Part shown: in pieces, positions 1 to 64,000 of the stretch | Layout of the letters: every line of letters begins with the position of its first letter | Position numbering within the stretch: the first letter of the stretch is position 1 | Source of the DNA: Carnobacterium gallinarum DSM 4847 | GTDB taxonomy: Bacteria > Bacillota > Bacilli > Lactobacillales > Carnobacteriaceae | NCBI RefSeq assembly: GCF_000744375.1 | Contig: NZ_JQLU01000004.1 | Location: forward strand, 186,001 to 250,000 | Reading direction: 5' to 3' | Length of the DNA: 64,000 nt | Program-made: the position numbers and the translations under genes | Notes under the pieces: model-generated | Told to the model about the DNA's origin: nothing | Database searches by the model: none | Seen by the model: the letters and a program-made list of their open reading frames with translations, nothing else

Positions 1-158
1 ATGCCCAGTTAGCCGAATTAGAAATTGGCGTAGGAATATTAATGGATGGTAAAGCTTGGAACCAGTCAACTGGTACATTTTCGACACTTGGGTTAAACTT
101 AGAATGGGCAGGTACGATTAATCGGAAATGGGAAGATAAACAAAAGAAAAAAGAATAA
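1..158 (+). pseudogene. Polymorphic toxin, N-terminal side fragment (cut by window edge, ends at in-frame TAA)
   Basis: Frame 3 is open from the window edge to a TAA at 156-158. It encodes about 51 residues ending in a charged stretch rich in Lys and Glu. The same frame continues without another stop to 1154, so the natural protein was probably one long chain. The TAA sits between a KKKE and an EQIKEAE segment in what looks like one continuous charged helix. This is therefore best read as the upstream part of a secreted polymorphic toxin truncated by a nonsense codon. The N-terminal trafficking domain (LXG or similar) would lie outside the window and cannot be confirmed. A sequencing error is the main alternative. 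Confidence 0.55.
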
Positions 159-257
159 GAACAAATTAAGGAAGCTGAAGCTGAAGGATTAAAACTACAG
201 AAAGAATTAGATAAACGAACTTACAAATTAGTTGAAGTTAATGGAACAAGGCAATGG

Positions 258-1154
258 ATGTGGGTGACCGATCCCACCAAAATTACACCAGAAGATATCA
301 AGATCAATCAGGCCTATACAGAGTGGATAAAAAAACAAGTAGCTTTATATGGAAGGGACATGATTGCAGGAAGAGGAGAACTTGATGAATTCTCTAAATT
401 AGCAATTGAATTAAGGGAAGGAAAAGATTATGATACTGGAGAACCTTTAACCGATCTTGAAAAGCTTCAGCATTGGTCAACAATTGCTAGTCTGATTGCG
501 GTAGTGGGAATTGCGGGTTATTATGGAACACATCCGCTCACACTCCAGCAAGTTCCTACAAGTAAAAGTCAGAAAATTACTGGAACTAAGAACGGCAAAG
601 AGTACTCTTTAAATAAAGACACAGATACCGGAACAGGGAGTTATAAAAAAATTAACGGTGCTAAACCTAATAGTATAGAAGGGTTTATTAGTGGAACTAA
701 GAACTTTAACGAAGTTTTAGATGAATTTGCAAAGGCATATGCTGGAAAGGTTAATAGTAATAGCAATTGGAAATGGAGAGATATACCAGGTTCTGAAAAA
801 TTAAATGATATTCAAATAGCGGAAATTAGAGAGACAGCTAAAATAAAAGGATATATTCCAGCTGTTCCAATGAAACCAGATACTAAATTTCCAGATTTTA
901 AAAAAGCTGATGTAATTTATAAAATTAACGGATTTCCAGTCATCAAAGAACTTCCTAAGGAATTATGGATGAAAGGAGATAAGGTACAATTTGAATGGTT
1001 AGATAAGCAATTACCAAATGGTAGGCCGGCTGGATATATATGGCATCATAGTGAAATTCCTGGTAAAATGGAACTCGTAGAATTCGGCATTCATAATTCT
1101 ACATGGCATAAAGGTGGAAGAGCGCCTGGTGAATGGGCTGATGCTAAAAGATAG
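258..1154 (+). CDS. Polymorphic toxin C-terminal region with WHH-type HNH/EndoVII nuclease tip
   Basis: This 298-residue open frame is the downstream part of an interrupted toxin; the ATG is simply the first after the TAA at 156-158 and has only a weak upstream AAGG. Around residues 40-90 is a pretoxin-like linker (GKDYDTGEPL followed by a hydrophobic stretch) resembling pretoxin-TG modules. The last 40 residues carry the nuclease signature: WHH at 262-264, then HN at 279-280 and H284 in a WHKGG context. That is the layout of the WHH branch of the HNH/EndoVII superfamily, which cleaves nucleic acid in competing cells. The adjacent SMI1-type gene is the expected immunity partner. Whether the fragment is translated on its own is unknown. 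Confidence 0.75.
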   Translation: MWVTDPTKITPEDIKINQAYTEWIKKQVALYGRDMIAGRGELDEFSKLAIELREGKDYDTGEPLTDLEKLQHWSTIASLIAVVGIAGYYGTHPLTLQQVPTSKSQKITGTKNGKEYSLNKDTDTGTGSYKKINGAKPNSIEGFISGTKNFNEVLDEFAKAYAGKVNSNSNWKWRDIPGSEKLNDIQIAEIRETAKIKGYIPAVPMKPDTKFPDFKKADVIYKINGFPVIKELPKELWMKGDKVQFEWLDKQLPNGRPAGYIWHHSEIPGKMELVEFGIHNSTWHKGGRAPGEWADAKR

Positions 1155-1169
1155 AGAGGATGAATTGAT

Positions 1170-1643
1170 TTGTTTAGGGCAAAAGAAGATAGTATATTAC
1201 CAGCACCAACTGAAAAATTGATTGAAGATGTCGAAAAATATTATAGAATGAAATTACCTTTAACATATAAATCATTTTTGAACAACTACAATGGAGTCAT
1301 TCCTATTACAAATACGTTTAAAGTAGAGGGTAATGAATATATTATTGAGAGGTTTTTGTCTTTATTAGGGGATGAAATTAATGAATCTGAGTATGGGTGG
1401 ACCGATATAGAAGTTGTCATTTCACAAATTAGTGAGCGATTAACTAATGATGGTAATCAAATAGGAAAGAAAATTATCCCGATAGGAGCGCTATTTGCGG
1501 GGGATTTTGTTTGTTTAGATTATAGAACGAATCCTGAGCAACCATGTATAAGTATATGGTATCATGCAGAGTCAGATGAATTTTCACCGATAACAAAGTG
1601 GGTAGCTGATGATTTTGATTCATTTATCGGGCTTCTAAAATAG
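1170..1643 (+). CDS. SMI1/KNR4 family immunity protein
   Basis: A 157-residue cytosolic protein with the SMI1/KNR4 (SUKH) pattern: an N-terminal helix with PAPTEKLIEDVEKYY, then LPLTYKSFLNNYNG, a G-D turn with hydrophobic strands (IIPIGALFAGDFVCLDYR), and a C-terminal WVADDFDSFIGLL. SUKH proteins are the commonest immunity proteins paired with polymorphic nuclease toxins. The gene starts 15 bp after the toxin stop, as expected for an immunity partner. The start is TTG at 1170, with AGAGAGGA about 9 bp upstream; ATG codons nearby are out of frame. It presumably binds and blocks the WHH nuclease, which is inference from position and family. Confidence 0.82.
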   Translation: MFRAKEDSILPAPTEKLIEDVEKYYRMKLPLTYKSFLNNYNGVIPITNTFKVEGNEYIIERFLSLLGDEINESEYGWTDIEVVISQISERLTNDGNQIGKKIIPIGALFAGDFVCLDYRTNPEQPCISIWYHAESDEFSPITKWVADDFDSFIGLLK

Positions 1644-1811
1644 AATCATCTATTTTTTTAAACATAGAAAATTTTGAAACTAAGTTGTATAATCCGCAAA
1701 TGCGAACCTGATTGAACTGAAATTTGTAACACTGATTTTACTGAATCGCATTGATAGTAAACAGTTTTTAGTATCTTAGCATTAAACCCTAACTAATTAA
1801 GGAGGTGTGGA

Positions 1812-2030
1812 ATGTTTGTTTTTCCAAAAATAATTATTCAAGCGATCGGTCGATTATTTGGGTATTTTTTTAATTTTTTCATTGTAGGTGTTGGAATTAA
1901 GATGTGTATTCTATCTTTTCAAACAGAGAGTATGACTACTTTTTTAACGACATTCATTATTACATGGTTGTTTAGCTGTTGGACAGGATATTTGGTTTAT
2001 AGTGGTTTTAAAAAAGCTAAAGCGGACTGA
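1812..2030 (+). CDS. Small hydrophobic membrane protein, function unknown
   Basis: A 72-residue protein with a strong ribosome binding site (AAGGAGGTG at 1800-1808). Two hydrophobic segments, about residues 12-34 and 42-64, predict a two-helix membrane protein ending in a basic tail (KKAKAD). I do not recognise the family. It lies in the accessory stretch between a toxin/immunity pair and an HNH-type protein, so it might be a second immunity or accessory membrane gene; nothing in the sequence proves that. Confidence 0.6.
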   Translation: MFVFPKIIIQAIGRLFGYFFNFFIVGVGIKMCILSFQTESMTTFLTTFIITWLFSCWTGYLVYSGFKKAKAD

Positions 2031-2122
2031 CTCTCTTTCAAGTTAGATATTGAGGATTCTCTGAAATCTTAGTATACTAAATAAACTGAATGCAAATTTA
2101 TAGGTAGAACCGAGGGAATCAC

Positions 2123-2911
2123 ATGGAGTATCATCGATTTAAAGCGCCAATGGCGTATTGTCCAACTTGTTCTAGGAAAGTTGATTTACTTTTTCCAGAA
2201 AGCGGAGCTGCAACTAATGAGAGCTTTTATATTTGTTTTAAATGCAAAACAGTTAGTCAACTGGGTGTTGGTGAATTAAAAGCGACTACGGGTTTTGCTG
2301 CTTTTTCAGATAAAGAACGTCAAGCAGAAGTGAAAGCTTCGATTGCTGAGATTCCAGATAAATACATCTATAAAACCAAAGGCAGCCAGTTAAGATACGA
2401 CACGAATGAAGCCACTTTTAATCGAAGATGGTTGGGATTAGCTGAATATGAAAAAAACTTTGGGGAAGCTCTTGGTTATGGGAAAGTGGATTTTCGTGAG
2501 GATTCAACTACATGCAAATGGTGTGGCAAATCCTTAGTAGCGCCTCGTCGTTCATTTTGTGCAGATAAGTGTTCCAGAGCATATGGAAAAGTGACTTATT
2601 TTAAGCGTGGAGTCAGTGCTTTACCTTACCGTATTGCTTGTCGAGATCGTTTTTATTGCCGTGGAACAGGGGAAGATTTGGCTTTCACCAATCGTTATGG
2701 AGTTCGGATTCCTGCTAGTAATGGACAAGTGGAAATTCATCATCTGATTTTAGTTTCAGAGGGTGGAAGCGATCACGAAGCTAATTTACTGACGATTTCA
2801 GCGGAACTCCATAAAGCGTATCATGTTGGAGAACCCAAGGCATTAGAGCTGATTAATCAAATTAAAGCCAAACAATTAGAGCTGTATCATGAACTTATGT
2901 ATACTACTTAA
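2123..2911 (+). CDS. HNH endonuclease family protein with several Cys-pair zinc sites
   Basis: A 262-residue protein. The N-terminus has two CxxC pairs (CPTC at 13-16 and CFKC at about 38-41) forming a zinc ribbon. The middle carries further pairs (CKWCGK near 133 and FCADKCS near 149) that could form a second metal site. The C-terminal third has an HNH-like core, EIHHLILVSEGGSDHEANLL followed by HKAYH, with the two His, a central Asn and a distal His in order. It is probably a DNA-binding metal-dependent nuclease. It stands alone in the accessory segment and ends at a bidirectional terminator. The substrate is unknown. Confidence 0.7.
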   Translation: MEYHRFKAPMAYCPTCSRKVDLLFPESGAATNESFYICFKCKTVSQLGVGELKATTGFAAFSDKERQAEVKASIAEIPDKYIYKTKGSQLRYDTNEATFNRRWLGLAEYEKNFGEALGYGKVDFREDSTTCKWCGKSLVAPRRSFCADKCSRAYGKVTYFKRGVSALPYRIACRDRFYCRGTGEDLAFTNRYGVRIPASNGQVEIHHLILVSEGGSDHEANLLTISAELHKAYHVGEPKALELINQIKAKQLELYHELMYTT

Positions 2912-2923
2912 TCAACAAAAATA

Positions 2924-2961
2924 AAAAACGACGGAATTGTAATTACAATTCTGTCGTTTTT
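2924..2961. terminator. Bidirectional intrinsic terminator
   Basis: A long hairpin with arms AAAAACGACGGAATTG and CAATTCTGTCGTTTTT and an A/T tract on each side. It serves the HNH gene on the plus strand and overlaps the last codons of the minus-strand yjzD-like gene. Confidence 0.85.
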
Positions 2962-3143
2962 GTTTCACTTTTTTTAGTATCACTTGAAAGGACTTCTCCA
3001 ATAGCGATAACAAGTACGCCACCAACTAAGCCAAGTAATGTTGCTAATTTGAAATCATATGTGCTGTTGCCTAGGGCACTTCCGATATAATAAGCAGCTT
3101 GTCCTAAACAAAAGGCCCAAAATAAAGTTACGATATATTTCAT
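2943..3143 (-). CDS. yjzD: YjzD-like (DUF2929) small membrane protein
   Basis: A 66-residue membrane protein. The N-terminus MKYIVTLFWAFCLGQAAYYI, followed by a glycine-rich second helix (LLGLVGGVLVIAIGEVL) and a polar Lys/Ser/Thr tail, is the DUF2929/YjzD pattern found in Bacilli. Two membrane helices are predicted, about residues 4-24 and 34-54. Its role is not established. It is divergent from dnaE and convergent with the HNH gene, sharing the hairpin at 2924-2961. Confidence 0.75.
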   Translation of the reverse strand: MKYIVTLFWAFCLGQAAYYIGSALGNSTYDFKLATLLGLVGGVLVIAIGEVLSSDTKKSETKTTEL

Positions 3144-3267
3144 TGATTTGCACCTCTTCTCATTCGCCTTAATTTTATCATAAATTAGTGAATTGTAAAG
3201 GGATATCCTTGTTTATTTAAGGATAAGAGTCATTATGCGAACTAGGAATCAAGAAGGGAATGTTTGT

Positions 3268-3297
3268 TTGCTTTGTAGGCTGGAAACAGGTTATAAT
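3268..3297 (+). promoter_or_regulatory. Predicted sigma-A promoter of dnaE
   Basis: TTGCTT at 3268-3273 and TATAAT at 3292-3297 with an 18-bp spacer, placed just upstream of the dnaE ribosome binding site. Confidence 0.55.
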
Positions 3298-3333
3298 GAA
3301 AGGAATGAAGAAGAATAAGGAGTGAGCCATCAT

Positions 3334-6300
3334 ATGACCTTTGTACAGCTACAAGTTATTAGTGCCTATAGTTTGTTGAAAAGCACCACCTCAATTGAAC
3401 AGTTGGTCATTTCGGCTAAAAATAAAGGCTATTCAGCGTTGGCATTAACGGATTATAATGTACTTTATGGAGTAGTTGATTTTTATAAAGCTTGCTTGAA
3501 GCATGAAATTAAACCAATTTTAGGCTTAACGTTAGAAGTTTCAGGCGCAGTTCGTAGCGAAGACAATTATCCCTTAGTATTATTAGCAAAAAATAAGCAA
3601 GGGTATCAAAATTTAATGGCATTATCGACAGAAAAAATGCTTTTATCTGAACGTGAACAATTAGATTTTCAAAAAATAAGCCCTTATTTAACAGATTTGA
3701 TTGCCATTACTCCAGGAGAAACAGGGGAAATTGAACAAGCTCTTTTGAACCAACAAGAGCAATTGGCAGAGGATAGTTTAGCAAAATGGTTAACGTTATT
3801 CTCGGCAGATAATTTTTATATTGGCGTTCAAGTGCATCAAAATTTGATTGGAATTCAAGAATCTTTAGGTCAATTGGCAACGAAGCATCAGTTAAAAACT
3901 GTAGCAATGCATGATGTACGTTACTTAGATCCCAATGATGATTTTAGTACAAAAGTGTTACGTGCTGTTGATCAAGGTCTAAAGCTAGATTTAGCAATTA
4001 ATTCCACTAGCGGTCCATATTATTTACCAGAAGCGACAGCCATTAGTGAGCGGTTTAAAGTGGTGGGATTAGAATCAGCAGCAAAGGAAACAAGCCTCAT
4101 AGCTGACAGAATTCATACTGAGATTGATTTACATCAACATTTATTACCAAAATATCCGATTCCAACAGCTGAGACAACGGTTGCTTATTTACTGGCACAA
4201 TGTCAAGCGGGTTTAGCTAAAAGAGTTCCTAATGCAGATGCTCGTTACCATGAAAGATTGACCTACGAGCTAGGCATTATTCATAAAATGGGTTTTGATG
4301 ATTACTTTTTAATTGTCTGGGATTTAATGGCTTACGCTCATAAAACGAAGATACTGACTGGTGCCGGTCGTGGTTCAGCTGCAGGATCATTGGTGTCATA
4401 TGTACTAGAGATTACCGATGTTGATCCAATTGACTATGATTTGCTATTTGAGCGTTTTTTAAATGAAGAACGATTCACTATGCCCGATATTGATTTAGAT
4501 TTCCCTGATAATCGCCGAGAAAAAGTATTGCACTATGTTAAAGAAAAGTATGGTCAAGGACATGTTGCTCAGATTGCGACTTTTGGAACGTTAGCAGCTA
4601 AAATGGCTTTACGTGATGTAGCCAGAGTATTTGGTTTGAATCAAAATGAAGCCAATGTTTGGTCGAAGGCGATTCCTAGTGTTTTAGGGATTACCCTAAG
4701 CGAAGCCTTTAAACTCTCAAAAAACTTGCAAAATTTAGTCAATGAAAATGAAAAAAATAAGCTTTTATTCGATACTGCTAAACGAATTGAAGGCTTGCCA
4801 CGACATGTTTCGACTCATGCGGCGGGTGTTGTTATTAGTGATCGACCTTTGGTATCGTTAATTCCTTTACAAGAAGGTAGCAACGATATTCATTTGACCC
4901 AATATGCTATGGGAAATGTGGAAGAGATTGGACTATTAAAAATGGATTTTTTAGGACTGAGAAATCTGCAAATTTTAGATAATGCACTTCAATTAGTGAA
5001 ACGTGAAAATGGTGAAATAGTTGATATTCATAGTATTCCAATGGATGATCAGACAACTTTGGAAATTTTTAGAAAGGCAGATACATCGGGTGTCTTTCAG
5101 TTTGAATCAACCGGTATTAAAAATGTCTTACGCAAATTAGGACCAACTTCTATTGAAGATGTCGCCGCAGTTAATGCTTTGTATCGTCCAGGTCCAATGG
5201 AGCAAATTGATTTATTTATTGACCGTAAAAAAGGAATTGTACCCATTGACTATCCAGATGATAGTTTGAAAGACATTCTAGGAATTACTTATGGAGTCAT
5301 GGTGTATCAAGAACAGGTTATGCAAGTTGCGTCAAAAATGGGTGGTTTCACATTAGGTCAAGCGGATATTTTACGACGGGCTATGAGTAAGAAACAAAAA
5401 GATGTGATTGATCAAGAGCGGAAACATTTTGTCGAAGGTGCTTTAGCGCAGGGCTATACAAGTGACGTTGCGACAACCGTTTATTCTTATATAGAACGTT
5501 TTGCCAATTATGGTTTCAATCGAGCACATGCAGTGGGCTATTCATTTATTGCGTATCAACTGGCGTATTTGAAAGCTCATTATCCTCATGCTTTTTTTGC
5601 AGCATTGTTAAATTCAGCCATTAATAATCCAACGAAAATTAAAGAGTATTTATTGGAAGCGAAAAAACGGAAAATTGAAGTCTTGCCACCAAGTATTAAT
5701 CAAAGCGGCTATGTCTTTTCCTTAAAAGCAGGGAAGATTCAATTTGGACTAAACAGCATCAAAGGACTTCGTCGTGATTTAATACAGGAGATTATTGAGT
5801 TTAGAAAAGCGCATGGTTCCTATCAAGATTTGGTTGCTTTTTTAAGAAGTTTAGATAATAAATGGCTCAAAGATGAGATTATTCGTCCTTTTATTTATGC
5901 TGGAGCATTTGATGAATTTGGCTATTCTAGAGGTGTGTTATTAGCTTCATTAGATGGCATTTTATCAAGTGTAAAATTCAGTGGCAATAATGTTCAACTT
6001 TTTGATGTGTTAGCACCCAAATATGAAACAAACGTAGCGGATATTTCGATAGATGAAAAGCTTGAATATGAAGAACAAGTTCTGGGGGCATATTTATCTG
6101 GTCATCCAATTGAAGGGTTTGAAAATCTGCGCTTTGTGAAGCAGGCAAGTTATATTATTGATTTACAAGCAGGAAAAAATGACCGATTTATTGGTTTGGT
6201 TAAAAATATTCGGAAAATTAGAACAAAAAAAGGCGAGCAAATGGCTTTTGTTCAAGTCAATGATCAATCTGGCGAATGTTCTTTAACGTTGTTTCCGCAA

Positions 6301-6678
6301 AAACTACGTCAATATGGACGCTTAATTGAGAAAAACAAGATTCTTTATATAGAAGGAAAAGTTGAAGAAGGCCAGCAAGAAGAGAAGCAAGTATTGATTA
6401 ATCATATTGCGGATGCCACTTTATTGGGGCAAGAAAGTAGTAAGGATAAATGCTTTATTCGGATTCAACCAGAATTAGATGCACCTGATAAATTAAAAGA
6501 AATGAACCAAATGATGCAAAACTATGCAGGAAATGTACCAGTCATTTTATTCTATGTAAAAACAAATCGTAAAATTGTCGTGAATGAATCTGGTTGGGTT
6601 GACGGTTCGGCAGAATTTGTAACAGAATTAGAAAAATTATTAGGAAAGGGCAATATTATTATTCAAAAAGGGAACTAA
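3334..6678 (+). CDS. dnaE: DNA polymerase III alpha subunit, DnaE type
   Basis: A 1114-residue C-family DNA polymerase, matching Gram-positive DnaE in length and lacking the PolC exonuclease insertion. Domain order: N-terminal PHP domain (residues 1 to about 200), palm with the catalytic acidic motif PDIDLDFPD near 383, fingers, the HAVGYSFIAYQLAYLKAHYP segment near 735, and a C-terminal OB-fold around 960-1040. DnaE extends RNA primers during lagging-strand synthesis and works with PolC at the fork. The start is ATG 3334, with AAGGAG at 3317-3322 nine bases or so upstream. A GTG at 3322 overlaps that ribosome site and is not credible. Confidence 0.96.
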   Translation: MTFVQLQVISAYSLLKSTTSIEQLVISAKNKGYSALALTDYNVLYGVVDFYKACLKHEIKPILGLTLEVSGAVRSEDNYPLVLLAKNKQGYQNLMALSTEKMLLSEREQLDFQKISPYLTDLIAITPGETGEIEQALLNQQEQLAEDSLAKWLTLFSADNFYIGVQVHQNLIGIQESLGQLATKHQLKTVAMHDVRYLDPNDDFSTKVLRAVDQGLKLDLAINSTSGPYYLPEATAISERFKVVGLESAAKETSLIADRIHTEIDLHQHLLPKYPIPTAETTVAYLLAQCQAGLAKRVPNADARYHERLTYELGIIHKMGFDDYFLIVWDLMAYAHKTKILTGAGRGSAAGSLVSYVLEITDVDPIDYDLLFERFLNEERFTMPDIDLDFPDNRREKVLHYVKEKYGQGHVAQIATFGTLAAKMALRDVARVFGLNQNEANVWSKAIPSVLGITLSEAFKLSKNLQNLVNENEKNKLLFDTAKRIEGLPRHVSTHAAGVVISDRPLVSLIPLQEGSNDIHLTQYAMGNVEEIGLLKMDFLGLRNLQILDNALQLVKRENGEIVDIHSIPMDDQTTLEIFRKADTSGVFQFESTGIKNVLRKLGPTSIEDVAAVNALYRPGPMEQIDLFIDRKKGIVPIDYPDDSLKDILGITYGVMVYQEQVMQVASKMGGFTLGQADILRRAMSKKQKDVIDQERKHFVEGALAQGYTSDVATTVYSYIERFANYGFNRAHAVGYSFIAYQLAYLKAHYPHAFFAALLNSAINNPTKIKEYLLEAKKRKIEVLPPSINQSGYVFSLKAGKIQFGLNSIKGLRRDLIQEIIEFRKAHGSYQDLVAFLRSLDNKWLKDEIIRPFIYAGAFDEFGYSRGVLLASLDGILSSVKFSGNNVQLFDVLAPKYETNVADISIDEKLEYEEQVLGAYLSGHPIEGFENLRFVKQASYIIDLQAGKNDRFIGLVKNIRKIRTKKGEQMAFVQVNDQSGECSLTLFPQKLRQYGRLIEKNKILYIEGKVEEGQQEEKQVLINHIADATLLGQESSKDKCFIRIQPELDAPDKLKEMNQMMQNYAGNVPVILFYVKTNRKIVVNESGWVDGSAEFVTELEKLLGKGNIIIQKGN

Positions 6679-6742
6679 ATTTAGTTGAAATTAGGTAAAT
6701 TGCACAAATACGCTTCTTTTTTTGCAAATTCGCCATTTTGAA

Positions 6743-6771
6743 AAGACAATTGCTAGGAAAAGTGTTAAAAT
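6743..6771 (+). promoter_or_regulatory. Predicted promoter of pfkA-pyk
   Basis: AAGACA at 6743-6748 and TAAAAT at 6766-6771 with a 17-bp spacer. It implies a leader of about 130 nt before pfkA. I saw no convincing CcpA site. Confidence 0.5.
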
Positions 6772-6897
6772 AGCCATGTGAGCTTTTTACTGTGTTATTG
6801 TTCCTTTTCAGAATAATAGCTTGGAAAAAGGTTTAGGGAAGACATAAAGATTATTTTTATTCAGTTAAAAGTAATTTCTATGATAATAATTCTATGA

Positions 6898-7872
<975 letters not shown>

Positions 7873-7940
7873 GATCAGTTAGTACGATCGAGCTTAAACC
7901 TTTATGGTAAAAAATATATTTTTGGGAGAGATTATAAAAA

Positions 7941-9698
7941 ATGAAAAAAACGAAAATTGTATGTACAATTGGTCCAGCAAGTGAATCAGTAGAAACTCTA
8001 GTGAAATTGATCGAAGCTGGAATGAACGTTTGTCGTTTAAACTTTTCACATGGTGACTTTGAAGAGCATGGTGCGCGTATTAAAAATATCCGTGAAGCAT
8101 CAAAAATCACTGGTAAAATGGTTGCCTTATTATTAGATACAAAAGGTCCAGAAATCCGTACCCATGATATGAAAGATGGCAAAATCGAATTTACAACTGG
8201 CGATGTTGTCCGTTTATCAATGAAACAAATCGAAGGAACAAAAGAAAAATTCTCTATCTCTTACCCAGAATTAATCAATGATGTAAATCCAGGATCACAC
8301 ATTCTTTTAGATGATGGTTTAATTGATCTAGAAGTTACGGATATTGACCGTGACGCTAATGAAATCGTAACTGTTGTTAAAAACTCTGGTATCTTGAAAA
8401 ATAAAAAAGGTGTTAACGTACCAAACGTATCTATTAACTTACCAGGAATCACTGAAAAAGATGCGGCAGATATTGCTTTCGGAATTGAAAATGATATTGA
8501 TTATATCGCAGCTAGTTTCGTTCGTCGCGCAAGTGATGTTTTAGAAATTACTGAAATTTTAGAAAAACACAATGCAACGCATATCCAAATCATTCCTAAA
8601 ATCGAAAACCAAGAGGGTGTTGATAATATCGACGAAATCTTGAAGATTTCTGATGGTTTAATGGTTGCTCGTGGAGATTTAGGTGTTGAGATTCCTACTG
8701 AAGATGTTCCTATCGTTCAAAAATCTTTAATCAGAAAATGTAACGAATTAGGTAAACCAGTAATTACTGCAACTCAAATGTTAGATTCTATGCAAAAAAA
8801 TCCTCGTCCAACTCGCGCTGAAGCAAGTGACGTGGCAAACGCGATCTTTGATGGAACAGATGCAATCATGCTTTCTGGTGAAACAGCTGCTGGGGATTAC
8901 CCTGTTGAAGCCGTTCAAACAATGAACAGCATTGCTATCCGTACGGAAGAAGCTTTAGTAAATCAAGATGCATTTGCATTGAAAGCATTCAGCAAAACAG
9001 ATATGACAGAAGCAATTGGTCAATCAGTTGGTCATACTGCACGTAACTTAGGAATTCAAACAATCGTAGCTGCGACTGAATCAGGTCACACTGCACGTAT
9101 GATTTCTAAATACCGTCCAAAATCTCATATCGTTGCAATCACATTTACAGAACGTCAAATGCGTGGTTTAGCACTTTCATGGGGAGTTTATCCTCAAGTA
9201 GCTGAAAAACCTAACTCAACTGATGATATGTTTAACTTAGCAACTCGTGTTTCTCAAGAAACTGGTTTTGCTAAAGAAGGCGATTTAATCATCATCACTG
9301 CTGGTGTTCCAGTTGGTGAACGTGGAACAACAAACTTAATGAAGATTCAATTAATTGGTTCTAAATTAGTTAGTGGACACGGAATCGGTAGAACTTCTGT
9401 AATTGGTAAAGCAATTGTTGCTAAAGATGCTGCAGAAGCAAATGCAAATGCTGTTGAAGGTGGAATTCTTGTAGTTCCTACAACAGATAAAGATTATCTT
9501 CCAGCTATCGAAAAATCAGCAGCACTTGTTGTTGAAGATGGCGGTTTAACTAGCCACGCAGCAGTTGTTGGAATTGCTATGGGAATTCCTGTAATTGTTG
9601 GTACAACAAATGCAACAACATTAATTCATGATGATGAATTAATTACGGTTGATTCTCGTCGTGGTATTGTATACCGTGGAGCTACAACAGCGATTTAA
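7941..9698 (+). CDS. pyk: Pyruvate kinase with C-terminal PEP-utiliser-like domain
   Basis: A 585-residue enzyme converting phosphoenolpyruvate and ADP to pyruvate and ATP. The barrel carries the N-terminal [34 protein letters not shown] and [12 protein letters not shown] signatures. Residues from about 475 to the end form the extra PEP-utilising-enzyme domain with [18 protein letters not shown], typical of Bacillus and other Firmicute pyruvate kinases and absent from the short E. coli type. Second gene of the pfkA-pyk operon; codon use is strongly biased, as expected for high expression, and a strong terminator follows. Confidence 0.98.
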
Positions 9699-9719
9699 TG
9701 ATTATTCTAATGAGAAGAC

Positions 9720-9750
9720 GACCTAAGCAATTTTGCTTAGGTCTTTTTTT
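9720..9750 (+). terminator. Intrinsic terminator of pfkA-pyk
   Basis: GACCTAAGCAA pairs perfectly with TTGCTTAGGTC across a 2-nt gap, followed by eight T residues. Confidence 0.92.
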
Positions 9751-9784
9751 TAATTATTTAATATTTTTTAAGTAGAAAAGTAAC

Positions 9785-9813
9785 TTTACATCAGGAATCG
9801 AATAGATTACAAT
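9785..9813 (+). promoter_or_regulatory. Predicted promoter of the 9849 membrane-protein gene
   Basis: TTTACA at 9785-9790 and TACAAT at 9808-9813 with an optimal 17-bp spacer. Confidence 0.55.
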
Positions 9814-9848
9814 TGTTTTATATAGACTAAATTGTGGAGGTTGCGATG

Positions 9849-10070
9849 ATGCAGGAAGAAGATTCAAAAAAAGTGAACTGGAGCAAATACTTACCGATGA
9901 TTTATGTTGCTATGTCGCTGATGGCACTGGTTGTTATTGGTATGAATTTATACTATGATATTTATTTTTCTACAAGTATAAATTGGCTGAAATTAATTAT
10001 TCCAGTAGTTAGCCTATTATTTTTTGTCTATTGCTTGATTGGTGAAAGAAAGTCTAAAAAAATAAAATGA
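9849..10070 (+). CDS. Small two-helix membrane protein, function unknown
   Basis: About 73 residues with a polar N-terminus (MQEEDSKKVNWSKYLP), two hydrophobic helices around residues 16-37 and 46-66, and a basic end (GERKSKKIK), so both ends are probably cytosolic. GGAGG at 9836-9840 favours the ATG at 9849; ATG 9846 is possible, and an upstream GTG at 9834 overlaps the ribosome site. It has its own promoter and terminator and is therefore monocistronic. I do not recognise the family. Confidence 0.6.
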   Translation: MQEEDSKKVNWSKYLPMIYVAMSLMALVVIGMNLYYDIYFSTSINWLKLIIPVVSLLFFVYCLIGERKSKKIK

Positions 10071-10083
10071 AAAGCGTATTAAG

Positions 10084-10126
10084 ACAAAACCACTCCTTTT
10101 AATAGTGAGAGAGGTTTTGTTTTTTT
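10084..10126 (+). terminator. Intrinsic terminator after the 9849 gene
   Basis: ACAAAACC at 10084-10091 pairs with GGTTTTGT at 10113-10120, with a secondary CACT/AGTG stem inside and a T tract to 10126. Confidence 0.8.
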
Positions 10127-10160
10127 GATTTAAAGTTAAGATTTTCTTTAAATGACAGGA

Positions 10161-10204
10161 TTTACTTCATTCGCTTCACTATTTTAGTATAATAGTGAAG
10201 TAAA
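10161..10204 (+). promoter_or_regulatory. Nested inverted repeats around the -10 of the orphan regulator gene
   Basis: CTTCACTATT (10174-10183) and AATAGTGAAG (10191-10200) form a perfect 10-bp dyad with a 7-bp centre. TATAAT at 10188-10193 lies across its centre and right arm. TTTACTTC (10161-10168) is also the reverse complement of GAAGTAAA (10197-10204). This is a candidate operator, possibly for autoregulation of the response regulator starting 52 bp downstream. Confidence 0.55.
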
Positions 10205-10255
10205 CGGAAGAATTCATTGTGAAATGAATTCCATTTTTGAAAGAAGGCAAATGGT

Positions 10256-10948
10256 TTGGATTATACGATATTAATTGTAGAAAATGATATGGAAATTAGT
10301 GAACTGGTTTCAGAATCATTATTTAAAGAAGGCTATCACATAAAATTAGCTAGCGATATTGAAACAGCATTGCTTGAATTTAAACACCAAATCCCAGATT
10401 TAATTGTATTAGATATAAGGATTCCAAAACAAGGTGGGGTTTATTTCTTGAAAAAAATCCGAGAAATAAGTAACATTCCAGTCCTATTAATGAGTTCAAA
10501 AAAAGATTGTAGAGATCAAAATTATACATTTGATATTGGCGAAAGTAGATGGCTTGAAAAGCCATTTTCCACTCACCAATTACTTAGTCATGTGAAAAAA
10601 TTATTAAATAAATATTATAAAAACAGAGAAAAAATTATAAAAACAGAACAAGTTATTGGAGAATTACAACTAGATTTTAATAATTATGTTGTGATAAAAA
10701 ATGGACGAAATTTAAATCTTACCTTAACAGAATTTAAAATATTCGTGTTATTTATATCGTTTCCAGATCAAATTTTTACTAAAGCACAAATCTATCAACA
10801 AGTTTGGCAAGAAGAATATTTTGGAGATGAAAATGTTATCAATGTGCATATTCGTCGCTTGAGAGAAAAAATTGAAAATGTTCCATCTAAGCCACAATAT
10901 ATTAAAACTATTTGGGGAGTTGGTTACAAGTTAGGCGATATTGAGTAA
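10256..10948 (+). CDS. Orphan OmpR/PhoB-type response regulator with altered acidic pocket
   Basis: A 230-residue regulator: receiver domain about residues 1-120 and winged-helix DNA-binding domain about 135-228 (LTLTEFKIFVLF, then VINVHIRRLREKIE and TIWGVGYKLG). Phosphoacceptor D53 (LIVLDIRIP), a Ser after PVLLM and the conserved Lys in LEKPF are present. The acidic pocket normally formed by adjacent E-D is E9-N10-D11, so the second magnesium ligand may be changed. No histidine kinase lies next to it. The start is TTG 10256 with AGAAGG 7 bp upstream. It is more AT-rich than its neighbours and is inserted between conserved genes, suggesting it is accessory. The target is unknown. Confidence 0.85.
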   Translation: MDYTILIVENDMEISELVSESLFKEGYHIKLASDIETALLEFKHQIPDLIVLDIRIPKQGGVYFLKKIREISNIPVLLMSSKKDCRDQNYTFDIGESRWLEKPFSTHQLLSHVKKLLNKYYKNREKIIKTEQVIGELQLDFNNYVVIKNGRNLNLTLTEFKIFVLFISFPDQIFTKAQIYQQVWQEEYFGDENVINVHIRRLREKIENVPSKPQYIKTIWGVGYKLGDIE

Positions 10949-11040
10949 CTATAAAGATAATTAAGGTTTATAAGTAACAAAAGAATGGTGTGAAACAAAC
11001 TAAAAATGAACACCTGTTTTTATAATTGAATTAATTCTTA

Positions 11041-11075
11041 GAGAATACTTAGTTCTTGGTGTTTTCTCTTTTATT
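11041..11075 (+). terminator. Possible terminator after the orphan response regulator
   Basis: GAGAATAC and GTGTTTTCTC form an imperfect stem followed by a short T-rich run. A second weak hairpin (GGTGT with ACACC) lies just upstream. Confidence 0.4.
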
Positions 11076-11125
11076 CTGCTGGTTTTTTAGTTAAAATAAG
11101 TAAGGAGAAGAAGGGGCGAATGTTT

Positions 11126-11587
11126 ATGTTTGAAAGTTGGCTTTTTTTAGCAATTATTTTAGGAATTGGTATAGTAGCAAAAAATCAATCTTTGATCATT
11201 GCGACGGCAGTTGTATTAGTATTAAAATTAATTCCACAAACAGATAAATGGATGGAAGCGATCCAAACGAAAGGGATCAATTGGGGTGTAACAGTGATTA
11301 CGATTTCCATTCTAATTCCGATTGCTACTGGTCAGATTGGCTTTAGAGAACTGTTAAATGCTTTCAAATCACCTTTAGGTTGGATTGCGGTTATTTGTGG
11401 TGTGGGTGTTTCTTTATTGTCTAGTAAAGGGGTTGGATTGTTGGCGGCTAGTCCTGAAGTAACTGTGGCGCTAGTCTTTGGTACAATTATGGGAGTTGTT
11501 CTTTTTAAAGGTGTAGCAGCAGGTCCAGTAATTGCAGCAGGCCTAACTTACTGCATTTTACAAGTCCTACAAATTAGTCCAAAATGA
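11126..11587 (+). CDS. UPF0756 (DUF441) membrane protein, YtwI/YeaL family
   Basis: About 153 residues, nearly all hydrophobic, with four or five membrane helices. The N-terminus [20 protein letters not shown] followed by TAVVLVLKL is the DUF441 signature; family members open with a short MF sequence. That and the ribosome site AAGGGG at 11111-11116 favour the ATG at 11126 over the one at 11120. B. subtilis ytwI lies in the same pfkA-pyk neighbourhood. Function is not established in any organism I know of. Confidence 0.8.
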
Positions 11588-11654
11588 AAATTGATAGGCA
11601 AACTGGTGTTTCTAGGCTATAATAAAAACAGATGAAAAACGGAGGCACAAAAAA

Positions 11655-12536
11655 ATGAATGAATCTTTAGGTAGAATTGTTACTGGAATGGTAACAGATG
11701 AAAATGATAAGGCGTATTTTATCCAGAAGGATGGTGTAACATACCGCTTAAAGAAAACTGAAAAAATGAATTATCAATTAGGCGATACAGTTGAAGGTTT
11801 TGCTTATGTTGCTATGAATAAAGACTTTATGATGACGCAAGAAATCCCAAAAGTTCGAGTAGGTCATTATGCTTGGGGAACTGTTATTGAAACAAGAAAA
11901 GACTTAGGTGTATTTGTTGATATTGGTTTACCTGATAAAGAAATGGTTGTTTCATTGGATGAACTTCCAACTGAGAAACGTTTATGGCCTAAAAAAGGCG
12001 ATCAATTAATGATTGCGATTCAAGTCGATCAAAAAGATCGTATGTGGGGTACATTAGCTGAAGAATCAATTTTTCAGTCAATGGCTCGTAAAGGTGAACT
12101 TGAAGAGTTGAATAATAAAAATATTGTTGGAACAGCATTTCGTTTGAAACTTGTAGGTACGTATATTCTTACAGAAGACAATTATCTAGGCTTTATTCAT
12201 CCGTCAGAACGTAAAGATGAACCAAGATTAGGTGAAGTAGTCAATGGACGTGTGATTGGTGTTCGACCAGATGGCTTATTGAATATTTCTTTAATGCCAA
12301 GAGCTTTTGAAGCAATTGGTGACGATGCGGGGATGTTATTAGCTATTTTAGAGCGAACTCAAACAGGTAGTTTCCCGTATACAGATAAAAGTGATCCACA
12401 AGCAATCCAAGAACGATTTGGTATTAGCAAAGGGCAATTTAAGCGAGCTTTAGGAAATCTAATGAAGCAACGTAGAATTGTTCAACAAAATGGAGAAACA
12501 ATTTTAGTTGAAGCACTAAATGAGAATGAAGATTAG
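11655..12536 (+). CDS. cvfB: CvfB/YitL-like S1-domain RNA-binding protein
   Basis: A 293-residue soluble protein with tandem S1/OB-type modules: an N-terminal one (residues 1-60), a central clear S1 repeat (GHYAWGTVIETRKDLGVFVD near 70-140), another near 150-215, and a C-terminal winged-helix segment (IQERFGISKGQFKRALGNLM). This is the architecture of CvfB, an RNA-binding protein linked to virulence-factor expression in Staphylococcus aureus. It has its own TATAAT element upstream and a GGAGG ribosome site. The role in this organism is inferred from family only. Confidence 0.88.
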   Translation: MNESLGRIVTGMVTDENDKAYFIQKDGVTYRLKKTEKMNYQLGDTVEGFAYVAMNKDFMMTQEIPKVRVGHYAWGTVIETRKDLGVFVDIGLPDKEMVVSLDELPTEKRLWPKKGDQLMIAIQVDQKDRMWGTLAEESIFQSMARKGELEELNNKNIVGTAFRLKLVGTYILTEDNYLGFIHPSERKDEPRLGEVVNGRVIGVRPDGLLNISLMPRAFEAIGDDAGMLLAILERTQTGSFPYTDKSDPQAIQERFGISKGQFKRALGNLMKQRRIVQQNGETILVEALNENED

Positions 12537-12651
12537 GATTTTATTCAAAAACTGTGTTATAATAGAAGAAACTCATTGCAGTTAGATTGTAATTTATATA
12601 AACTGGAATAGATAGAGTTTGTACTAATTATAAATAAGTGAGGCTATTATA

Positions 12652-13137
12652 GTGAAAACAACTGAATCTCCCCTATTAAAAATTAAAAATCAATTGCATT
12701 CAGCAGGTTTTAAATTAACCCCTCAACGTGAGGCAACAGTTGCTGTTTTGCTAGAAAATGAAAAAGATCATTTAAGTGCTGAAGAAGTGTATATGTTAGT
12801 AAAAGACAAAAGTCCAGATATTGGTTTAGCAACAGTATATCGGACATTGGAAATTCTAACAGAGCTGAATATCGTCAATAAGATTAGCTTTAATGATGGA
12901 TTGGCGCGTTATGATGTACGTAAAGAAGGTGCTAAGCATTTCCATCATCATTTGTTATGTATTGAATGTGGCAATATTGAGGAAGTTCACGATGATTTAT
13001 TAGAAGACATTGAACGTGTTGTAGAAAGTCGCTTTCATTTTATTGTCAAAGACCATCGTTTAACTTTTCATGGTGTTTGCGAAAATTGTCAGCAAAAAAA
13101 CAGTACTGCCAATCAAACGAAAGAATCAAACAAATAG
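12652..13137 (+). CDS. fur: Fur family metalloregulator (ferric uptake regulator)
   Basis: A 161-residue regulator closely matching Bacillus Fur: helix KNQLHSAGFKLTPQREATVAVL, winged helix with GLATVYRTLEILTEL, metal-binding HFHHHLLCIECG and a second C-x2-C (CENC) near the end for structural zinc. The exact run of motifs and its position immediately upstream of xerD, as in B. subtilis, favour Fur over PerR or Zur. It probably represses iron-uptake genes when Fe(II) is bound. The start is GTG 12652, matching the usual N-terminus. The Thr/Asn/Lys-rich tail is longer than in Bacillus Fur. Confidence 0.92.
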   Translation: MKTTESPLLKIKNQLHSAGFKLTPQREATVAVLLENEKDHLSAEEVYMLVKDKSPDIGLATVYRTLEILTELNIVNKISFNDGLARYDVRKEGAKHFHHHLLCIECGNIEEVHDDLLEDIERVVESRFHFIVKDHRLTFHGVCENCQQKNSTANQTKESNK

Positions 13138-13153
13138 GAAAGGAGTATTGATC

Positions 13154-13204
13154 ATGTTAGTTAGTGTTCAGTACTTCTTTTTTGTGATTTATTTTAAATT
13201 GTAG
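13154..13204 (+). CDS. Possible 16-residue hydrophobic peptide between fur and xerD
   Basis: ATG 13154 follows AAAGGAG at 13140-13145 with good spacing and encodes a 16-residue peptide (MLVSVQYFFFVIYFKL) ending just before the xerD ribosome site. In Bacillus the small membrane protein YqzK (DUF4227) occupies exactly this slot, so this may be a shortened remnant of it or a translational-coupling leader for xerD. Peptides of this size occur by chance; the ribosome site and synteny are the only support. Confidence 0.3.
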   Translation: MLVSVQYFFFVIYFKL

Positions 13205-13219
13205 GGAGTGAAATGAATA

Positions 13220-14110
13220 ATGGAAGAGGATTTACAAGAGTATTTGCGTTTTTTAACAATTGAGCGAGGTCTTTCAAAGAACACTGTTGAAAGTTACCAT
13301 CGAGACTTGGCACATTATTTAACTTACTTACAGGAAAATGAAATTGCTAATTGGAATCAAATTGATCGTTATTTTGTTTTGAGCTTTTTACAACAATTAA
13401 AGGATGAACAAAAAGCAGCAGGTACCATTATTCGGATGGTATCAAGTTTAAGAAAATTTCATCAATTCTTAAAGCAAGAGCGCTTAAGTGAGGTGGATCC
13501 AATGTTGCATATCGATACACCAAAAAAGGCTCAAACATTGCCTAAAATTTTATCAATGAAGGAAGTTGAACAATTAATTGAAACACCGGATGATAATACA
13601 ACTTTGGGTTTGAGAGATCGGGCGATGCTAGAGGTCATGTATGCAACGGGTTTACGAGTGACAGAGTTAATTGAACTAAAATTAACAGATTTACATCTAT
13701 CTTTAGGACTGATTCAGACTATTGGTAAAGGGGATAAGGAACGGATTATCCCTTTAGGTGATTTAGCAATTAAGTGGATAGAAAACTATTTAAAATATAG
13801 CCGTACTAAACTAGAAAAGCCTGGAAAACGGGTCCCTTATCTATTTTTAAATCATCATGGGAGAGGGTTTACTAGGCAAGGCATTTGGAAGAATTTAAAA
13901 CAGCTAGTGAAACAAGCCGGAATTGAAAAAGATGTCACACCCCATACATTGCGTCATTCGTTTGCTACCCATTTATTAGAAAATGGTGCGGATTTACGGG
14001 TAGTTCAAGAATTATTAGGACATGCTGATATTTCCACCACGCAAATTTACACGCACATTACAAAACAACGAATGACCCAAGTCTATAAAGCGTATCATCC
14101 TCGAGCCTAA
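13220..14110 (+). CDS. xerD: Site-specific tyrosine recombinase XerD
   Basis: A 296-residue tyrosine recombinase with an N-terminal SAM-like core-binding domain (residues 1-85) and a C-terminal catalytic domain. Catalytic residues are visible in order: Arg in MYATGLRVTEL near 148, Lys in IGKGDKERIIP near 172, His/Arg in HTLRHSFATHLL near 243, His in LGHADISTTQ near 266 and Tyr in IYTHIT near 277. With XerC it resolves chromosome dimers at dif. The fur-xerD-deoB-punA order and full length mark it as the housekeeping XerD and not an integrase of a mobile element. Confidence 0.95.
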   Translation: MEEDLQEYLRFLTIERGLSKNTVESYHRDLAHYLTYLQENEIANWNQIDRYFVLSFLQQLKDEQKAAGTIIRMVSSLRKFHQFLKQERLSEVDPMLHIDTPKKAQTLPKILSMKEVEQLIETPDDNTTLGLRDRAMLEVMYATGLRVTELIELKLTDLHLSLGLIQTIGKGDKERIIPLGDLAIKWIENYLKYSRTKLEKPGKRVPYLFLNHHGRGFTRQGIWKNLKQLVKQAGIEKDVTPHTLRHSFATHLLENGADLRVVQELLGHADISTTQIYTHITKQRMTQVYKAYHPRA

Positions 14111-14156
14111 TTCTTAGTTTATGAGGATTTTCCTAGCTTTATAAGGTAGATTTTAC

Positions 14157-14187
14157 TATAATATAGGAGAAGTTCAAATCGCTTTCA
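14157..14187 (+). promoter_or_regulatory. Predicted deoB promoter -10 and overlapping CcpA (cre) site
   Basis: TATAAT at 14157-14162 is followed by TCAAATCGCTTTCA at 14174-14187, which matches the cre consensus TGWAANCGNTNWCA at 13 of 14 positions. It lies around the transcription start, a typical position for catabolite repression. The matching -35 is weak. Confidence 0.6.
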
Positions 14188-14199
14188 ACAAAAACAAAG

Positions 14200-14217
14200 T
14201 GAAGTGAACTCGCTTCA
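14200..14217 (+). promoter_or_regulatory. Inverted repeat in the deoB leader
   Basis: TGAAG and CTTCA flank an 8-bp centre containing ACTCG. This is a candidate operator for a nucleoside-responsive repressor or a second, weaker cre site. Confidence 0.35.
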
Positions 14218-14257
14218 ACCGTAGTCACAATGGATTGATATTTAGGAGGATGAGAAA

Positions 14258-15427
14258 ATGTTATTTAAAAGAGTACATTTAATCGTAATGGATTCAGTAG
14301 GGATTGGGGAATCCCCTGATGCAGCGCAATTTGGTGATCTAGGAAGTGATACATTAGGTCATATCGCTGAAGTAGCAGGTTTAACGATTCCTCACTTAGA
14401 ACAATTAGGTTTAGGCGATATTCGTCCTTTAAAAGGTGTTCAAGAAGTTAAAGATAATCAAGGGTATTATACTAAATTAGAAGAAGTTTCAGTTGGTAAA
14501 GACACTATGACAGGGCATTGGGAAATTATGGGATTAAATATCCAAACTCCCTTCCGCGTTTTTCCAGATGGATTTCCAACAGAACTATTAAAAAAAATTG
14601 AAGATTTTTCTGGACGTAAAGTAGTCTGTAATAAACCCTATAGTGGTACAGCAGTCATTGATGATTTCGGTGAACATCAAATGAAAACTGGTGATTTAAT
14701 TGTTTATACATCCGCTGATCCAGTACTACAAATTGCAGCACACGAAGAAATTATTCCATTAGAAGAATTGTATCGAATTTGTCAATATGTTCGTGATATT
14801 ACTTTAGAAGATCCATATATGATTGGACGTATTATTGCTCGACCTTATTTAGGAACTCCAGGTAATTTTAAAAGAACAAGCAATCGTCATGATTATGCAT
14901 TAAATCCATTTGGTAAAACGGTTTTAAATGAACTAAAAGATGCGGGTAAGGATGTTATTGCAATTGGAAAAATCAATGATATATACAATGGTGAGGGTAT
15001 TACTGAAGCAATTCGTACGAAAAGCAACATGGACGGTGTCGATCAACTACTAAAAGTAATGAAGCAAGATTTTAATGGATTAAGTTTTTTGAATTTAGTT
15101 GATTTCGACGCGCTTTACGGCCACCGTCGTGATGTTAAAGGATATGCAGAAGCAATTGAAGCTTTTGACCAACGTTTGCCAGAAATTTTAGCTGCGCTAA
15201 ATGAAGATGATTTAGTGTTAATTACAGCAGATCACGGCAATGATCCAACTGCACCTGGAACAGATCATACTCGTGAGTATGTTCCACTATTAGCTTATTC
15301 ACCAGGTATGAAGAGTCATGGTCCTTTGACTCAAGGTCATTATGCAGATATTGGTGCAACAATTGCAGAAAACTTTGCAGTTAAAGATACTGGATTCGGA
15401 ACAAGCTTTTTAGCAGAACTAAACTAA
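14258..15427 (+). CDS. deoB: Phosphopentomutase
   Basis: A 389-residue alkaline-phosphatase-superfamily enzyme interconverting ribose/deoxyribose 1-phosphate and 5-phosphate. Motifs: [11 protein letters not shown] near residue 10 (metal ligand), [13 protein letters not shown] near 85 containing the phosphorylated Thr, and [11 protein letters not shown] near 320 supplying metal ligands. It joins nucleoside breakdown to the pentose phosphate pathway and forms an operon with the purine nucleoside phosphorylase 12 bp downstream. The upstream cre-like site suggests catabolite repression. AGGAGG precedes the ATG. Confidence 0.97.
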
Positions 15428-15439
15428 AGGAGAGTAATC

Positions 15440-16261
15440 ATGACACTTACATTACAAGAAAAAATTACAGAAGCGACTGATTTTATTAAAGCACAAGGAA
15501 TTGGTGAAATTGAATTTGGCTTAATCCTTGGTTCAGGTCTAGGCGAATTAGGTGATGAAGTTGAGGATGCAATTGCAATCAAATATGATGGAATTCCATA
15601 TTTCCCTGTGTCAACAGTAGAAGGGCATGCAGGACAACTTGTCTATGGAACACTTGGTGAAAAGAAAGTCTTGGCAATGCAAGGTCGTTTCCATTATTAT
15701 GAAGGCTATTCTCTAGAAGAAGTTACGTTTCCAATTCGTGTGATGAAAGCTTTAGGCATTCATTCGGTCATTGTGACTAATGCAGCTGGTGGAATCAACA
15801 CGAGCTTTAGCCAAGGTGAGCTAATGATGATTACCGATCATATTAATTATACAGGTGTAAATCCACTAATTGGCCCAAATGACTCAACAATGGGACCTCG
15901 CTTTACAGATATGAGTCAAGCATATGATGTAGCTTATCAAGCAATCGTTCGTGATGTAGCTAAAAAAATGGATTTAGATTTAAAAGAAGGCGTGTATATT
16001 GGTTATACAGGACCAACCTATGAAACACCTGCTGAAATTCGGATGTCACGGGTAATGGGAGCAGATGCTGTTGGAATGTCAACCGTTCCTGAAGTTATCG
16101 TGGCAGCCCATGCCGGCTTACGAGTAATTGGCGTTTCGTGTATAACAAACTTGGCAGCGGGAATGCAAGCTACCTTAAATCACGCAGAAGTTGTTGAAAC
16201 AACAGAACGAGTAAAAGGCACGTTTAAAGCATTGATAAAAAACGTTTTGCAAGCTGTTTAA
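15440..16261 (+). CDS. punA: Purine nucleoside phosphorylase, trimeric PunA type
   Basis: A 273-residue enzyme splitting guanosine/inosine-type nucleosides with phosphate into free base and pentose 1-phosphate. The trimeric-PNP motifs are all visible: LGSGLGELGD for phosphate, VEGHAGQLVYG, GRFHYYEGYS, VTNAAGGI, GPTYETPAEIRM (base-binding Glu) and GVSCITNLAAG. The product feeds DeoB, encoded just upstream. It is followed by a perfect hairpin. B. subtilis pupG lies at the same position after drm/deoB. Confidence 0.96.
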   Translation: MTLTLQEKITEATDFIKAQGIGEIEFGLILGSGLGELGDEVEDAIAIKYDGIPYFPVSTVEGHAGQLVYGTLGEKKVLAMQGRFHYYEGYSLEEVTFPIRVMKALGIHSVIVTNAAGGINTSFSQGELMMITDHINYTGVNPLIGPNDSTMGPRFTDMSQAYDVAYQAIVRDVAKKMDLDLKEGVYIGYTGPTYETPAEIRMSRVMGADAVGMSTVPEVIVAAHAGLRVIGVSCITNLAAGMQATLNHAEVVETTERVKGTFKALIKNVLQAV

Positions 16262-16344
16262 TTGATTATTTTATTGAAGGAAAAAACATTTTCTATTTTC
16301 ATTTAATGGAAAGCATGTTACGATAAATTTATTGATTTTTACGG

Positions 16345-16383
16345 ATAAGAAGAGTTACTTGATTTTAAAGTAACTCTTCTTAT
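16345..16383 (+). terminator. Perfect hairpin after punA, probable terminator
   Basis: ATAAGAAGAGTTAC at 16345-16358 pairs with GTAACTCTTCTTAT at 16370-16383. The T tract is poor, so termination may be inefficient. Confidence 0.6.
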
Positions 16384-16454
16384 TCCAATTTGAAAGTCAA
16401 GTGGATACTTAGCAATAGGGGAAAAGTAAAAAAATACTAATTGAATGATTAATT

Positions 16455-16530
16455 TATAACAAGGATCCGAGGTTAGATTCCCATTTGAATCGCCGTTGTG
16501 GCATTGAGAATCTAGTAGGATTGTGGTAAA
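16455..16530 (+). promoter_or_regulatory. Structured leader upstream of lysA with competing stems
   Basis: The 310-base gap 16262-16571 holds the punA hairpin and this element. TAGATTC (16474-16480) can pair with GAATCTA (16508-16514), enclosing a GCC/GGC mini-hairpin (16492-16502). The same GATTC can instead pair locally with GAATC at 16487-16491. It does not match the conserved core of the lysine riboswitch or a T-box that I know. No confident promoter was found. Confidence 0.35.
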
Positions 16531-16571
16531 GTTAAGAATACAATTAGTGGGAATTGGAACGGGGGAAAGAA

Positions 16572-17891
16572 ATGAATAACACTTTATTAACAGGGACTAT
16601 GAAAGTAAATGAACAAAATCATTTAGAAATTGGTGGGGTTGATACCGTAACTTTAGTTGAAAAGCACGGTACACCTGTTTATGTCTATGATGTATTTCAA
16701 ATAAAAGAAAAGGCGCGTGCTTTTAAAAATACCTTTGCTGTTAGAGGAATTAAAGCACAAGTAGCGTATGCTAGTAAAGCTTTTGCTTGTACGGCAATTT
16801 ACCAATTAATGGCACAAGAGGGGCTTTCAGTGGATGTCGTTTCAGGTGGCGAGTTGTATACCGCTATTCATGCAGGATACCCAAAAGAAAAAATTCATTT
16901 TCATGGAAATAACAAAACAGAAAGTGAAATTGTAGATGCATTAAATTATGAAATTGGTTGTTTTGTAGTTGATAATTTCAATGAGTTAGATCTGCTGCAA
17001 CACCATGCAGCGGAACGCAATCAAAAAGTTGCTATTTTACTTCGTGTAACGCCAGGTGTTGAAGCTCATACTCATGAGTATATTTCAACTGGACAAGAAG
17101 ATTCCAAATTCGGTTTTGACTTATTAAATGGTCAAGCTGAAAAAGCAGTTGAAGTCGCTTTAGCATCTTCTCATTTAGATTTATTGGGACTCCATAGTCA
17201 TATTGGTTCCCAAATTTTTGAAACCCAAGGCTTTTTAATGGCAATTGATAAATTATTAACAGAAGTTACAAAATGGCAAAAAACACAGTCATTTGATCTT
17301 AAAGTATTGAATTTGGGTGGTGGTTTTGGCATTCGTTATGTTGAGGGGGATCAACCGCTTCCTGTTTCAGAGTATGTCAATACCATTATTGATGAAGTGA
17401 TTACTCAAACAACAAAATTCAATTTAGCTATGCCAGAGATTTGGATTGAACCTGGTCGAAGTATTGTAGGAGATGCTGGAATTACTCTTTATCAAACTGG
17501 TTCTGAAAAACAAGTTCCGGATGTACGCAACTATCTAGCCATTGACGGCGGAATGACAGATAATATTCGTCCGGCCTTATATGAAGCAGAATATACAGGA
17601 GTTCTAGCGAATCGTGCTAATGATATAGCGACAGAAACCTACTCTATTGCTGGAAAATGTTGTGAATCTGGAGATATGTTAATCTGGGATTTGCCTCTTC
17701 CTAAACGGGAACAAAATGATATTCTAGCAGTTTTTAGCACAGGCGCCTATGGATATTCAATGGCGAATAATTACAATCGGATTCCACGCCCTCCAGTTGT
17801 ATTTGTGGAGAATGGAATAGATTATGTAGTTGTTGAAAGAGAGAGCTATGCGGATTTAATTAGTTTAGACCGTTCTCTACCTCAAGGCTAA
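16572..17891 (+). CDS. lysA: Diaminopimelate decarboxylase
   Basis: A 439-residue PLP enzyme of the alanine-racemase fold that makes L-lysine from meso-diaminopimelate, the last step of lysine synthesis. Signatures: the PLP lysine in VAYASKAFA near residue 60, LGLHSHIGSQI near 198, LNLGGGFGIRY near 240, EPGRSIVGDAG near 292 and CCESGDML near 360 with the catalytic Cys. The start ATG 16572 lies after GGGGGAAAG; an upstream TTG at 16554 is in frame but lacks a ribosome site. dapB lies at 35.7 kb, so the pathway is dispersed. Confidence 0.96.
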   Translation: MNNTLLTGTMKVNEQNHLEIGGVDTVTLVEKHGTPVYVYDVFQIKEKARAFKNTFAVRGIKAQVAYASKAFACTAIYQLMAQEGLSVDVVSGGELYTAIHAGYPKEKIHFHGNNKTESEIVDALNYEIGCFVVDNFNELDLLQHHAAERNQKVAILLRVTPGVEAHTHEYISTGQEDSKFGFDLLNGQAEKAVEVALASSHLDLLGLHSHIGSQIFETQGFLMAIDKLLTEVTKWQKTQSFDLKVLNLGGGFGIRYVEGDQPLPVSEYVNTIIDEVITQTTKFNLAMPEIWIEPGRSIVGDAGITLYQTGSEKQVPDVRNYLAIDGGMTDNIRPALYEAEYTGVLANRANDIATETYSIAGKCCESGDMLIWDLPLPKREQNDILAVFSTGAYGYSMANNYNRIPRPPVVFVENGIDYVVVERESYADLISLDRSLPQG

Positions 17892-17912
17892 AGGAAATTA
17901 GGAGGATATTTG

Positions 17913-18305
17913 ATGTTAATCAATTATAAGAATGACTACGAAAAAATTATGATGGGGCTCTTGTCTTTTGTTCCTGATCTAAAAGATGTTTCTCGTCTGA
18001 AAGCAGAGATAGATTGGTATGAAGCAGACCCTAGTCGTAAGCTTTATTTGTGGAGTAATGAGGAATCAAATGATATTATTGGAATGCTAGGAATCGAAGA
18101 TGGACTAGAAATGATTTTATTGCGTCATATTTCAATTAATCCATCTTTTCGTAAAGAAGGCATTAGCTATCAAATGTTGAATGAGTTAGATCAAAAATCA
18201 GCAGATAAAAAAATTATTGGAACACTAGAAACAGCTCCGATTATTGCGAAATGGGAGCAGCAAAAAAATAGCCCAGACCTAGAGGATTCTGAAGACTTAG
18301 ATTAA
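17913..18305 (+). CDS. ribT: RibT-like GNAT acetyltransferase
   Basis: A 130-residue protein with the RibT opening MLINYKNDYEKIMMGLLSFV and a GNAT-like core (IIGMLGIED, LLRHISINPSFRKEGISYQM). RibT ends the riboflavin operon in Bacillus and sits before ypuF-scpA; here the riboflavin genes are gone but ribT still precedes scpA. The acetyl-CoA loop is not the canonical Q/RxxGxG/A, so activity is uncertain. GGAGG at 17901-17905 supports the ATG at 17913. The C-terminus is acidic. Confidence 0.82.
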   Translation: MLINYKNDYEKIMMGLLSFVPDLKDVSRLKAEIDWYEADPSRKLYLWSNEESNDIIGMLGIEDGLEMILLRHISINPSFRKEGISYQMLNELDQKSADKKIIGTLETAPIIAKWEQQKNSPDLEDSEDLD

Positions 18306-18324
18306 GAAAGAGGTTGAATACAAA

Positions 18325-19122
18325 ATGGCGGATATTAATGTCAAAATTGATGTTTTCGAAGGACCGCTTGATTTATTATTGCATTTAATCCAAAAACTAG
18401 AACTAGATATCTATGATATTCCCATGGCTGAAATCACAGCGCAATATCTAGCTTATCTTCATACCATGAAGGAGCTGGAGCTGGATATCGCCGGGGATTA
18501 TTTAGTAATGGCAGCCAGTTTAATGGCGATTAAGAGTAAAATGTTATTGCCTAAGCAGGAGTTAGAAATTCCAGAAGATGAAGAAGGTTTTTACGAAGAA
18601 GGAGAAGATCCTCGTGATGCTTTAGTAGATCAATTATTGGAATACCGGAAGTATAAATATGCTGCGGACCTTTTAAAAGATAAAGAAGAAGAACGTAGTC
18701 AATATTACACAAAAACGCCAATGAATTTACAAGAGTTACAATTAGATGTACCCATGGAGCCTTTGCAAATATCAACAGTTGATTTATTTGTAGCTTTTCA
18801 TCAAATGATGACTAAAAAACAAAAGAAAATTCCGATGCAAACTAAAATTGCAGCTGAGGAAATAACAATCGATGAAAAAATGAACACAATTGTGAAACGT
18901 TTAAAACGGTTGAAAAAAAATGAATCGCTTTTATTTGATGATTTTTTCCAAGAACCAAGTAAATCAGAAATGGTAACAACATTTATGGCTTTGTTGGAAC
19001 TTATTAAAGAGGGAATGATTTGGATTAGCCAAGATGAAATTTGTGGGGATATCTTAGTCTATGGTTCTGAAAAAGATGAAATAAATGAAGATGAAACAAT
19101 TCAAGGAGTAGAAGCGGAATGA
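18325..19122 (+). CDS. scpA: Segregation and condensation protein A
   Basis: A 265-residue kleisin that bridges the SMC dimer and binds ScpB in the chromosome-condensing complex. The N-terminal SMC-neck-binding helices carry the family hallmark KIDVFEGPLDLLLHLIQKLE and LDIYDIPMAEITAQYL; the middle is acidic and variable; the C-terminal winged helix begins about residue 200. The stop overlaps the scpB start by 4 bp (ATGA), so the two are translationally coupled. Confidence 0.96.
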   Translation: MADINVKIDVFEGPLDLLLHLIQKLELDIYDIPMAEITAQYLAYLHTMKELELDIAGDYLVMAASLMAIKSKMLLPKQELEIPEDEEGFYEEGEDPRDALVDQLLEYRKYKYAADLLKDKEEERSQYYTKTPMNLQELQLDVPMEPLQISTVDLFVAFHQMMTKKQKKIPMQTKIAAEEITIDEKMNTIVKRLKRLKKNESLLFDDFFQEPSKSEMVTTFMALLELIKEGMIWISQDEICGDILVYGSEKDEINEDETIQGVEAE

Positions 19123-19703
19123 ATGAATTAGGAGCCGTAGAAACCTTGCTTTTTGTAGCAGGTGATGAAGGCCTTTCTTTGGAAGAAATTGCGTCTGTTT
19201 TAGACTGCACAACTCAATTTGTGTTTCAACTATTGAATCAATTACAAAAAATGTATGAAGAATCTAAAACAAGCGGTTTGATGTTACTTGAAGTTGGCAA
19301 TCACTATCAATTAGCAACCAAAAAAGAGTATGCAGATTTAATTAAAAAATATGCGGTATCACCGCTATCAACCAATCTTTCGCAAGCGGCGTTAGAAACA
19401 TTAGCAATTATTGCTTATAAACAACCTTTAACTAGAATGGAAATTGATGAAATTCGTGGTGTGCAAACATCAGGTGCGCTACAAAAATTATTGCTTAGAG
19501 GGTTAATTGAAGACAAAGGACGAGTAAATGGTCCTGGACGAGCAATATTGTATGGAACAACCGATTATTTTATGGATTATTTTGGTTTAAAGACATTAAA
19601 AGAATTACCAGCAATTGATGAGCTGGAACAAGATCAAGAAGAAGTCGAATCGGATTTGTTTTTTGAAAAATTCAATCAACAATTTCAAACACAAGAAGAG
19701 TAA
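19119..19703 (+). CDS. scpB: Segregation and condensation protein B
   Basis: A 194-residue protein with two tandem winged-helix domains (about residues 1-80 and 90-165), including the conserved LSQAALETLAIIAYKQPLTR and EIRGVQTSGALQKLLLRGLI segments. It dimerises and binds the ScpA linker to shape the SMC complex. Its ATG overlaps the end of scpA. It is followed 25 bp later by rluB, the same order as in B. subtilis with dacB and spm genes removed. Confidence 0.96.
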   Translation: MNELGAVETLLFVAGDEGLSLEEIASVLDCTTQFVFQLLNQLQKMYEESKTSGLMLLEVGNHYQLATKKEYADLIKKYAVSPLSTNLSQAALETLAIIAYKQPLTRMEIDEIRGVQTSGALQKLLLRGLIEDKGRVNGPGRAILYGTTDYFMDYFGLKTLKELPAIDELEQDQEEVESDLFFEKFNQQFQTQEE

Positions 19704-19728
19704 ATGTTAAAAACAAAGGGGAATTATA

Positions 19729-20472
19729 ATGGAACGATTACAAAAAGTAATAGCACATGCAGGCGTTGCATCTCGACGTAAGGCTGAAGAATTAATTGCA
19801 ACTGGACACGTAAAGGTAAATGGATTAACTGTTAAGGAAATGGGGATTCAAGTTGGTAATTCAGATGTGATTGAAGTAGATGGAGTTCCAATCGATCGCG
19901 AACAACCAGTTTATTTCTTACTGTATAAACCAAGAAATACGATTTCTGCTGTTTCAGATGATAAAGAACGCCGTGTTGTAACGGATTTCTTTTATGGTGT
20001 TTCACAACGAATTTATCCAGTAGGAAGATTAGATTATGATACGACTGGTGTGTTGATTATGACTAACGATGGGGAATTATCACAGCAATTGATGCATCCT
20101 AAATATCATATTGCGAAAACATATGTTGCAAAAGTTAAAGGGATTGTTGATCCTATGTCAATCCGGAAATTAGAACGCGGAATTGTGATTGAAGGACAAA
20201 AAACTGCACCAGCAGAAGCTCGTTTGATTTCAGCTGATCGTGTTAAACAAACATCTATTGTTGAATTGACAATCTATGAAGGTCGGAATCGTCAAGTAAA
20301 AAATATGTTTTTAGCATTAGGACATCCCGTTCAAAAGTTAAAACGTGAAACCTATGGAACGTTAAATTTATCAGGATTAAAACCAGGTGACTGGAGAGAA
20401 TTAAAACCTTTTGAGGTAAACCAATTAAGAAACTTAGCAAAAGAATCACAAAATAAAAGCTCTAAGAGGTAA
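19729..20472 (+). CDS. rluB: 23S rRNA pseudouridine synthase RluB
   Basis: A 247-residue RsuA/RluB-family enzyme expected to make pseudouridine at position 2605 (E. coli numbering) of 23S rRNA. It has an N-terminal S4 RNA-binding domain (residues 1-60, RLQKVIAHAGVASRRKAEELI) and a catalytic domain with GRLDYDTTGVLIMTNDG near residue 100, in which the first Asp is catalytic, and GRNRQVKNM near 185. The basic tail is short. Last gene of the ribT-scpAB-rluB run. Confidence 0.95.
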   Translation: MERLQKVIAHAGVASRRKAEELIATGHVKVNGLTVKEMGIQVGNSDVIEVDGVPIDREQPVYFLLYKPRNTISAVSDDKERRVVTDFFYGVSQRIYPVGRLDYDTTGVLIMTNDGELSQQLMHPKYHIAKTYVAKVKGIVDPMSIRKLERGIVIEGQKTAPAEARLISADRVKQTSIVELTIYEGRNRQVKNMFLALGHPVQKLKRETYGTLNLSGLKPGDWRELKPFEVNQLRNLAKESQNKSSKR

Positions 20473-20489
20473 TTACTAGAGGTTATTGG

Positions 20490-20519
20490 TTGAAAAAATA
20501 ATCGATTGTTGTGTATAAT
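20490..20519 (+). promoter_or_regulatory. Predicted promoter of resD-resE
   Basis: TTGAAA at 20490-20495 and TATAAT at 20514-20519 with an 18-bp spacer. Confidence 0.6.
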
Positions 20520-20563
20520 TAAGTAGCTAGTGGACTTGTTTTTAGAAAGAGGGTAACAAAAAA

Positions 20564-21286
20564 ATGAAAACCGATGCGGTAAGTATACTGATTGTCGATG
20601 ACGAAGAAAGAATTCGACGCTTATTGAGAATGTATTTAGAACGTGAAAATTTCATTATTACCGAAACCGATAATGGAGAAGATGCACTTTCTTTAGCTTT
20701 AGAAAATGATTATGATTTAATTTTATTAGACTTGATGTTACCCAAAATGGATGGGATTGAAGTAGCTAAAAACTTAAGAGAAACAAAAGAAACACCTATT
20801 ATGATGTTAACAGCTAAAGGTGAAGAAACAAATCGTGTACAAGGGTTTGAAGTTGGAGCAGATGATTATATCGTGAAACCATTTAGCCCACGGGAAGTTG
20901 TTTTACGTGTTGCTGCTATTTTAAAAAGAACTCAAAGTGTGAAACCAGTAGTACCAGAAAATCCTGATTTAATTGTTTTTCCACATATCGAAGTAGACAA
21001 TCAAGCCCATCGTGTTTTAGCAGATGGCAAACCAGTGAATTTGACACCTAAAGAATACGATTTACTCCTTTATTTGGCTCAGGCACCAGATCAGATTTTT
21101 GGTCGTGAACAATTGCTACGTGAAGTGTGGAAATATGAATTTTTTGGAGATTTACGAACAGTGGATACACACGTAAAAAGGCTTCGTGAAAAATTAGCAC
21201 AACAATCAGATCAAGCAGCTAAAATGATTGTGACTGTCTGGGGATTAGGGTATAAATTTAATTCTCATTATGACTCTAAGGAGTAA
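20564..21286 (+). CDS. resD: ResD/SrrA-like response regulator
   Basis: A 240-residue OmpR-type regulator. The receiver has the canonical acidic pair in LIVDDEE, phosphoacceptor Asp in LILLDLMLP near 57, MMLTAKGEE and the Lys of VKPFSP. The winged helix spans about 140-235 (LTPKEYDLLLYLAQ, TVDTHVKRLREKL, TVWGLGYKF). The cognate kinase follows 6 bp later. Position after rluB is that of ResD in Bacillus, SrrA in Staphylococcus; those control respiration and oxygen response. The resABC cytochrome genes are absent, so the regulon here probably differs. Confidence 0.85.
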   Translation: MKTDAVSILIVDDEERIRRLLRMYLERENFIITETDNGEDALSLALENDYDLILLDLMLPKMDGIEVAKNLRETKETPIMMLTAKGEETNRVQGFEVGADDYIVKPFSPREVVLRVAAILKRTQSVKPVVPENPDLIVFPHIEVDNQAHRVLADGKPVNLTPKEYDLLLYLAQAPDQIFGREQLLREVWKYEFFGDLRTVDTHVKRLREKLAQQSDQAAKMIVTVWGLGYKFNSHYDSKE

Positions 21287-21292
21287 CCCTGT

Positions 21293-23110
21293 ATGACAAA
21301 ATTAAATAGTATCGTTTTTCGGACATGGATGGTGACAATGGGAATTGTCGCCTTTTGTTTAATTAGTAGTACCTTAATTTATTCCAGTATTTATCAAAAG
21401 CATGTTGAAAAAGTATATGTAGATGAATTTAATGAATCTATTTCCAATGTAGAGAAGTTAGTGATGGAGAATCCAGAATTTTTATTAAAAAATCCGGATA
21501 AATTTGAACCATTTGATACACATTTATTTTTTACGATTGAATACAATGGTGAAAAACGTGAATTTTTCAATAATTATGATAAAGAAATTGGAATTGATAA
21601 AACGTTTATTAATCGGATTTTAAGCCGAAAAGATGTAGTGAAGTCTGTTAAAACCGGGGTTGATGATGAGATTCATGGGCATGCAGAGTTAGCTGGATAT
21701 AGTAATTCCGATTTTATTTTATCGATTAAACATTTTAGTTATAATGGCAAAAAAGGCGTGCTTTATTCCTATGGAGATTTATCTTTTTTAACTAAAATTG
21801 CAAATCAAATGAGTTATTGGACCCTTTCTATTTTTCTGATGTTATTGTTATTATCAATTTTATTTTATTATTTCTTGAAGTTAAAAATTGGAGATCCGTT
21901 ATCAAAAATGCGAGATATTGCTTTTGAGTATGCTAAAAATGATTTTACTCACCAAGCCCCTGTAACATCAAAAGATGAGTTGTTACAATTAGCTTTAGCT
22001 ATGAATAAAATGGGGAAATCTTTGGAATCGATTGGAATGGCAACCAGGCAAGAGAAGGAATTATTGGCTCATATTCTATCCTCTATGACGACGGGTGTTT
22101 TATTCTATAATCGTGATAAAGATTTGTTGATGTCCAATCCAATGGGTGAGGAATTCTTGCAACAGTGGCGTCGTAGTGCTCAGTATACGAACTCTGATAC
22201 GATTCCTTATATTTTAGATCAAAAAATTAATGAGATTATTGAAAGCACAGTAGATGTAACCTTTGAATTACAATTAGATGATTATTATTATAAAATTAAT
22301 CTAGTTCCTTTGTATAGTGAGGACATGATTACGGTTCGTGGTGTGTTAGCTTCAGTGCAAGATATGACGAAGGAACGTCGTTTAGATACAATGAGAGTTG
22401 ATTTTATCAGCAATGTTTCTCATGAACTTCGGACACCTTTAGTGATGATTCGTGGATACAGTGAAGCAATCTTGGATGATGTGGCTGAAACTCGTGAAGA
22501 AAAACATGAAATGGCTAAAATTATTTGGGAAGAGTCTGAACGCATGAGTAAAATGGTAAATGAAATGTTAGATTTGTCTAGAATGGAAGCGGGTTATATT
22601 GAACTACAATGTACAGATGTTGATTTGTACGGTTTTGTTCGTGATTTAATGTCACGTTTTAATCAAATTGCCCAGTCAGGTGAAGTAACATTATCTTTTG
22701 AAATTCAAAAGGGAATGGACACGTACTATATGGATGAAGACAAAATGAGTCAAGTTTTGTTTAATTTAACGAATAATGCCATCCGTCACACCATTATGGC
22801 CAATCGAGAAGATGGCGAAGTCCGAATTAGTGTTCGTTTAGATCGAATTATGGATGAACTATTGATTGAAGTGTTGGATAATGGAACTGGAATTCCAAAA
22901 AAAGATTTGCCTTATATTTTTGAACGCTTCTTCAAGGTAGATAAATCTCGAGTAATTGATAAACAAAACCAAACGGGAACAGGGATAGGTTTGTCAATTG
23001 TAAAAAATATTGTTGAAGAGCATGAAGGATATATGGAAGTTCAGAGCGAGGAAAATGTTTCAACTAGTTTTATTATACATTTACCTTATCAAGATAAAAT
23101 TGAAAAATAA
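21293..23110 (+). CDS. resE: ResE/SrrB-like sensor histidine kinase
   Basis: A 605-residue membrane kinase. Transmembrane helix 1 is about residues 12-30 and helix 2 about 175-198, enclosing an extracytoplasmic sensor of about 145 residues. HAMP follows (to about 250), then a PAS-like domain (LAHILSSMTTGVLFYN near 262), the phosphorylated His in VSHELRTP near 380 and the ATPase with FNLTNNAIRH, LDNGTGIP, YIFERFFKVDK and GTGIGLSIV. It presumably phosphorylates the regulator encoded just upstream. The signal is unknown. Confidence 0.9.
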   Translation: MTKLNSIVFRTWMVTMGIVAFCLISSTLIYSSIYQKHVEKVYVDEFNESISNVEKLVMENPEFLLKNPDKFEPFDTHLFFTIEYNGEKREFFNNYDKEIGIDKTFINRILSRKDVVKSVKTGVDDEIHGHAELAGYSNSDFILSIKHFSYNGKKGVLYSYGDLSFLTKIANQMSYWTLSIFLMLLLLSILFYYFLKLKIGDPLSKMRDIAFEYAKNDFTHQAPVTSKDELLQLALAMNKMGKSLESIGMATRQEKELLAHILSSMTTGVLFYNRDKDLLMSNPMGEEFLQQWRRSAQYTNSDTIPYILDQKINEIIESTVDVTFELQLDDYYYKINLVPLYSEDMITVRGVLASVQDMTKERRLDTMRVDFISNVSHELRTPLVMIRGYSEAILDDVAETREEKHEMAKIIWEESERMSKMVNEMLDLSRMEAGYIELQCTDVDLYGFVRDLMSRFNQIAQSGEVTLSFEIQKGMDTYYMDEDKMSQVLFNLTNNAIRHTIMANREDGEVRISVRLDRIMDELLIEVLDNGTGIPKKDLPYIFERFFKVDKSRVIDKQNQTGTGIGLSIVKNIVEEHEGYMEVQSEENVSTSFIIHLPYQDKIEK

Positions 23111-23151
23111 ATGTATAAAATATTATAGCTAACTATTAGTAAGCAATTAGC

Positions 23152-23179
23152 TTGCATAATTACAAATATACGGTATAAT
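23152..23179 (+). promoter_or_regulatory. Predicted promoter of the ribU transcript
   Basis: TTGCAT at 23152-23157 and TATAAT at 23174-23179 with a 16-bp spacer. Transcription should begin near 23186, inside the palindrome that follows. Confidence 0.7.
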
Positions 23180-23180
23180 G

Positions 23181-23206
23181 TTTGTATACATTGCAATGTA
23201 TACAAA
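23181..23206. promoter_or_regulatory. Perfect 26-bp palindrome over the ribU transcription start
   Basis: TTTGTATACATTG at 23181-23193 is followed immediately by its exact reverse complement at 23194-23206. It starts one base after the -10 element. It is a strong candidate repressor operator; it could alternatively form a 5'-end hairpin in the transcript. Confidence 0.65.
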
Positions 23207-23221
23207 ATAATTTAATGATTC

Positions 23222-23343
23222 GTCTTCAGGGGCAGGGTGTAATTCCCGACCGGTGGTAAAGTCCACGACCTATTTAGTTCGCTAAATGGCTGAACTGGTG
23301 TAATTCCAGTACCGACAGTAAAGTCTGGATAAAGAAGATGGGG
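23222..23343 (+). ncRNA. FMN riboswitch aptamer (RFN element)
   Basis: All conserved RFN segments are present in order: CTTCAGGGGCAGGGTG, AATTCCCGACCGGTGG, AAAGTCCACGACC, a variable hairpin, CTGGTGTAATTCCAG, TACCGACAGTAAAGTCTGGAT and the closing AAGAAG. It binds FMN and, with the terminator downstream, shuts off ribU when flavin is plentiful. Confidence 0.95.
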
Positions 23344-23360
23344 CTTATTTGAATCTATTC

Positions 23361-23413
23361 AAATGCTCTGTTTAGTATGTTCTGAAGAGAAACTACTGAC
23401 GAGCATTTTTTTA
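23361..23413 (+). terminator. Riboswitch-controlled terminator of the ribU leader
   Basis: AAATGCTC at 23361-23368 pairs with GAGCATTT at 23401-23408, with extra pairing inside the long loop, followed by a run of T. It sits between the FMN aptamer and ribU. Confidence 0.75.
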
Positions 23414-23519
23414 TTTAATTAATTTATTTGATAACGAAATAGATTGATATTAAGTAGTGTTGTAATAGAGGAGAATAATTCCACAATCGCTCTAGATGAA
23501 TCCTTTTAGGAGGATTTTT

Positions 23520-24113
23520 ATGAAAACCAGTAATACCAAAAGATTAGTAGGAATTGCCATGTTTGGGGCAATTGCTTATGTGTTAATGTTCTTTGCTTTT
23601 CCAATCTTACCCAGTGCGTCCTTTTTAAAAATTGATTTTAGTGATATTCCAATTTTATTAGGTATGTTTCTATATGGTCCAATGGGTGGTGTATTGATTG
23701 CGTTAATTCGGAGCATCTTACATTATGTGCAAACGGGTGGCGATATGGGCTATCCAATTGGTGATGTAGCAAGCTTTGTAGCAACATTAACGTATGCTTT
23801 TCCAATTTACTTGATTATCAATAAACAACTTAAAAAACAAAAATTAACGTTGCCTCATATGGTAATGGCAAATGTCACAGGAACTGTTAGTATGACGGTT
23901 GTCATGTCTATAGCTAATTGGCTGATTTTAACGCCATTATATTTAGCTGTAATGGGCTTTAGTGTAGGACCAATTAGACAATACATTTTACTTGGGATTC
24001 TACCTTTTAATATTATTAAAGGGCTACTAGTCAGTATTGTATTTATCTTCATGTTCAGTACAATGCAGTCTTGGATTATCAAAAATCAAGCGAATACAAC
24101 TCTTTATAAATAA
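23520..24113 (+). CDS. ribU: Riboflavin ECF transporter substrate-binding subunit RibU
   Basis: A 197-residue integral membrane protein with about six helices, the S component that captures riboflavin and works with the shared EcfAA'T module encoded elsewhere. Typical features are a basic N-terminus (KTSNTKRLVGIAMFGAIAYV), SASFLKIDFSDIPILLGMFLYGP near 35-60 and the GDVASFVATL segment. The FMN riboswitch directly upstream confirms the substrate class. TAGGAGG at 23507-23513 sets the start at ATG 23520; an ATG at 23496 lies ahead of that site. No riboflavin synthesis genes are present in the window. Confidence 0.95.
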   Translation: MKTSNTKRLVGIAMFGAIAYVLMFFAFPILPSASFLKIDFSDIPILLGMFLYGPMGGVLIALIRSILHYVQTGGDMGYPIGDVASFVATLTYAFPIYLIINKQLKKQKLTLPHMVMANVTGTVSMTVVMSIANWLILTPLYLAVMGFSVGPIRQYILLGILPFNIIKGLLVSIVFIFMFSTMQSWIIKNQANTTLYK

Positions 24114-24157
24114 AAAAAACTTTTGTAGTGGGATTTCTGCTACAAAAGTTTTTTTAT
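24114..24157 (+). terminator. Intrinsic terminator of ribU
   Basis: AACTTTTGTAG pairs perfectly with CTACAAAAGTT, followed by a T run. Confidence 0.9.
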
Positions 24158-24229
24158 TTATGGCATTGAAATGACGAATAAAAGATGCTAGTACGCTAGT
24201 AATTTGATATGATAGGATTAACGAAAGAG

Positions 24230-24457
24230 TTAAAAGGGTTTAGAAGCTCGTAAGATAGCATGTGTCGGACAGATTAGATAGGCTGCTTTAAATTCATCAG
24301 TTAGATTAGTAGGAATTGTTTGAGAACCTTGATTTTGATCTAATTGATTAAAGGCAATTCCGACTTCAGTGTAATCAAAGATAGCTGGCGCTTTAATCTG
24401 GCATAAGCCGCATGCAATACATTTTTCTTGCGCAACTTTTGTATAAATTTCAGACAT
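24230..24457 (-). CDS. fer: Single-cluster [4Fe-4S] ferredoxin
   Basis: A 75-residue acidic cytosolic electron carrier. C13, C16 and C19 (CIACGLC) plus C63 (ICPTHAI) supply the four ligands of one [4Fe-4S] cluster; the second cluster of clostridial ferredoxins is absent. Length and sequence match Bacillus Fer, which lies next to ypbB and recQ as here. It is divergent from ypbB, whose start is 45 bp away. Electron partners cannot be read from the window. Confidence 0.93.
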   Translation of the reverse strand: MSEIYTKVAQEKCIACGLCQIKAPAIFDYTEVGIAFNQLDQNQGSQTIPTNLTDEFKAAYLICPTHAILRASKPF

Positions 24458-24501
24458 TGCTAGACCTCGTTTTTATTATAGTATAGTTAGGATGGAAAAA
24501 A

Positions 24502-25569
24502 ATGGAGCAGCTTTCTTATTTAGAGTACCTATTATTTAGTTTATTTTCAACTAAAAAGTCACGTAAAGCTATGACAGTTTACCATATTGTTTCAGGTAAA
24601 AGAACAGCTTCCATTCTTTATCAAGCTGAAATTTATCAGCTATCAGCTTATTTTAGCCTATTTTCTAAGTTAAAAAAAGAGCAGTATCAAAAAATTATTG
24701 AAAAAGGGATAACGCTAAAGCTTTTAATTTATGAAAATGAAGAACAATTGCTCCTTACTGAAAAAGGTGTTCAGTGGCTGGAAACGTATTTTTCAAGTCA
24801 TCATTTACCAGTGAATTTAAATTTATTACACTATGGACGTTGGGTGAATGAATTTTGGCGTAGAGTGCTATTTTTAAGTCAGGTTTTGTCAGAAATTAGA
24901 TATGAGAATAAGGGCTATCTCCCGATTGAAAAGGAATGGCGTATTCAAATCTGGGTAAAAAGCTGGCTACAAAAGCAAAAATTAGAACGGAGCCTAGTAG
25001 CAAAAGATTTTGGTGCAGAGTGGTTGAATTTAGGCTCTACCCTATCGGAGCAGAAAATGACGATTTTAGTTGGCTATTTGTCTGGCTACAACACGATTGG
25101 ACAAACGACACAACAATTGGCAACAAGTTTAGCGACTGAACCTAGTGAAATCAGTGTCAGCTTAGTTGAGGCACTATGTGAGATGATTGTTGAAATTCAA
25201 CAAAATAAGGTGGTTTATCCACTTTTATATCAGATTCAAGCAGAATTGGAACAATCTATAGGTGCAGTGAGCCAAAGTATTCGTAAGACAGAAGAAGAAT
25301 TAAAAAATGGATTGAGTTTAGAAGACATCACTCAAATGCGTCAATTAAAACTTAGTACAGTTTCTGAACATATGATTGAATTGGCGATTATTGATCCCAA
25401 ATTTTCAGTGAGAGCAGTTATTAAAAATCAACCATTTGTAGAAGTTAGTCAACTTTTACAAGTTAATCCAAGTTGTACCTATACAGAGATCAAAGAACAA
25501 TTTCCAGAAGTGCCTTTTTATGTGTATCGTATTGTTCAATTGGAAAGGTGGCGGGCAGATAATGAATGA
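24502..25569 (+). CDS. ypbB: YpbB family helix-turn-helix protein
   Basis: A 355-residue mostly helical soluble protein. The last 100 residues form a helix-turn-helix module (LKNGLSLEDITQMRQLKLSTVSEHMIELA) resembling the HTH_40 domain found in YpbB and at the C-terminus of some RecQ helicases. It lies between fer and recQ, as in Bacillus, and its stop overlaps the recQ start, so it is likely a partner or cofactor of that helicase; the partnership is inference. The direct DNA target is unknown. Confidence 0.82.
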   Translation: MEQLSYLEYLLFSLFSTKKSRKAMTVYHIVSGKRTASILYQAEIYQLSAYFSLFSKLKKEQYQKIIEKGITLKLLIYENEEQLLLTEKGVQWLETYFSSHHLPVNLNLLHYGRWVNEFWRRVLFLSQVLSEIRYENKGYLPIEKEWRIQIWVKSWLQKQKLERSLVAKDFGAEWLNLGSTLSEQKMTILVGYLSGYNTIGQTTQQLATSLATEPSEISVSLVEALCEMIVEIQQNKVVYPLLYQIQAELEQSIGAVSQSIRKTEEELKNGLSLEDITQMRQLKLSTVSEHMIELAIIDPKFSVRAVIKNQPFVEVSQLLQVNPSCTYTEIKEQFPEVPFYVYRIVQLERWRADNE

Positions 25570-27025
25570 ATTGGAAACTAAGTTAAATCAAGCGTTAGAA
25601 CACTATTTTCACTATACTAGCTTCCGACCAGGTCAAAAGGAAACCATTTTGGCAGCTCTTAATCATGAAAATACATTAGTCTTATTGCCAACGGGTACTG
25701 GAAAATCGATTTGTTATCAATTGACGGGCTATTTACTTGAAGGGATGGTTGTAATTGTTTCGCCACTGTTATCTTTAATGCAGGATCAAGTTGAGCAATT
25801 AAAACAAAAAGGTGAAAAACGGGTAGCGGCATTAACTAGCATGCTCGATTATCAAGAAAAAAATTTTATTTTTCAACATTTTAAAGAGTATAAATTTTTA
25901 TTTTTATCGCCTGAAATGTTGCAGCAAGAACGAGTAATGCAGGAATTAAAACAAGTGAAAATAGCTTTATTTGCTATTGATGAGGCGCATTGTATTTCAC
26001 AATGGGGGATGGATTTTCGACCGGATTATTTAGCTTTAGGAACTATTCGTCAGCAACTAAACTGGCCACTAACGATGGCTTTAACTGCAACCGCGAATCA
26101 ACGTGTGCGAGAGGATATCTTTGTTTCATTAAAATTAGTCCCACAAGAAACGACACAGGTCATTCACTCAGTGGATCGTCCCAATATTGGACTTAAAACA
26201 ATTGAATGTTATAAAAATAAAAATGAAATAGTGCTAGAATATGTAAGAAAATTAGAGAAGCCTGGAATTATTTACTTTTCTAGTCGGAAAATGGCAGATG
26301 AGCTGGCGGAATTGATTCGTCAAGAGACTTCTTTGGTTGCCGAGAGTTATCATTCAGTGATAGAATCACAGGATAGAATTCGGTTGCAACAGCAGTTCAT
26401 TCATAATCAAATTGATATTGTCTGTGCAACGAATGCATTTGGAATGGGTGTTAATAAGGCGAATATCCGTTTTGTGATTCATTATCATATACCTAGTAGC
26501 ATGGAAAGTTATCTCCAAGAAATTGGTCGTTGTGGTCGGGATGGAGAGGAAAGTTTGGCACTGTTATTATATGAAAAAAGTGACGTGTACTTGCAGATGC
26601 GTTTACAGGAAAATGATTTACCTACAGAGGATATGATCGCGTACACTTATCGAAAAGGCAGTGTTTTAACTGGCAGTTGTAGTGAAAGTCAACAACGGTT
26701 GTTAGAAAATTTTCTGGCGCTAAAAATTCCCTTAGAAGATGCTAAAGCTCAATTAAGAAGTCGAGCCTTTCAAAAGAATAGTCAATTGAATTATATGGTG
26801 GATTATGCTGAAACTTCTGGTTGTAAGCGGGAAATGATGTTACACTATTTTGAGGAACAAAAATCAAAGGTTATTTCAAATTGCTGTAGTAGTTGTGGAT
26901 TGGATGAAGAGCCGTATTTACAAAAAGACGGTAAATTACCTTCCTTAACGAAAAATGAGTTAGAAAAAGCAAATAACTGGCAAGAAAAATTAATTCAGCT
27001 TTTTAATTTTCCTGTAAATTATTAA
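25562..27025 (+). CDS. recQ: RecQ family ATP-dependent DNA helicase (short, RecS-like)
   Basis: A 487-residue superfamily 2 helicase. Motifs: FRPGQKETI near 20, Walker A LPTGTGKSICYQ near 45, IDEAHCISQWGMDFRPDY near 140, LTATAN near 175, GIIYFSSRK, ATNAFGMGVNKANIRFVIHY and QEIGRCGRDG (motif VI) near 322. After the helicase core there is a Cys-containing zinc region (CKREMML, CCSSCG) but no HRDC domain, as in B. subtilis RecS. It unwinds recombination intermediates. The ATG at 25562 overlaps ypbB by 8 bp. Confidence 0.93.
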   Translation: MNELETKLNQALEHYFHYTSFRPGQKETILAALNHENTLVLLPTGTGKSICYQLTGYLLEGMVVIVSPLLSLMQDQVEQLKQKGEKRVAALTSMLDYQEKNFIFQHFKEYKFLFLSPEMLQQERVMQELKQVKIALFAIDEAHCISQWGMDFRPDYLALGTIRQQLNWPLTMALTATANQRVREDIFVSLKLVPQETTQVIHSVDRPNIGLKTIECYKNKNEIVLEYVRKLEKPGIIYFSSRKMADELAELIRQETSLVAESYHSVIESQDRIRLQQQFIHNQIDIVCATNAFGMGVNKANIRFVIHYHIPSSMESYLQEIGRCGRDGEESLALLLYEKSDVYLQMRLQENDLPTEDMIAYTYRKGSVLTGSCSESQQRLLENFLALKIPLEDAKAQLRSRAFQKNSQLNYMVDYAETSGCKREMMLHYFEEQKSKVISNCCSSCGLDEEPYLQKDGKLPSLTKNELEKANNWQEKLIQLFNFPVNY

Positions 27026-27126
27026 GAATTTGTTAGAAGATTTAACATTCATAATAATCTTTTAAAAGACAAGTATCTTATTAGTATGGTACAATTAGAG
27101 TGAAATATTTTTAGGAGGAAATCCAA

Positions 27127-27747
27127 ATGAGTAAAAAGAAGGTTGAGGGGAATCCCAAAAAAGAAGAAGCGTGGTCACGTAAATTTGATGAAGAAGCTGG
27201 TTATACAGAAGGCAATTATTCTAGAACAGCCAGAAAAAAAGCTAAGGGAGGGATTTCTCCTATTTTAACGACACTTTGTGTGTTTTTAGCATTATTAATT
27301 ATTTTACCGATTGCTACTGTTTGGTGGTATTCAGATAGAGAGGACTCATCGGGCGTAAAATCTGCTAACGATCAAGTTGCTATGAATAGTAGCAGCAAAG
27401 AAAGTAGCAGTAGTAAAGAAAGTAGTAGCAAGGAAAGCAGTAAGGACAGTAGTAGCTCGTCTTCAGCGGCTGCAAGCTCATCTGCAGCATCAAGTGTAGC
27501 GCCTGTTGAATCAACGCCAGCACCTGCACCAGATCCAACCCCTGCTCCAACGCCAGTACCAGAACCGACTCCTGCTCCAACTCCAGAACCACCAGCAGAA
27601 GATAAACAATATTACACAGTTAAATCTGGAGATACGGGATTATTTAGAATTGCAGCGAATCACGGTTTAAGTTTAGACCAACTTAGAGCATTAAATAATT
27701 TTGCGTCAGATGATATAACTATTGGTCAGGTTATACGAGTAAAATAA
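27127..27747 (+). CDS. ypbE: YpbE-like membrane-anchored LysM protein
   Basis: A 206-residue protein with a charged cytosolic N-terminus (about 48 residues), one transmembrane helix (ISPILTTLCVFLALLIILPI, about 49-68), an extracellular low-complexity spacer rich in Ser/Lys, then Pro/Ala/Thr repeats, and a C-terminal LysM domain (about 160-206, YYTVKSGDTGLFRIAANHGL). LysM binds peptidoglycan, so it likely ties the membrane to the wall. YpbE follows recQ in Bacillus too. AGGAGG precedes the ATG, and a terminator follows. Confidence 0.88.
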   Translation: MSKKKVEGNPKKEEAWSRKFDEEAGYTEGNYSRTARKKAKGGISPILTTLCVFLALLIILPIATVWWYSDREDSSGVKSANDQVAMNSSSKESSSSKESSSKESSKDSSSSSSAAASSSAASSVAPVESTPAPAPDPTPAPTPVPEPTPAPTPEPPAEDKQYYTVKSGDTGLFRIAANHGLSLDQLRALNNFASDDITIGQVIRVK

Positions 27748-27754
27748 CATTAGG

Positions 27755-27778
27755 AGCCGTCAAAGATGACGGCTTTTA
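27755..27778 (+). terminator. Intrinsic terminator after ypbE
   Basis: AGCCGTC and GACGGCT with a 6-nt loop followed by TTTAAT; short T tract. Confidence 0.7.
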
Positions 27779-27839
27779 ATCTGTAAAAATTTGTTCACTA
27801 TAGCGAGAAATGAATTAATAGATGAAAGAAGGCTTTTAA

Positions 27840-28511
27840 ATGACTGAAAAAAAATTAAGAATTGCAATTGATGGGCCGGCATCTGCTGGGAAAAGTACGG
27901 TAGCTAAAATTTTAGCGAAAGACTTAGGTTATATATATTGTGATACTGGTGCTATGTACCGTTCGTTAACTTATTGGGCAATTCAGAACCATGTGGATCC
28001 TAATGATGAGCCAGCATTAATGGACTTATTAAAGAGTATGGAGCTAGAATTCAGTCCTAGCATGGACATGCAAAAAGTGTTTGTTAATGGACAAGACGTA
28101 ACTGAAGAAATTCGTCAAACAGATGTGACAAATCTGGTATCAGCTATATCAGCTCATGAAAAAGTTCGTGAAGAACTGGTAAAACGCCAACAAAAAATTG
28201 CAGATGCTGGTGGTATTGTTATGGATGGTCGAGATATTGGAACAACCGTTTTACCAGATGCAGAAGTGAAAATTTTCTTAGTCGCTAGTGTGACTGAGCG
28301 AGCTGAGAGACGATTTAAAGAAAATCAACTGAAGGGTATCACAACGCCTTTAGATGTGCTGCAACAAGAAATTGCTGATCGTGATTATAAAGATTCTACG
28401 AGAGCGATTTCTCCCTTAGTTCAAGCAGATGATGCTATTTTAGTAGATACAACGGGTCTTTCGATTGAAGGTGTTGTGAACCAGTTAAAAGCAATAATTG
28501 CAAAAAAATAA
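27840..28511 (+). CDS. cmk: Cytidylate kinase
   Basis: A 223-residue enzyme phosphorylating CMP and dCMP. Visible are the P-loop [14 protein letters not shown] at 10-23, [15 protein letters not shown] near 35, [24 protein letters not shown] near 127 and the lid arginines in ERAERRFKE. Length is normal for bacterial Cmk. It precedes rpsA with about a 110-bp gap, the order conserved in Firmicutes. Confidence 0.96.
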
Positions 28512-28554
28512 AAATAACGAACGAATTTTTTAGTTTTATGAATGTTTTTGTGGC

Positions 28555-28570
28555 AATATTTCTAAATATT
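28555..28570. promoter_or_regulatory. Inverted repeat upstream of rpsA
   Basis: AATATTT and AAATATT separated by CT, followed by a possible -10 (TAAAAT). It could be an operator or simply AT-rich promoter DNA. Confidence 0.3.
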
Positions 28571-28619
28571 CGTTAAAATAGAGTGTATAGAATGATTAGG
28601 CTGTTGAGGAGGACTAGAA

Positions 28620-29846
28620 ATGACTGAAAATGTAGAAAACCAAAATGTTGAAGCAACAGAAACAATGATGGACGCAATGAATAGCGTACAAGAGGTTAAT
28701 ATCGGAGACGTTGTTAAAGGTGAAGTACTAAAAATCCAAGATAATAAACAAGCAATTGTTGGAATTATTGGTGGAGGTGTTGAAGGTGTAATTCCATTTA
28801 ATGAATTATCATCAACTCCATTTGAAAATGTAACAGATATCGTCAATGTTGGAGATGTTGTTGATTTAGTTGTTATTAAACCAATCATGGATAAAGAAAA
28901 TGGTAGTTTCTTGCTTTCAAAACGTCGTATTGACGCGAAAAAAATCTGGGAAGATATCCAAAAAGATTTTGAAAATGGAACAATTATTGAAGCACCTGTA
29001 ACAGATGTTGTTAAGGGTGGTTTAGTTGTTGATGCGGGTATCCGTGGATTTGTTCCAGCATCAATGGTAGATGCACATTTTGTTGATGATTTTTCTGTTT
29101 ATAAAGGTCAAACTTTAAGCTTTAAAATTATCGAAATTGAACCAAGTGAAAATCGTCTGATTTTGTCACATAAAGCAGTCGTTGAAGCTGAAAAAGAAGT
29201 AGCGAAGAAAGATATTATGGCTAAACTTGTTGAAGGTGATACTGTAACGGGTAAAGTTGCTCGTTTAACAAATTTTGGTGCATTTATTGATCTTGGTGGT
29301 GTGGATGGGTTAGTTCACATTTCTCAAATTTCTTACAACCATGTAAAAGCTCCTAGTGATGTTTTAGCAGTGGATCAAGAAGTTCAGGTGAAAATTTTGT
29401 CAATTAACGAAGAAACAGGACGTATCTCATTGTCTATTAAAGATACACAACCTGGTCCTTGGGAAAATATTGAAGAACGTGCGGCAGTTGGTGCTGTTTT
29501 AACTGGTACAGTGAAGCGTCTAACAAGCTTTGGTGCATTTGTTGAAGTCTATCCAGGTGTTGAAGGTCTTGTTCATATTTCACAAATTTCACACAATCAT
29601 ATTGCTACTCCACATGAAGTGCTACATGAAAATGATGAAATTAAAGTAAAAGTGTTAGAAGTGAATCCTACAGATCAACGTTTATCTCTAAGTATTAAAG
29701 CCTTAGAAGAAAAACCAGCTTCAATGAAAGCTGAAAAAGAAGAAGTAACTGATTATGAGTTACCTGAAGAAGACACTGGTTTTACATTAGGTGATATTTT
29801 AGGGGAACAATTATCAGATATGGCTTCTGAAGAGGACAATAACTAA
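28620..29846 (+). CDS. rpsA: 30S ribosomal protein S1 homologue, four S1 domains
   Basis: A 408-residue RNA-binding protein with four S1 repeats at about residues 20-90, 108-175, 195-262 and 280-347; the third and fourth are the most canonical (GKVARLTNFGAFIDLGGVDG; GTVKRLTSFGAFVEVYPGVEG, each followed by LVHISQIS). An acidic tail follows. Firmicute forms (YpfD type) have four domains rather than the six of E. coli S1 and may act in translation of structured mRNAs. Codon use suggests strong expression, and a terminator follows. Confidence 0.94.
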   Translation: MTENVENQNVEATETMMDAMNSVQEVNIGDVVKGEVLKIQDNKQAIVGIIGGGVEGVIPFNELSSTPFENVTDIVNVGDVVDLVVIKPIMDKENGSFLLSKRRIDAKKIWEDIQKDFENGTIIEAPVTDVVKGGLVVDAGIRGFVPASMVDAHFVDDFSVYKGQTLSFKIIEIEPSENRLILSHKAVVEAEKEVAKKDIMAKLVEGDTVTGKVARLTNFGAFIDLGGVDGLVHISQISYNHVKAPSDVLAVDQEVQVKILSINEETGRISLSIKDTQPGPWENIEERAAVGAVLTGTVKRLTSFGAFVEVYPGVEGLVHISQISHNHIATPHEVLHENDEIKVKVLEVNPTDQRLSLSIKALEEKPASMKAEKEEVTDYELPEEDTGFTLGDILGEQLSDMASEEDNN

Positions 29847-29868
29847 AACTTAACTAGCGTAAATTTGA

Positions 29869-29908
29869 AGCACTTAGCCTTGTTTAGTTAACTGGGTTAA
29901 GTGTTTTT
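29869..29908 (+). terminator. Intrinsic terminator of rpsA
   Basis: AGCACTTAGCC pairs with GGGTTAAGTG with wobble, followed by TTTTT. Confidence 0.75.
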
Positions 29909-30204
29909 CCTGCTTTTTACTTAAATAAACATCAGACAACAAATTATTCTACTTCTTAGTTTCTTTTAATAAATTGTAGGGAAAGCTTGCAACTTGTGGG
30001 TTTATTCTATAAACTACTAAGAGGAATGTAAAAAAAGTAAAAAGATGTTTAGTTAAAAAGTGAATTTGAAGCAATTAACGAGGATGAACCAATTAATTAA
30101 ATGCTGAAAAGCTAATTTAGTTGCAAAGAACTACTAGCATTTTTGAACAATTAGAGACTTTATTTAGTAAGTTTCAGATAAATGAAAAGAAGGAGGCTAA
30201 AACC
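29909..30204 (+). other. Intergenic region and probable der leader
   Basis: The 358-base gap between rpsA and der holds the rpsA terminator and then a probable promoter: TTGCAA at 29987-29992 and TATAAA at 30008-30013 (spacer only 15). AAATGCT (30099-30105) and AGCATTT (30136-30142), followed by T residues, form a terminator-like hairpin ahead of der. No convincing gene is present; a TTG at 30121 is in frame with der but has no ribosome site. Confidence 0.4.
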
Positions 30205-31518
30205 ATGGCAAAACCAGTAATCGCCATTGTGGGTCGTCCAAATGTTGGAAAATCAACTATTTTTAATCGAATTGTTGGTGAAAGAATTTCAATCGTAGAA
30301 GACGTATCTGGTGTCACTCGAGATCGCATATATGCAGATGCAGAGTGGTTAGGAAAAGAATTTAATGTTATTGATACAGGTGGTATTGATATCGGAGATG
30401 AGCCTTTTTTAGAGCAAATTAAGCAACAAGCTGAAATTGCAATGGATGAGGCAGATGTAATTATTTTTATTACAAGTGGACGTGAAAGTGTAACGGATGC
30501 AGATGAAAATGTTGCTAAAATGCTGTACCGTACGAAAAAGCCTGTTCTTTTAGCAGTAAACAAAGTTGATAATCCAGAAATGCGTAATGATGTTTTTGAT
30601 TTTTATGCATTAGGTTTAGGCGAACCTTATCCAATTTCAGGAAGTCATGGATTAGGATTAGGTGATTTATTAGATGCAGCAATTAGTCACTTCCCGGAAG
30701 AAACAGAGGAAGACTATGATGACTCTGTCATTAAATTTAGTTTGATTGGCCGACCTAATGTTGGAAAATCTTCGCTAGTAAATGCTATTTTAGGTGAAGA
30801 TCGCGTCATTGTTTCAGATATCGCTGGGACAACCCGTGATGCGATTGATACAGAGTTTGTTTCAGCAGATGGAACTGAATTTGTCATGATCGATACTGCC
30901 GGTATGCGTAAACGCGGGAAAGTCTATGAAACAACTGAAAAATATAGTGTTTTACGAGCTTTGAGAGCGATTGAACGTTCGGATGTTGTTTTGGTTGTAC
31001 TTGATGCTGAAACAGGAATTAGAGAGCAAGATAAGAAGGTTGCAGGTTATGCTCATGAAGCAGGTCGTGGAATTATTATCGTTGTGAATAAATGGGATAC
31101 ACTTGAAAAAGACAACAGCACTATGAAGAAATTTGAAGAAGACATTCGTGAATCCTTTGCCTATTTAAGTTATGCACCGATTGTGTATGTTTCAGCGAAG
31201 ACGAAACAACGTCTAAATACATTACCAGATGTGATTGAACGTGTAAGTATGAGTCAAAACTTACGGATTCAGTCAGCTGTTCTAAATGATGTTATTATGG
31301 ATGCTGTTGCAATGAACCCAACACCAACGGATAAAGGCAAACGCTTGAAGATTTACTATGCAACACAAGTAGCTGTTAAACCTCCAACGTTTGTTATTTT
31401 TGTAAATGAACCAGAAATGCTCCATTTTTCTTATTCACGCTTTTTAGAAAATCGAATTCGTGATGCATTTACTTTTGAAGGAACGCCGATTAGAATCATT
31501 GCAAGACAAAGAAAATAG
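30205..31518 (+). CDS. der: Ribosome biogenesis GTPase Der (EngA)
   Basis: A 437-residue GTPase with two tandem G domains and a C-terminal KH-like domain, acting in 50S subunit maturation. The first P-loop GRPNVGKST is near residue 9 and the second GRPNVGKSS near 181, with DTGG/DTAG and NKVD/NKWD motifs for each. AAGGAGG at 30190-30196 fixes the start at ATG 30205 ([10 protein letters not shown]). It stands in the rpsA-der-hup order of Bacilli, with gpsA and other intervening Bacillus genes missing. Confidence 0.97.
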
Positions 31519-31780
31519 GCATTTTAACACATTTGTAGTTGGTTTTCAAACAATATCTAAAAAAATTATTGAATGATTAAATTTTCACTGTAAAGGTGGA
31601 AAAATCCTTGCAGTATCAGCTTTTCTATGATATCTTTTATAAGAAATGTTAATTGTGTCGAACACAGCTTAATGTTTCCATTCAAACCATTCTTGGACCA
31701 CTCAAGTTTGGTATTATCGATGTATATTTGCTTATTCAAATGAAGCATTTATTCTTCTTTTCGAGGGAGGTGAAATACAC

Positions 31781-32056
31781 ATGGCTAACAAAGCAGAATT
31801 AATCGAAAGCGTTGCAACTTCAACAGGTTTAACTAAAAAAGATGCAACTGCAGCAGTTGATGCAGTATTTGAAACTATCCAAACTACTTTAAGTTCTGGA
31901 GAAAAAGTTCAATTAATCGGTTTTGGTAACTTTGAAGTGCGCGAACGTGCTGCACGTAAAGGTCGTAACCCTCAAACAGGGGAAGAAATCCAAATCGCTG
32001 CAAGCAAAGTACCTGCATTCAAACCAGGTAAAGCTCTTAAAGACGCAGTTAAATAA
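31781..32056 (+). CDS. hup: DNA-binding protein HU
   Basis: A 91-residue nucleoid protein. The hallmark [20 protein letters not shown] near residues 61-80 and the preceding [15 protein letters not shown] arm insert into the DNA minor groove as a dimer. Codon use is highly biased, as expected for an abundant protein. The 262-base upstream gap contains a weak promoter candidate (TTGCAG, 17 bp, TATCTT near 31607-31635) and the small dyad TGTGTCGAACACA near 31655; no other gene was seen there. GAGGGAGGTG is the ribosome site. Confidence 0.97.
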
Positions 32057-32065
32057 GTCGTTTAG

Positions 32066-32103
32066 AAAAAAGGTTGTTGCACATTTGTGCGGCAACCTTT
32101 TCT
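32066..32103 (+). terminator. Intrinsic terminator of hup
   Basis: AAAAGGTTGTTGCAC pairs with GTGCGGCAACCTTTT across an ATTT loop. Confidence 0.92.
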
Positions 32104-32219
32104 TATATAAAATGAGAATTAAAATGTTTTAGTAGTTTTTAAGATGAGATCCTACATATTTAGAAACAGAGTGTGGTAAACTTAAAGAGATAAATTGAGA
32201 GAAGATTGGGGGGATCTTG

Positions 32220-33296
32220 ATGGAATTTAAATTAGCTCGAGATAGTCAGCAAGTGTTACTTTATTTTGGAGCACCGCTTACTCAACTAATTGAAAACCAA
32301 CATGAACTTTTTAAACAGACCTCTCATTTTTTAATTATAGTGAATCAAACCAATTATGATTCCTATTATGAAAAAATTCAGTTGTTGCTTAGAAAGCAAA
32401 GACAACAATATTGGTACGTTTGTCCAAATAATTCGCAAAGTAGTAATTTAGCTGAGTTTGAAAGAGTATTGTCTTACAGTATTGAGATGGAGTTGGATAC
32501 ACAGGTTTGTGTAATTGCGTTTGGTGATGCAGGGGTTATTCAACTAAGTGGTTTTTTTTCTAGTGTCTATCTTGGTGGCGTTACGCTGCTGGAACTGCCG
32601 ACAACGTTAATGAGCTTGGAGCAGACTCTTGGTGGAAGGGCTGGGCTTAATCATTCATTGAGTCGTAACGTTGTTAGCGTTGTGAAACATTCAAGAGGTA
32701 TCTTCTTAGAGTCGCGTTTTTTGCGAGAGAATACATTGTCAGAAATTAGAATTGGTTTTAGTCGTTGGGTTCGTCTGGCACTAGGGCTGGATTTGCCTTT
32801 TTATCATAACTTGATGCAGGAATTTGGGACTGAGAAACAACTTCAAGAGAAAAGTCTTATTCCCTATTTAACTTCCTATTTCGCTTTACATCAATTGGAA
32901 AATGAAAGTGGGAATGAGTTGTCTAAGAAATTCGGTACAGAGTTTCAACAAGCCTGTAATAGCTTTTCTGAAGACTCTAGGAATAGTTCTGAAAATGACG
33001 TGTTTTTAATTAGCTTAGGTTTCTCGTTATTTGTTTCTGTGAGATTAATGTCAGGGGTTTTTGACCTAGATAGCTGGTTTAGTTGGCTAGACCGTTTAGG
33101 ATATTCCTTTATATTACCAGAAAGTTGGTTGACTTCAGAATTAGTGGAGCGACTCCTAAAAAGTGGTGGAGATAAAAAAAATTTTTTACTGATCGTGCGA
33201 ACAAGCAATGAAGAATTAAATAAAGTTGAGATTACTTTAGCAGATTTAGTGATGTATGTTGAAGACTATCGAAGTTGGTTGGCTGAAAAGAAATAG
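32220..33296 (+). CDS. Degenerate 3-dehydroquinate synthase (AroB)-like protein
   Basis: A 358-residue protein that resembles AroB in length and core sequence: FGDAGVIQLSGFFSSVYLGG (101-120) matches the AroB NAD-binding G-x-GD-x-GF segment, and LELPTTLMSLEQTLGGRAGL matches the IPTTLLAQVDSSVGGKTAIN segment. Key residues are lost: K to R140 and T to A141 in GGKTA; the zinc Glu of AEVIK corresponds to R182 in FSRWVR; the zinc-binding His motifs (GHTxGH and HGE) correspond to stretches without His near 238-260. It precedes ypiA, where B. subtilis keeps its aro/trp genes. GGGGGG at 32208-32213 sets ATG 32220. It is probably a pseudoenzyme with an unknown role. Confidence 0.72.
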   Translation: MEFKLARDSQQVLLYFGAPLTQLIENQHELFKQTSHFLIIVNQTNYDSYYEKIQLLLRKQRQQYWYVCPNNSQSSNLAEFERVLSYSIEMELDTQVCVIAFGDAGVIQLSGFFSSVYLGGVTLLELPTTLMSLEQTLGGRAGLNHSLSRNVVSVVKHSRGIFLESRFLRENTLSEIRIGFSRWVRLALGLDLPFYHNLMQEFGTEKQLQEKSLIPYLTSYFALHQLENESGNELSKKFGTEFQQACNSFSEDSRNSSENDVFLISLGFSLFVSVRLMSGVFDLDSWFSWLDRLGYSFILPESWLTSELVERLLKSGGDKKNFLLIVRTSNEELNKVEITLADLVMYVEDYRSWLAEKK

Positions 33297-33318
33297 AAAA
33301 TAGATTGGAGATAGAAAC

Positions 33319-34587
33319 ATGAATTACGGCGAACAAATGATTGAAGCGTTACAAAATAATTTATTGGAAGAAGCAGAGGGATATTTTTTAGAGGCTTTAG
33401 AAAAAGATCAACCTGATGAATTGTATGTTTTAGCGGATACTTTGTATCAACTTGGTTTTTTAGTTGAAACAAAGGCTATTTATGAACATTTATTGATTGA
33501 TTTTGGTCATGATGATGAATTAAAGATTGGATTAGCTGAGATTGCAATTGAAGAAGATGATATTGATGGAGCAATGGATTGGTTAGCGGCAATTAATGAA
33601 GATAGTCCAGCTTATCCCCAAGCTCTTTTGGTATCAGCGGATTTGTATCAAGTTCAAGGACTTTATGAAGTTAGTGAACAGAAGTTGTTATTAGCAAAAG
33701 AAATTTTACCTGAAGAGCCAATTTTAACATTTGCGTTGGCTGAGTTGTATTTTGTGATGGGTAAATATGCACAAGCAATTTATAACTATCAAGAGCTTGT
33801 TGATACTGGTTTAAATGAAATGAGTGGGATTTTCCTAGAACATCGGATTGGAAGTGTCTACAGTGCCTTAGGGGACTTTGATCAAGCGATTCCTTATTTA
33901 GAACGAGCAGAATCACAAAACGAGACAACCGACTTATTATTTGAACTTGGCTTTACTTATTTACAGAATAAAGAATATCGTCGGGCAAGTGAAACGTTAT
34001 TTAAATTGAAAGAATTAGACGCTAGTTACACATCTCTTTACCCTTATTTAGCGAAAAGCTTAGAAGAAGAGAATCAATTAGAACGAGCTAGTGAAGTGAT
34101 TCGTGAAGGTTTGCGAGTTGATCAGTACAATCCAGAACTTTTCTATTATGCCGCGAACTTATCTTTAAAATTAAACGATGAAGAACAAGGTGAATATTAT
34201 TATCAAGAGTCCTTAATTTTAAATCCAGACAGTGAAACCGTTCAATTAGCATTAATCAATTTACTATTAAAACAGGGACGTTTTGAAGAGGCTGTTACAA
34301 AAATTGAAGCAGCATTGGAAAATGAAGAGGCTGATCCACAATTTTATTGGAACCTAGCGTTGGCTGAAACTGGGTTAGAACAGTACAAAAATGCTACAGC
34401 GGCCTATGAGCAAGCTTATCCTCATTTTACAGGGAATAAAGATTTCTTAAGAGAGTATGCTCTATTCTTAAGGGAAGAAGGAAATTTAAAATTAGTTCAA
34501 GAAGTTATTGAGAATTATTTGAAATTAGAACCTTCAGATGAAGAAATGATTGGGATTGTGGAAGAAATAAATGGCGATTTCAATTAA
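33319..34587 (+). CDS. ypiA: TPR repeat protein YpiA
   Basis: A 422-residue cytosolic protein made of about ten tetratricopeptide repeats from start to end (for example AEGYFLEALEKD, GKYAQAIYNYQELVDTG, QAIPYLERAESQN, RFEEAVTKIEAALEN). TPR arrays mediate protein contacts; no catalytic domain is present. YpiA-YpiB order is as in Bacillus and many Lactobacillales. It follows the AroB-like gene by 22 bp with a GGAGA site, so they are likely co-transcribed. Partner unknown. Confidence 0.9.
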   Translation: MNYGEQMIEALQNNLLEEAEGYFLEALEKDQPDELYVLADTLYQLGFLVETKAIYEHLLIDFGHDDELKIGLAEIAIEEDDIDGAMDWLAAINEDSPAYPQALLVSADLYQVQGLYEVSEQKLLLAKEILPEEPILTFALAELYFVMGKYAQAIYNYQELVDTGLNEMSGIFLEHRIGSVYSALGDFDQAIPYLERAESQNETTDLLFELGFTYLQNKEYRRASETLFKLKELDASYTSLYPYLAKSLEEENQLERASEVIREGLRVDQYNPELFYYAANLSLKLNDEEQGEYYYQESLILNPDSETVQLALINLLLKQGRFEEAVTKIEAALENEEADPQFYWNLALAETGLEQYKNATAAYEQAYPHFTGNKDFLREYALFLREEGNLKLVQEVIENYLKLEPSDEEMIGIVEEINGDFN

Positions 34588-34697
34588 AATAAGTTATAAT
34601 TAATCTAGAATTACAATTAAATCATTTTAGTTATTTATTTTTAATCTGATTTTTTTAACAATAAAAACTAAGGAAATCAAGGACTGGAGGGTTTGAA

Positions 34698-35255
34698 ATG
34701 AGTATTAAGATATCATTAGAAACTAAAAAAGAATTTTTAAGCTGGTTCTTGGATTACCATCAATTAAAAAGAAGAGAAGCGATGTGGATTTTAAATTATT
34801 TAATGACTCATGAAGCTGTCTTAAATAAAATCCATTTTGTTGAAGCTGTTGAAGCGACTCCAAGAGGAATGTCCTTGGCTGCCATTGGAACCGAAGAAGA
34901 ACCATTTAAATTTTACAAAGAAGGTCTTGCGTTTGAAGATCCAGAACAAGGTTTTCATGAGATTCGTTTAAATTGGGGTGAGCAATTGTATGTTGAATTG
35001 TTTTTTAAAGATCAATGGAAATCAGCAGAATATTTGGCTGTTTTAGAAGACAATCCTTACCATCGTTGGAATGATAGTGTTAGTGAAGCAGTGAAAAAAG
35101 ATGTCGATGATGCTTTGGTTCGCTTTGATTTGGAACGAAAGAAAGCGGAGCTAACTCCTAAAATTAATTCAGCCCTTGAAATCGGTAATCGTGAATTGTT
35201 TGAAGAGCTATCAAAAGAATGGAATCAATTAATGCTTGAGTTTGAAAAACTTTAA
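34698..35255 (+). CDS. ypiB: YpiB family (UPF0302) protein
   Basis: A 185-residue acidic cytosolic protein beginning with the UPF0302 pattern KKEFLSWFLDYHQLKRREAMWILNYL, followed by the HFVE.VEATPRGM segment; the C-terminal third contains an IDEAL-like tail (ALEIGNRELFEELSKEWNQL). Function is not settled. It follows ypiA as in B. subtilis, with its own GGAGGG site and a terminator after it. Confidence 0.88.
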   Translation: MSIKISLETKKEFLSWFLDYHQLKRREAMWILNYLMTHEAVLNKIHFVEAVEATPRGMSLAAIGTEEEPFKFYKEGLAFEDPEQGFHEIRLNWGEQLYVELFFKDQWKSAEYLAVLEDNPYHRWNDSVSEAVKKDVDDALVRFDLERKKAELTPKINSALEIGNRELFEELSKEWNQLMLEFEKL

Positions 35256-35260
35256 ACATC

Positions 35261-35296
35261 AAAGGATTAGAGCATTAGTTTCTAATCCTTTTTTAT
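35261..35296 (+). terminator. Intrinsic terminator of ypiB
   Basis: AAAGGATTAGA pairs with TCTAATCCTTT across a 9-nt loop, followed by T residues. Confidence 0.85.
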
Positions 35297-35383
35297 TATG
35301 GAAAGATAGACAAAGAAATTGTATACTATAGAGAACCGATTTAAGTGATGGAAAGTTAGAGATATGTACAGGAGGTTACTTAT

Positions 35384-35719
35384 TTGGAAAAGACGCTAAA
35401 AACTATGCAACAAGAAGTTGATACCTATATTGGTCAATTCAAAGTTGGTTATTTCTCACCTTTAGGCCAGATGGCGCGACTTACGGAAGAGGTTGGAGAG
35501 CTAGCTCGTGAAGTAAATCATCAGTACGGGGAGAAGAGTAAGAAATCAACAGAGACAACTAAAGAAGTAAGTGAAGAGCTTGGAGATGTGTTATTTGTTG
35601 TTCTATCGATGGCTAACTCATTAGATATTGATATGACAGAAGCCTTTGATCAAGTGATGGGGAAATTTAATCAACGGGATAAATTCCGTTTTGAAAGGAA
35701 TGATGAAAAGCATGATTAA
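35384..35719 (+). CDS. MazG-like nucleotide pyrophosphohydrolase, YpjD type
   Basis: A 111-residue all-helical protein with the MazG metal-binding pattern: [11 protein letters not shown] near residue 27 and [15 protein letters not shown] near 66 (ExxE plus ExxD). The family hydrolyses nucleoside triphosphates to monophosphates and pyrophosphate, often as a house-cleaning enzyme. The start is TTG 35384 after AGGAGG. Its end overlaps the dapB start, matching the ypjD-dapB order in Bacillus. Confidence 0.88.
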
Positions 35720-36503
35720 AATTATTATTGCTGGATTTAAAGGGAAGATGGGGTTAACTGCTACAAAAATGGTATTAGACCGCGAAAATTTTGAATTAGT
35801 TGGTGTTTTAGATCCCTTTGCTGTAGAAACAAATTTAAATCAATTTGCAGAATTTGCCAATGAAGATATTCCTGTGTTTACTAAAAAAGAGGAGATAGTT
35901 AAACAAGTTGCTGCAGATGTCTGGATTGATTTTACAATTCCTAAAGTAGCTTATGAGCATACGAAATATGCGATTGAACATGGTATTCGTCCAGTTGTTG
36001 GGACAACAGGCTTTACGGAAAGCCAAGTTCAAGAATTAATTGTTGAATCTCAGAAACGTCAAATTGGTGGACTGATTGCACCAAACTTTGCGATTGGTGC
36101 AATTTTAATGATGCAATTTGCTCAAAAGGCAGCACACTATTTTCCGGATGTGGAGATTATGGAATTGCATCACGATCAAAAATTAGATGCACCCAGTGGG
36201 ACAGCAGTTAAAACTGCAGAAATGATTGCTGAAGTTCGCGGACACCATCAACAAGGGAATCCTGCTGAAAAAGAATCAATTCCAGGTGCTAGAGGAGCTG
36301 ATTTTGAAGGTATGAAGATTCATAGTGTTCGTTTGCCAGGATTAGTTGCGCATCAACAAGTTCAATTTGGTAGTGTTGGGGAGGGATTGACCATTCGTCA
36401 TGATTCCTACGATCGAACATCCTTTATGACGGGTGTGGCTTTAGGTTGTGAAAAGGTGATGGAGTTGGATGTGTTGGTTTATGGGTTGGAAAATCTACTA
36501 TGA
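35712..36503 (+). CDS. dapB: 4-hydroxy-tetrahydrodipicolinate reductase
   Basis: A 263-residue NAD(P)H-dependent enzyme of the diaminopimelate/lysine pathway. The Rossmann motif [15 protein letters not shown] opens the protein, GTTGFTE lies near 95, and [19 protein letters not shown] near 150-170 contains the catalytic His-His and Lys. The start is uncertain between ATG 35703 and 35712; the AAAGGA site at 35694-35699 favours 35712, which also matches the short family N-terminus. It overlaps the upstream MazG gene by 8 bp and the downstream cca gene by 4 bp. Confidence 0.95.
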
Positions 36504-37696
36504 TGCAATTAGTTCCAGAATTTATAACGGCTTTGCCTGTGTTGAAGAAAATTGAGGAAGCTGGATTTGAAGCTTATTTTGTTGGTGGCAGTGTCCGTGA
36601 TTTGATTTTACAAAAGCCGATTTCAGATGTGGATATTGCAACCAGCGCTTTTCCTGCTGAGATTAAAGCCATTTTTCCAAAAACGATTGATGTTGGAATT
36701 GACCATGGTACAGTGATGGCTTTATGGCAAAAGGAAAGCTACGAAATCACAACCTTCCGAACAGAATCGACATACCAAGACTATCGTCGTCCTGATGAAG
36801 TTGTTTTTGTTCGTTCTTTGAAAGAAGATTTGAAGCGTCGTGATTTTACTGTGAATGCACTTGCAATGGATGCCGATGGAAAAATTATTGATTATTTTGA
36901 TGGTCTTCAAGATATTCAAAATCGAGTGCTTAAGGCAGTTGGATCGCCGACAGAACGTTTTCATGAAGATGCATTGAGAATGATGCGTGGTGTGCGTTTT
37001 GTAAGTCAACTTGATTTTGAACTAGAAACTACAACGGAAGAGGCTATTTTAGAGCATCATGCTTTATTAGAAAAAATCGCAGTAGAGCGGGTTCAAGTTG
37101 AATTTATAAAACTATTATTGGGTCGAGGACGCAGTCGTGGTTTAGAAAAAATGATTCAAACGGAACTTTATTTGTATTGTCCGGGATTGCGTCATTCAGG
37201 TGAAGGCCTCTATCGTTTTGCTAGTCTAGAGGGGCAATTGGTAGACCGTTTAACTGCTTGGACATTGTTGGTTTATTTTATTCAGTTAGAGAATGAAAAC
37301 ATTGACTCTTTTATGCGTCAATGGAAATGTTCAAAAAAAGAAATTCAAGAAGTTCAATTAGCAAAAAGTGCTTTAGATGAGCGTTTATTTGGAACCTGGA
37401 CAGTTGATTGTTTATATCGAACGGGTATTGAGATTGCTGTGACGGTTGAGACGATAGTTGGCATGTTGACGGAGAAGAATGATGTAAGCCGTCTTAAAGC
37501 GATGTTTCAGCAATTACCTATCAAACATAAAAAAGAATTGGATATCACGGGAAATGAGCTGATTGCTGCGTTGGATTGTCCGCCTGGTATTTGGTTAGGA
37601 GCGTTATTGACAAAAATTGAAGGAGCCGTTCTTCATGGTGAATTAAAAAACGATAAACAAACTATTTTATCTTGGGCTAGAAGTCAGAAGAAATAA
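36500..37696 (+). CDS. cca: CCA tRNA nucleotidyltransferase
   Basis: A 398-residue enzyme that builds or repairs the 3' CCA of tRNA without a template. Class II features: [26 protein letters not shown] near 27 with catalytic Asp-x-Asp, [12 protein letters not shown] near 112 and [16 protein letters not shown] near 153, followed by helical neck/body/tail. The ATG overlaps the dapB stop. In Bacillus cca follows the same dapB segment, with the intervening mgsA and bsh genes missing here. Confidence 0.95.
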
Positions 37697-37729
37697 ATGT
37701 TCATAAAAACTAGAAGCGAGGGAAAGAAT

Positions 37730-38101
37730 ATGAGTTTAAAAATCAATAAAACAATTATTGTCGATTCACAGCAGACAGCAGAAGCCTTTAAATCTGGTGA
37801 TATACCGGTCTATGCTTCCCCTGCATTGATGGCAAAGTCTGAAGAATTAGCTAAAGACTTGGTTATCCCGCTTTTAAAAGAGGGAGAAACAACCGTGGGA
37901 ATTGAATTTTCTCTGAATCATATACGACCAACAGAAGTCGGAGCTCAGGTTGATTTTGAAGTTCGATTAGTTGAGCAGAATAAAACAATTTTAGTTTATG
38001 ACTTTACGGTGGAATCTAAAGGTCAGTTGATTGCTGAAGGAACTCATAAACGTGCAATTATTAATCGCCAAAAATTTATGGAAAAACTGACTAAGAAGTA
38101 A
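37730..38101 (+). CDS. Hotdog-fold thioesterase-like protein
   Basis: A 123-residue protein resembling the fluoroacetyl-CoA thioesterase-like hotdog family: TIIVDSQQTAEAFKSGDIPVYASPALMAKSEELAKD, then a strand pattern with VGIEFSLNHIRPTEVGAQVDFEV and a final GTHKRAIINRQKF. The conserved helix Glu of the family may correspond to one in MAKSEELA. The substrate is probably an acyl-CoA, unproven. The ribosome site GAGGGAAAG sets the start at ATG 37730, not 37697. It is followed by a strong terminator. Confidence 0.78.
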   Translation: MSLKINKTIIVDSQQTAEAFKSGDIPVYASPALMAKSEELAKDLVIPLLKEGETTVGIEFSLNHIRPTEVGAQVDFEVRLVEQNKTILVYDFTVESKGQLIAEGTHKRAIINRQKFMEKLTKK

Positions 38102-38109
38102 ATAGTTAA

Positions 38110-38150
38110 AAAATAGAGGCTAATGAACTTTTATTAGCCTCTATTTTTTT
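38110..38150 (+). terminator. Intrinsic terminator after the thioesterase-like gene
   Basis: AAATAGAGGCTAAT pairs with ATTAGCCTCTATTT, followed by T residues. Confidence 0.92.
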
Positions 38151-38220
38151 ATAGAAATCCTTTTAAATCAACATTTATAAAATAAATTTGTAAAAAAAAC
38201 AAATAAATTACTAAAAGTTG

Positions 38221-38249
38221 TTTACTTACTAAAAGAAAGATGTTAATAT
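38221..38249 (+). promoter_or_regulatory. Nitroreductase promoter with TTACTAAAAG repeats
   Basis: TTTACT (38221-38226), 17 bp, TAATAT (38244-38249). TTACTAAAAG occurs twice around the -35, at about 38208 and 38225, suggesting an operator for a redox-sensing regulator. Confidence 0.5.
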
Positions 38250-38283
38250 ATTGTTTGTAAGTTACTTTAAGGAGGAAAATAAA

Positions 38284-38883
38284 ATGTCAAATAATTATAT
38301 CGAAGTATTAAAGAAACGTCGTTCAATTTACGGATTAGGTAAAGGAGTTTCTTTAAATGATGAAGCAGTTGTTTCATTAATTAAAGAAGCTGTAAAAGAA
38401 AGCCCATCTTCATTTAATTCTCAAACTTCACGTGTTGTAGTATTATTTAACGAATCACATGATAAATTATGGACAATTGCTGAAGATGCTCTTAAAAAAA
38501 TTGTTCCAGAAGATTCTTTTGGTCCTACTTTAGAAAAGTTAAACTCATTCCGTGCAGCTCACGGTACAGTTTTATTCTTTGAAGATACAGATGTCGTGAA
38601 ATCTTTACAAGAACAATTTGCATTATATGCTGATAACTTCCCAATCTGGTCTGAACAAGCAACAGGTATTGCACAACATTCTGTATGGACTGCATTAGCT
38701 CAAGAAAATATTGGTGCAAGTCTACAACATTACAATCCACTAATTGATGATGCTGTAAAAGCTGAATGGGATATCCCTGCTAGTTGGAGTTTGAGAGCTC
38801 AATTGCCATTTGGTTCAATTGTAGCGCCTGCTGGTGAAAAAGAATATATGGACGATGCTGCAAGATTCCGTGTATTTAACTAA
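38284..38883 (+). CDS. Nitroreductase family protein (Frm2/HBN1-like)
   Basis: A 199-residue FMN-binding oxidoreductase of the COG3560-like branch. The N-terminal RRSIYGLGKG supplies FMN-phosphate contacts, SPSSFNSQTSRVVVLF near 44 is the family signature, and EQATGIAQHSVWTALAQENIGASLQHYNP near 127 forms the dimer and substrate site. Family members reduce nitro or quinone compounds and are often induced by oxidative stress. AAGGAGG at 38269-38275 sets ATG 38284. Highly biased codons indicate strong expression. Flanked by its own promoter and terminator. Confidence 0.9.
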   Translation: MSNNYIEVLKKRRSIYGLGKGVSLNDEAVVSLIKEAVKESPSSFNSQTSRVVVLFNESHDKLWTIAEDALKKIVPEDSFGPTLEKLNSFRAAHGTVLFFEDTDVVKSLQEQFALYADNFPIWSEQATGIAQHSVWTALAQENIGASLQHYNPLIDDAVKAEWDIPASWSLRAQLPFGSIVAPAGEKEYMDDAARFRVFN

Positions 38884-38896
38884 TTAATGAAAACAT

Positions 38897-38943
38897 AAGA
38901 TGAAATAAAAGTTGAGAAATCAGCTTTTATTTCATCTTTTTTT
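38897..38943 (+). terminator. Intrinsic terminator of the nitroreductase gene
   Basis: AAGATGAAATAAAAG and CTTTTATTTCATCTT form a perfect 15-bp stem followed by T residues. Confidence 0.95.
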
Positions 38944-38962
38944 ATAGTTATTTCCAAAAATA

Positions 38963-38985
38963 AATATACATAAAATATGCATATT
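38963..38985. promoter_or_regulatory. Candidate ArgR operator upstream of argC
   Basis: AATATACAT and ATGCATATT are near-perfect inverted arms around an AAAAT-type centre, 33 bp before the argC -35. The size and AT-rich symmetric form fit an ARG box, but the match to known consensus is loose. Confidence 0.45.
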
Positions 38986-39017
38986 GATAAAAATTAGAAA
39001 AAGATTAAAAAAAAGAT

Positions 39018-39046
39018 TTGACTTCTATAATTTGTTTCATTATAAT
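39018..39046 (+). promoter_or_regulatory. Predicted promoter of argCJBDF
   Basis: TTGACT (39018-39023) and TATAAT (39041-39046) with a 17-bp spacer. Confidence 0.8.
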
Positions 39047-39075
39047 AAGCTTTATATTTAAATCGAGGTGATTTT

Positions 39076-40107
39076 ATGAAGGTTTCTATTATTGGCGCAA
39101 CAGGATATAGTGGTCTGGAATTAATACGATTGTTACAATCACATTCAAAAGTAACAATTCAATCTTTGCATAGTTATTCTAATTATTCAGAAAATATTGC
39201 ATATTTATATCCTCATTTGAAAGACGTTTGCGAACTATCATTGGAATCGGTAGATATCAAGAAAATTTGTCAAACAAGCCAGATTGTTTTTTTTGCTACC
39301 CCATCAGGTGTTTCAAAAGATCAGGCAGCCGCTTTTATCAAAGCTGGTTTAATAGTGGTGGATTTATCAGGGGATTTACGCTTAGAAAATCATACTTCTT
39401 ATAAAAAATGGTACAATTTTGACGGTGCTTCGCAAGAGCTATTAACACAAGCCGTTTATGGATTAGCAGAGTGGAATGATGTGACAAATCAAAAACTAAT
39501 TGCCAATCCAGGTTGTTATGCTACAGCGACTTTATTAGCTTTAGCACCTTTACTTATCGAAGATATTCTTCACTTAGATTCGATTGTTGTAGATGCCAAA
39601 TCTGGTGTATCAGGAGCTGGTAAAACACCAAATCCTAGTTCTATGTATACAGAAACAAATGATAATTTGACGCTTTATAAGGTTAATCAGCATCAACATA
39701 TTCCTGAAATCATGCAACAACTAAAAAAATGGAATCCCTCAATTGAAAATATCCAATTTTCAACAACACTGATTCCCGTTACTCGTGGTATCTTAGCAAC
39801 TATTTATGGCAAATTAAAGTCCACGCTTACCACAGAGGAAGTAGTGGACTTATTTCAGAAAGCGTACCAAGATAAACCCTTTGTTCGTATTCAGGAAGTT
39901 GGAAATCTGCCAACAATTAAACAAGTGGTGGGATCTAACTATTGTGACATTGGTATTTCTGTGAATCCAGTCACAAATCAAGTTTTAGTAGTAGCGACAA
40001 TTGATAACTTAATAAAAGGAGCAGCTGGTCAAGCGATTCAGAATATGAATCAAGCAGCTGGATTTCCTCTTAATACCGGGCTTCAGTTTAGTCCACTTTA
40101 TCCATAA
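39076..40107 (+). CDS. argC: N-acetyl-gamma-glutamyl-phosphate reductase
   Basis: A 343-residue NADPH enzyme of the acetylated arginine pathway (third step). [18 protein letters not shown] at 3-20 binds NADPH, catalytic Cys lies in [16 protein letters not shown] near 148, and [10 protein letters not shown] near 208 holds the catalytic His. First gene of the operon, with a strong promoter and an ArgR-like dyad upstream. Low-GC and in keeping with neighbours. Confidence 0.97.
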
Positions 40108-40130
40108 GAATCAGAGAAGGAGCGGTTAGA

Positions 40131-41327
40131 ATGAGATTTATTACTGGTACAATTGCATCACCTAAAGGTTTTTTTGCAACAGGAGTCCACGGGAAATTAA
40201 AATATAAACGTAAAGATATCGGCTTGATTTATTCAGAAGTTCCAGCAGTAGCGGCAGCAGTCTATACAACTAATCAATTTCAAGCTGCTCCGATTATCGT
40301 AACCAAAGATAGTTTGAATCAAAGCAAGACGTTACAGGCTGTTATTGTAAATAGTGGCAATGCAAATGCATGTAATGGTGAAAATGGTTTAAAAGATGCG
40401 TATACAATGCGTCAATTAACAGCAGCTAAATTAGGCATCGATGCAAGAGCAGTTGCGGTTGCTTCGACGGGAATTATTGGGGAACCTTTGCCAATGGAAA
40501 AAATTATTAATGGTATCAAAGAATTAGATTTTCAAAAAGGAGTACCCTTAGATTTCCACGAAAGTATCTTGACAACGGACACCTGTGAAAAACAAATTAC
40601 AGTGGAACTTATTTTAAATCAGCATCCTGTAATCATATCAGGAGTTGCGAAAGGCTCTGGAATGATTCATCCTAATATGGCCACTATGTTAGCTTTTATT
40701 ACAACAGATGTTGCTATTTCTAGTAAATTATTGGATCAGCTCTTACGTCAAAGTGTGAACCAAACCTTTAATCAAATTACAGTGGATGGTGATACTTCAA
40801 CGAACGATACCGTTTTAGTTATGGCGAATGGTTTGGCCGGGAATTCAGAAATAAGTGAAGAAAATGAGGACTACCAAATTTTAAAGCAAGCATTTGAAAT
40901 TGTTTGTGAACATCTGGCGAAAAAAATTGCTCAAGATGGTGAAGGAGCAACAAAATTAATTGAAGTCACAGTAGATTCTGCTAAAAATATTGAAGAAGCT
41001 AGGATGATTGCTAAAACGATTGTTTCATCAAGTCTTGTGAAAACAGCCATGTTTGGTGAAGATCCTAATTGGGGTAGAATTATTTGTGCAACTGGGTATA
41101 GTCAAGGTTCTTTAGATCCAGCAAATATTAGGATTGAAATAGGATCAATTTTAATTTTAAAAAATACGAAGAAGGTTGTTTTTGAGGAAGCTGCATTAAA
41201 AGAATATTTAGAAAATGATGTGATACGAATTACAGTTGATGTTGGTGTAGGGACAGAAACAGGTGTTGCGTGGGGATGCGATTTAAGTTATGACTATGTA
41301 AAGATCAATGCTTGTTATCATACGTAG
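40131..41327 (+). CDS. argJ: Bifunctional glutamate N-acetyltransferase / ornithine acetyltransferase
   Basis: A 398-residue protein that recycles acetyl groups from acetylornithine to glutamate, removing the need for argA and argE. It self-cleaves before the nucleophilic Thr in [17 protein letters not shown] near residue 190. Other landmarks are the oxyanion Thr-Thr region [11 protein letters not shown] near 113, [11 protein letters not shown] near 222 and the end segment [11 protein letters not shown] near 313. Whether it is monofunctional or bifunctional cannot be told from sequence alone, but absence of argA/argE nearby favours bifunctional. Confidence 0.95.
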
Positions 41328-41351
41328 AGAGTGAAAGAGAGGTGGATTTTA

Positions 41352-42101
41352 GTGGGAAATGTTATTGTAATTAAGCTTGGGGGAACATCCTGTGAAGCGT
41401 TGGAACCACATTTTTTTAACGAAATTAATAAACTGCAAAAGGCTGGTAAAAAAATTATCATTGTCCATGGTGGCGGTCAATCTATCACAAAATGGATGGA
41501 AAAATTAGAGATTCAAGTAGAGATTGAAAATGGTCTACGAATGACGAATGAAGCTGCTCTAGCTATTACGAAAATGGTTTTAATTGGTGAAGTTCAGCCA
41601 CATTTGTTGCAGCAATTTGCAGAGCATCAGGTTAAAGCAATAGGGTTGAATGCAGCAATGAATCATCTTTTGGTTGCAAGGCAGATTCAAGAAGGAAAAC
41701 TGGGTTTTGTTGGAGAGATTCAAAAGGTGAATACAGAGATATTGGTGGATAGTTTACAGCAAGGGTATCTTCCAATTGTTGCTCCACTTGGTTTGGATGA
41801 AGCTGGACAGTGGCTTAATATTAATGCGGATGAAACAGCGAGCAAAATTGCCGAAGCGATGGAAGCAGAAGAGTTAATTTTAATGACTGAAGTTCTTGGG
41901 GTTAAAGAAGAAGGAAATGTTTTAAAGAGTTTAAATGCGACTGAACTTGTTGCATTTATTGAGAGTGGTGTTGTTTCAGGGGGAATGATTCCTAAGTTGA
42001 AATGTGCACAATATGCCTTGAAAAAAGGCGTTAAGCAAGTTCGGGTTACGTTAAGATTAGACTATTTAGGAACAAAGATGGTTCAGGAGGGAAGCTTATG
42101 A
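41352..42101 (+). CDS. argB: Acetylglutamate kinase
   Basis: A 249-residue amino acid kinase phosphorylating N-acetylglutamate. VIKLGGTSCEAL opens the ATP site, IIIVHGGGQSITKWM near 38 binds substrate, and ADETASKIAEAMEAEELILMTEVLGV near 160 closes the ATP site. GAGAGGTGG near 41336-41344 points to GTG 41352 as the start, not the GTG at 41331. Its stop overlaps argD by 4 bp. Confidence 0.95.
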   Translation: MGNVIVIKLGGTSCEALEPHFFNEINKLQKAGKKIIIVHGGGQSITKWMEKLEIQVEIENGLRMTNEAALAITKMVLIGEVQPHLLQQFAEHQVKAIGLNAAMNHLLVARQIQEGKLGFVGEIQKVNTEILVDSLQQGYLPIVAPLGLDEAGQWLNINADETASKIAEAMEAEELILMTEVLGVKEEGNVLKSLNATELVAFIESGVVSGGMIPKLKCAQYALKKGVKQVRVTLRLDYLGTKMVQEGSL

Positions 42102-43231
42102 GTTCAGCACTTTTTCCAACATATGCCAGAAATTCACTTGAATTAGTTCGTGGTTCTGGTTCAATCGTTGTTGATGCCCAAGGTAAACAGTATTTGGACT
42201 ATACTGCAGGAATTGCTGTTTGTAATTTAGGTCATAGTCATCCTAGATTAAATGCGATTTTACAGCAGCAATCTGAAGCAATCTGGCATACGTCTAATTT
42301 ATATGAAAATTCTTTACAAGAAAAAGTTGCAAAACAATTGGGTGGGAGCGACTATCTAGCTTTTTTTGCAAATAGTGGAGCTGAAGCCAATGAAGCAGCG
42401 ATTAAATTAGCCAGAAAACACACTGGTAAAGACAAAATTATTACGTGTTTAGCCTCGTTTCATGGTCGTACTTTTGCTACAATGAGCGCTACTGGCCAAC
42501 GTAAAATTCATGATGGATTTGGCTCATTATTGCCAACTTTTGACTATGTTCCTTTTAATGATTTTGAGGCATTAGTTGCGGTAGCAGACAATCAAACAGC
42601 AGCGATTATGTTGGAATTGGTTCAAGGAGAAGGTGGCGTTATTCCAGCCAATCAAGATTATATCGCTAAAGTAGCAGATTTTTGTAATGAACACCAAATT
42701 TTATTGATAGTTGATGAAGTCCAAACGGGAATTGGACGAACAGGTAGTTTATTTTGTGGAGAAATTTACGGCATTCAACCAGATATTATTACAGTAGCTA
42801 AAGGATTAGGAAATGGATTTCCAGTGGGGGCGATGTTAGGTAAGAAAAAATTTGCGAGTAGTTTTGGAGCTGGATCCCATGGCTCAACTTTTGGTGGCAA
42901 TAAGTTAGCGATGTCAGTAGCCAATGAAACACTGAAAATTATTCAAGAACCCAATTTTTTAAATGAAGTGAAAGAAAAAGCAACGTATCTTCAACAACTA
43001 TTAAAAGTAGAACTAAAGCAAAAACAACAAGTTGTAGCGATTCGTGGACTAGGATTTTTATTAGGAATTGAGTTGATTGACCCCGTTGCACCACTCATTG
43101 TGAAACTACAAGAAAAAGGCGTACTGATTCTTTCTGCGGGACCAAATGTAATGCGTATTTTGCCACCATTAACAACAACTAAAGAAGAAATTCAACTGGC
43201 CGTAAAATTAATTTCAGAAGAAATCAACTGA
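42098..43231 (+). CDS. argD: Acetylornithine aminotransferase
   Basis: A 377-residue class III PLP aminotransferase converting N-acetylglutamate semialdehyde to acetylornithine. Features: YLDYTAGIAVCNLGHSHP near 27, ANSGAEANEAAIKLARKHTG near 91, LIVDEVQTGIGRTG near 205 and the PLP lysine in ITVAKGLGNGFPVGAML near 237. The start ATG overlaps argB. It can also serve DAP synthesis as a succinyl-DAP aminotransferase in some bacteria; unproven here. Confidence 0.95.
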   Translation: MSSALFPTYARNSLELVRGSGSIVVDAQGKQYLDYTAGIAVCNLGHSHPRLNAILQQQSEAIWHTSNLYENSLQEKVAKQLGGSDYLAFFANSGAEANEAAIKLARKHTGKDKIITCLASFHGRTFATMSATGQRKIHDGFGSLLPTFDYVPFNDFEALVAVADNQTAAIMLELVQGEGGVIPANQDYIAKVADFCNEHQILLIVDEVQTGIGRTGSLFCGEIYGIQPDIITVAKGLGNGFPVGAMLGKKKFASSFGAGSHGSTFGGNKLAMSVANETLKIIQEPNFLNEVKEKATYLQQLLKVELKQKQQVVAIRGLGFLLGIELIDPVAPLIVKLQEKGVLILSAGPNVMRILPPLTTTKEEIQLAVKLISEEIN

Positions 43232-43252
43232 ACAATTAAGGGGGAGTTTAAA

Positions 43253-44179
43253 ATGAAACAGATAAAAATAGATACGTTAACTTTATTAGAATGGAGTTCA
43301 ATAGATTTAGAGGAAATGATTCAGCTTGCGATTAAAATCAAAGATAATCCTAAAGATTACCGTTATGCTTTAGATGGAAAAATATTAGGCATGATTTTTG
43401 ATAAAGCTTCAACTAGAACAAGAGTATCTTTTGAGGCTGGTATGTTGCAGCTAGGAGGCTCAGCGATTGTGCTTTTTTCCAAAGATTTGCAAATTGGGCG
43501 AGGAGAACCTATTAAAGATACTGCGCATGTCTTATCTGAATATTTAGATGGATTGATGATTCGGACATTTGCCCATGAGACAGTGGAACAATTTGCTGAA
43601 TATGCCTCAATTCCGATTATTAATGGGTTGACAGATCTTCATCATCCGTGCCAAGCTCTTGCTGATTTATTGACAATTTATGAAGTGAAAGGAACCTTTA
43701 AACAAGTTCAATTGACGTATTTAGGAGATGGTAATAATGTCTGTCATTCATTGTTATTAGCAAGTGCTTTAGTTGGTTTAACCATTCATTGTGCCACTCC
43801 AATTGGCTATCAGGTGGATCCAGTTATTTTGGCAAAAGCTCAAGAGATAGCAAAAATAACTGGCGCTACTATTACGATTTATCAAGATCCAATAGAAGCT
43901 GTAAAAAATGCTGATTTTATTTATACAGATGTTTGGACAAGTATGGGACAGGAAACTGAAAATGCGTTGCGTTTGAAAGCCTTTGAAGGAGCCTATCAGG
44001 TGAATGCTAAATTAGTTGCCTATGCGAAATCAGATTATCATTTTTTACATTGTTTGCCTGCACATCGGGAGGAAGAAGTCACAAGTGAGATTATTGATGG
44101 TCCTCATTCATTAGTTTATCAACAAGCTGGAAATCGACTTCATGCTCAAAAAGCATTACTATTAATGAGTTTGTTTTAG
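43253..44179 (+). CDS. argF: Ornithine carbamoyltransferase
   Basis: A 308-residue enzyme making citrulline from ornithine and carbamoyl phosphate. Signature motifs: [15 protein letters not shown] near 50 for carbamoyl phosphate, [14 protein letters not shown] near 130, and [11 protein letters not shown] near 263 for ornithine. Position at the end of argCJBD favours the anabolic enzyme over the arginine-deiminase-pathway ArcB. The operon stops here: argG, argH, argR and carAB are not in the window. Confidence 0.95.
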
Positions 44180-44386
44180 AGGAAAATACAAGTGTGGTTT
44201 CACAAACTTTGCGAATTAAATATATGAATCGTTATTTATCAAGGGCTTCAGTAGAAAAGGCGACTATTTTTGGCTAAATTCAAGTTTTTTTCTTTAGAGT
44301 ATGTTAGAATATAGAAGTGGGTTAGGCTAAAACGATAGCGCTAACACCAAATTCTAAAGATTATATTTGTGAAGGAGAGCATAGAC

Positions 44387-44860
44387 ATGAAAAGAGAAGT
44401 AGTTGGCTTAAAATTCTTTTTCCGTAATGGTGAAACTTGGACTATTGGAAAAGAGCATATTGGCGATTTATGGATTAAACAAATTACAAAAAGTTTTGGC
44501 CGTATTGGAGGAAGTGATTTCCAAGAAATCCATCCTTGTGAATCTTTAAGAATTGAAATTGCTCAAGAAGCAGACCATGTTCATACAGATGATATTAATT
44601 TAGGTGGTTTAGAGTTAGGGATGTTTGAACGTGCAACTCAATATCCAGATATCGAAATGATGGATATTTTATACAAAGATGCAACGCATCCAAAATCAGA
44701 TGTAGTTGTAGACACAGACCGTGTTTATTTCCCATACAAAGCAAAAGATGTTGATGGAAATGATAATGAACACCAAAGTTCACATATCAAAGACGGTTTC
44801 TTATATATTGTTATCGATCCAGAAAAAACAGTTAAAGACATTTACGCTGATAAATTTTAA
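44387..44860 (+). CDS. Conserved protein of unknown function
   Basis: A 157-residue acidic soluble protein with no signal peptide or membrane helix. It begins MKREVVGLKFFFRNGETWTI, has a DLWIKQITKSFGRIG segment and is rich in Asp, His and Glu later (VHTDDINLGGLELGMFERATQ; GNDNEHQSSHIKDG). I do not recognise the family. GAAGGAGAG at 44371-44379 sets ATG 44387; a GTG at 44369 overlaps that site. Codon bias is strong, suggesting abundant expression. It is monocistronic with a clear terminator. The leader holds a GGTTAG/CTAAC dyad near 44320-44347. Confidence 0.75.
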   Translation: MKREVVGLKFFFRNGETWTIGKEHIGDLWIKQITKSFGRIGGSDFQEIHPCESLRIEIAQEADHVHTDDINLGGLELGMFERATQYPDIEMMDILYKDATHPKSDVVVDTDRVYFPYKAKDVDGNDNEHQSSHIKDGFLYIVIDPEKTVKDIYADKF

Positions 44861-44868
44861 TCGTTTAA

Positions 44869-44913
44869 ACCTTGCAAAATTTCATTTAGTTGAAAATTTT
44901 GTAAGGTTTTTTT
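44869..44913 (+). terminator. Intrinsic terminator after the 44387 gene
   Basis: ACCTTGCAAAATTTCA pairs with TGAAAATTTTGTAAGGT, followed by a T run. Confidence 0.92.
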
Positions 44914-44983
44914 GTTTTTTTTTGTGCTTCATAGTATGATAGTTAATGATGGAAAAAGACGAATTAAGAATTAGGTGACAATT

Positions 44984-47794
44984 GTGGAAAAAGTAAAAAC
45001 ATACGCCGTTGTTGATATTGAAACGACGGGTGGAAATGTTGAAAATGGCGATAAAATTATTCAATTTGGCTGTGTGTTACTTGAAGATGGAAAAATTGTA
45101 CAACAATTTGCTACGGATATCAATCCTGGTGTTCGGATACCAAAGCAAATTGAATATTTGACTGGAATTAGCACAAAGCAAGTAGCAAATGCACCATACT
45201 TTGAAGATGTAGCAACGACGATTTACAATCTTTTAGCAGACTGTGTTTTTATTGCACATAATATTCAGTTTGATTATCAATTTTTAGATGGAGAATTGCA
45301 AAATTGTGGGTTGCCCCCTTTGAAGCTTAAAGGGATGGATACGGTAGAATTAGCTCAGATATTAGTGCCGACAGCTGCAAGTTTTCGTTTGACTGATTTA
45401 GCTACTCAATTTGAGTTTAAGCACGAAAATCCTCATCAAGCTGATAGTGATGCATATGTTACTGCACAATTGTTTCTTTTATTAAATGAAAAAGCTAAAA
45501 AATTACCCTTAGTAACTTTGGAGAAGATTTTAGAGTTGGCACAACATTGCTCAATGGATACCGTTGATTTTTTTGTGGATTGTTTAGCTGAATTACGTTT
45601 AGATTTACCAAAATTATCAGAATCAATTATGATAAAAAATGGGTTAGCCATTCAACAGAAAGCTGTTGAAATAGAAAGCCGCAATCATCGAGAAGTTCAT
45701 AAATATCCAGTTAGTCAGGAAGCAAAGGCTAATTTGTTTAAAAATAAGCTGAAATTAAGAACTGCTCAGATTGATATGATGGATGCGTTACATGCTTATT
45801 TGAGTCAAGCTGAAGAGAGAGAACTGAATCAGCATATGGCCATCGAGGCGGCAACGGGTGTCGGGAAAACATTGGGGTATTTGATTCCTTTAGCGTATCA
45901 TGGGACTCCTGAAAAACCCATTATGGTAAGCACCTATACAACTTTATTGCAAAAGCAATTATTAGAAAAAGATATCGCACAATTAAGTCAGATATTACCT
46001 TTTCAATTATCAGCGACGATTATAAAAAGTAAAAGTCACTATCTTCATTTAGCAAAATATGAGGCAGAATTAAAAAAAGAAACGGTTCATAAAAATGATG
46101 CTCTTGTTAAAATGCGTTTATTAGTCTGGCTGACAATGACGAAAACGGGAGATTTAGATGAGTTAAACTTATCTAATTACAATCAACCCATCTGGCAAAG
46201 AATCCGTCATCGTGGGTGGTTGGCAAGTTCGATAGATGATCCTTGGCTAGCAGAAGATTTTTATTTATTTGCTAAAAAACAAGCACAACATGCTAGTATT
46301 ATTATTACCAACCATGCTTTTTTATGTCATGATTTACAACGTGAGTTACCTGAATTGCCTCTAACTGATACTTTAATTATTGACGAGGCCCATCATTTAG
46401 CAGATGTTGCGACAAGTTCTTCTAGTGAAGTTTTTAATTACTATGGTCTTTTACAGGCCTTCCGAACATTAGGGAAATTAGATATAGAAAACTCTTATTT
46501 ACAACGCTTGGATCAATTACAAGATCAACTAAAGATTGGCAGAAAGTATCAATTGGCAAGTTTGGAAATGAGTGTTTGGTCTCTTGAAGAGCAGCTATCT
46601 GATTTTATTGAAAGTTTACTCGCTTATTGTGGGCAACAATTAGCCGGAGAGCAAATACCGCAAGAGCAGGTTGAGTTACTAGTGAATCATGAAATCGTTT
46701 GGCCGTTGGAAGTAAAAAAAGCAATTAAACAAATCGGTGCTTTATTTACTGAAATTATTTTTATTAGTGAGGAATTACTGGCTAGTTGTTTAAAAGCGAA
46801 AGAACAATTAATCTTTGATGAGCTTTATTTTTTAGATAGCTATAACCAATTGTTAACGACTTTAAAGAAGAATTATCTTGTTTTTCAAACCGTCTTTCAA
46901 GAAAATAATGAGAATAGTGTAAATTGGTTTGCGTATAATCAAAAAAGTGCCAAAAATAGTTTTAAAATTAGACGTTCTCGTTTAGATAGTGGAGAATTTC
47001 TGCGGGAGCATCTTGTTAAAAAAGTCGGCAAAATTATTTATACTGGAGCCACTTTAGAGATCAAGCAAAGCTTTGATTATTTTGCTAATCAAATCGGAGA
47101 GAGTCAGCTGGAAACGATGATTTTACCATCACCTTATGATTATGGTAAACAGGCACGTTTGTATTTGCCAAAAGAGATGAAGCCAATTAAAAGCTTATCT
47201 AAAAAACAATATATTCAGGCGATTGTTGATAATTTTGCTGCATTAGCTACAGATAATAATGAGAATATGTTGGTTTTATTTAATTCATTAGAAACATTAA
47301 AGGAAGTTTACTATTATTTGCAAAAGCAAGCTTTATTTAGTGAACGGGAAATTCTTGCACAGGGGATTTCAGGAAGTCGAGAAAGAATTTTAAAACGTTT
47401 CTTTCATGCTACAGGTGGAATTTTACTAGGGGCTGATAGTTTCTGGGAAGGGGTCGATTTGCCAGGGAAAGCGTTGCGGATGATAGTTATTACGCGTCTG
47501 CCATTTGATTCTCCAGAGCAGCCATATACAAAAGCGAATTATCAGCAAATTGCTGAAAAAGGTCAAAATCCATTTACTGTGGCAACCTTGCCTAAAGCAA
47601 CTTTACGATTACGTCAAGGTTTAGGTCGATTGATTCGATCTGAAGAAGATAAAGGCGTGATGTTAATTCTAGATGATCGTTTATTCAAAACGAACTACGG
47701 ATTACAGATGTTAAAAGCCTTGCCAGAAAATCTACCAAAAGAAGAATTGCCGTTAGCTGAAATTGTTGAAAAAGCTAAGGAGTTCTTACGCTAA
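44984..47794 (+). CDS. dinG: DinG-type helicase with N-terminal DnaQ-like exonuclease
   Basis: A 936-residue protein of the Gram-positive DinG form. Residues 1-165 are a DEDD 3'-5' exonuclease (VVDIETTGG, HNIQFDYQFLDG, HQADSDAYVT). From about 240 a superfamily 2 XPD-like helicase core follows: EAATGVGKTLGYLIPLAY (Walker A), IIDEAHHLAD, DSFWEGVDLPGKALR and RLRQGLGRLIRSEEDKG (motif VI). The Fe-S cysteines of E. coli DinG are not evident, as in Bacillus and Staphylococcus forms, where the protein acts mainly as a nuclease. The start is GTG 44984 after AGGTGA. Confidence 0.94.
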   Translation: MEKVKTYAVVDIETTGGNVENGDKIIQFGCVLLEDGKIVQQFATDINPGVRIPKQIEYLTGISTKQVANAPYFEDVATTIYNLLADCVFIAHNIQFDYQFLDGELQNCGLPPLKLKGMDTVELAQILVPTAASFRLTDLATQFEFKHENPHQADSDAYVTAQLFLLLNEKAKKLPLVTLEKILELAQHCSMDTVDFFVDCLAELRLDLPKLSESIMIKNGLAIQQKAVEIESRNHREVHKYPVSQEAKANLFKNKLKLRTAQIDMMDALHAYLSQAEERELNQHMAIEAATGVGKTLGYLIPLAYHGTPEKPIMVSTYTTLLQKQLLEKDIAQLSQILPFQLSATIIKSKSHYLHLAKYEAELKKETVHKNDALVKMRLLVWLTMTKTGDLDELNLSNYNQPIWQRIRHRGWLASSIDDPWLAEDFYLFAKKQAQHASIIITNHAFLCHDLQRELPELPLTDTLIIDEAHHLADVATSSSSEVFNYYGLLQAFRTLGKLDIENSYLQRLDQLQDQLKIGRKYQLASLEMSVWSLEEQLSDFIESLLAYCGQQLAGEQIPQEQVELLVNHEIVWPLEVKKAIKQIGALFTEIIFISEELLASCLKAKEQLIFDELYFLDSYNQLLTTLKKNYLVFQTVFQENNENSVNWFAYNQKSAKNSFKIRRSRLDSGEFLREHLVKKVGKIIYTGATLEIKQSFDYFANQIGESQLETMILPSPYDYGKQARLYLPKEMKPIKSLSKKQYIQAIVDNFAALATDNNENMLVLFNSLETLKEVYYYLQKQALFSEREILAQGISGSRERILKRFFHATGGILLGADSFWEGVDLPGKALRMIVITRLPFDSPEQPYTKANYQQIAEKGQNPFTVATLPKATLRLRQGLGRLIRSEEDKGVMLILDDRLFKTNYGLQMLKALPENLPKEELPLAEIVEKAKEFLR

Positions 47795-47839
47795 ATTAAA
47801 GAAATTTTATGATTTCAAACGGCATTTCTAAAGAAAGTT

Positions 47840-47848
47840 TGGTATAAT
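47840..47848 (+). promoter_or_regulatory. Extended -10 promoter element upstream of ypmB
   Basis: TGGTATAAT, an extended -10 without a good -35, sits in the 120-bp gap after dinG. Confidence 0.4.
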
Positions 47849-47914
47849 AGGAAAAGTAAGTCAATTGTAGAGAACAAATGACATTTGGTGTATTTTGTAA
47901 AGTGGGTGAAAGAG

Positions 47915-48391
47915 ATGAAAAAGGGCATTGTTCTAACCTTAACAATCGTCATGGCCTTTATTGTTGTAGGTTCTTGGTACGTTTATTATGTTGGTCATCA
48001 ACCGATGGCAAAAGCTGAAAAAGAAGCCACTGAAATTGCAAAACAAGAGGCAGATTTAAAGGAAGTAGATCAGTTTTATTGGTATAATGGTGTGGAAACA
48101 TATTTTACTATAACCGGAACCAATCAAAAGGATGAGAAAATCATTGTTATTATTGCTAAAAAAGGTGGTAAAACACAAGTGATTAAGCAAAGTGACACGA
48201 TTTCAGAAAGCGATGCACGCAAACTAACACGTGAAGCTAAAAATCCAAAACGAATTTTAGAAACACGAATTGGACTTGAAAAAGATATTCCAATTTGGGA
48301 AGTGGTTTATAAAGAAGAGAATGGTCGTCTGGGGTATCACATTTTGAAACTAAAAGATGGAGAGTATATTCGTGATATTAGTAATATTTAA
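47915..48391 (+). CDS. ypmB: YpmB-like PepSY/DUF5590 membrane-anchored protein
   Basis: A 158-residue protein with an N-terminal membrane anchor (about residues 4-25, IVLTLTIVMAFIVVGSWYVYY) and an extracytoplasmic part with two PepSY-like repeats (EATEIAKQEADLKEV.. and SDARKLTREAKNP..). The start ATG 47915 follows GGGTGAAAG; an upstream ATG is not supported by a ribosome site. dinG-ypmB-aspB-asnS is a conserved order in Bacilli. Function unknown. Confidence 0.86.
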   Translation: MKKGIVLTLTIVMAFIVVGSWYVYYVGHQPMAKAEKEATEIAKQEADLKEVDQFYWYNGVETYFTITGTNQKDEKIIVIIAKKGGKTQVIKQSDTISESDARKLTREAKNPKRILETRIGLEKDIPIWEVVYKEENGRLGYHILKLKDGEYIRDISNI

Positions 48392-48420
48392 ATAGATGGT
48401 AAATATAGGGGGCTTGGACT

Positions 48421-49614
48421 ATGGGGTTAATTTCAGATAGAATGAAAACGATTGGACCATCAGTGACGTTGGCGACTAGCGCAAAGGCTAAACAGCTAAA
48501 AGCGGCAGGTATTGATGTGATTAGTTTAGCTGTTGGGGAACCGGATTTTCAAACCGCTGATTCAATTAAACAAGCAGCGATTCAGGCAATTGAAAATGGA
48601 AATGCTAGTTATTACACACCGACTCCAGGAGTACCAGCATTACGTCAAGCAGTTTTAAAACGTACAGCTGAAGATTTAAACTTAGATTACGAAGATAATC
48701 AAGTTATCGTAGCAGATGGTGCTAAGAATGTGTTATATAATTTGTTCCAAGCAATTTTAAATGAAAAAGATGAAGTCTTAATTTTTGCTCCGTATTGGGT
48801 AAGTTATACGGAACAAGTTAAGTTAGCGTCAGGTACACCAGTTACCATCTCAACAGAAGCTAAAAATGATTATAAAGTTACTGTGGCGGAGCTTGATGCA
48901 GCGATTACTTCTAAAACAAAAGCTTTAATTTTAAACTCACCATCCAATCCAACTGGAATGATTTATTCAAAAGAAGAGTTACTTGCAATTGGAAATTGGG
49001 CAGTTAAACATAACATTTTAATTGTTTCTGATGAAATTTATGGCAAACTCATTTATAATGGACATGAGTTCATTTCGATTGCAACGTTATCTGATGAAAT
49101 TAAAGCTCAAACCATCTTAGTAAATGGTGTTTCAAAATCTTATGCCATGACAGGTTGGCGAATTGGCTATGCTCTAGGCAATCCTGAGATTATTAAAGCA
49201 ATGATTGATGTTGCCAGCCATTCAACAAGTAATCCGACTGCGGTTAGTCAATATGCTGCAATTGAAGCCTTAACTGGTAGCCAAGAAATCGTTGAAAAGA
49301 TGCGTCTAGCTTTTGAGGAGCGCTTAAATACAGCATATCCTTTACTAGCAGCGATACCTGGTTTTGAAGTCATAAAACCACATGGTGCCTTTTATTTATT
49401 TCCAAATGTACGACAAGCAGCATTAGCTTGCGGTTTCACCACAGTTGATGAATTTGTTGATGGCATTTTAATGGAGGCTCATGTCGCAGTTGTTCAAGGT
49501 TCTGGTTTTGGTTCCAAAGATAATCTGCGAATTAGCTATGCAACTGATTTAGAAACCTTAACTAAAGGAATTGAGCGGATTCATCAATATGTATTAAGCA
49601 AAATGAATGACTAA
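48421..49614 (+). CDS. aspB: Aspartate aminotransferase, class I PLP enzyme
   Basis: A 397-residue aminotransferase of the Bacillus AspB (subgroup I-gamma) type, interconverting aspartate/2-oxoglutarate and oxaloacetate/glutamate. Motifs: SLAVGEPDFQTADSIKQAA near 35, LNSPSNPTGMIY near 170, IVSDEIYGKLIY near 200, the PLP lysine in NGVSKSYAMTGWRIGYALG near 235 and a C-terminal Arg in DNLRISYATD near 375. It supplies aspartate, the precursor of the asparagine and DAP pathways. asnS follows 29 bp downstream. Confidence 0.94.
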   Translation: MGLISDRMKTIGPSVTLATSAKAKQLKAAGIDVISLAVGEPDFQTADSIKQAAIQAIENGNASYYTPTPGVPALRQAVLKRTAEDLNLDYEDNQVIVADGAKNVLYNLFQAILNEKDEVLIFAPYWVSYTEQVKLASGTPVTISTEAKNDYKVTVAELDAAITSKTKALILNSPSNPTGMIYSKEELLAIGNWAVKHNILIVSDEIYGKLIYNGHEFISIATLSDEIKAQTILVNGVSKSYAMTGWRIGYALGNPEIIKAMIDVASHSTSNPTAVSQYAAIEALTGSQEIVEKMRLAFEERLNTAYPLLAAIPGFEVIKPHGAFYLFPNVRQAALACGFTTVDEFVDGILMEAHVAVVQGSGFGSKDNLRISYATDLETLTKGIERIHQYVLSKMND

Positions 49615-49643
49615 AAATAGTTGTACTAAAGGAGTAAACAAAC

Positions 49644-50942
49644 GTGAAAAGAATTACGATTAATGAATCAAAAGATTATGTAGGTCAAGAAGTTGAGATT
49701 GGAGCTTGGGTTGCCAATAAACGTTCAAGTGGAAAGATAGCCTTTTTACAATTACGTGATGGTACTGCATTTTTCCAAGGAATTGTGGTTAAAAGTGAAG
49801 TTGGAGAAGAGATTTTCCAATTAGCAAAAGGATTGCATCAAGAAACATCTATTTTTGTAACGGGTACAATTCAAGAAGATAGTCGTTCAAAATTTGGTTA
49901 TGAGATTGTGGTTAGTGGTGTAACGGTTGTTGGCGAGAGTCAAGATTATCCAATTACACCAAAAGAACATGGAACTGAGTTTTTAATGGATCATCGTCAT
50001 TTATGGTTACGTTCATCAAAACAACATGCGATTATGCAAATCCGTAATGAATTAATTCGTGGAACGTATGAATTTTTCAATAAAGAAGGTTTTATAAAAA
50101 TCGATCCACCGATTTTAACGGCAAATGCTGCTGAAGATACAACGGAACTTTTTCATACAGAATACTTTGATGAAGAAGCTTTCTTATCTCAAAGTGGTCA
50201 ATTATACATGGAAGCTGCAGCAATGGCTTTTGGGAAAGTATTTTCATTTGGTCCAACTTTTAGAGCGGAAAAATCTAAAACTCGTCGTCATTTGATTGAA
50301 TTTTGGATGATTGAACCAGAAATGGCTTTTATGGATCAAGACCAAAGTTTAGAAGTACAAGAACAATATGTTGCTTATTTAGTTCAAAGTGTCTTAGATA
50401 ATTGTGATCAAGCGTTGACTACTTTAGAGCGTGATAAAGAATTATTAAAAAAATATACAGAGCTACCTTATCCTAGAATTTCTTATGATGACGCTGTTAA
50501 GTTATTAAATGAAAATGGTTTTGAGGATGTTAAATGGGGCGATGATTTTGGTTCACCACATGAAACGTTTATTGCAAGTTCATTTGATAAGCCTGTCTTT
50601 ATCTTAAACTATCCTAAAGCAATTAAACCTTTCTATATGAAACCACATCCAGATCGTGATGATGTTGTTTTATGTGCAGATATGATTGCTCCTGAAGGGT
50701 ATGGCGAAATTATTGGTGGTAGTGAGCGTGAAGTTGATTTTGATAACTTATCTGCTGCAATCAAGAAATTTGGCTTAACTGAGGAAGATTATGCTTGGTA
50801 TTTGGATTTACGTAAATATGGTACAGTTCCTCATTCTGGTTTTGGTTTGGGATTAGAAAGAGCTGTAACTTGGATTTCTGGTACAGAACATATTCGTGAG
50901 TCTATTCCATTCCCACGTTTGTTAAATCGTATTTATCCTTAA
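49644..50942 (+). CDS. asnS: Asparaginyl-tRNA synthetase
   Basis: A 432-residue class IIb synthetase. An N-terminal OB anticodon-binding domain (residues 15-105, [24 protein letters not shown]) precedes the catalytic core with motif 2 ([20 protein letters not shown] near 210) and motif 3 ([15 protein letters not shown] near 405). It starts at GTG 49644 after AAAGGAG. The pairing with aspB is conserved in Bacilli. No T-box leader is present, as it is internal to the operon. Confidence 0.97.
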
Positions 50943-50956
50943 GCAGTTTAATCTGA

Positions 50957-50995
50957 AAAGATGTTGGTTCTTTCTAAGAATCAGCATCTTTTTTA
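50957..50995 (+). terminator. Intrinsic terminator of aspB-asnS
   Basis: AAAGATG, TTCTT and AAGAA, GCATCTTT form a bulged stem followed by T residues. Confidence 0.85.
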
Positions 50996-51020
50996 TGGCG
51001 CTGAAATTTGACTGAATCAG

Positions 51021-51049
51021 TTGTTTTGTCAGTAAAAATAGCGTAAGAT
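51021..51049 (+). promoter_or_regulatory. Predicted promoter of dnaD-nth
   Basis: TTGTTT (51021-51026) and TAAGAT (51044-51049), spacer 17 bp. Confidence 0.5.
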
Positions 51050-51075
51050 AATGGAGAGTAAGGAGTTTGATGAAA

Positions 51076-51789
51076 ATGAATAATCAGTTATTACAAAAAT
51101 GGTTAAGAGCAGGAAACGTGTCAATTTCGACTATTCTATTAACCTACTATCGTCAAATCGGATTAAGTAACGAAGAATTAATTTTAATTATTCAATTAAA
51201 ATCATTAATGGATCAAGGCAATCTATTTCCAGATACAGCAGAAATTGCACAGCGAATGGGAAATACTACAGATTCAATTTTTCAAGGAATCCATGAATTA
51301 ATTCAAAAAAAAGTCTTAACGATTGAAACGGAAACAAGTTTTGATGGAAAAAGTCAAGATTTTTATAATTTGGCATTACTTTGGGATAAATTAGCTTTAT
51401 GCATTCAGCAAGTGGAACAACAACAAACAAAGGCTGAATTAGCAACTGTTGAAAAAGATTTGTATCAACAATTTGAAGCAGAATTTGCTCGCCCGTTGTC
51501 ACCAATTGAAATCGAAACGATTGGCATGTGGTTAGATGAAGACCATTATTCAGTGGAATTAATTGAATTAGCGCTAAGAGAAGCTGTTTTAAGTCAAGTG
51601 TACAGTTTAAAATATGTGGATCGGATTTTATTAAGTTGGGAACGCAAAAACATTAAAACTAAAGAGCAGGTTTTGAAAGAATCAGAAAAATTTCGTCAAA
51701 ATTCGATGCCAGCAAAATCTGAACCAAAACAACAAAATAATGAGTCTACGACACAAGTACCATTGCATAACTGGTTAAATAACGAATAA
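51076..51789 (+). CDS. dnaD: DnaD primosomal protein
   Basis: About 237 residues. An N-terminal winged-helix oligomerisation domain (residues 1-90; ISTILLTYYRQIGLSNEELILIIQL) precedes the C-terminal DnaB_2/DnaD domain (about 125-200; FEAEFARPLSPIEIETIGMWL) with the YxxxIxxxW-like end (YVDRILLSWERKNI). DnaD joins DnaA, DnaB and DnaI to load the helicase at oriC and restart sites. Several starts are possible (TTG 51067, ATG 51070, ATG 51076); spacing from AAGGAG at 51060-51065 favours 51076. Confidence 0.93.
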   Translation: MNNQLLQKWLRAGNVSISTILLTYYRQIGLSNEELILIIQLKSLMDQGNLFPDTAEIAQRMGNTTDSIFQGIHELIQKKVLTIETETSFDGKSQDFYNLALLWDKLALCIQQVEQQQTKAELATVEKDLYQQFEAEFARPLSPIEIETIGMWLDEDHYSVELIELALREAVLSQVYSLKYVDRILLSWERKNIKTKEQVLKESEKFRQNSMPAKSEPKQQNNESTTQVPLHNWLNNE

Positions 51790-51808
51790 GAAAAGAGGGA
51801 AAGCAAAC

Positions 51809-52456
51809 TTGTTTTCAAAAGCTAAAACAATTCATGCAATTGAAGTAATGGGCGAAATGTTTCCCAATGCGACATGCGAATTAACACATAAAAATTCCTT
51901 TGAATTACTAATTGCAGTTATGCTAAGTGCGCAGGCAACCGATATTTCAGTAAATAAAGTAACTCCTGGATTATTTGAAAAATATCCAACACCTGAAGCT
52001 TTTTTAACAGTTCCGGTTGAAGAAATTATGGATGCGATTAAAACGATTGGATTATTTCGTAATAAAGCCAAACACATTCAAGGATGTTGTCGCAAATTGA
52101 TAGAAGAGTTTAATGGTGAAGTGCCACAAACTCGAAAAGAGTTGGTTTCCTTGCCTGGAGTTGGGATCAAAACAGCTAATGTGGTTTTAGGAGATGCTTT
52201 TGGTATTCCGGCAATTGCGGTAGATACCCATGTTGAGCGAGTAACAAAGCGTCTGGGGATTTGTCGAATTAAAGATAACGTAGGTGAAGTTGAAGCGACA
52301 CTGATGAAGAAATTACCTGAATCTATGTGGGTAGATGCGCACCATCGTTTAATCTTTTTTGGACGTTATCATTGTACTGCACGAAGTCCTAAATGCGCGA
52401 TCTGTCCTTTATTAGATGAATGTCGTGAAGGAAAACAAAAAATGGGGCTATCTTAA
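51809..52456 (+). CDS. nth: Endonuclease III
   Basis: A 215-residue DNA glycosylase/AP lyase removing oxidised pyrimidines. The HhH motif with catalytic Lys is LVSLPGVGIKTANVVLGDAF near 112-131, the catalytic Asp lies in AIAVDTHVERVTKRLG near 137, and the [4Fe-4S] loop has the spacing C-x6-C-x2-C-x5-C (CTARSPKCAICPLLDEC) near 190-206. It starts at TTG 51809 with GAGGGAAAG upstream. dnaD-nth order is conserved. Confidence 0.96.
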   Translation: MFSKAKTIHAIEVMGEMFPNATCELTHKNSFELLIAVMLSAQATDISVNKVTPGLFEKYPTPEAFLTVPVEEIMDAIKTIGLFRNKAKHIQGCCRKLIEEFNGEVPQTRKELVSLPGVGIKTANVVLGDAFGIPAIAVDTHVERVTKRLGICRIKDNVGEVEATLMKKLPESMWVDAHHRLIFFGRYHCTARSPKCAICPLLDECREGKQKMGLS

Positions 52457-52470
52457 ACTAAATTAAGCAG

Positions 52471-52509
52471 TTAAGGTCAAAAGAAGTGAAAAGACTTTTT
52501 TTGATCTTA
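52471..52509 (+). terminator. Intrinsic terminator after nth
   Basis: TTAAGGTCAAAAGAAG and the T-rich arm ending GATCTTA pair with some wobble. Confidence 0.65.
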
Positions 52510-52543
52510 TTTTATTTAAATAAAATATCTCTTGTATTTTAAT

Positions 52544-52572
52544 TTGTTTTTTAGTAACATGTATTATATAAA
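52544..52572 (+). promoter_or_regulatory. Predicted promoter of the lipoprotein gene
   Basis: TTGTTT (52544-52549) and TATAAA (52567-52572), spacer 17 bp, in very AT-rich DNA. Confidence 0.5.
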
Positions 52573-52603
52573 AAATAAAGATTAGTATAGGAGAATAGAA
52601 TTA

Positions 52604-53356
52604 ATGTTGAAAAAAATCGTATTAACAGCAGGCCTCTTGTTTTTATTAGCAGGCTGTCAACAAACAAATGAAAAAACTGAGTCTGTTGCATCCAAAACGG
52701 AAGAGAAAAGTAAAAAAATGGCGACGAATAAAATGAACGAAACGGGTTATCAGTTAGCTTTGGAAGACGCAAAAAATGTAGGATTAAACGAAAATATGGA
52801 TGATATGGAAGTAACACAAATTGAAAAAATACAGTCATTTGATACAGTAAAGTCAATTAAAGATTTAGAATCTAAGACAGAAGTAGGCATTCAAGGGTTG
52901 ATTGTTGCTAGTGACCCCTCTATTGATATTGATGAAAATTTAATAGCATCAACGGGAAGAACTAGATTAACTATTTTAGTAAACCAAGTTTTTTATGGCG
53001 ATCAGTCTTTAGTTGGGCAGACGATGATAGTTGACCAACCAACGGGTTTTGTGAAGAAAAGCCAATTTAAATCTGAAAAAGAAACATCAAGTATGAGTGA
53101 AGCAGAATTAAATGAAAAAGAACTGATTGGATTGAATGGTATTGGTCCAGCTACGACCGGCACGGAATTAATTGCATATTTGAGTCCCAATGATCAAGTT
53201 AAAGCTGGGGAATTACCAAATTACGTTTTTTATGGAGTCAGCTTGTCTAGATTTGATAAGGATGAAAAAACTGGGAAATACCAACAAGTGGTAGCACCAA
53301 ACTCAGAACAAAAAGCAACAAAATTAAACAAAGAGATTAATGCACTTGTAAAATAA
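52604..53356 (+). CDS. Predicted lipoprotein, function unknown
   Basis: A 250-residue secreted lipoprotein. The signal peptide ends in the lipobox LLAGC, with Cys at residue 18; a Thr/Lys/Glu-rich linker follows. The mature domain (about 75-235) has IKDLESKTEVGIQGLIVASD, then LTILVNQVFYGDQSLVGQTMIV and a TTGTELIAYLSPNDQ segment, suggesting a small beta-rich fold. I do not recognise a family. It has its own promoter and sits between nth and ponA, where Bacillus keeps ypoC. Confidence 0.78.
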   Translation: MLKKIVLTAGLLFLLAGCQQTNEKTESVASKTEEKSKKMATNKMNETGYQLALEDAKNVGLNENMDDMEVTQIEKIQSFDTVKSIKDLESKTEVGIQGLIVASDPSIDIDENLIASTGRTRLTILVNQVFYGDQSLVGQTMIVDQPTGFVKKSQFKSEKETSSMSEAELNEKELIGLNGIGPATTGTELIAYLSPNDQVKAGELPNYVFYGVSLSRFDKDEKTGKYQQVVAPNSEQKATKLNKEINALVK

Positions 53357-53367
53357 TAAATATAAAC

Positions 53368-53416
53368 AAACCGGCATCAATTAGAGAAAGTTTCTAATTG
53401 ATGCCGGTTTTATTTT
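53368..53416. terminator. Bidirectional terminator between the lipoprotein gene and ponA
   Basis: AAACCGGCATCAATTAGA pairs with TCTAATTGATGCCGGTTT around a short loop, with T-rich DNA on the right and A-rich on the left. Confidence 0.95.
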
Positions 53417-53425
53417 ATTTATTAA

Positions 53426-56056
53426 TTAAATCAAATTTTTAGTAATAGCTGAGAATCCGAATAGTGATAGGGTGTTTCTAGCCAGTATGGAAGAACTCTC
53501 AGCTGATGCAGAGCCACCTATAACCGTTGAATCACTTGAACTAGATGAAGATTCTGAACTACTACTTTCTGAGCTAGAAGCAGGCGGTTCAGTGCTGCTA
53601 GATTCAGGTGGAGCCACACTGCTAGAAGAAGAGGATGAAGCAGGTTCTTCTTTAGAAGAATCGACACTTGAACTATCTATCGCTTTTACGGGAACTTCCA
53701 CAGAAGTTGAAACAGAGGGACTAGTTTGTCCGCCAACAGTTGCAGTTAAAGTAATTGTGACTGTACCTTCTGATGGATTTAAGACTGTATACTTTTTATC
53801 GGCTGTTGTATAGGATTGTCCACCAACAGTTAACGTATAATTAGCATTCTTAAATTGATAGTCATTCCAAGAGATTGCAATACTATTTTTTGTTGCATCG
53901 TAGCTAGCACTCAATCCAGTTGGCTGTGGCAATTCATCACTAGAGGAAGCACCGCCGCCACCACTAGAAACTTCTGTTGGAGCAAATCCCTTAACAAATA
54001 ATTCTTGAAGAATATTACTGCTAGGCGTATAAGCACTAGGTTTCTTAGCAGGATCAGATCCTTTTAAAACTGGTGAAGAAACAACACTATTAGGTTTCTT
54101 CCAATCTTTTGTTTCAATATTAGCAGAAACATAAGACATTAATTCCTTATAAATCAATCCAGGTAATTTTTGTGATCGTGGATTTAAATCATGATTATCT
54201 GCATTAGGATCGTCATAACCAACCCAAACCGATATTGAATAGTTCGTTGTATAACCACTGAACCACGCATCTGGTGAAGAGCTAGCTGGAAACTTAGCTG
54301 CAATAGTATCATCATAATTTGTTGTTCCTGTTTTACCAGCTTGTGGTAAATTAGGAATTTGAGCATTTGTACCAGTCCCATTTTTAATTACATCTTTCAA
54401 CATATCTGTCATCATGTAAGCTGTTGAATCTTTCATTGCTTGCGTTCCTTTAGTAGATAGGTCAATCTCTTTATCGTTTTGTAAGACAACTTTACTAACA
54501 GCATAGGGCTCATAATACGTACCGCCATTAGCAAATGCAGCATAAGCAGCTGAAAGATTTAATGGTGTTACGTCACCCCCAATTGCATTGGATTCGACTA
54601 ACCCTTTAGTAACTCCATCGGATTGTTCAATATTAATACCTAGTCCTTGTAAGAATTGATTAGATTTATCTAAACCAACAGCTTGTAAGGTTTTTAAAGC
54701 AGGAATATTTCGCGAATCCTCTATTGCTTCACGAATCGACATTTGCCCTTTATAAGCACGATCGTAATTATAAAGTGGAATTCCGTTGGAATACGTGTAA
54801 GGAGCATCTGTTACTTGTTGATAGGTTGAGTAATTTAAAAACTCAATCGCAGGAGCGTAATCGGCTAATGGTTTCATGGTTGAACCAATACTACGTTTTA
54901 AACTTGTTGCACGATTTAAGCCACGTTGAGCAGTTTGTTTACGATTGCCACCTAAAGCTCTAATTTGCCCAGTGTTAACATCTACCATCGATACACCAGC
55001 TTGAAGTTGGTCATCAGGATAGGCAACATACTGATCGGTATTTAAAGTATCATATAGATGTTTTTGGGCATCCATATCTAAATTAGTATGAATGGTTAAT
55101 CCGTCTGTAAAGATATTTAATTTTGTTTTCTTTTCAACTTCAGCAATAACTTGTTCCAAATAAGCATCAATGACTAGATCAGATGAATTATCAGTGGAAT
55201 GATCTACCAATGCTACTTTAACATCTTCAGCTTTAGCCGTATCTCGTTCACTAGCAGATATTTTTTTGTTTTCATACATCGCATCTAGAACTAAATTTCG
55301 ACGTTTTGTCGCATCTTCCGGATTGACATAGGGATCATAATCAGCTGGAGCTTGTGGCATTCCAGCTAATAAAGCCAGTTGAGCCAAGCTTAACTCTTTT
55401 AATGTTTTTCCATAGTAATACTTACTTGCTTTTGCCATGCCATAATTGTTATTGGCTAGATAAACTTTATTTAAATAAAATTCAAGAATTTGTTCTTTTG
55501 AATATTCACGTTCTAATTTTATGGATAACCAAGCTTCTTGAGCTTTTCTTTTAATCGTTTGATCAGAGGCCTTTGTTGAAAAGACTGAAAGTTTGACTAA
55601 TTGTTGGGTTAATGTACTTCCACCTTCAGAAGCGAACCCTCTGGTTAAGTTAGCAACAACAGCGCCACCAATTCTAATTGGATCAATCCCAAAATGTTTA
55701 TAGAACCGTCGATCTTCAATTGAAGTAATCGCATCTTTTAATTGTTGAGGGATTTCATCACCTTCTGCAACCTCACGATTTTCGCTACCAATTTCTTTAA
55801 TAACATTTCCTTTGATATCAAGGATTTTAGAAGAAACAACACCTCTTAAATCTTTTTCAGTCAGGGCTGGAGCAGAAGATGCATAGTAAGCAAACAAACC
55901 AGCTCCACTAATTAGACCAACCAAGCCAATACCGATTAGCGATAGTAAGATTTTTTTCCAAAGCTTCATTTTGGGTTTGCCGTTATTTTTTAAGGTTGTT
56001 TTTTCTTTTTTCTGTTTTTGAGCAACACGTGACATTTTGTCATTGTTATCAGTCAT
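53426..56056 (-). CDS. ponA: Class A penicillin-binding protein 1A
   Basis: An 876-residue bifunctional peptidoglycan synthase. A basic cytosolic N-terminus and one membrane helix (about 32-54) precede the GT51 glycosyltransferase domain (EDRRFYKHFGID near 113, GGSTLTQQLVK near 142). The transpeptidase has active-site Ser in GSTMKPL near 390, SRN near 447 and KTGT near 574. A fibronectin-like segment (about 705-790) and a Ser/Glu/Pro-rich tail follow, ending in a hydrophobic SLFGFSAITKNLI stretch. It is co-transcribed with recU just upstream, the conserved recU-ponA pair. Confidence 0.95.
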   Translation of the reverse strand: MTDNNDKMSRVAQKQKKEKTTLKNNGKPKMKLWKKILLSLIGIGLVGLISGAGLFAYYASSAPALTEKDLRGVVSSKILDIKGNVIKEIGSENREVAEGDEIPQQLKDAITSIEDRRFYKHFGIDPIRIGGAVVANLTRGFASEGGSTLTQQLVKLSVFSTKASDQTIKRKAQEAWLSIKLEREYSKEQILEFYLNKVYLANNNYGMAKASKYYYGKTLKELSLAQLALLAGMPQAPADYDPYVNPEDATKRRNLVLDAMYENKKISASERDTAKAEDVKVALVDHSTDNSSDLVIDAYLEQVIAEVEKKTKLNIFTDGLTIHTNLDMDAQKHLYDTLNTDQYVAYPDDQLQAGVSMVDVNTGQIRALGGNRKQTAQRGLNRATSLKRSIGSTMKPLADYAPAIEFLNYSTYQQVTDAPYTYSNGIPLYNYDRAYKGQMSIREAIEDSRNIPALKTLQAVGLDKSNQFLQGLGINIEQSDGVTKGLVESNAIGGDVTPLNLSAAYAAFANGGTYYEPYAVSKVVLQNDKEIDLSTKGTQAMKDSTAYMMTDMLKDVIKNGTGTNAQIPNLPQAGKTGTTNYDDTIAAKFPASSSPDAWFSGYTTNYSISVWVGYDDPNADNHDLNPRSQKLPGLIYKELMSYVSANIETKDWKKPNSVVSSPVLKGSDPAKKPSAYTPSSNILQELFVKGFAPTEVSSGGGGASSSDELPQPTGLSASYDATKNSIAISWNDYQFKNANYTLTVGGQSYTTADKKYTVLNPSEGTVTITLTATVGGQTSPSVSTSVEVPVKAIDSSSVDSSKEEPASSSSSSSVAPPESSSTEPPASSSESSSSESSSSSSDSTVIGGSASAESSSILARNTLSLFGFSAITKNLI

Positions 56057-56095
56057 AATTTATCTACTCCTTTAAACTAAACCATTTTACTAGAA

Positions 56096-56725
56096 TTAAC
56101 CAAGCTCTTGATTAGAGCGTTGAATGAGTATATCCACTACATCTAGGTAGGGAATACGTGGGGCTAAACTATAATACAATTCATGTCCACATTTTTCAAG
56201 GCTTTCTAATGAAATTGATTTTCGTCCTTCATGATCTTTTAATTCCCAAAATTGAATAAGTTCTTTGGCTTCCAGTAAAAATATGCGATTAGATAATGAA
56301 AAACGCAGCAAAACAAAACAAATTGCTTGTTGCTTTAAGCATTGTTGCATATGAGTAATCTGGTGCTGATGGAAATTTTTAAGTGGGAAAGATTGCTTGT
56401 TTTTTGTTTCTTTTGCTTCAAAGTCTAAATAGTAACCACGATAAACACCATTATAATCAGTTGTTGAGGCTTGTCTAAAATAGGCTTCTTTAATAACGGC
56501 AGCACTACGCTTTGGATAATCCACTTGTACAATTTGAACAGGTGTAGGTTTTTTGTGAATAACGGCTTTTCCGAAAGCTAGATAAGTTTCATTACTGGCA
56601 TTGATATCATCTTCTAAGGTCATTCCTCTTTTAGCATAGGAAGGATCTTTCTTTGGGGCTTGCTTTTTTTTGCTAGATTCGGCACTATTAACATAGCTCT
56701 TACCGTTTGGATAATTAATAGCCAC
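56096..56725 (-). CDS. recU: Holliday junction resolvase RecU
   Basis: A 209-residue type II restriction-like resolvase. Start MAINYPNGK matches the family. Catalytic core near 115-145: GVYRGYYLDFEAKETKNKQS, with Asp, Glu and Lys of the PD-(D/E)xK site, then FPLKNFHQHQITHM. It resolves four-way junctions in recombination. It lies upstream of ponA on the same strand with a 39-bp gap and is divergent from ypsA. Confidence 0.95.
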   Translation of the reverse strand: MAINYPNGKSYVNSAESSKKKQAPKKDPSYAKRGMTLEDDINASNETYLAFGKAVIHKKPTPVQIVQVDYPKRSAAVIKEAYFRQASTTDYNGVYRGYYLDFEAKETKNKQSFPLKNFHQHQITHMQQCLKQQAICFVLLRFSLSNRIFLLEAKELIQFWELKDHEGRKSISLESLEKCGHELYYSLAPRIPYLDVVDILIQRSNQELG

Positions 56726-56795
56726 AAATAATCACACTCCTTTTACTATTATAACAAATAGTTAGCGGTAAAGAAAAGAAGAAGGATGGTAGCTT

Positions 56796-57332
56796 ATGTC
56801 AAATTTAATAATCAGTGGGTATCGTTCTTTTGAGTTAGGTGTATTTAAAGAAGATGATCCTAAAATTGCTGTAATAAAAAAATGCCTAAAAGATAATTTA
56901 ACCAATTTAATTGAAACGGGAGTTGAATGGATTTTAATTGGCGGACAATCAGGTGTGGAGCAATGGGGTGCTGAGGTAGTTAATGAACTGAAAGAAGACT
57001 ATCCTGAAATTAAATTAGGTGTTATTTTTCCTTTCTATGAATTTGGCGGGAATTGGAATGAAATCAACCGCATGAAATTAGAAAAAATTAAATCTTCAGC
57101 AGATTTTACAGATAGCACATCTCATAAACCCTATGAAAATCCAAATCAATTAAGAGCTCATCAACAGTTTTTATTAGATCATAGCGATGCAGCATTGTTA
57201 GTTTATGATCCTGAATTTGAAGGGAAAACTAAGTATTTACACGAAGCAATTCAACGACAAGCTACTGTGAAAGAGTATCCTTGTTATCTAATTGATTTTG
57301 ATCAACTACAAAATAGTGTGATTGAGGAATGA
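56796..57332 (+). CDS. ypsA: YpsA (DUF1273) SLOG-fold protein
   Basis: A 178-residue protein opening with SNLIISGYRSFELGVF, the YpsA family signature of the SLOG Rossmann-like nucleotide-binding superfamily; WILIGGQSGVEQWGAEV near 48 and a later DAALLVYDPEFEGKTKYL near 130 are ligand-binding segments. YpsA influences cell division in Bacillus and Staphylococcus. It is paired with gpsB, a division protein, about 95 bp downstream. Confidence 0.9.
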   Translation: MSNLIISGYRSFELGVFKEDDPKIAVIKKCLKDNLTNLIETGVEWILIGGQSGVEQWGAEVVNELKEDYPEIKLGVIFPFYEFGGNWNEINRMKLEKIKSSADFTDSTSHKPYENPNQLRAHQQFLLDHSDAALLVYDPEFEGKTKYLHEAIQRQATVKEYPCYLIDFDQLQNSVIEE

Positions 57333-57428
57333 AATTAGTTTTTTTTTGATAGAATTTTTGATACAATGAGATAAATCAATAAAATTGTGTTATAATGAAA
57401 AATGAGAGTATGAAAATGAGGTGTAACC

Positions 57429-57761
57429 ATGGCAAATAGAAATTTAACTACAAAAGATATTTTACAAAAAGAATTTAAAACATCTATGCGCGGCTATAGT
57501 CCTGCTGAGGTTGATGAATTTTTAGACAATGTGATTCGTGACTATGAATCATATAACAAAGAATTTACGCAACTTAAGGCTGAAAATGAGCGTTTACTTA
57601 GTAAAGTAGATGAGCTAACAAAACAAGCAACTGTTACTAAACCTGCTTATTCAGCACAACAACCGAATACAACGGTAACTAATTTTGATATTTTAAAACG
57701 TCTATCTAATTTAGAAAGACACGTATTTGGTTCAAAATTAGACGATACAAACGAACTATAA
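57429..57761 (+). CDS. gpsB: Cell division protein GpsB
   Basis: A 110-residue DivIVA-family protein. The N-terminal lipid/PBP-binding domain ([35 protein letters not shown], residues 5-40) leads into a coiled coil (about 30-68), a Thr/Pro linker and a C-terminal trimerising helix ([16 protein letters not shown]). GpsB moves class A PBPs between side wall and septum, which matches the nearby ponA. A TATAAT element lies at 57391-57396. Confidence 0.95.
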
Positions 57762-57788
57762 AATAATCAACTTAACTAAATTTAAAAC

Positions 57789-58187
57789 ATTGTAAATTTT
57801 GGGTAATTGCGGTCTAGCTAGACTAGGCTGAGGAAAGTCCATGCTCGCACAAGCTGAGATGCTTGTAGTGTTCGTGCTTAGCGAAACAATAAGCTAAGGC
57901 CTTTATCAATTGATAAAGTAACGGCAGAAAAAAAGTGCTAAGGTTAATTTATTAACTATGCCTGAGTATTCTTGAAAAGTGCCACAGTGACGAAGCATTA
58001 ATGGAAACGTTAATGGTGGAACGCGGTAAACCCCTCGAGCGAGCAACCCAAACTTTGGTAGGGGCACTCTTTCTAAGGAATTCAACGAGAGAAAGAGGCA
58101 AGTAATTGCAGACAGATAATTACCTCCGGATAAAACAGAACCTGACTTTTTATCTGAGACAGAACATGGCTTACAGAAATTTACAAT
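57789..58187 (+). ncRNA. rnpB: RNase P RNA, class B (Bacillus type)
   Basis: About 399 nt. Ends pair as the P1 helix (ATTGTAAATTT with AAATTTACAAT). Conserved blocks in order are GAGGAAAGTCCATGCTCGCAC, AAGTGCCACAGTGACGAAG, GGAACGCGGTAAACCCCTCGAGCGAG and AACATGGCTTACAG. It is the catalytic RNA that trims tRNA 5' leaders. The gpsB-rnpB-ypsC order is the same as in B. subtilis. A strong terminator follows. Confidence 0.97.
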
Positions 58188-58193
58188 TTCAGG

Positions 58194-58234
58194 AAAAGAC
58201 TGGCTTCTTAGGAAGTCAGTCTTTTTTATTTTTT
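58194..58234 (+). terminator. Intrinsic terminator of rnpB
   Basis: AAAGACTGGCTTC pairs with GAAGTCAGTCTTT, loop TTAG, then T residues. Confidence 0.93.
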
Positions 58235-58300
58235 AATTACTCTTTTAGTTAAGTTTCTATGAAATTATAGAAGAAAAATGCTACAATAGGTAGGAACTGT

Positions 58301-58360
58301 TTAGAAATAGGCCTTTTTTCTTAAAAAGGACGTCTATTCTAATCAAATATTTGGAATAGA
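58301..58360 (+). promoter_or_regulatory. Leader with two mutually exclusive hairpins before rlmL
   Basis: TTAGAAATAG (58301-58310) can pair with CTATTCTAA (58334-58342), enclosing CCTTTTT/AAAAAGG (58312-58329). The same TCTATTC (58333-58339) can instead pair with GAATAGA (58354-58360), which lies 4 nt before the GAGG ribosome site. A possible -10 TACAAT lies upstream at 58282-58287. Confidence 0.5.
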
Positions 58361-58374
58361 ATTGAGGAATTTAA

Positions 58375-59529
58375 ATGAAAAATTTTCAACTTGTTGCAAC
58401 GGCAGCTAGTGGAATTGAGGCTTTGGTAGGAAAAGAAATCAAAGATTTAGGGTATAACTGTCAAGTCGAGAACGGTAAGGTTTTTTTTGAAGGAACTGAA
58501 CGAGATATTGCTAAAACTAATTTATGGTTAAGAACAGCTGACCGTGTCAAAATTATTGTTGGTGAATTTAATGCCTATGAATTTGATGAATTATTTGAGA
58601 AAACAAAAGCTTTGCCTTGGGAAGATTTGTTGCCGATGGATGCACATTTTCCAGTAGCGGGTAAGTCGATTAAATCAAAGTTATTCAGTGTATCAGATTG
58701 TCAAGCGATTGTAAAAAAAGCAATTGTTAACCGCTTAAGCGAAGTCTATCATCGTAATACACGTTTACCAGAAACAGGTGCTTTGTATCAGTTAGAAGTT
58801 GCTTTATTAAAGGATAAAGTCACTTTAACCTTAGATACTACTGGACCAAGTCTATTTAAACGAGGGTACCGGACATCAAAAGGTGGCGCTCCCTTAAAAG
58901 AAAATATGGCAGCTGCATTAGTGATGCTAACTAGTTGGAGAAAAGATCGCCCATTTTATGATCCTGTTTGTGGTTCAGGTACGATTCCAATTGAAGCGGC
59001 TTTAATTGGTCATAACATTGCTCCTGGATTTAACCGTAGCTTTGCTTGTGAAGAGTGGGAATGGTTTGATGCAGCAATTTGGGCTGAGGTTCGTACCGAA
59101 GCAGAAGGTTTAGCTGACTATGATGTTGAATTAGATATTGTTGGAACAGATATTGATGGCTACATGATTGAAATTGCCAAAGAAAATGCAATTGAAGCAG
59201 GTTTAGCCGATAGTATTACCTTTAAACAAATGCAACTAAGCGATTTTACAACAGAGAAAAAATATGGTGTCATTGTGGCTAACCCGCCTTATGGGGAACG
59301 TTTAGGTGAAGAAGAGGCAGTTCATACCCTTTATCGTCAAATGGGAACAACATATCGTCCGTTGAAAACATGGAGTAAATATGTTTTAACGAGTGATTTA
59401 ACATTTGAAAGTTTTTACGGCGAGAGAGCGACTAAAAAACGTAAACTATATAATGGTGCATTAAGAACAGATTTCTTCCAATATTGGGGAGAGCGTCCAC
59501 CACGTGTACCACGTAAACAGGAGGATTAA
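58375..59529 (+). CDS. rlmL: RlmL/YpsC-type 23S rRNA guanine-N2 methyltransferase
   Basis: A 384-residue SAM-dependent methyltransferase. The N-terminal THUMP domain (about 45-155) binds RNA; the Rossmann methyltransferase domain carries FYDPVCGSGTIPIEAALIG near 197, IVGTDIDGYMIEIA near 258 and the catalytic IVANPPYGERLGEE near 300. It corresponds to the N-terminal half of E. coli RlmL, which makes m2G2445; the exact target in Firmicutes is inferred. Bacillus ypsC also follows rnpB. The leader has unusual competing hairpins. Confidence 0.92.
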   Translation: MKNFQLVATAASGIEALVGKEIKDLGYNCQVENGKVFFEGTERDIAKTNLWLRTADRVKIIVGEFNAYEFDELFEKTKALPWEDLLPMDAHFPVAGKSIKSKLFSVSDCQAIVKKAIVNRLSEVYHRNTRLPETGALYQLEVALLKDKVTLTLDTTGPSLFKRGYRTSKGGAPLKENMAAALVMLTSWRKDRPFYDPVCGSGTIPIEAALIGHNIAPGFNRSFACEEWEWFDAAIWAEVRTEAEGLADYDVELDIVGTDIDGYMIEIAKENAIEAGLADSITFKQMQLSDFTTEKKYGVIVANPPYGERLGEEEAVHTLYRQMGTTYRPLKTWSKYVLTSDLTFESFYGERATKKRKLYNGALRTDFFQYWGERPPRVPRKQED

Positions 59530-59534
59530 GTATC

Positions 59535-61043
59535 ATGAATGAACTAGTCAAGCAAGAACAAGGTTTTTTAGCTTTATTAAAAGAAATCTCGATTTTAAAT
59601 GAAGTTGATGCGTTATTGGGCTGGGATGCGTTAACGGGAATGCCTGAAGCTTCAACACCACAGCGTTCTGAAGTGACTAGTTATATTGCTGGTTTAGCTT
59701 TTGAAAAATCTGTTTCATCTGAAATGGTTCATTATTTAACCTTTTTGACTCAACATTTGTCTGAATTAAATCCAGATACCCAAAAAATGGTGGAAAAAGT
59801 TCAAAAAGAGTATGATTTAAATCATAAAATTCCACAGACTGACTATCAAGAGTTTATTAAAGTAATTTCACAAGCAGATAGTGCGTGGCGTAAAGCTCGC
59901 GTAGCGAAAGACTTTAATCTGTTTAAACCTTCTTTAACTAAAATTATTGATTTTGAAAAGCAATTTATTGGATATTGGAAAAAAGATGAAAAAACACCAT
60001 ACGATGTTTTGCTAAATCAATATGAGCCAGGCATGACGGTTGAAATTTTAGACCAAGTATTTGGTGAACTTCGTGCGGGAATTCAAGAAATTTTAGCAAA
60101 AATTAAGGCCAAAGGAAAAATTCCACAGACTGATTTCTTAAGTCGATATATGAGTATTGAAAATCAACGTAAATTCAGTATAGCTGTAATCAAAAAAATG
60201 GGGTATCGTTTTGAAGCGGGTCGTTTAGATGATACTACCCATCCTTTTATGGAAAGTATGAATCGCAATGATGCTCGAATTACGACACGTTGGGATGAAT
60301 ATAATGCCAAAATGGCCATTTTTGGTATTATTCATGAAGCAGGCCATGGGATATACGAGCAAAATATTGCTGAACGTTTTGATTACACACCTTTAAAAGG
60401 TGGCGTATCAATGGGAATCCATGAATCACAATCTTTATTTTATGAGATTGTGATGGGGAGCGATCGTGATTTTTGGCAAGATAATTATAAATTATTGCAA
60501 TCGTATGCTGAAGGAAAGCTAGATGATATTGATTTTGATACCTTTTATAAGGGACTACATGAAACTAAATCTTCTTTAATCCGAATTGAAGCAGATACTT
60601 TAACGTATCCATTGCATATTATTATCCGATATGAAATTGAAAAATTGATTTTTAATGAAGATGCAGCTATTGAAGATTTACCAGAACTATGGAATCAAAA
60701 ATATCAAGAATACCTAGGAATTACACCTGATAATGATGCAGTTGGTATTTTACAAGATGTTCATTGGAGTGGGGGGAGCTTTGGTTATTTCCCTTCTTAT
60801 GCACTAGGATTTATGTATGCTGCACAGTTGCAACAGGCAATGAAAAAGGACCTTGATTTGCCAAGTATTTATGCAACGGGTGATTATGAAGCAATTCGTC
60901 AATGGTTAACAGAGCATATTCATCAATTTGGTTCATCCAAAGAACCAAATGAATTGATTCTGGCTGCAACGGGTGAAGCTTTAACGCCTAAATATTTATT
61001 GGAATTACAAGATAAAATTTATCAAGAAGTTTACGACTATTAA
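59535..61043 (+). CDS. ypwA: M32 family carboxypeptidase Taq
   Basis: A 502-residue cytosolic zinc metallocarboxypeptidase. The zinc site HEAGH (IIHEAGHGIYEQN) is near 267 and the third ligand Glu lies in MGIHESQSLFYE near 297. Other family features: LLGWDALTGMPEAS near 28, and HETKSSLIRIEADTLTYPLHIIIRYE near 343-370. It trims C-terminal residues from peptides. It starts 5 bp after the methyltransferase stop, with AGGAGG inside that gene's end, so the two are co-transcribed. Confidence 0.95.
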   Translation: MNELVKQEQGFLALLKEISILNEVDALLGWDALTGMPEASTPQRSEVTSYIAGLAFEKSVSSEMVHYLTFLTQHLSELNPDTQKMVEKVQKEYDLNHKIPQTDYQEFIKVISQADSAWRKARVAKDFNLFKPSLTKIIDFEKQFIGYWKKDEKTPYDVLLNQYEPGMTVEILDQVFGELRAGIQEILAKIKAKGKIPQTDFLSRYMSIENQRKFSIAVIKKMGYRFEAGRLDDTTHPFMESMNRNDARITTRWDEYNAKMAIFGIIHEAGHGIYEQNIAERFDYTPLKGGVSMGIHESQSLFYEIVMGSDRDFWQDNYKLLQSYAEGKLDDIDFDTFYKGLHETKSSLIRIEADTLTYPLHIIIRYEIEKLIFNEDAAIEDLPELWNQKYQEYLGITPDNDAVGILQDVHWSGGSFGYFPSYALGFMYAAQLQQAMKKDLDLPSIYATGDYEAIRQWLTEHIHQFGSSKEPNELILAATGEALTPKYLLELQDKIYQEVYDY

Positions 61044-61045
61044 TA

Positions 61046-61091
61046 AAAAGCAAGAGCCAAAACATTTTTCGTTTTAGCTCTTGCTTTATTT
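61046..61091. terminator. Bidirectional terminator
   Basis: AAAGCAAGAGCCAAAAC pairs with GTTTTAGCTCTTGCTTT, with A and T runs on opposite sides. It serves ypwA and the convergent membrane-protein gene. Confidence 0.93.
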
Positions 61092-61092
61092 T

Positions 61093-61443
61093 TTATTTTG
61101 ATTGTCGTTGTGCTAAAAAGATTGTTGGTCCAAGAATTGAAAAAAAGAAGGCTGAAACAAAAATCGTATGAACGATATCAGATGCGACTTTGATTAAACT
61201 TAAGCTACCTAAAAGAGTTACAACGGAAGCCCAGATGGAACTAAGTCCGATAAATCGTGCAAATTTAAGTTGCTGTTGGATTTTTGCTTTGTTGGGATTG
61301 TTTTTAGAAACACGAAGGGGAATACGTAACGTTTTTCCGTTGTAGGTTAACACACCAATAATAAACAGAAAAAAAGAAATTCCGATAAGCCATGTAAGGA
61401 TTTCAGTCATGGACGTAACTGGTGGATGTTTAAGTATAGTCAT
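61093..61443 (-). CDS. Small membrane protein, function unknown
   Basis: A 116-residue protein with three predicted membrane helices (about 13-32, 58-80 and 84-107), separated by a basic cytosolic loop (RVSKNNPNKAKIQQQLKFAR). AAGGGAG lies 8 bp before the ATG at 61443, supporting this start. I do not recognise the family with confidence. It may be co-transcribed with the RNase HI gene 90 bp upstream. Confidence 0.68.
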   Translation of the reverse strand: MTILKHPPVTSMTEILTWLIGISFFLFIIGVLTYNGKTLRIPLRVSKNNPNKAKIQQQLKFARFIGLSSIWASVVTLLGSLSLIKVASDIVHTIFVSAFFFSILGPTIFLAQRQSK

Positions 61444-61532
61444 AAAGACAACTCCCTTCGATTATAAAAATTTATTCATCTAATAAACTTAGTATACCTT
61501 GTTTATTAGGCTGAATTCAATTAATACGCTTG

Positions 61533-61943
61533 TCATCCGATTTGTTTTAACCGTTCTTGCAGTGCTTGTCTAGCAAGATGATCGGCTCCTTTATTTTGAT
61601 TTTCTGCTATCCAGTTAATAAAGGTTAGCTCAAATGGGGCTAAAAGAGCATTAATTTCAGTTAAATAAATCTGATAATTTTCTTTTTTTACATAATTTCG
61701 ATCAACAGCAGTTGCCACAATTTTACTATCTGTATAGATCATCAATGTTTCATCGTGTAAATTTTGTTCTCTTAAATAAGATAAACCACAAATCAAAGCT
61801 TCAAATTCGGCTTCATGATTAGTTAGAATCGTTGGCAACGGGAAAGTAAGTTGTTTATAAATAGTATCGCTAATCACAACAACACCTGCGCCACTTGGTC
61901 CAGGATTTCCTTTTGTAGAGGCATCTGTATATAGTTTTAACAT
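61533..61943 (-). CDS. Ribonuclease HI family protein
   Basis: A 136-residue RNase H fold. Catalytic carboxylates are visible: D7 (LYTDASTKGNPGPSG), E46 (NHEAEFEAL), D72 (IYTDSKIV) and D121 (KGADHLARQA). It degrades the RNA strand of RNA-DNA hybrids. It lacks the basic handle of E. coli RNase HI, like the YpdQ/YpeP-type and archaeal-type proteins of Firmicutes. Its ribosome site (AAAGGAG) lies before the ATG at 61943. Confidence 0.9.
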   Translation of the reverse strand: MLKLYTDASTKGNPGPSGAGVVVISDTIYKQLTFPLPTILTNHEAEFEALICGLSYLREQNLHDETLMIYTDSKIVATAVDRNYVKKENYQIYLTEINALLAPFELTFINWIAENQNKGADHLARQALQERLKQIG

Positions 61944-62225
61944 AATGAACTCCTTTAGTTTTATGAGTCTTATTTTATAGCTTTTTAAGAAGAAAAGCTA
62001 GTTTAAAAAGAGTATTGATAAAACAAGAGCTGCTATTCATGTATGTTACTTCAAGATAGCGAGGAAATCTATCGTGTTTTTGTTATTTTATTTATGACGA
62101 GAAGTAGGATGCTAATGATAAGATATTCCTAAGATTGATGGTTTCTATTTTTCTTAATGGCATCATTTTTTAAACTATGATACTATATAAAGAGCAGATT
62201 AATGTGAATGGGAGTGAGTACCGTT

Positions 62226-62693
62226 TTGAATTATTCAAACAAAAAAAGTTATCGTCTTTCTTTAGAGCCTGCTTATCAAGTTATTTATTGGTCTGTTTGC
62301 TCAACGATGTTTTTTATTAGTTTTATTGGTATTCTTGAATTACAACGGGCAAACGTAATCAGTATTGTTTTTGCACTTTTATTTATTATTGGTTTTTATG
62401 TAGGAATGGGATCTAGTGTGACGATTCGTCAAAATCGAATTTATTTAAACTATTTACGGGGAGTCAAAAAAAGTGATATTTCTATTGAGGAAATTGAGAA
62501 AATTAAAATTTATTATTGGGGACAAGATTTTTCTTTAAGAGAAAATTCTAAATCCTTTGAACTTTATTTTTTTAATAAGAGAAATAAGGCACATTTTTGG
62601 CAAGAATTCACTCAAAAATATCAAGAGATTCCAATCACTAAGGAAGAAAATACAGTCGCTTATTTGGAGAATTCATTACAGGCTGAAAAATAA
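62226..62693 (+). CDS. EbsA-like membrane protein
   Basis: About 155 residues with two membrane helices (about 20-42 and 47-70) and a cytosolic C-terminal domain (VTIRQNRIYLNYLRGVKKSDISIEEIEKI, YYWGQDFSLRENSKSFELYFF) reminiscent of PH-like domains. The overall plan resembles the enterococcal EbsA family (wrongly called pore-forming in some databases). The ribosome site GGGAGTGAG at 62210-62218 favours TTG 62226 as start over ATG 62208. Function unknown. Confidence 0.65.
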   Translation: MNYSNKKSYRLSLEPAYQVIYWSVCSTMFFISFIGILELQRANVISIVFALLFIIGFYVGMGSSVTIRQNRIYLNYLRGVKKSDISIEEIEKIKIYYWGQDFSLRENSKSFELYFFNKRNKAHFWQEFTQKYQEIPITKEENTVAYLENSLQAEK

Positions 62694-62760
62694 TTCTAAC
62701 TATAAAGAATGTTTAGTTACAGGCAATAAGGTATCTTTTCCTAATTTATAAACGAATTTA

Positions 62761-62807
62761 AAGCGTGAATCAAAACATTTTATTCGTTTTGATTCACGCT
62801 TTTTTAT
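62761..62807. terminator. Intrinsic terminator between the EbsA-like gene and csp
   Basis: AAGCGTGAATCAAAAC pairs perfectly with GTTTTGATTCACGCTT, followed by T residues. It can serve both convergent genes. Confidence 0.92.
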
Positions 62808-62851
62808 TTGTATTTAAAGTCGTATTCTGTGGTAAAAATGTTTAAGAGGGA

Positions 62852-63066
62852 TTAGTTGTTTTGCTCACTGGCTGTAACGTTTGTTGCTTGTGGGCCGCGT
62901 GTACCTTCAAGTACATTAAATTGTACAACTTGTCCTTCGCTTAAAGTTTTAAAGCCTTCACCTTCAATTCCAGTGAAATGGACAAAAAGATCTTCTCCAT
63001 CATTGTACTCAATAAAACCGTATCCTTTTTCAGTACTGAACCATTTAACCGTTCCCTTTTGCTTAT
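62852..63066 (-). CDS. csp: Cold-shock protein (CspA family) with a disrupted start codon
   Basis: The minus strand encodes a complete cold-shock domain: [15 protein letters not shown] (RNP1), [13 protein letters not shown] (RNP2) and the end [18 protein letters not shown], 70 residues plus stop. No start codon exists in this frame: upstream codons read TAA GGG GGG CAT GTA CAT AAG CAA AAG. The ribosome site AAGGGGGG lies seven bases before AT-AAG, exactly where ATG-AAG is expected, so one G of the start codon seems deleted. The only ATG nearby (63070 on the minus strand) is in a different frame. It may be a real mutation or a sequence error. The product would be an RNA chaperone. Confidence 0.85.
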
Positions 63067-63132
63067 GTACATGCCCCCCTTAAATTCATAATATTGCCAT
63101 CTGAAAATATAACAAATCGGATAGCTATCTAT

Positions 63133-63161
63133 ATTATAGAAATATTCATTAGCTACGTCAA
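63133..63161 (-). promoter_or_regulatory. Promoter of the cold-shock gene
   Basis: On the minus strand TTGACG (63161-63156), a 17-bp spacer and TATAAT (63138-63133). The leader to the csp start is about 60 nt, shorter than in the classical cspA genes. Confidence 0.8.
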
Positions 63162-63311
63162 TTATAATCGATCATTATTTGAAAAAAAATTAGAGAAATT
63201 ACTTTTCTGGTTCCTTTTTACTAGTTATCTATTGTATAATGAAATAATAACAGAATAAAAAAGAGAAATATCTCTTTAATGTTCGTAATTTAGCAAATGG
63301 AGGAGATTTTT

Positions 63312-64000
63312 GTGAATTTATCAGATATTGAAATTGCACAGCAAACGAAAATGGAGCCAATTGAGGTCGTAGCGCAAAAACTAAATTTGACATCGGAAAA
63401 TTTGGAACAATATGGAAAATATAAAGCAAAAATTGATTTTGAAACATTAAAAGCAGTTGAAGAAAATCCAACAGGTAAGCTGATTTTAGTAACAGCTATT
63501 AATCCAACTCCAGCAGGTGAAGGCAAATCAACTGTAACGATTGGTTTAGCCGATGCCTTAAGTCACCTAGGTAAATCAACAATGATTGCATTACGTGAAC
63601 CTTCATTAGGACCAACGATGGGAATTAAAGGTGGCGCAGCTGGTGGTGGTTATGCACAAGTTGTACCAATGGAGGACATTAACTTACATTTTACTGGGGA
63701 TATGCACGCCATTACTTCTGCAAATAATGCTTTATCTGCATTTATTGACAATCATATTTTTCAAGGGAATTCATTAAATATTGATTCAAGACGAATTATT
63801 TGGAAACGGGTAGTTGATTTGAATGATCGAGCATTGCGCCATGTTAATATTGGGTTAGGCGGCCCAATGCAAGGTGTACCTAGAGAAGATGGTTTTGACA
63901 TTACTGTGGCCAGTGAGATTATGGCGATTTTATGTTTAGCAACGGATCTGAAGGATTTGAAAAAACGTTTGGCAGCGATTGTAATAGGTTATACGTATCA
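63312..64000 (+). CDS. fhs: Formate-tetrahydrofolate ligase, N-terminal part (cut by window edge)
   Basis: The first about 229 residues of a protein normally near 556 residues, which makes 10-formyl-tetrahydrofolate from formate, ATP and tetrahydrofolate. The nucleotide loop [19 protein letters not shown] lies near 60 and [35 protein letters not shown] near 95-130 is highly characteristic. The start is GTG 63312 with GGAGGAG upstream. TATAAT near 63234 may be its promoter. The gene runs off the right edge. Confidence 0.97.

Follow-up and report, generated by a model that had tools for sequence, protein, structure and literature searches.

A perfect palindrome at the predicted ribU start of Carnobacterium gallinarum as a candidate 5'-terminal stem-loop ahead of an FMN riboswitch

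FMN riboswitch leaders are commonly viewed as an aptamer followed by an expression platform, and a palindromic DNA sequence in a promoter may be misread as an operator. The two points meet at ribU of Carnobacterium gallinarum DSM 4847, where a long perfect palindrome precedes an FMN aptamer, and the question is whether this sequence acts as DNA, as RNA or not at all. We addressed it in the window, the whole 64,000-nucleotide stretch of contig NZ_JQLU01000004.1 that was analysed, and by comparison with ribU leaders of the family and of the order.

The palindrome and the predicted ribU leader

Upon inspection of the sequence we found a perfect 26-bp palindrome at 23181-23206, upstream of ribU, in which TTTGTATACATTG (23181-23193) abuts its exact reverse complement CAATGTATACAAA (23194-23206) with a spacer of 0. 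A single base separates it from a TATAAT -10 hexamer (23174-23179; this and all features below lie on the forward strand), seen both in the sequence and in the alignment of relatives, and a -35-like hexamer, TTGCAT (23152-23157), lies at a 16-bp spacer from the -10, with TTGC-type hexamers at the equivalent position in seven hairpin-bearing relatives. The promoter is non-consensus and is absent from the list of a generic promoter scan. Transcription is predicted to start within 23184-23188, at G23184 or A23186 (5 and 7 nt after the -10, respectively), and the palindrome overlaps this interval. The first-pass annotation had placed a perfect 26-bp palindrome over the predicted ribU start and upstream of the aptamer, and both sequence and coordinates agree with that description. 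The symmetry extends 3-5 bp upstream of the predicted start, a part that an RNA hairpin would not need.

Arms of at least 13 bp arose in one of 20,000 dinucleotide-preserving shuffles of the local 130 bp, and of 100 shuffles of the full 64 kb, one contained an arm of 13 bp. The window contains five perfect palindromes with arms of at least 8 bp, of which the one at ribU is the longest and the runner-up has 10-bp arms. The half-site at up to two mismatches occurs five times in the window against 4.89 in shuffles, which is no excess.

As RNA, the palindrome is predicted to form a 5'-terminal stem-loop (23184-23203, from folding and from the relatives). If transcription starts at G23184, the predicted hairpin has 8 bp, a UGCA loop and an energy of -7.6 kcal/mol, and if it starts at A23186 the hairpin has only 6 bp and -2.6 kcal/mol. 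The latter value is ordinary for such a base composition (z of -0.43, with 89 of 300 shuffles folding equally well; second estimate, z of 0.28), and since the fold energy from A23186 is not significant, the case rests on comparison and not on a single energy. An A/T-rich linker (23204-23217), unpaired in the fold of hairpin and aptamer together, leads to the FMN riboswitch aptamer, an RFN element found with the RF00050 covariance model (23218-23343; 108.5 bits against a gathering score of 66.2), whose start lies 11 bp from the end of the palindrome. Downstream, local folding predicts an antiterminator stem (23337-23372), present in the minimum-energy fold as well, and an intrinsic terminator with a T run (23361-23411, stem 23361-23408). 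The two overlap and are thus mutually exclusive as folding predictions, so that the ribU riboswitch is predicted to be of the terminator type. In full-leader folds the 5' hairpin remains separate from the aptamer.

The frame at 23520-24113, which we take to be ribU, encoding the S component of a riboflavin transporter, from the first-pass annotation and general knowledge, had its start picked by means of an AGGAGG Shine-Dalgarno sequence (23508-23513); the mechanical open reading frame begins at 23496. Relatives of RibU are present in all 18 family genomes, every one of which has an FMN riboswitch, and the names among the RibU relatives include Trichococcus, Jeotgalibaca and Bavariicoccus. A local fold also predicts a hairpin at 23498-23517 that takes in part of the Shine-Dalgarno sequence. 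At the relative locus L032 a transposase-like frame, named by reading (181-1500), fills the space from the FMN riboswitch to ribU, some 1.2 kb, and this insertion may uncouple ribU from its riboswitch; the letters of the Shine-Dalgarno hairpin precede ribU there as well, which suggests that ribU translation may also be tuned. Upstream of ribU lie genes named by reading as a response regulator (20564-21286) and a histidine kinase (21293-23110). The generic terminator scan of the window, which missed the riboswitch terminator, lists no terminator-like site from the end of the histidine-kinase gene to the promoter of ribU (23110-23152), so read-through into the riboswitch is possible.

Stem-loops at the predicted start in relatives

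We aligned 36 ribU upstream regions on the aptamer, from 18 family genomes and 18 named loci, after re-orienting the five that lay on the opposite strand. An inverted repeat follows directly 3' of the -10 in all three sampled genomes of the window's genus (g1) and in all five sampled of a second genus (g2); the remaining 10 family genomes lack it, as do all 18 named loci. When folded from 7 nt after the -10, eight of the 36 leaders have a stem from +1 and the remaining 28 give 0.0, so that within the family the hairpins are confined to g1 and g2 (8 of 18 genomes). The hairpin-less relatives have A-rich leaders without a predicted structure of their own.

The letters of the stems differ between species. 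The arms are GUAUACAU/AUGUAUAC in the window, UUGUACAU/GUGUACAA and UUGUACAU/GUGUAUAA in its congeners, and in g2 they include GUACAU/AUGUAC, GUACAA/UUGUAC and AGUACA/UGUACU. The distance between half-sites is 6, 7 or 8 nt, loop size varies too (by reading), and at one locus, L004, a stem position is paired only as G-U. Conservation of the palindrome, which the first-pass annotation had made a test of its claim, thus holds for the stem-loop structure at the predicted start (8 of 18 family genomes) and fails for the letters. In a tree of RibU, g2 clusters with the hairpin-less genera g3, g4 and g6 (support 94/89) and the g1 rows fall outside, a topology of moderate support with some long branches under which loss and two gains are both possible within the family.

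Covariation was counted on seven relatives, with the window row omitted. Pairing holds for 89% of the stem cells and drops to 16-59% in controls that shift the 3' partner by 1-3 columns. In two pairs both sides have changed, and in one a G-C has become G-U. Among 500 shuffles of these seven rows, the observed number of paired cells was reached 34 times, that of doubly changed cells 7 times and the covariation score 28 times; the number of pairs altered on both sides was reached 361 times and that of further pair types 273 times. The seven-row count is given alongside an eight-row one because the window row, whose arms are longer, is misaligned there: with it included, 83% of the stem cells pair, and the corresponding counts in 500 shuffles are 19, 13, 19, 153 and 348. 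RNAalifold recovers seven of the eight pairs on the eight-row alignment. The stem is kept in relatives despite differing letters, by the pairing of the seven rows and in all five leaders of a further genus, g11, whose alignment was left out of the covariation counts because its stems are misaligned. Overall, these comparisons support a stem that has been retained, with formal covariation that is modest and does not amount to proof.

Furthermore, we extended the comparison to the order. A search with RF00050 matched 195 of 198 genomes, of which 44 were searched again, and 139 loci were examined, 103 with a RibU-like sequence downstream; these loci were chosen from listings and for genus diversity and are a non-random sample, the leaders of g11 and of g20 having been completed after the first g11 matches. 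Together with the 36 above this gives 175 loci, of which a promoter score of at least 10.5 keeps 171 (137 ribU, 34 other), and removal of identical leaders leaves 112 ribU leaders and 30 others, those shorter than 10 nt being counted without folding. A hairpin was accepted at -2.5 kcal/mol or better with its first paired nucleotide at +1 or +2. By this measure 15 of the 112 distinct ribU leaders carry a hairpin, against 2.04 expected from shuffles, with the first paired nucleotide at +1 in 13 and at +2 in two, relative to the predicted start. In the other FMN-riboswitch leaders, which are few and short and make a weak control, none of 30 qualifies, and with 0.48 expected this zero is uninformative. 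Since 97 of the 112 ribU leaders lack a hairpin, it is dispensable in general.

Outside the family, hairpins occur in 5/5 ribU leaders of g11 and in 0/12 of g20 (both of family f6), in one of seven examined in g12 (f7) and in one genome of g41 (f9), the genus tallies having been compiled by hand. Two of the g11 stems, L187 and L188, lack GTAC; between them one U-A pair is inverted to A-U and one G-C is replaced by G-U. Taken singly, a stem turns up in 1-34% of the shuffles of its own leader, and the single f7 and f9 cases, at 34% and 18%, are the least certain (weakest stems, L166 with 34% and L105 with 18%). The placement at +1 agrees with base composition after the -10: in ribU leaders G peaks at nucleotide 7 (57/131) and T is the commonest letter at nucleotide 6, which supports the predicted +1 assignment, and purines as a class (105/131) are less telling because the leaders are A-rich. 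The 5' hairpin that the first-pass annotation had offered as its second possibility gains support as a structure from these stems, which differ in letters yet recur at the equivalent predicted place among relatives and across other families.

Of 55 intergenic promoter-like sites in the window, that of ribU alone has a hairpin at +1/+2 that reaches -2.5 kcal/mol, though 10 show a fold at least this stable somewhere within their first 30 nt. A second FMN-riboswitch locus is present in eight family genomes (four of g2, four of g3), with a RibD-like frame in 3/3 of those translated; half of the eight carry the ribU hairpin. None of these ribD-type leaders folds (0/8, all 0.0), but merely 11-13 nt precede the aptamer stem, so that they could hardly hold such a hairpin. 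By genus, the second locus is found in 4/5 genomes of g2 (with the ribU hairpin), 4/6 of g3 (without it) and 0/3 of g1, and a tie between the hairpin and riboflavin synthesis was rejected, as these second loci give no clear link.

At the second locus, tandem FMN riboswitches lie about 265-273 nt apart; seven relatives have a doublet and one has a triplet (L047, at G010:C7:118074-118726, and loci in G003, G004, G005, G007, G008, G011 and G012). Such tandems are known already, with 31 doublets and four triplets given in the accessible part of PMC9481103. Elsewhere in the window, a gene for class B RNase P RNA lies at 57795-58178 (319.7 bits).

Candidate explanations of the palindrome

The reading that we consider most likely, with a probability of roughly 0.55 for structure and decay role jointly, is that the palindrome encodes a 5'-terminal stem-loop of the mRNA and that this stem-loop impedes 5'-end-dependent decay. 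Comparison of leaders supports the putative element, its placement at the predicted +1 and the retention of its stem through letter changes; where transcription truly starts and how decay is affected are matters that we infer. Transcription from 23184-23188 by RNA polymerase would produce a ribU leader with its first nucleotides base-paired, followed by the short A-rich linker, the FMN aptamer and the antiterminator/terminator switch. The paired end would impede enzymes that need a single-stranded 5' end, namely RNase J1/J2 and any 5'-pyrophosphohydrolase, and would thereby lengthen the life of ribU mRNA and of the terminated leader, leaving FMN sensing unaltered. Two RNase J-family proteins score over the cut-off in each of the 18 family genomes. 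The pyrophosphohydrolase model YtkD (TIGR02705, the BsRppH model) gives weak sub-cut-off matches only and none over the cut-off in the 18, whether the hairpin is present or absent, and a YtkD-type RppH was rejected as the cause of the hairpin's distribution. In the accessible part of PMC3997798, a hairpin at or near the 5' end is described as able to stabilise long downstream regions in B. subtilis, BsRppH as requiring at least two unpaired 5' nucleotides, and RNase J1 as degrading from a 5' monophosphate.

A recurring hairpin at the predicted start of ribU suggests that the lifetime of the leader or mRNA is a second tuned property of riboflavin uptake. A bolder extension, which we hold to be quite improbable, is that the FMN-terminated ribU leader, about 225 nt long and paired at both ends by the +1 and terminator hairpins, is itself a long-lived RNA; riboflavin repletion would then yield a small and stable RNA, either acting in trans or storing an 'off' state, and such a stable terminated leader would have evolved independently at ribU in several lineages.

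Second in likelihood, and in our judgement unlikely, is that the hairpin acts in initiation or early elongation (start choice, promoter escape, anti-backtracking) or insulates the aptamer from an A-rich 5' tail. A stem that starts at the predicted +1 could form after some 20-25 nt of transcription, as an early role would have it, and the separation of hairpin and aptamer in the full-leader folds suits an insulator, but the hairpin-less relatives manage with A-rich leaders devoid of predicted structure.

Less likely again, and doubtful on several counts, is a DNA operator, with a dimeric repressor or activator bound to the 26-bp dyad over +1 as a second layer of control on the riboswitch. One-component repressors have operator palindromes, and the site resembles these in that a long perfect dyad overlaps the start; its 13-bp arms, partly outside the transcribed region, occupy a position at which repressors often act, and arms with TGTA/GTAC recur in two genera. 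It differs from such operators in being a single copy, in spacing and letters that vary among relatives and in the G-U pair. The palindrome is found nowhere but at ribU in the 4.04-Mb genome (five contigs) at up to three mismatches, and its core has three further places at exactly two mismatches and none at 0-1. A related repeat matches at 0-1 mismatches only at ribU in G001 and G002, and its totals at up to two mismatches on both strands are close to those of a reversed control there (8 against 9 and 8 against 8; 19 against 12 in G000). A regulon of palindrome-type sites, for which the first-pass annotation had suggested searching, is thus rejected, none being visible for the palindrome at up to three mismatches or for the core and the congeners' related repeat at up to two. 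The palindrome neither recurs at other promoters nor stands letter for letter in close relatives, the half-sites keep no constant spacing (6, 7, 8 nt), L004 holds one pair through G-U alone, and other lineages have unlike letters at the equivalent place. The DNA-binding repressor proposed at first is left without support by the single genomic copy, the varying half-site spacing and that G-U-only pair.

The weakest reading, a coincidence of AT-rich sequence or drift in which functionless repeats come from a duplicated self-complementary start sequence (GTAC, TGTATACA), can draw on the GTA/GTAC that many of the order's ribU leaders have at their predicted start, where a direct duplication of GTAC alone makes a hairpin, on single stems as common in shuffles as those of L166 and L105 and on the modest covariation, but is made very improbable by 15 hairpins seen against 2.04 expected, by their presence in 3/3, 5/5 and 5/5 genomes of three genera, by stems that lack GTAC (L105, L187, L188) and by perfect 13-bp arms in only one of 20,000 local shuffles.

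Comparison with known leaders

The protective stem-loop, as the reading we prefer, would join two kinds of element that are each already known: FMN riboswitches and 5' stem-loops that stabilise mRNA. The open-licence literature that was searched has no account of the two recurring jointly at ribU, and the accessible parts of PMC4342826 and PMC4585701 contain no description of such a hairpin element; the latter reports a mutation of Lactococcus ribU that raises expression and is located after the riboswitch, ahead of the ribosome-binding site. Like terminator-type FMN riboswitches (RF00050), the leader in the window has an aptamer over the gathering score and a predicted antiterminator and terminator, and unlike most RFN leaders examined it has an extra hairpin upstream.

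Known stabilising 5' stem-loops, as given in the accessible part of PMC3997798, include those of E. coli ompA and papA, bla with an added hairpin, and 5' hairpins in B. subtilis. The ribU hairpin differs from these in that it precedes an FMN riboswitch, is short and A/U-rich, and has an effect on half-life that we infer; unlike B. subtilis, the 18 family genomes have no YtkD-type RppH over the cut-off. It resembles the E. coli and B. subtilis stem-loops in that its stem begins within 1 nt of the predicted +1, so that no single-stranded 5' end would remain free, and in the presence of RNase J-family proteins.
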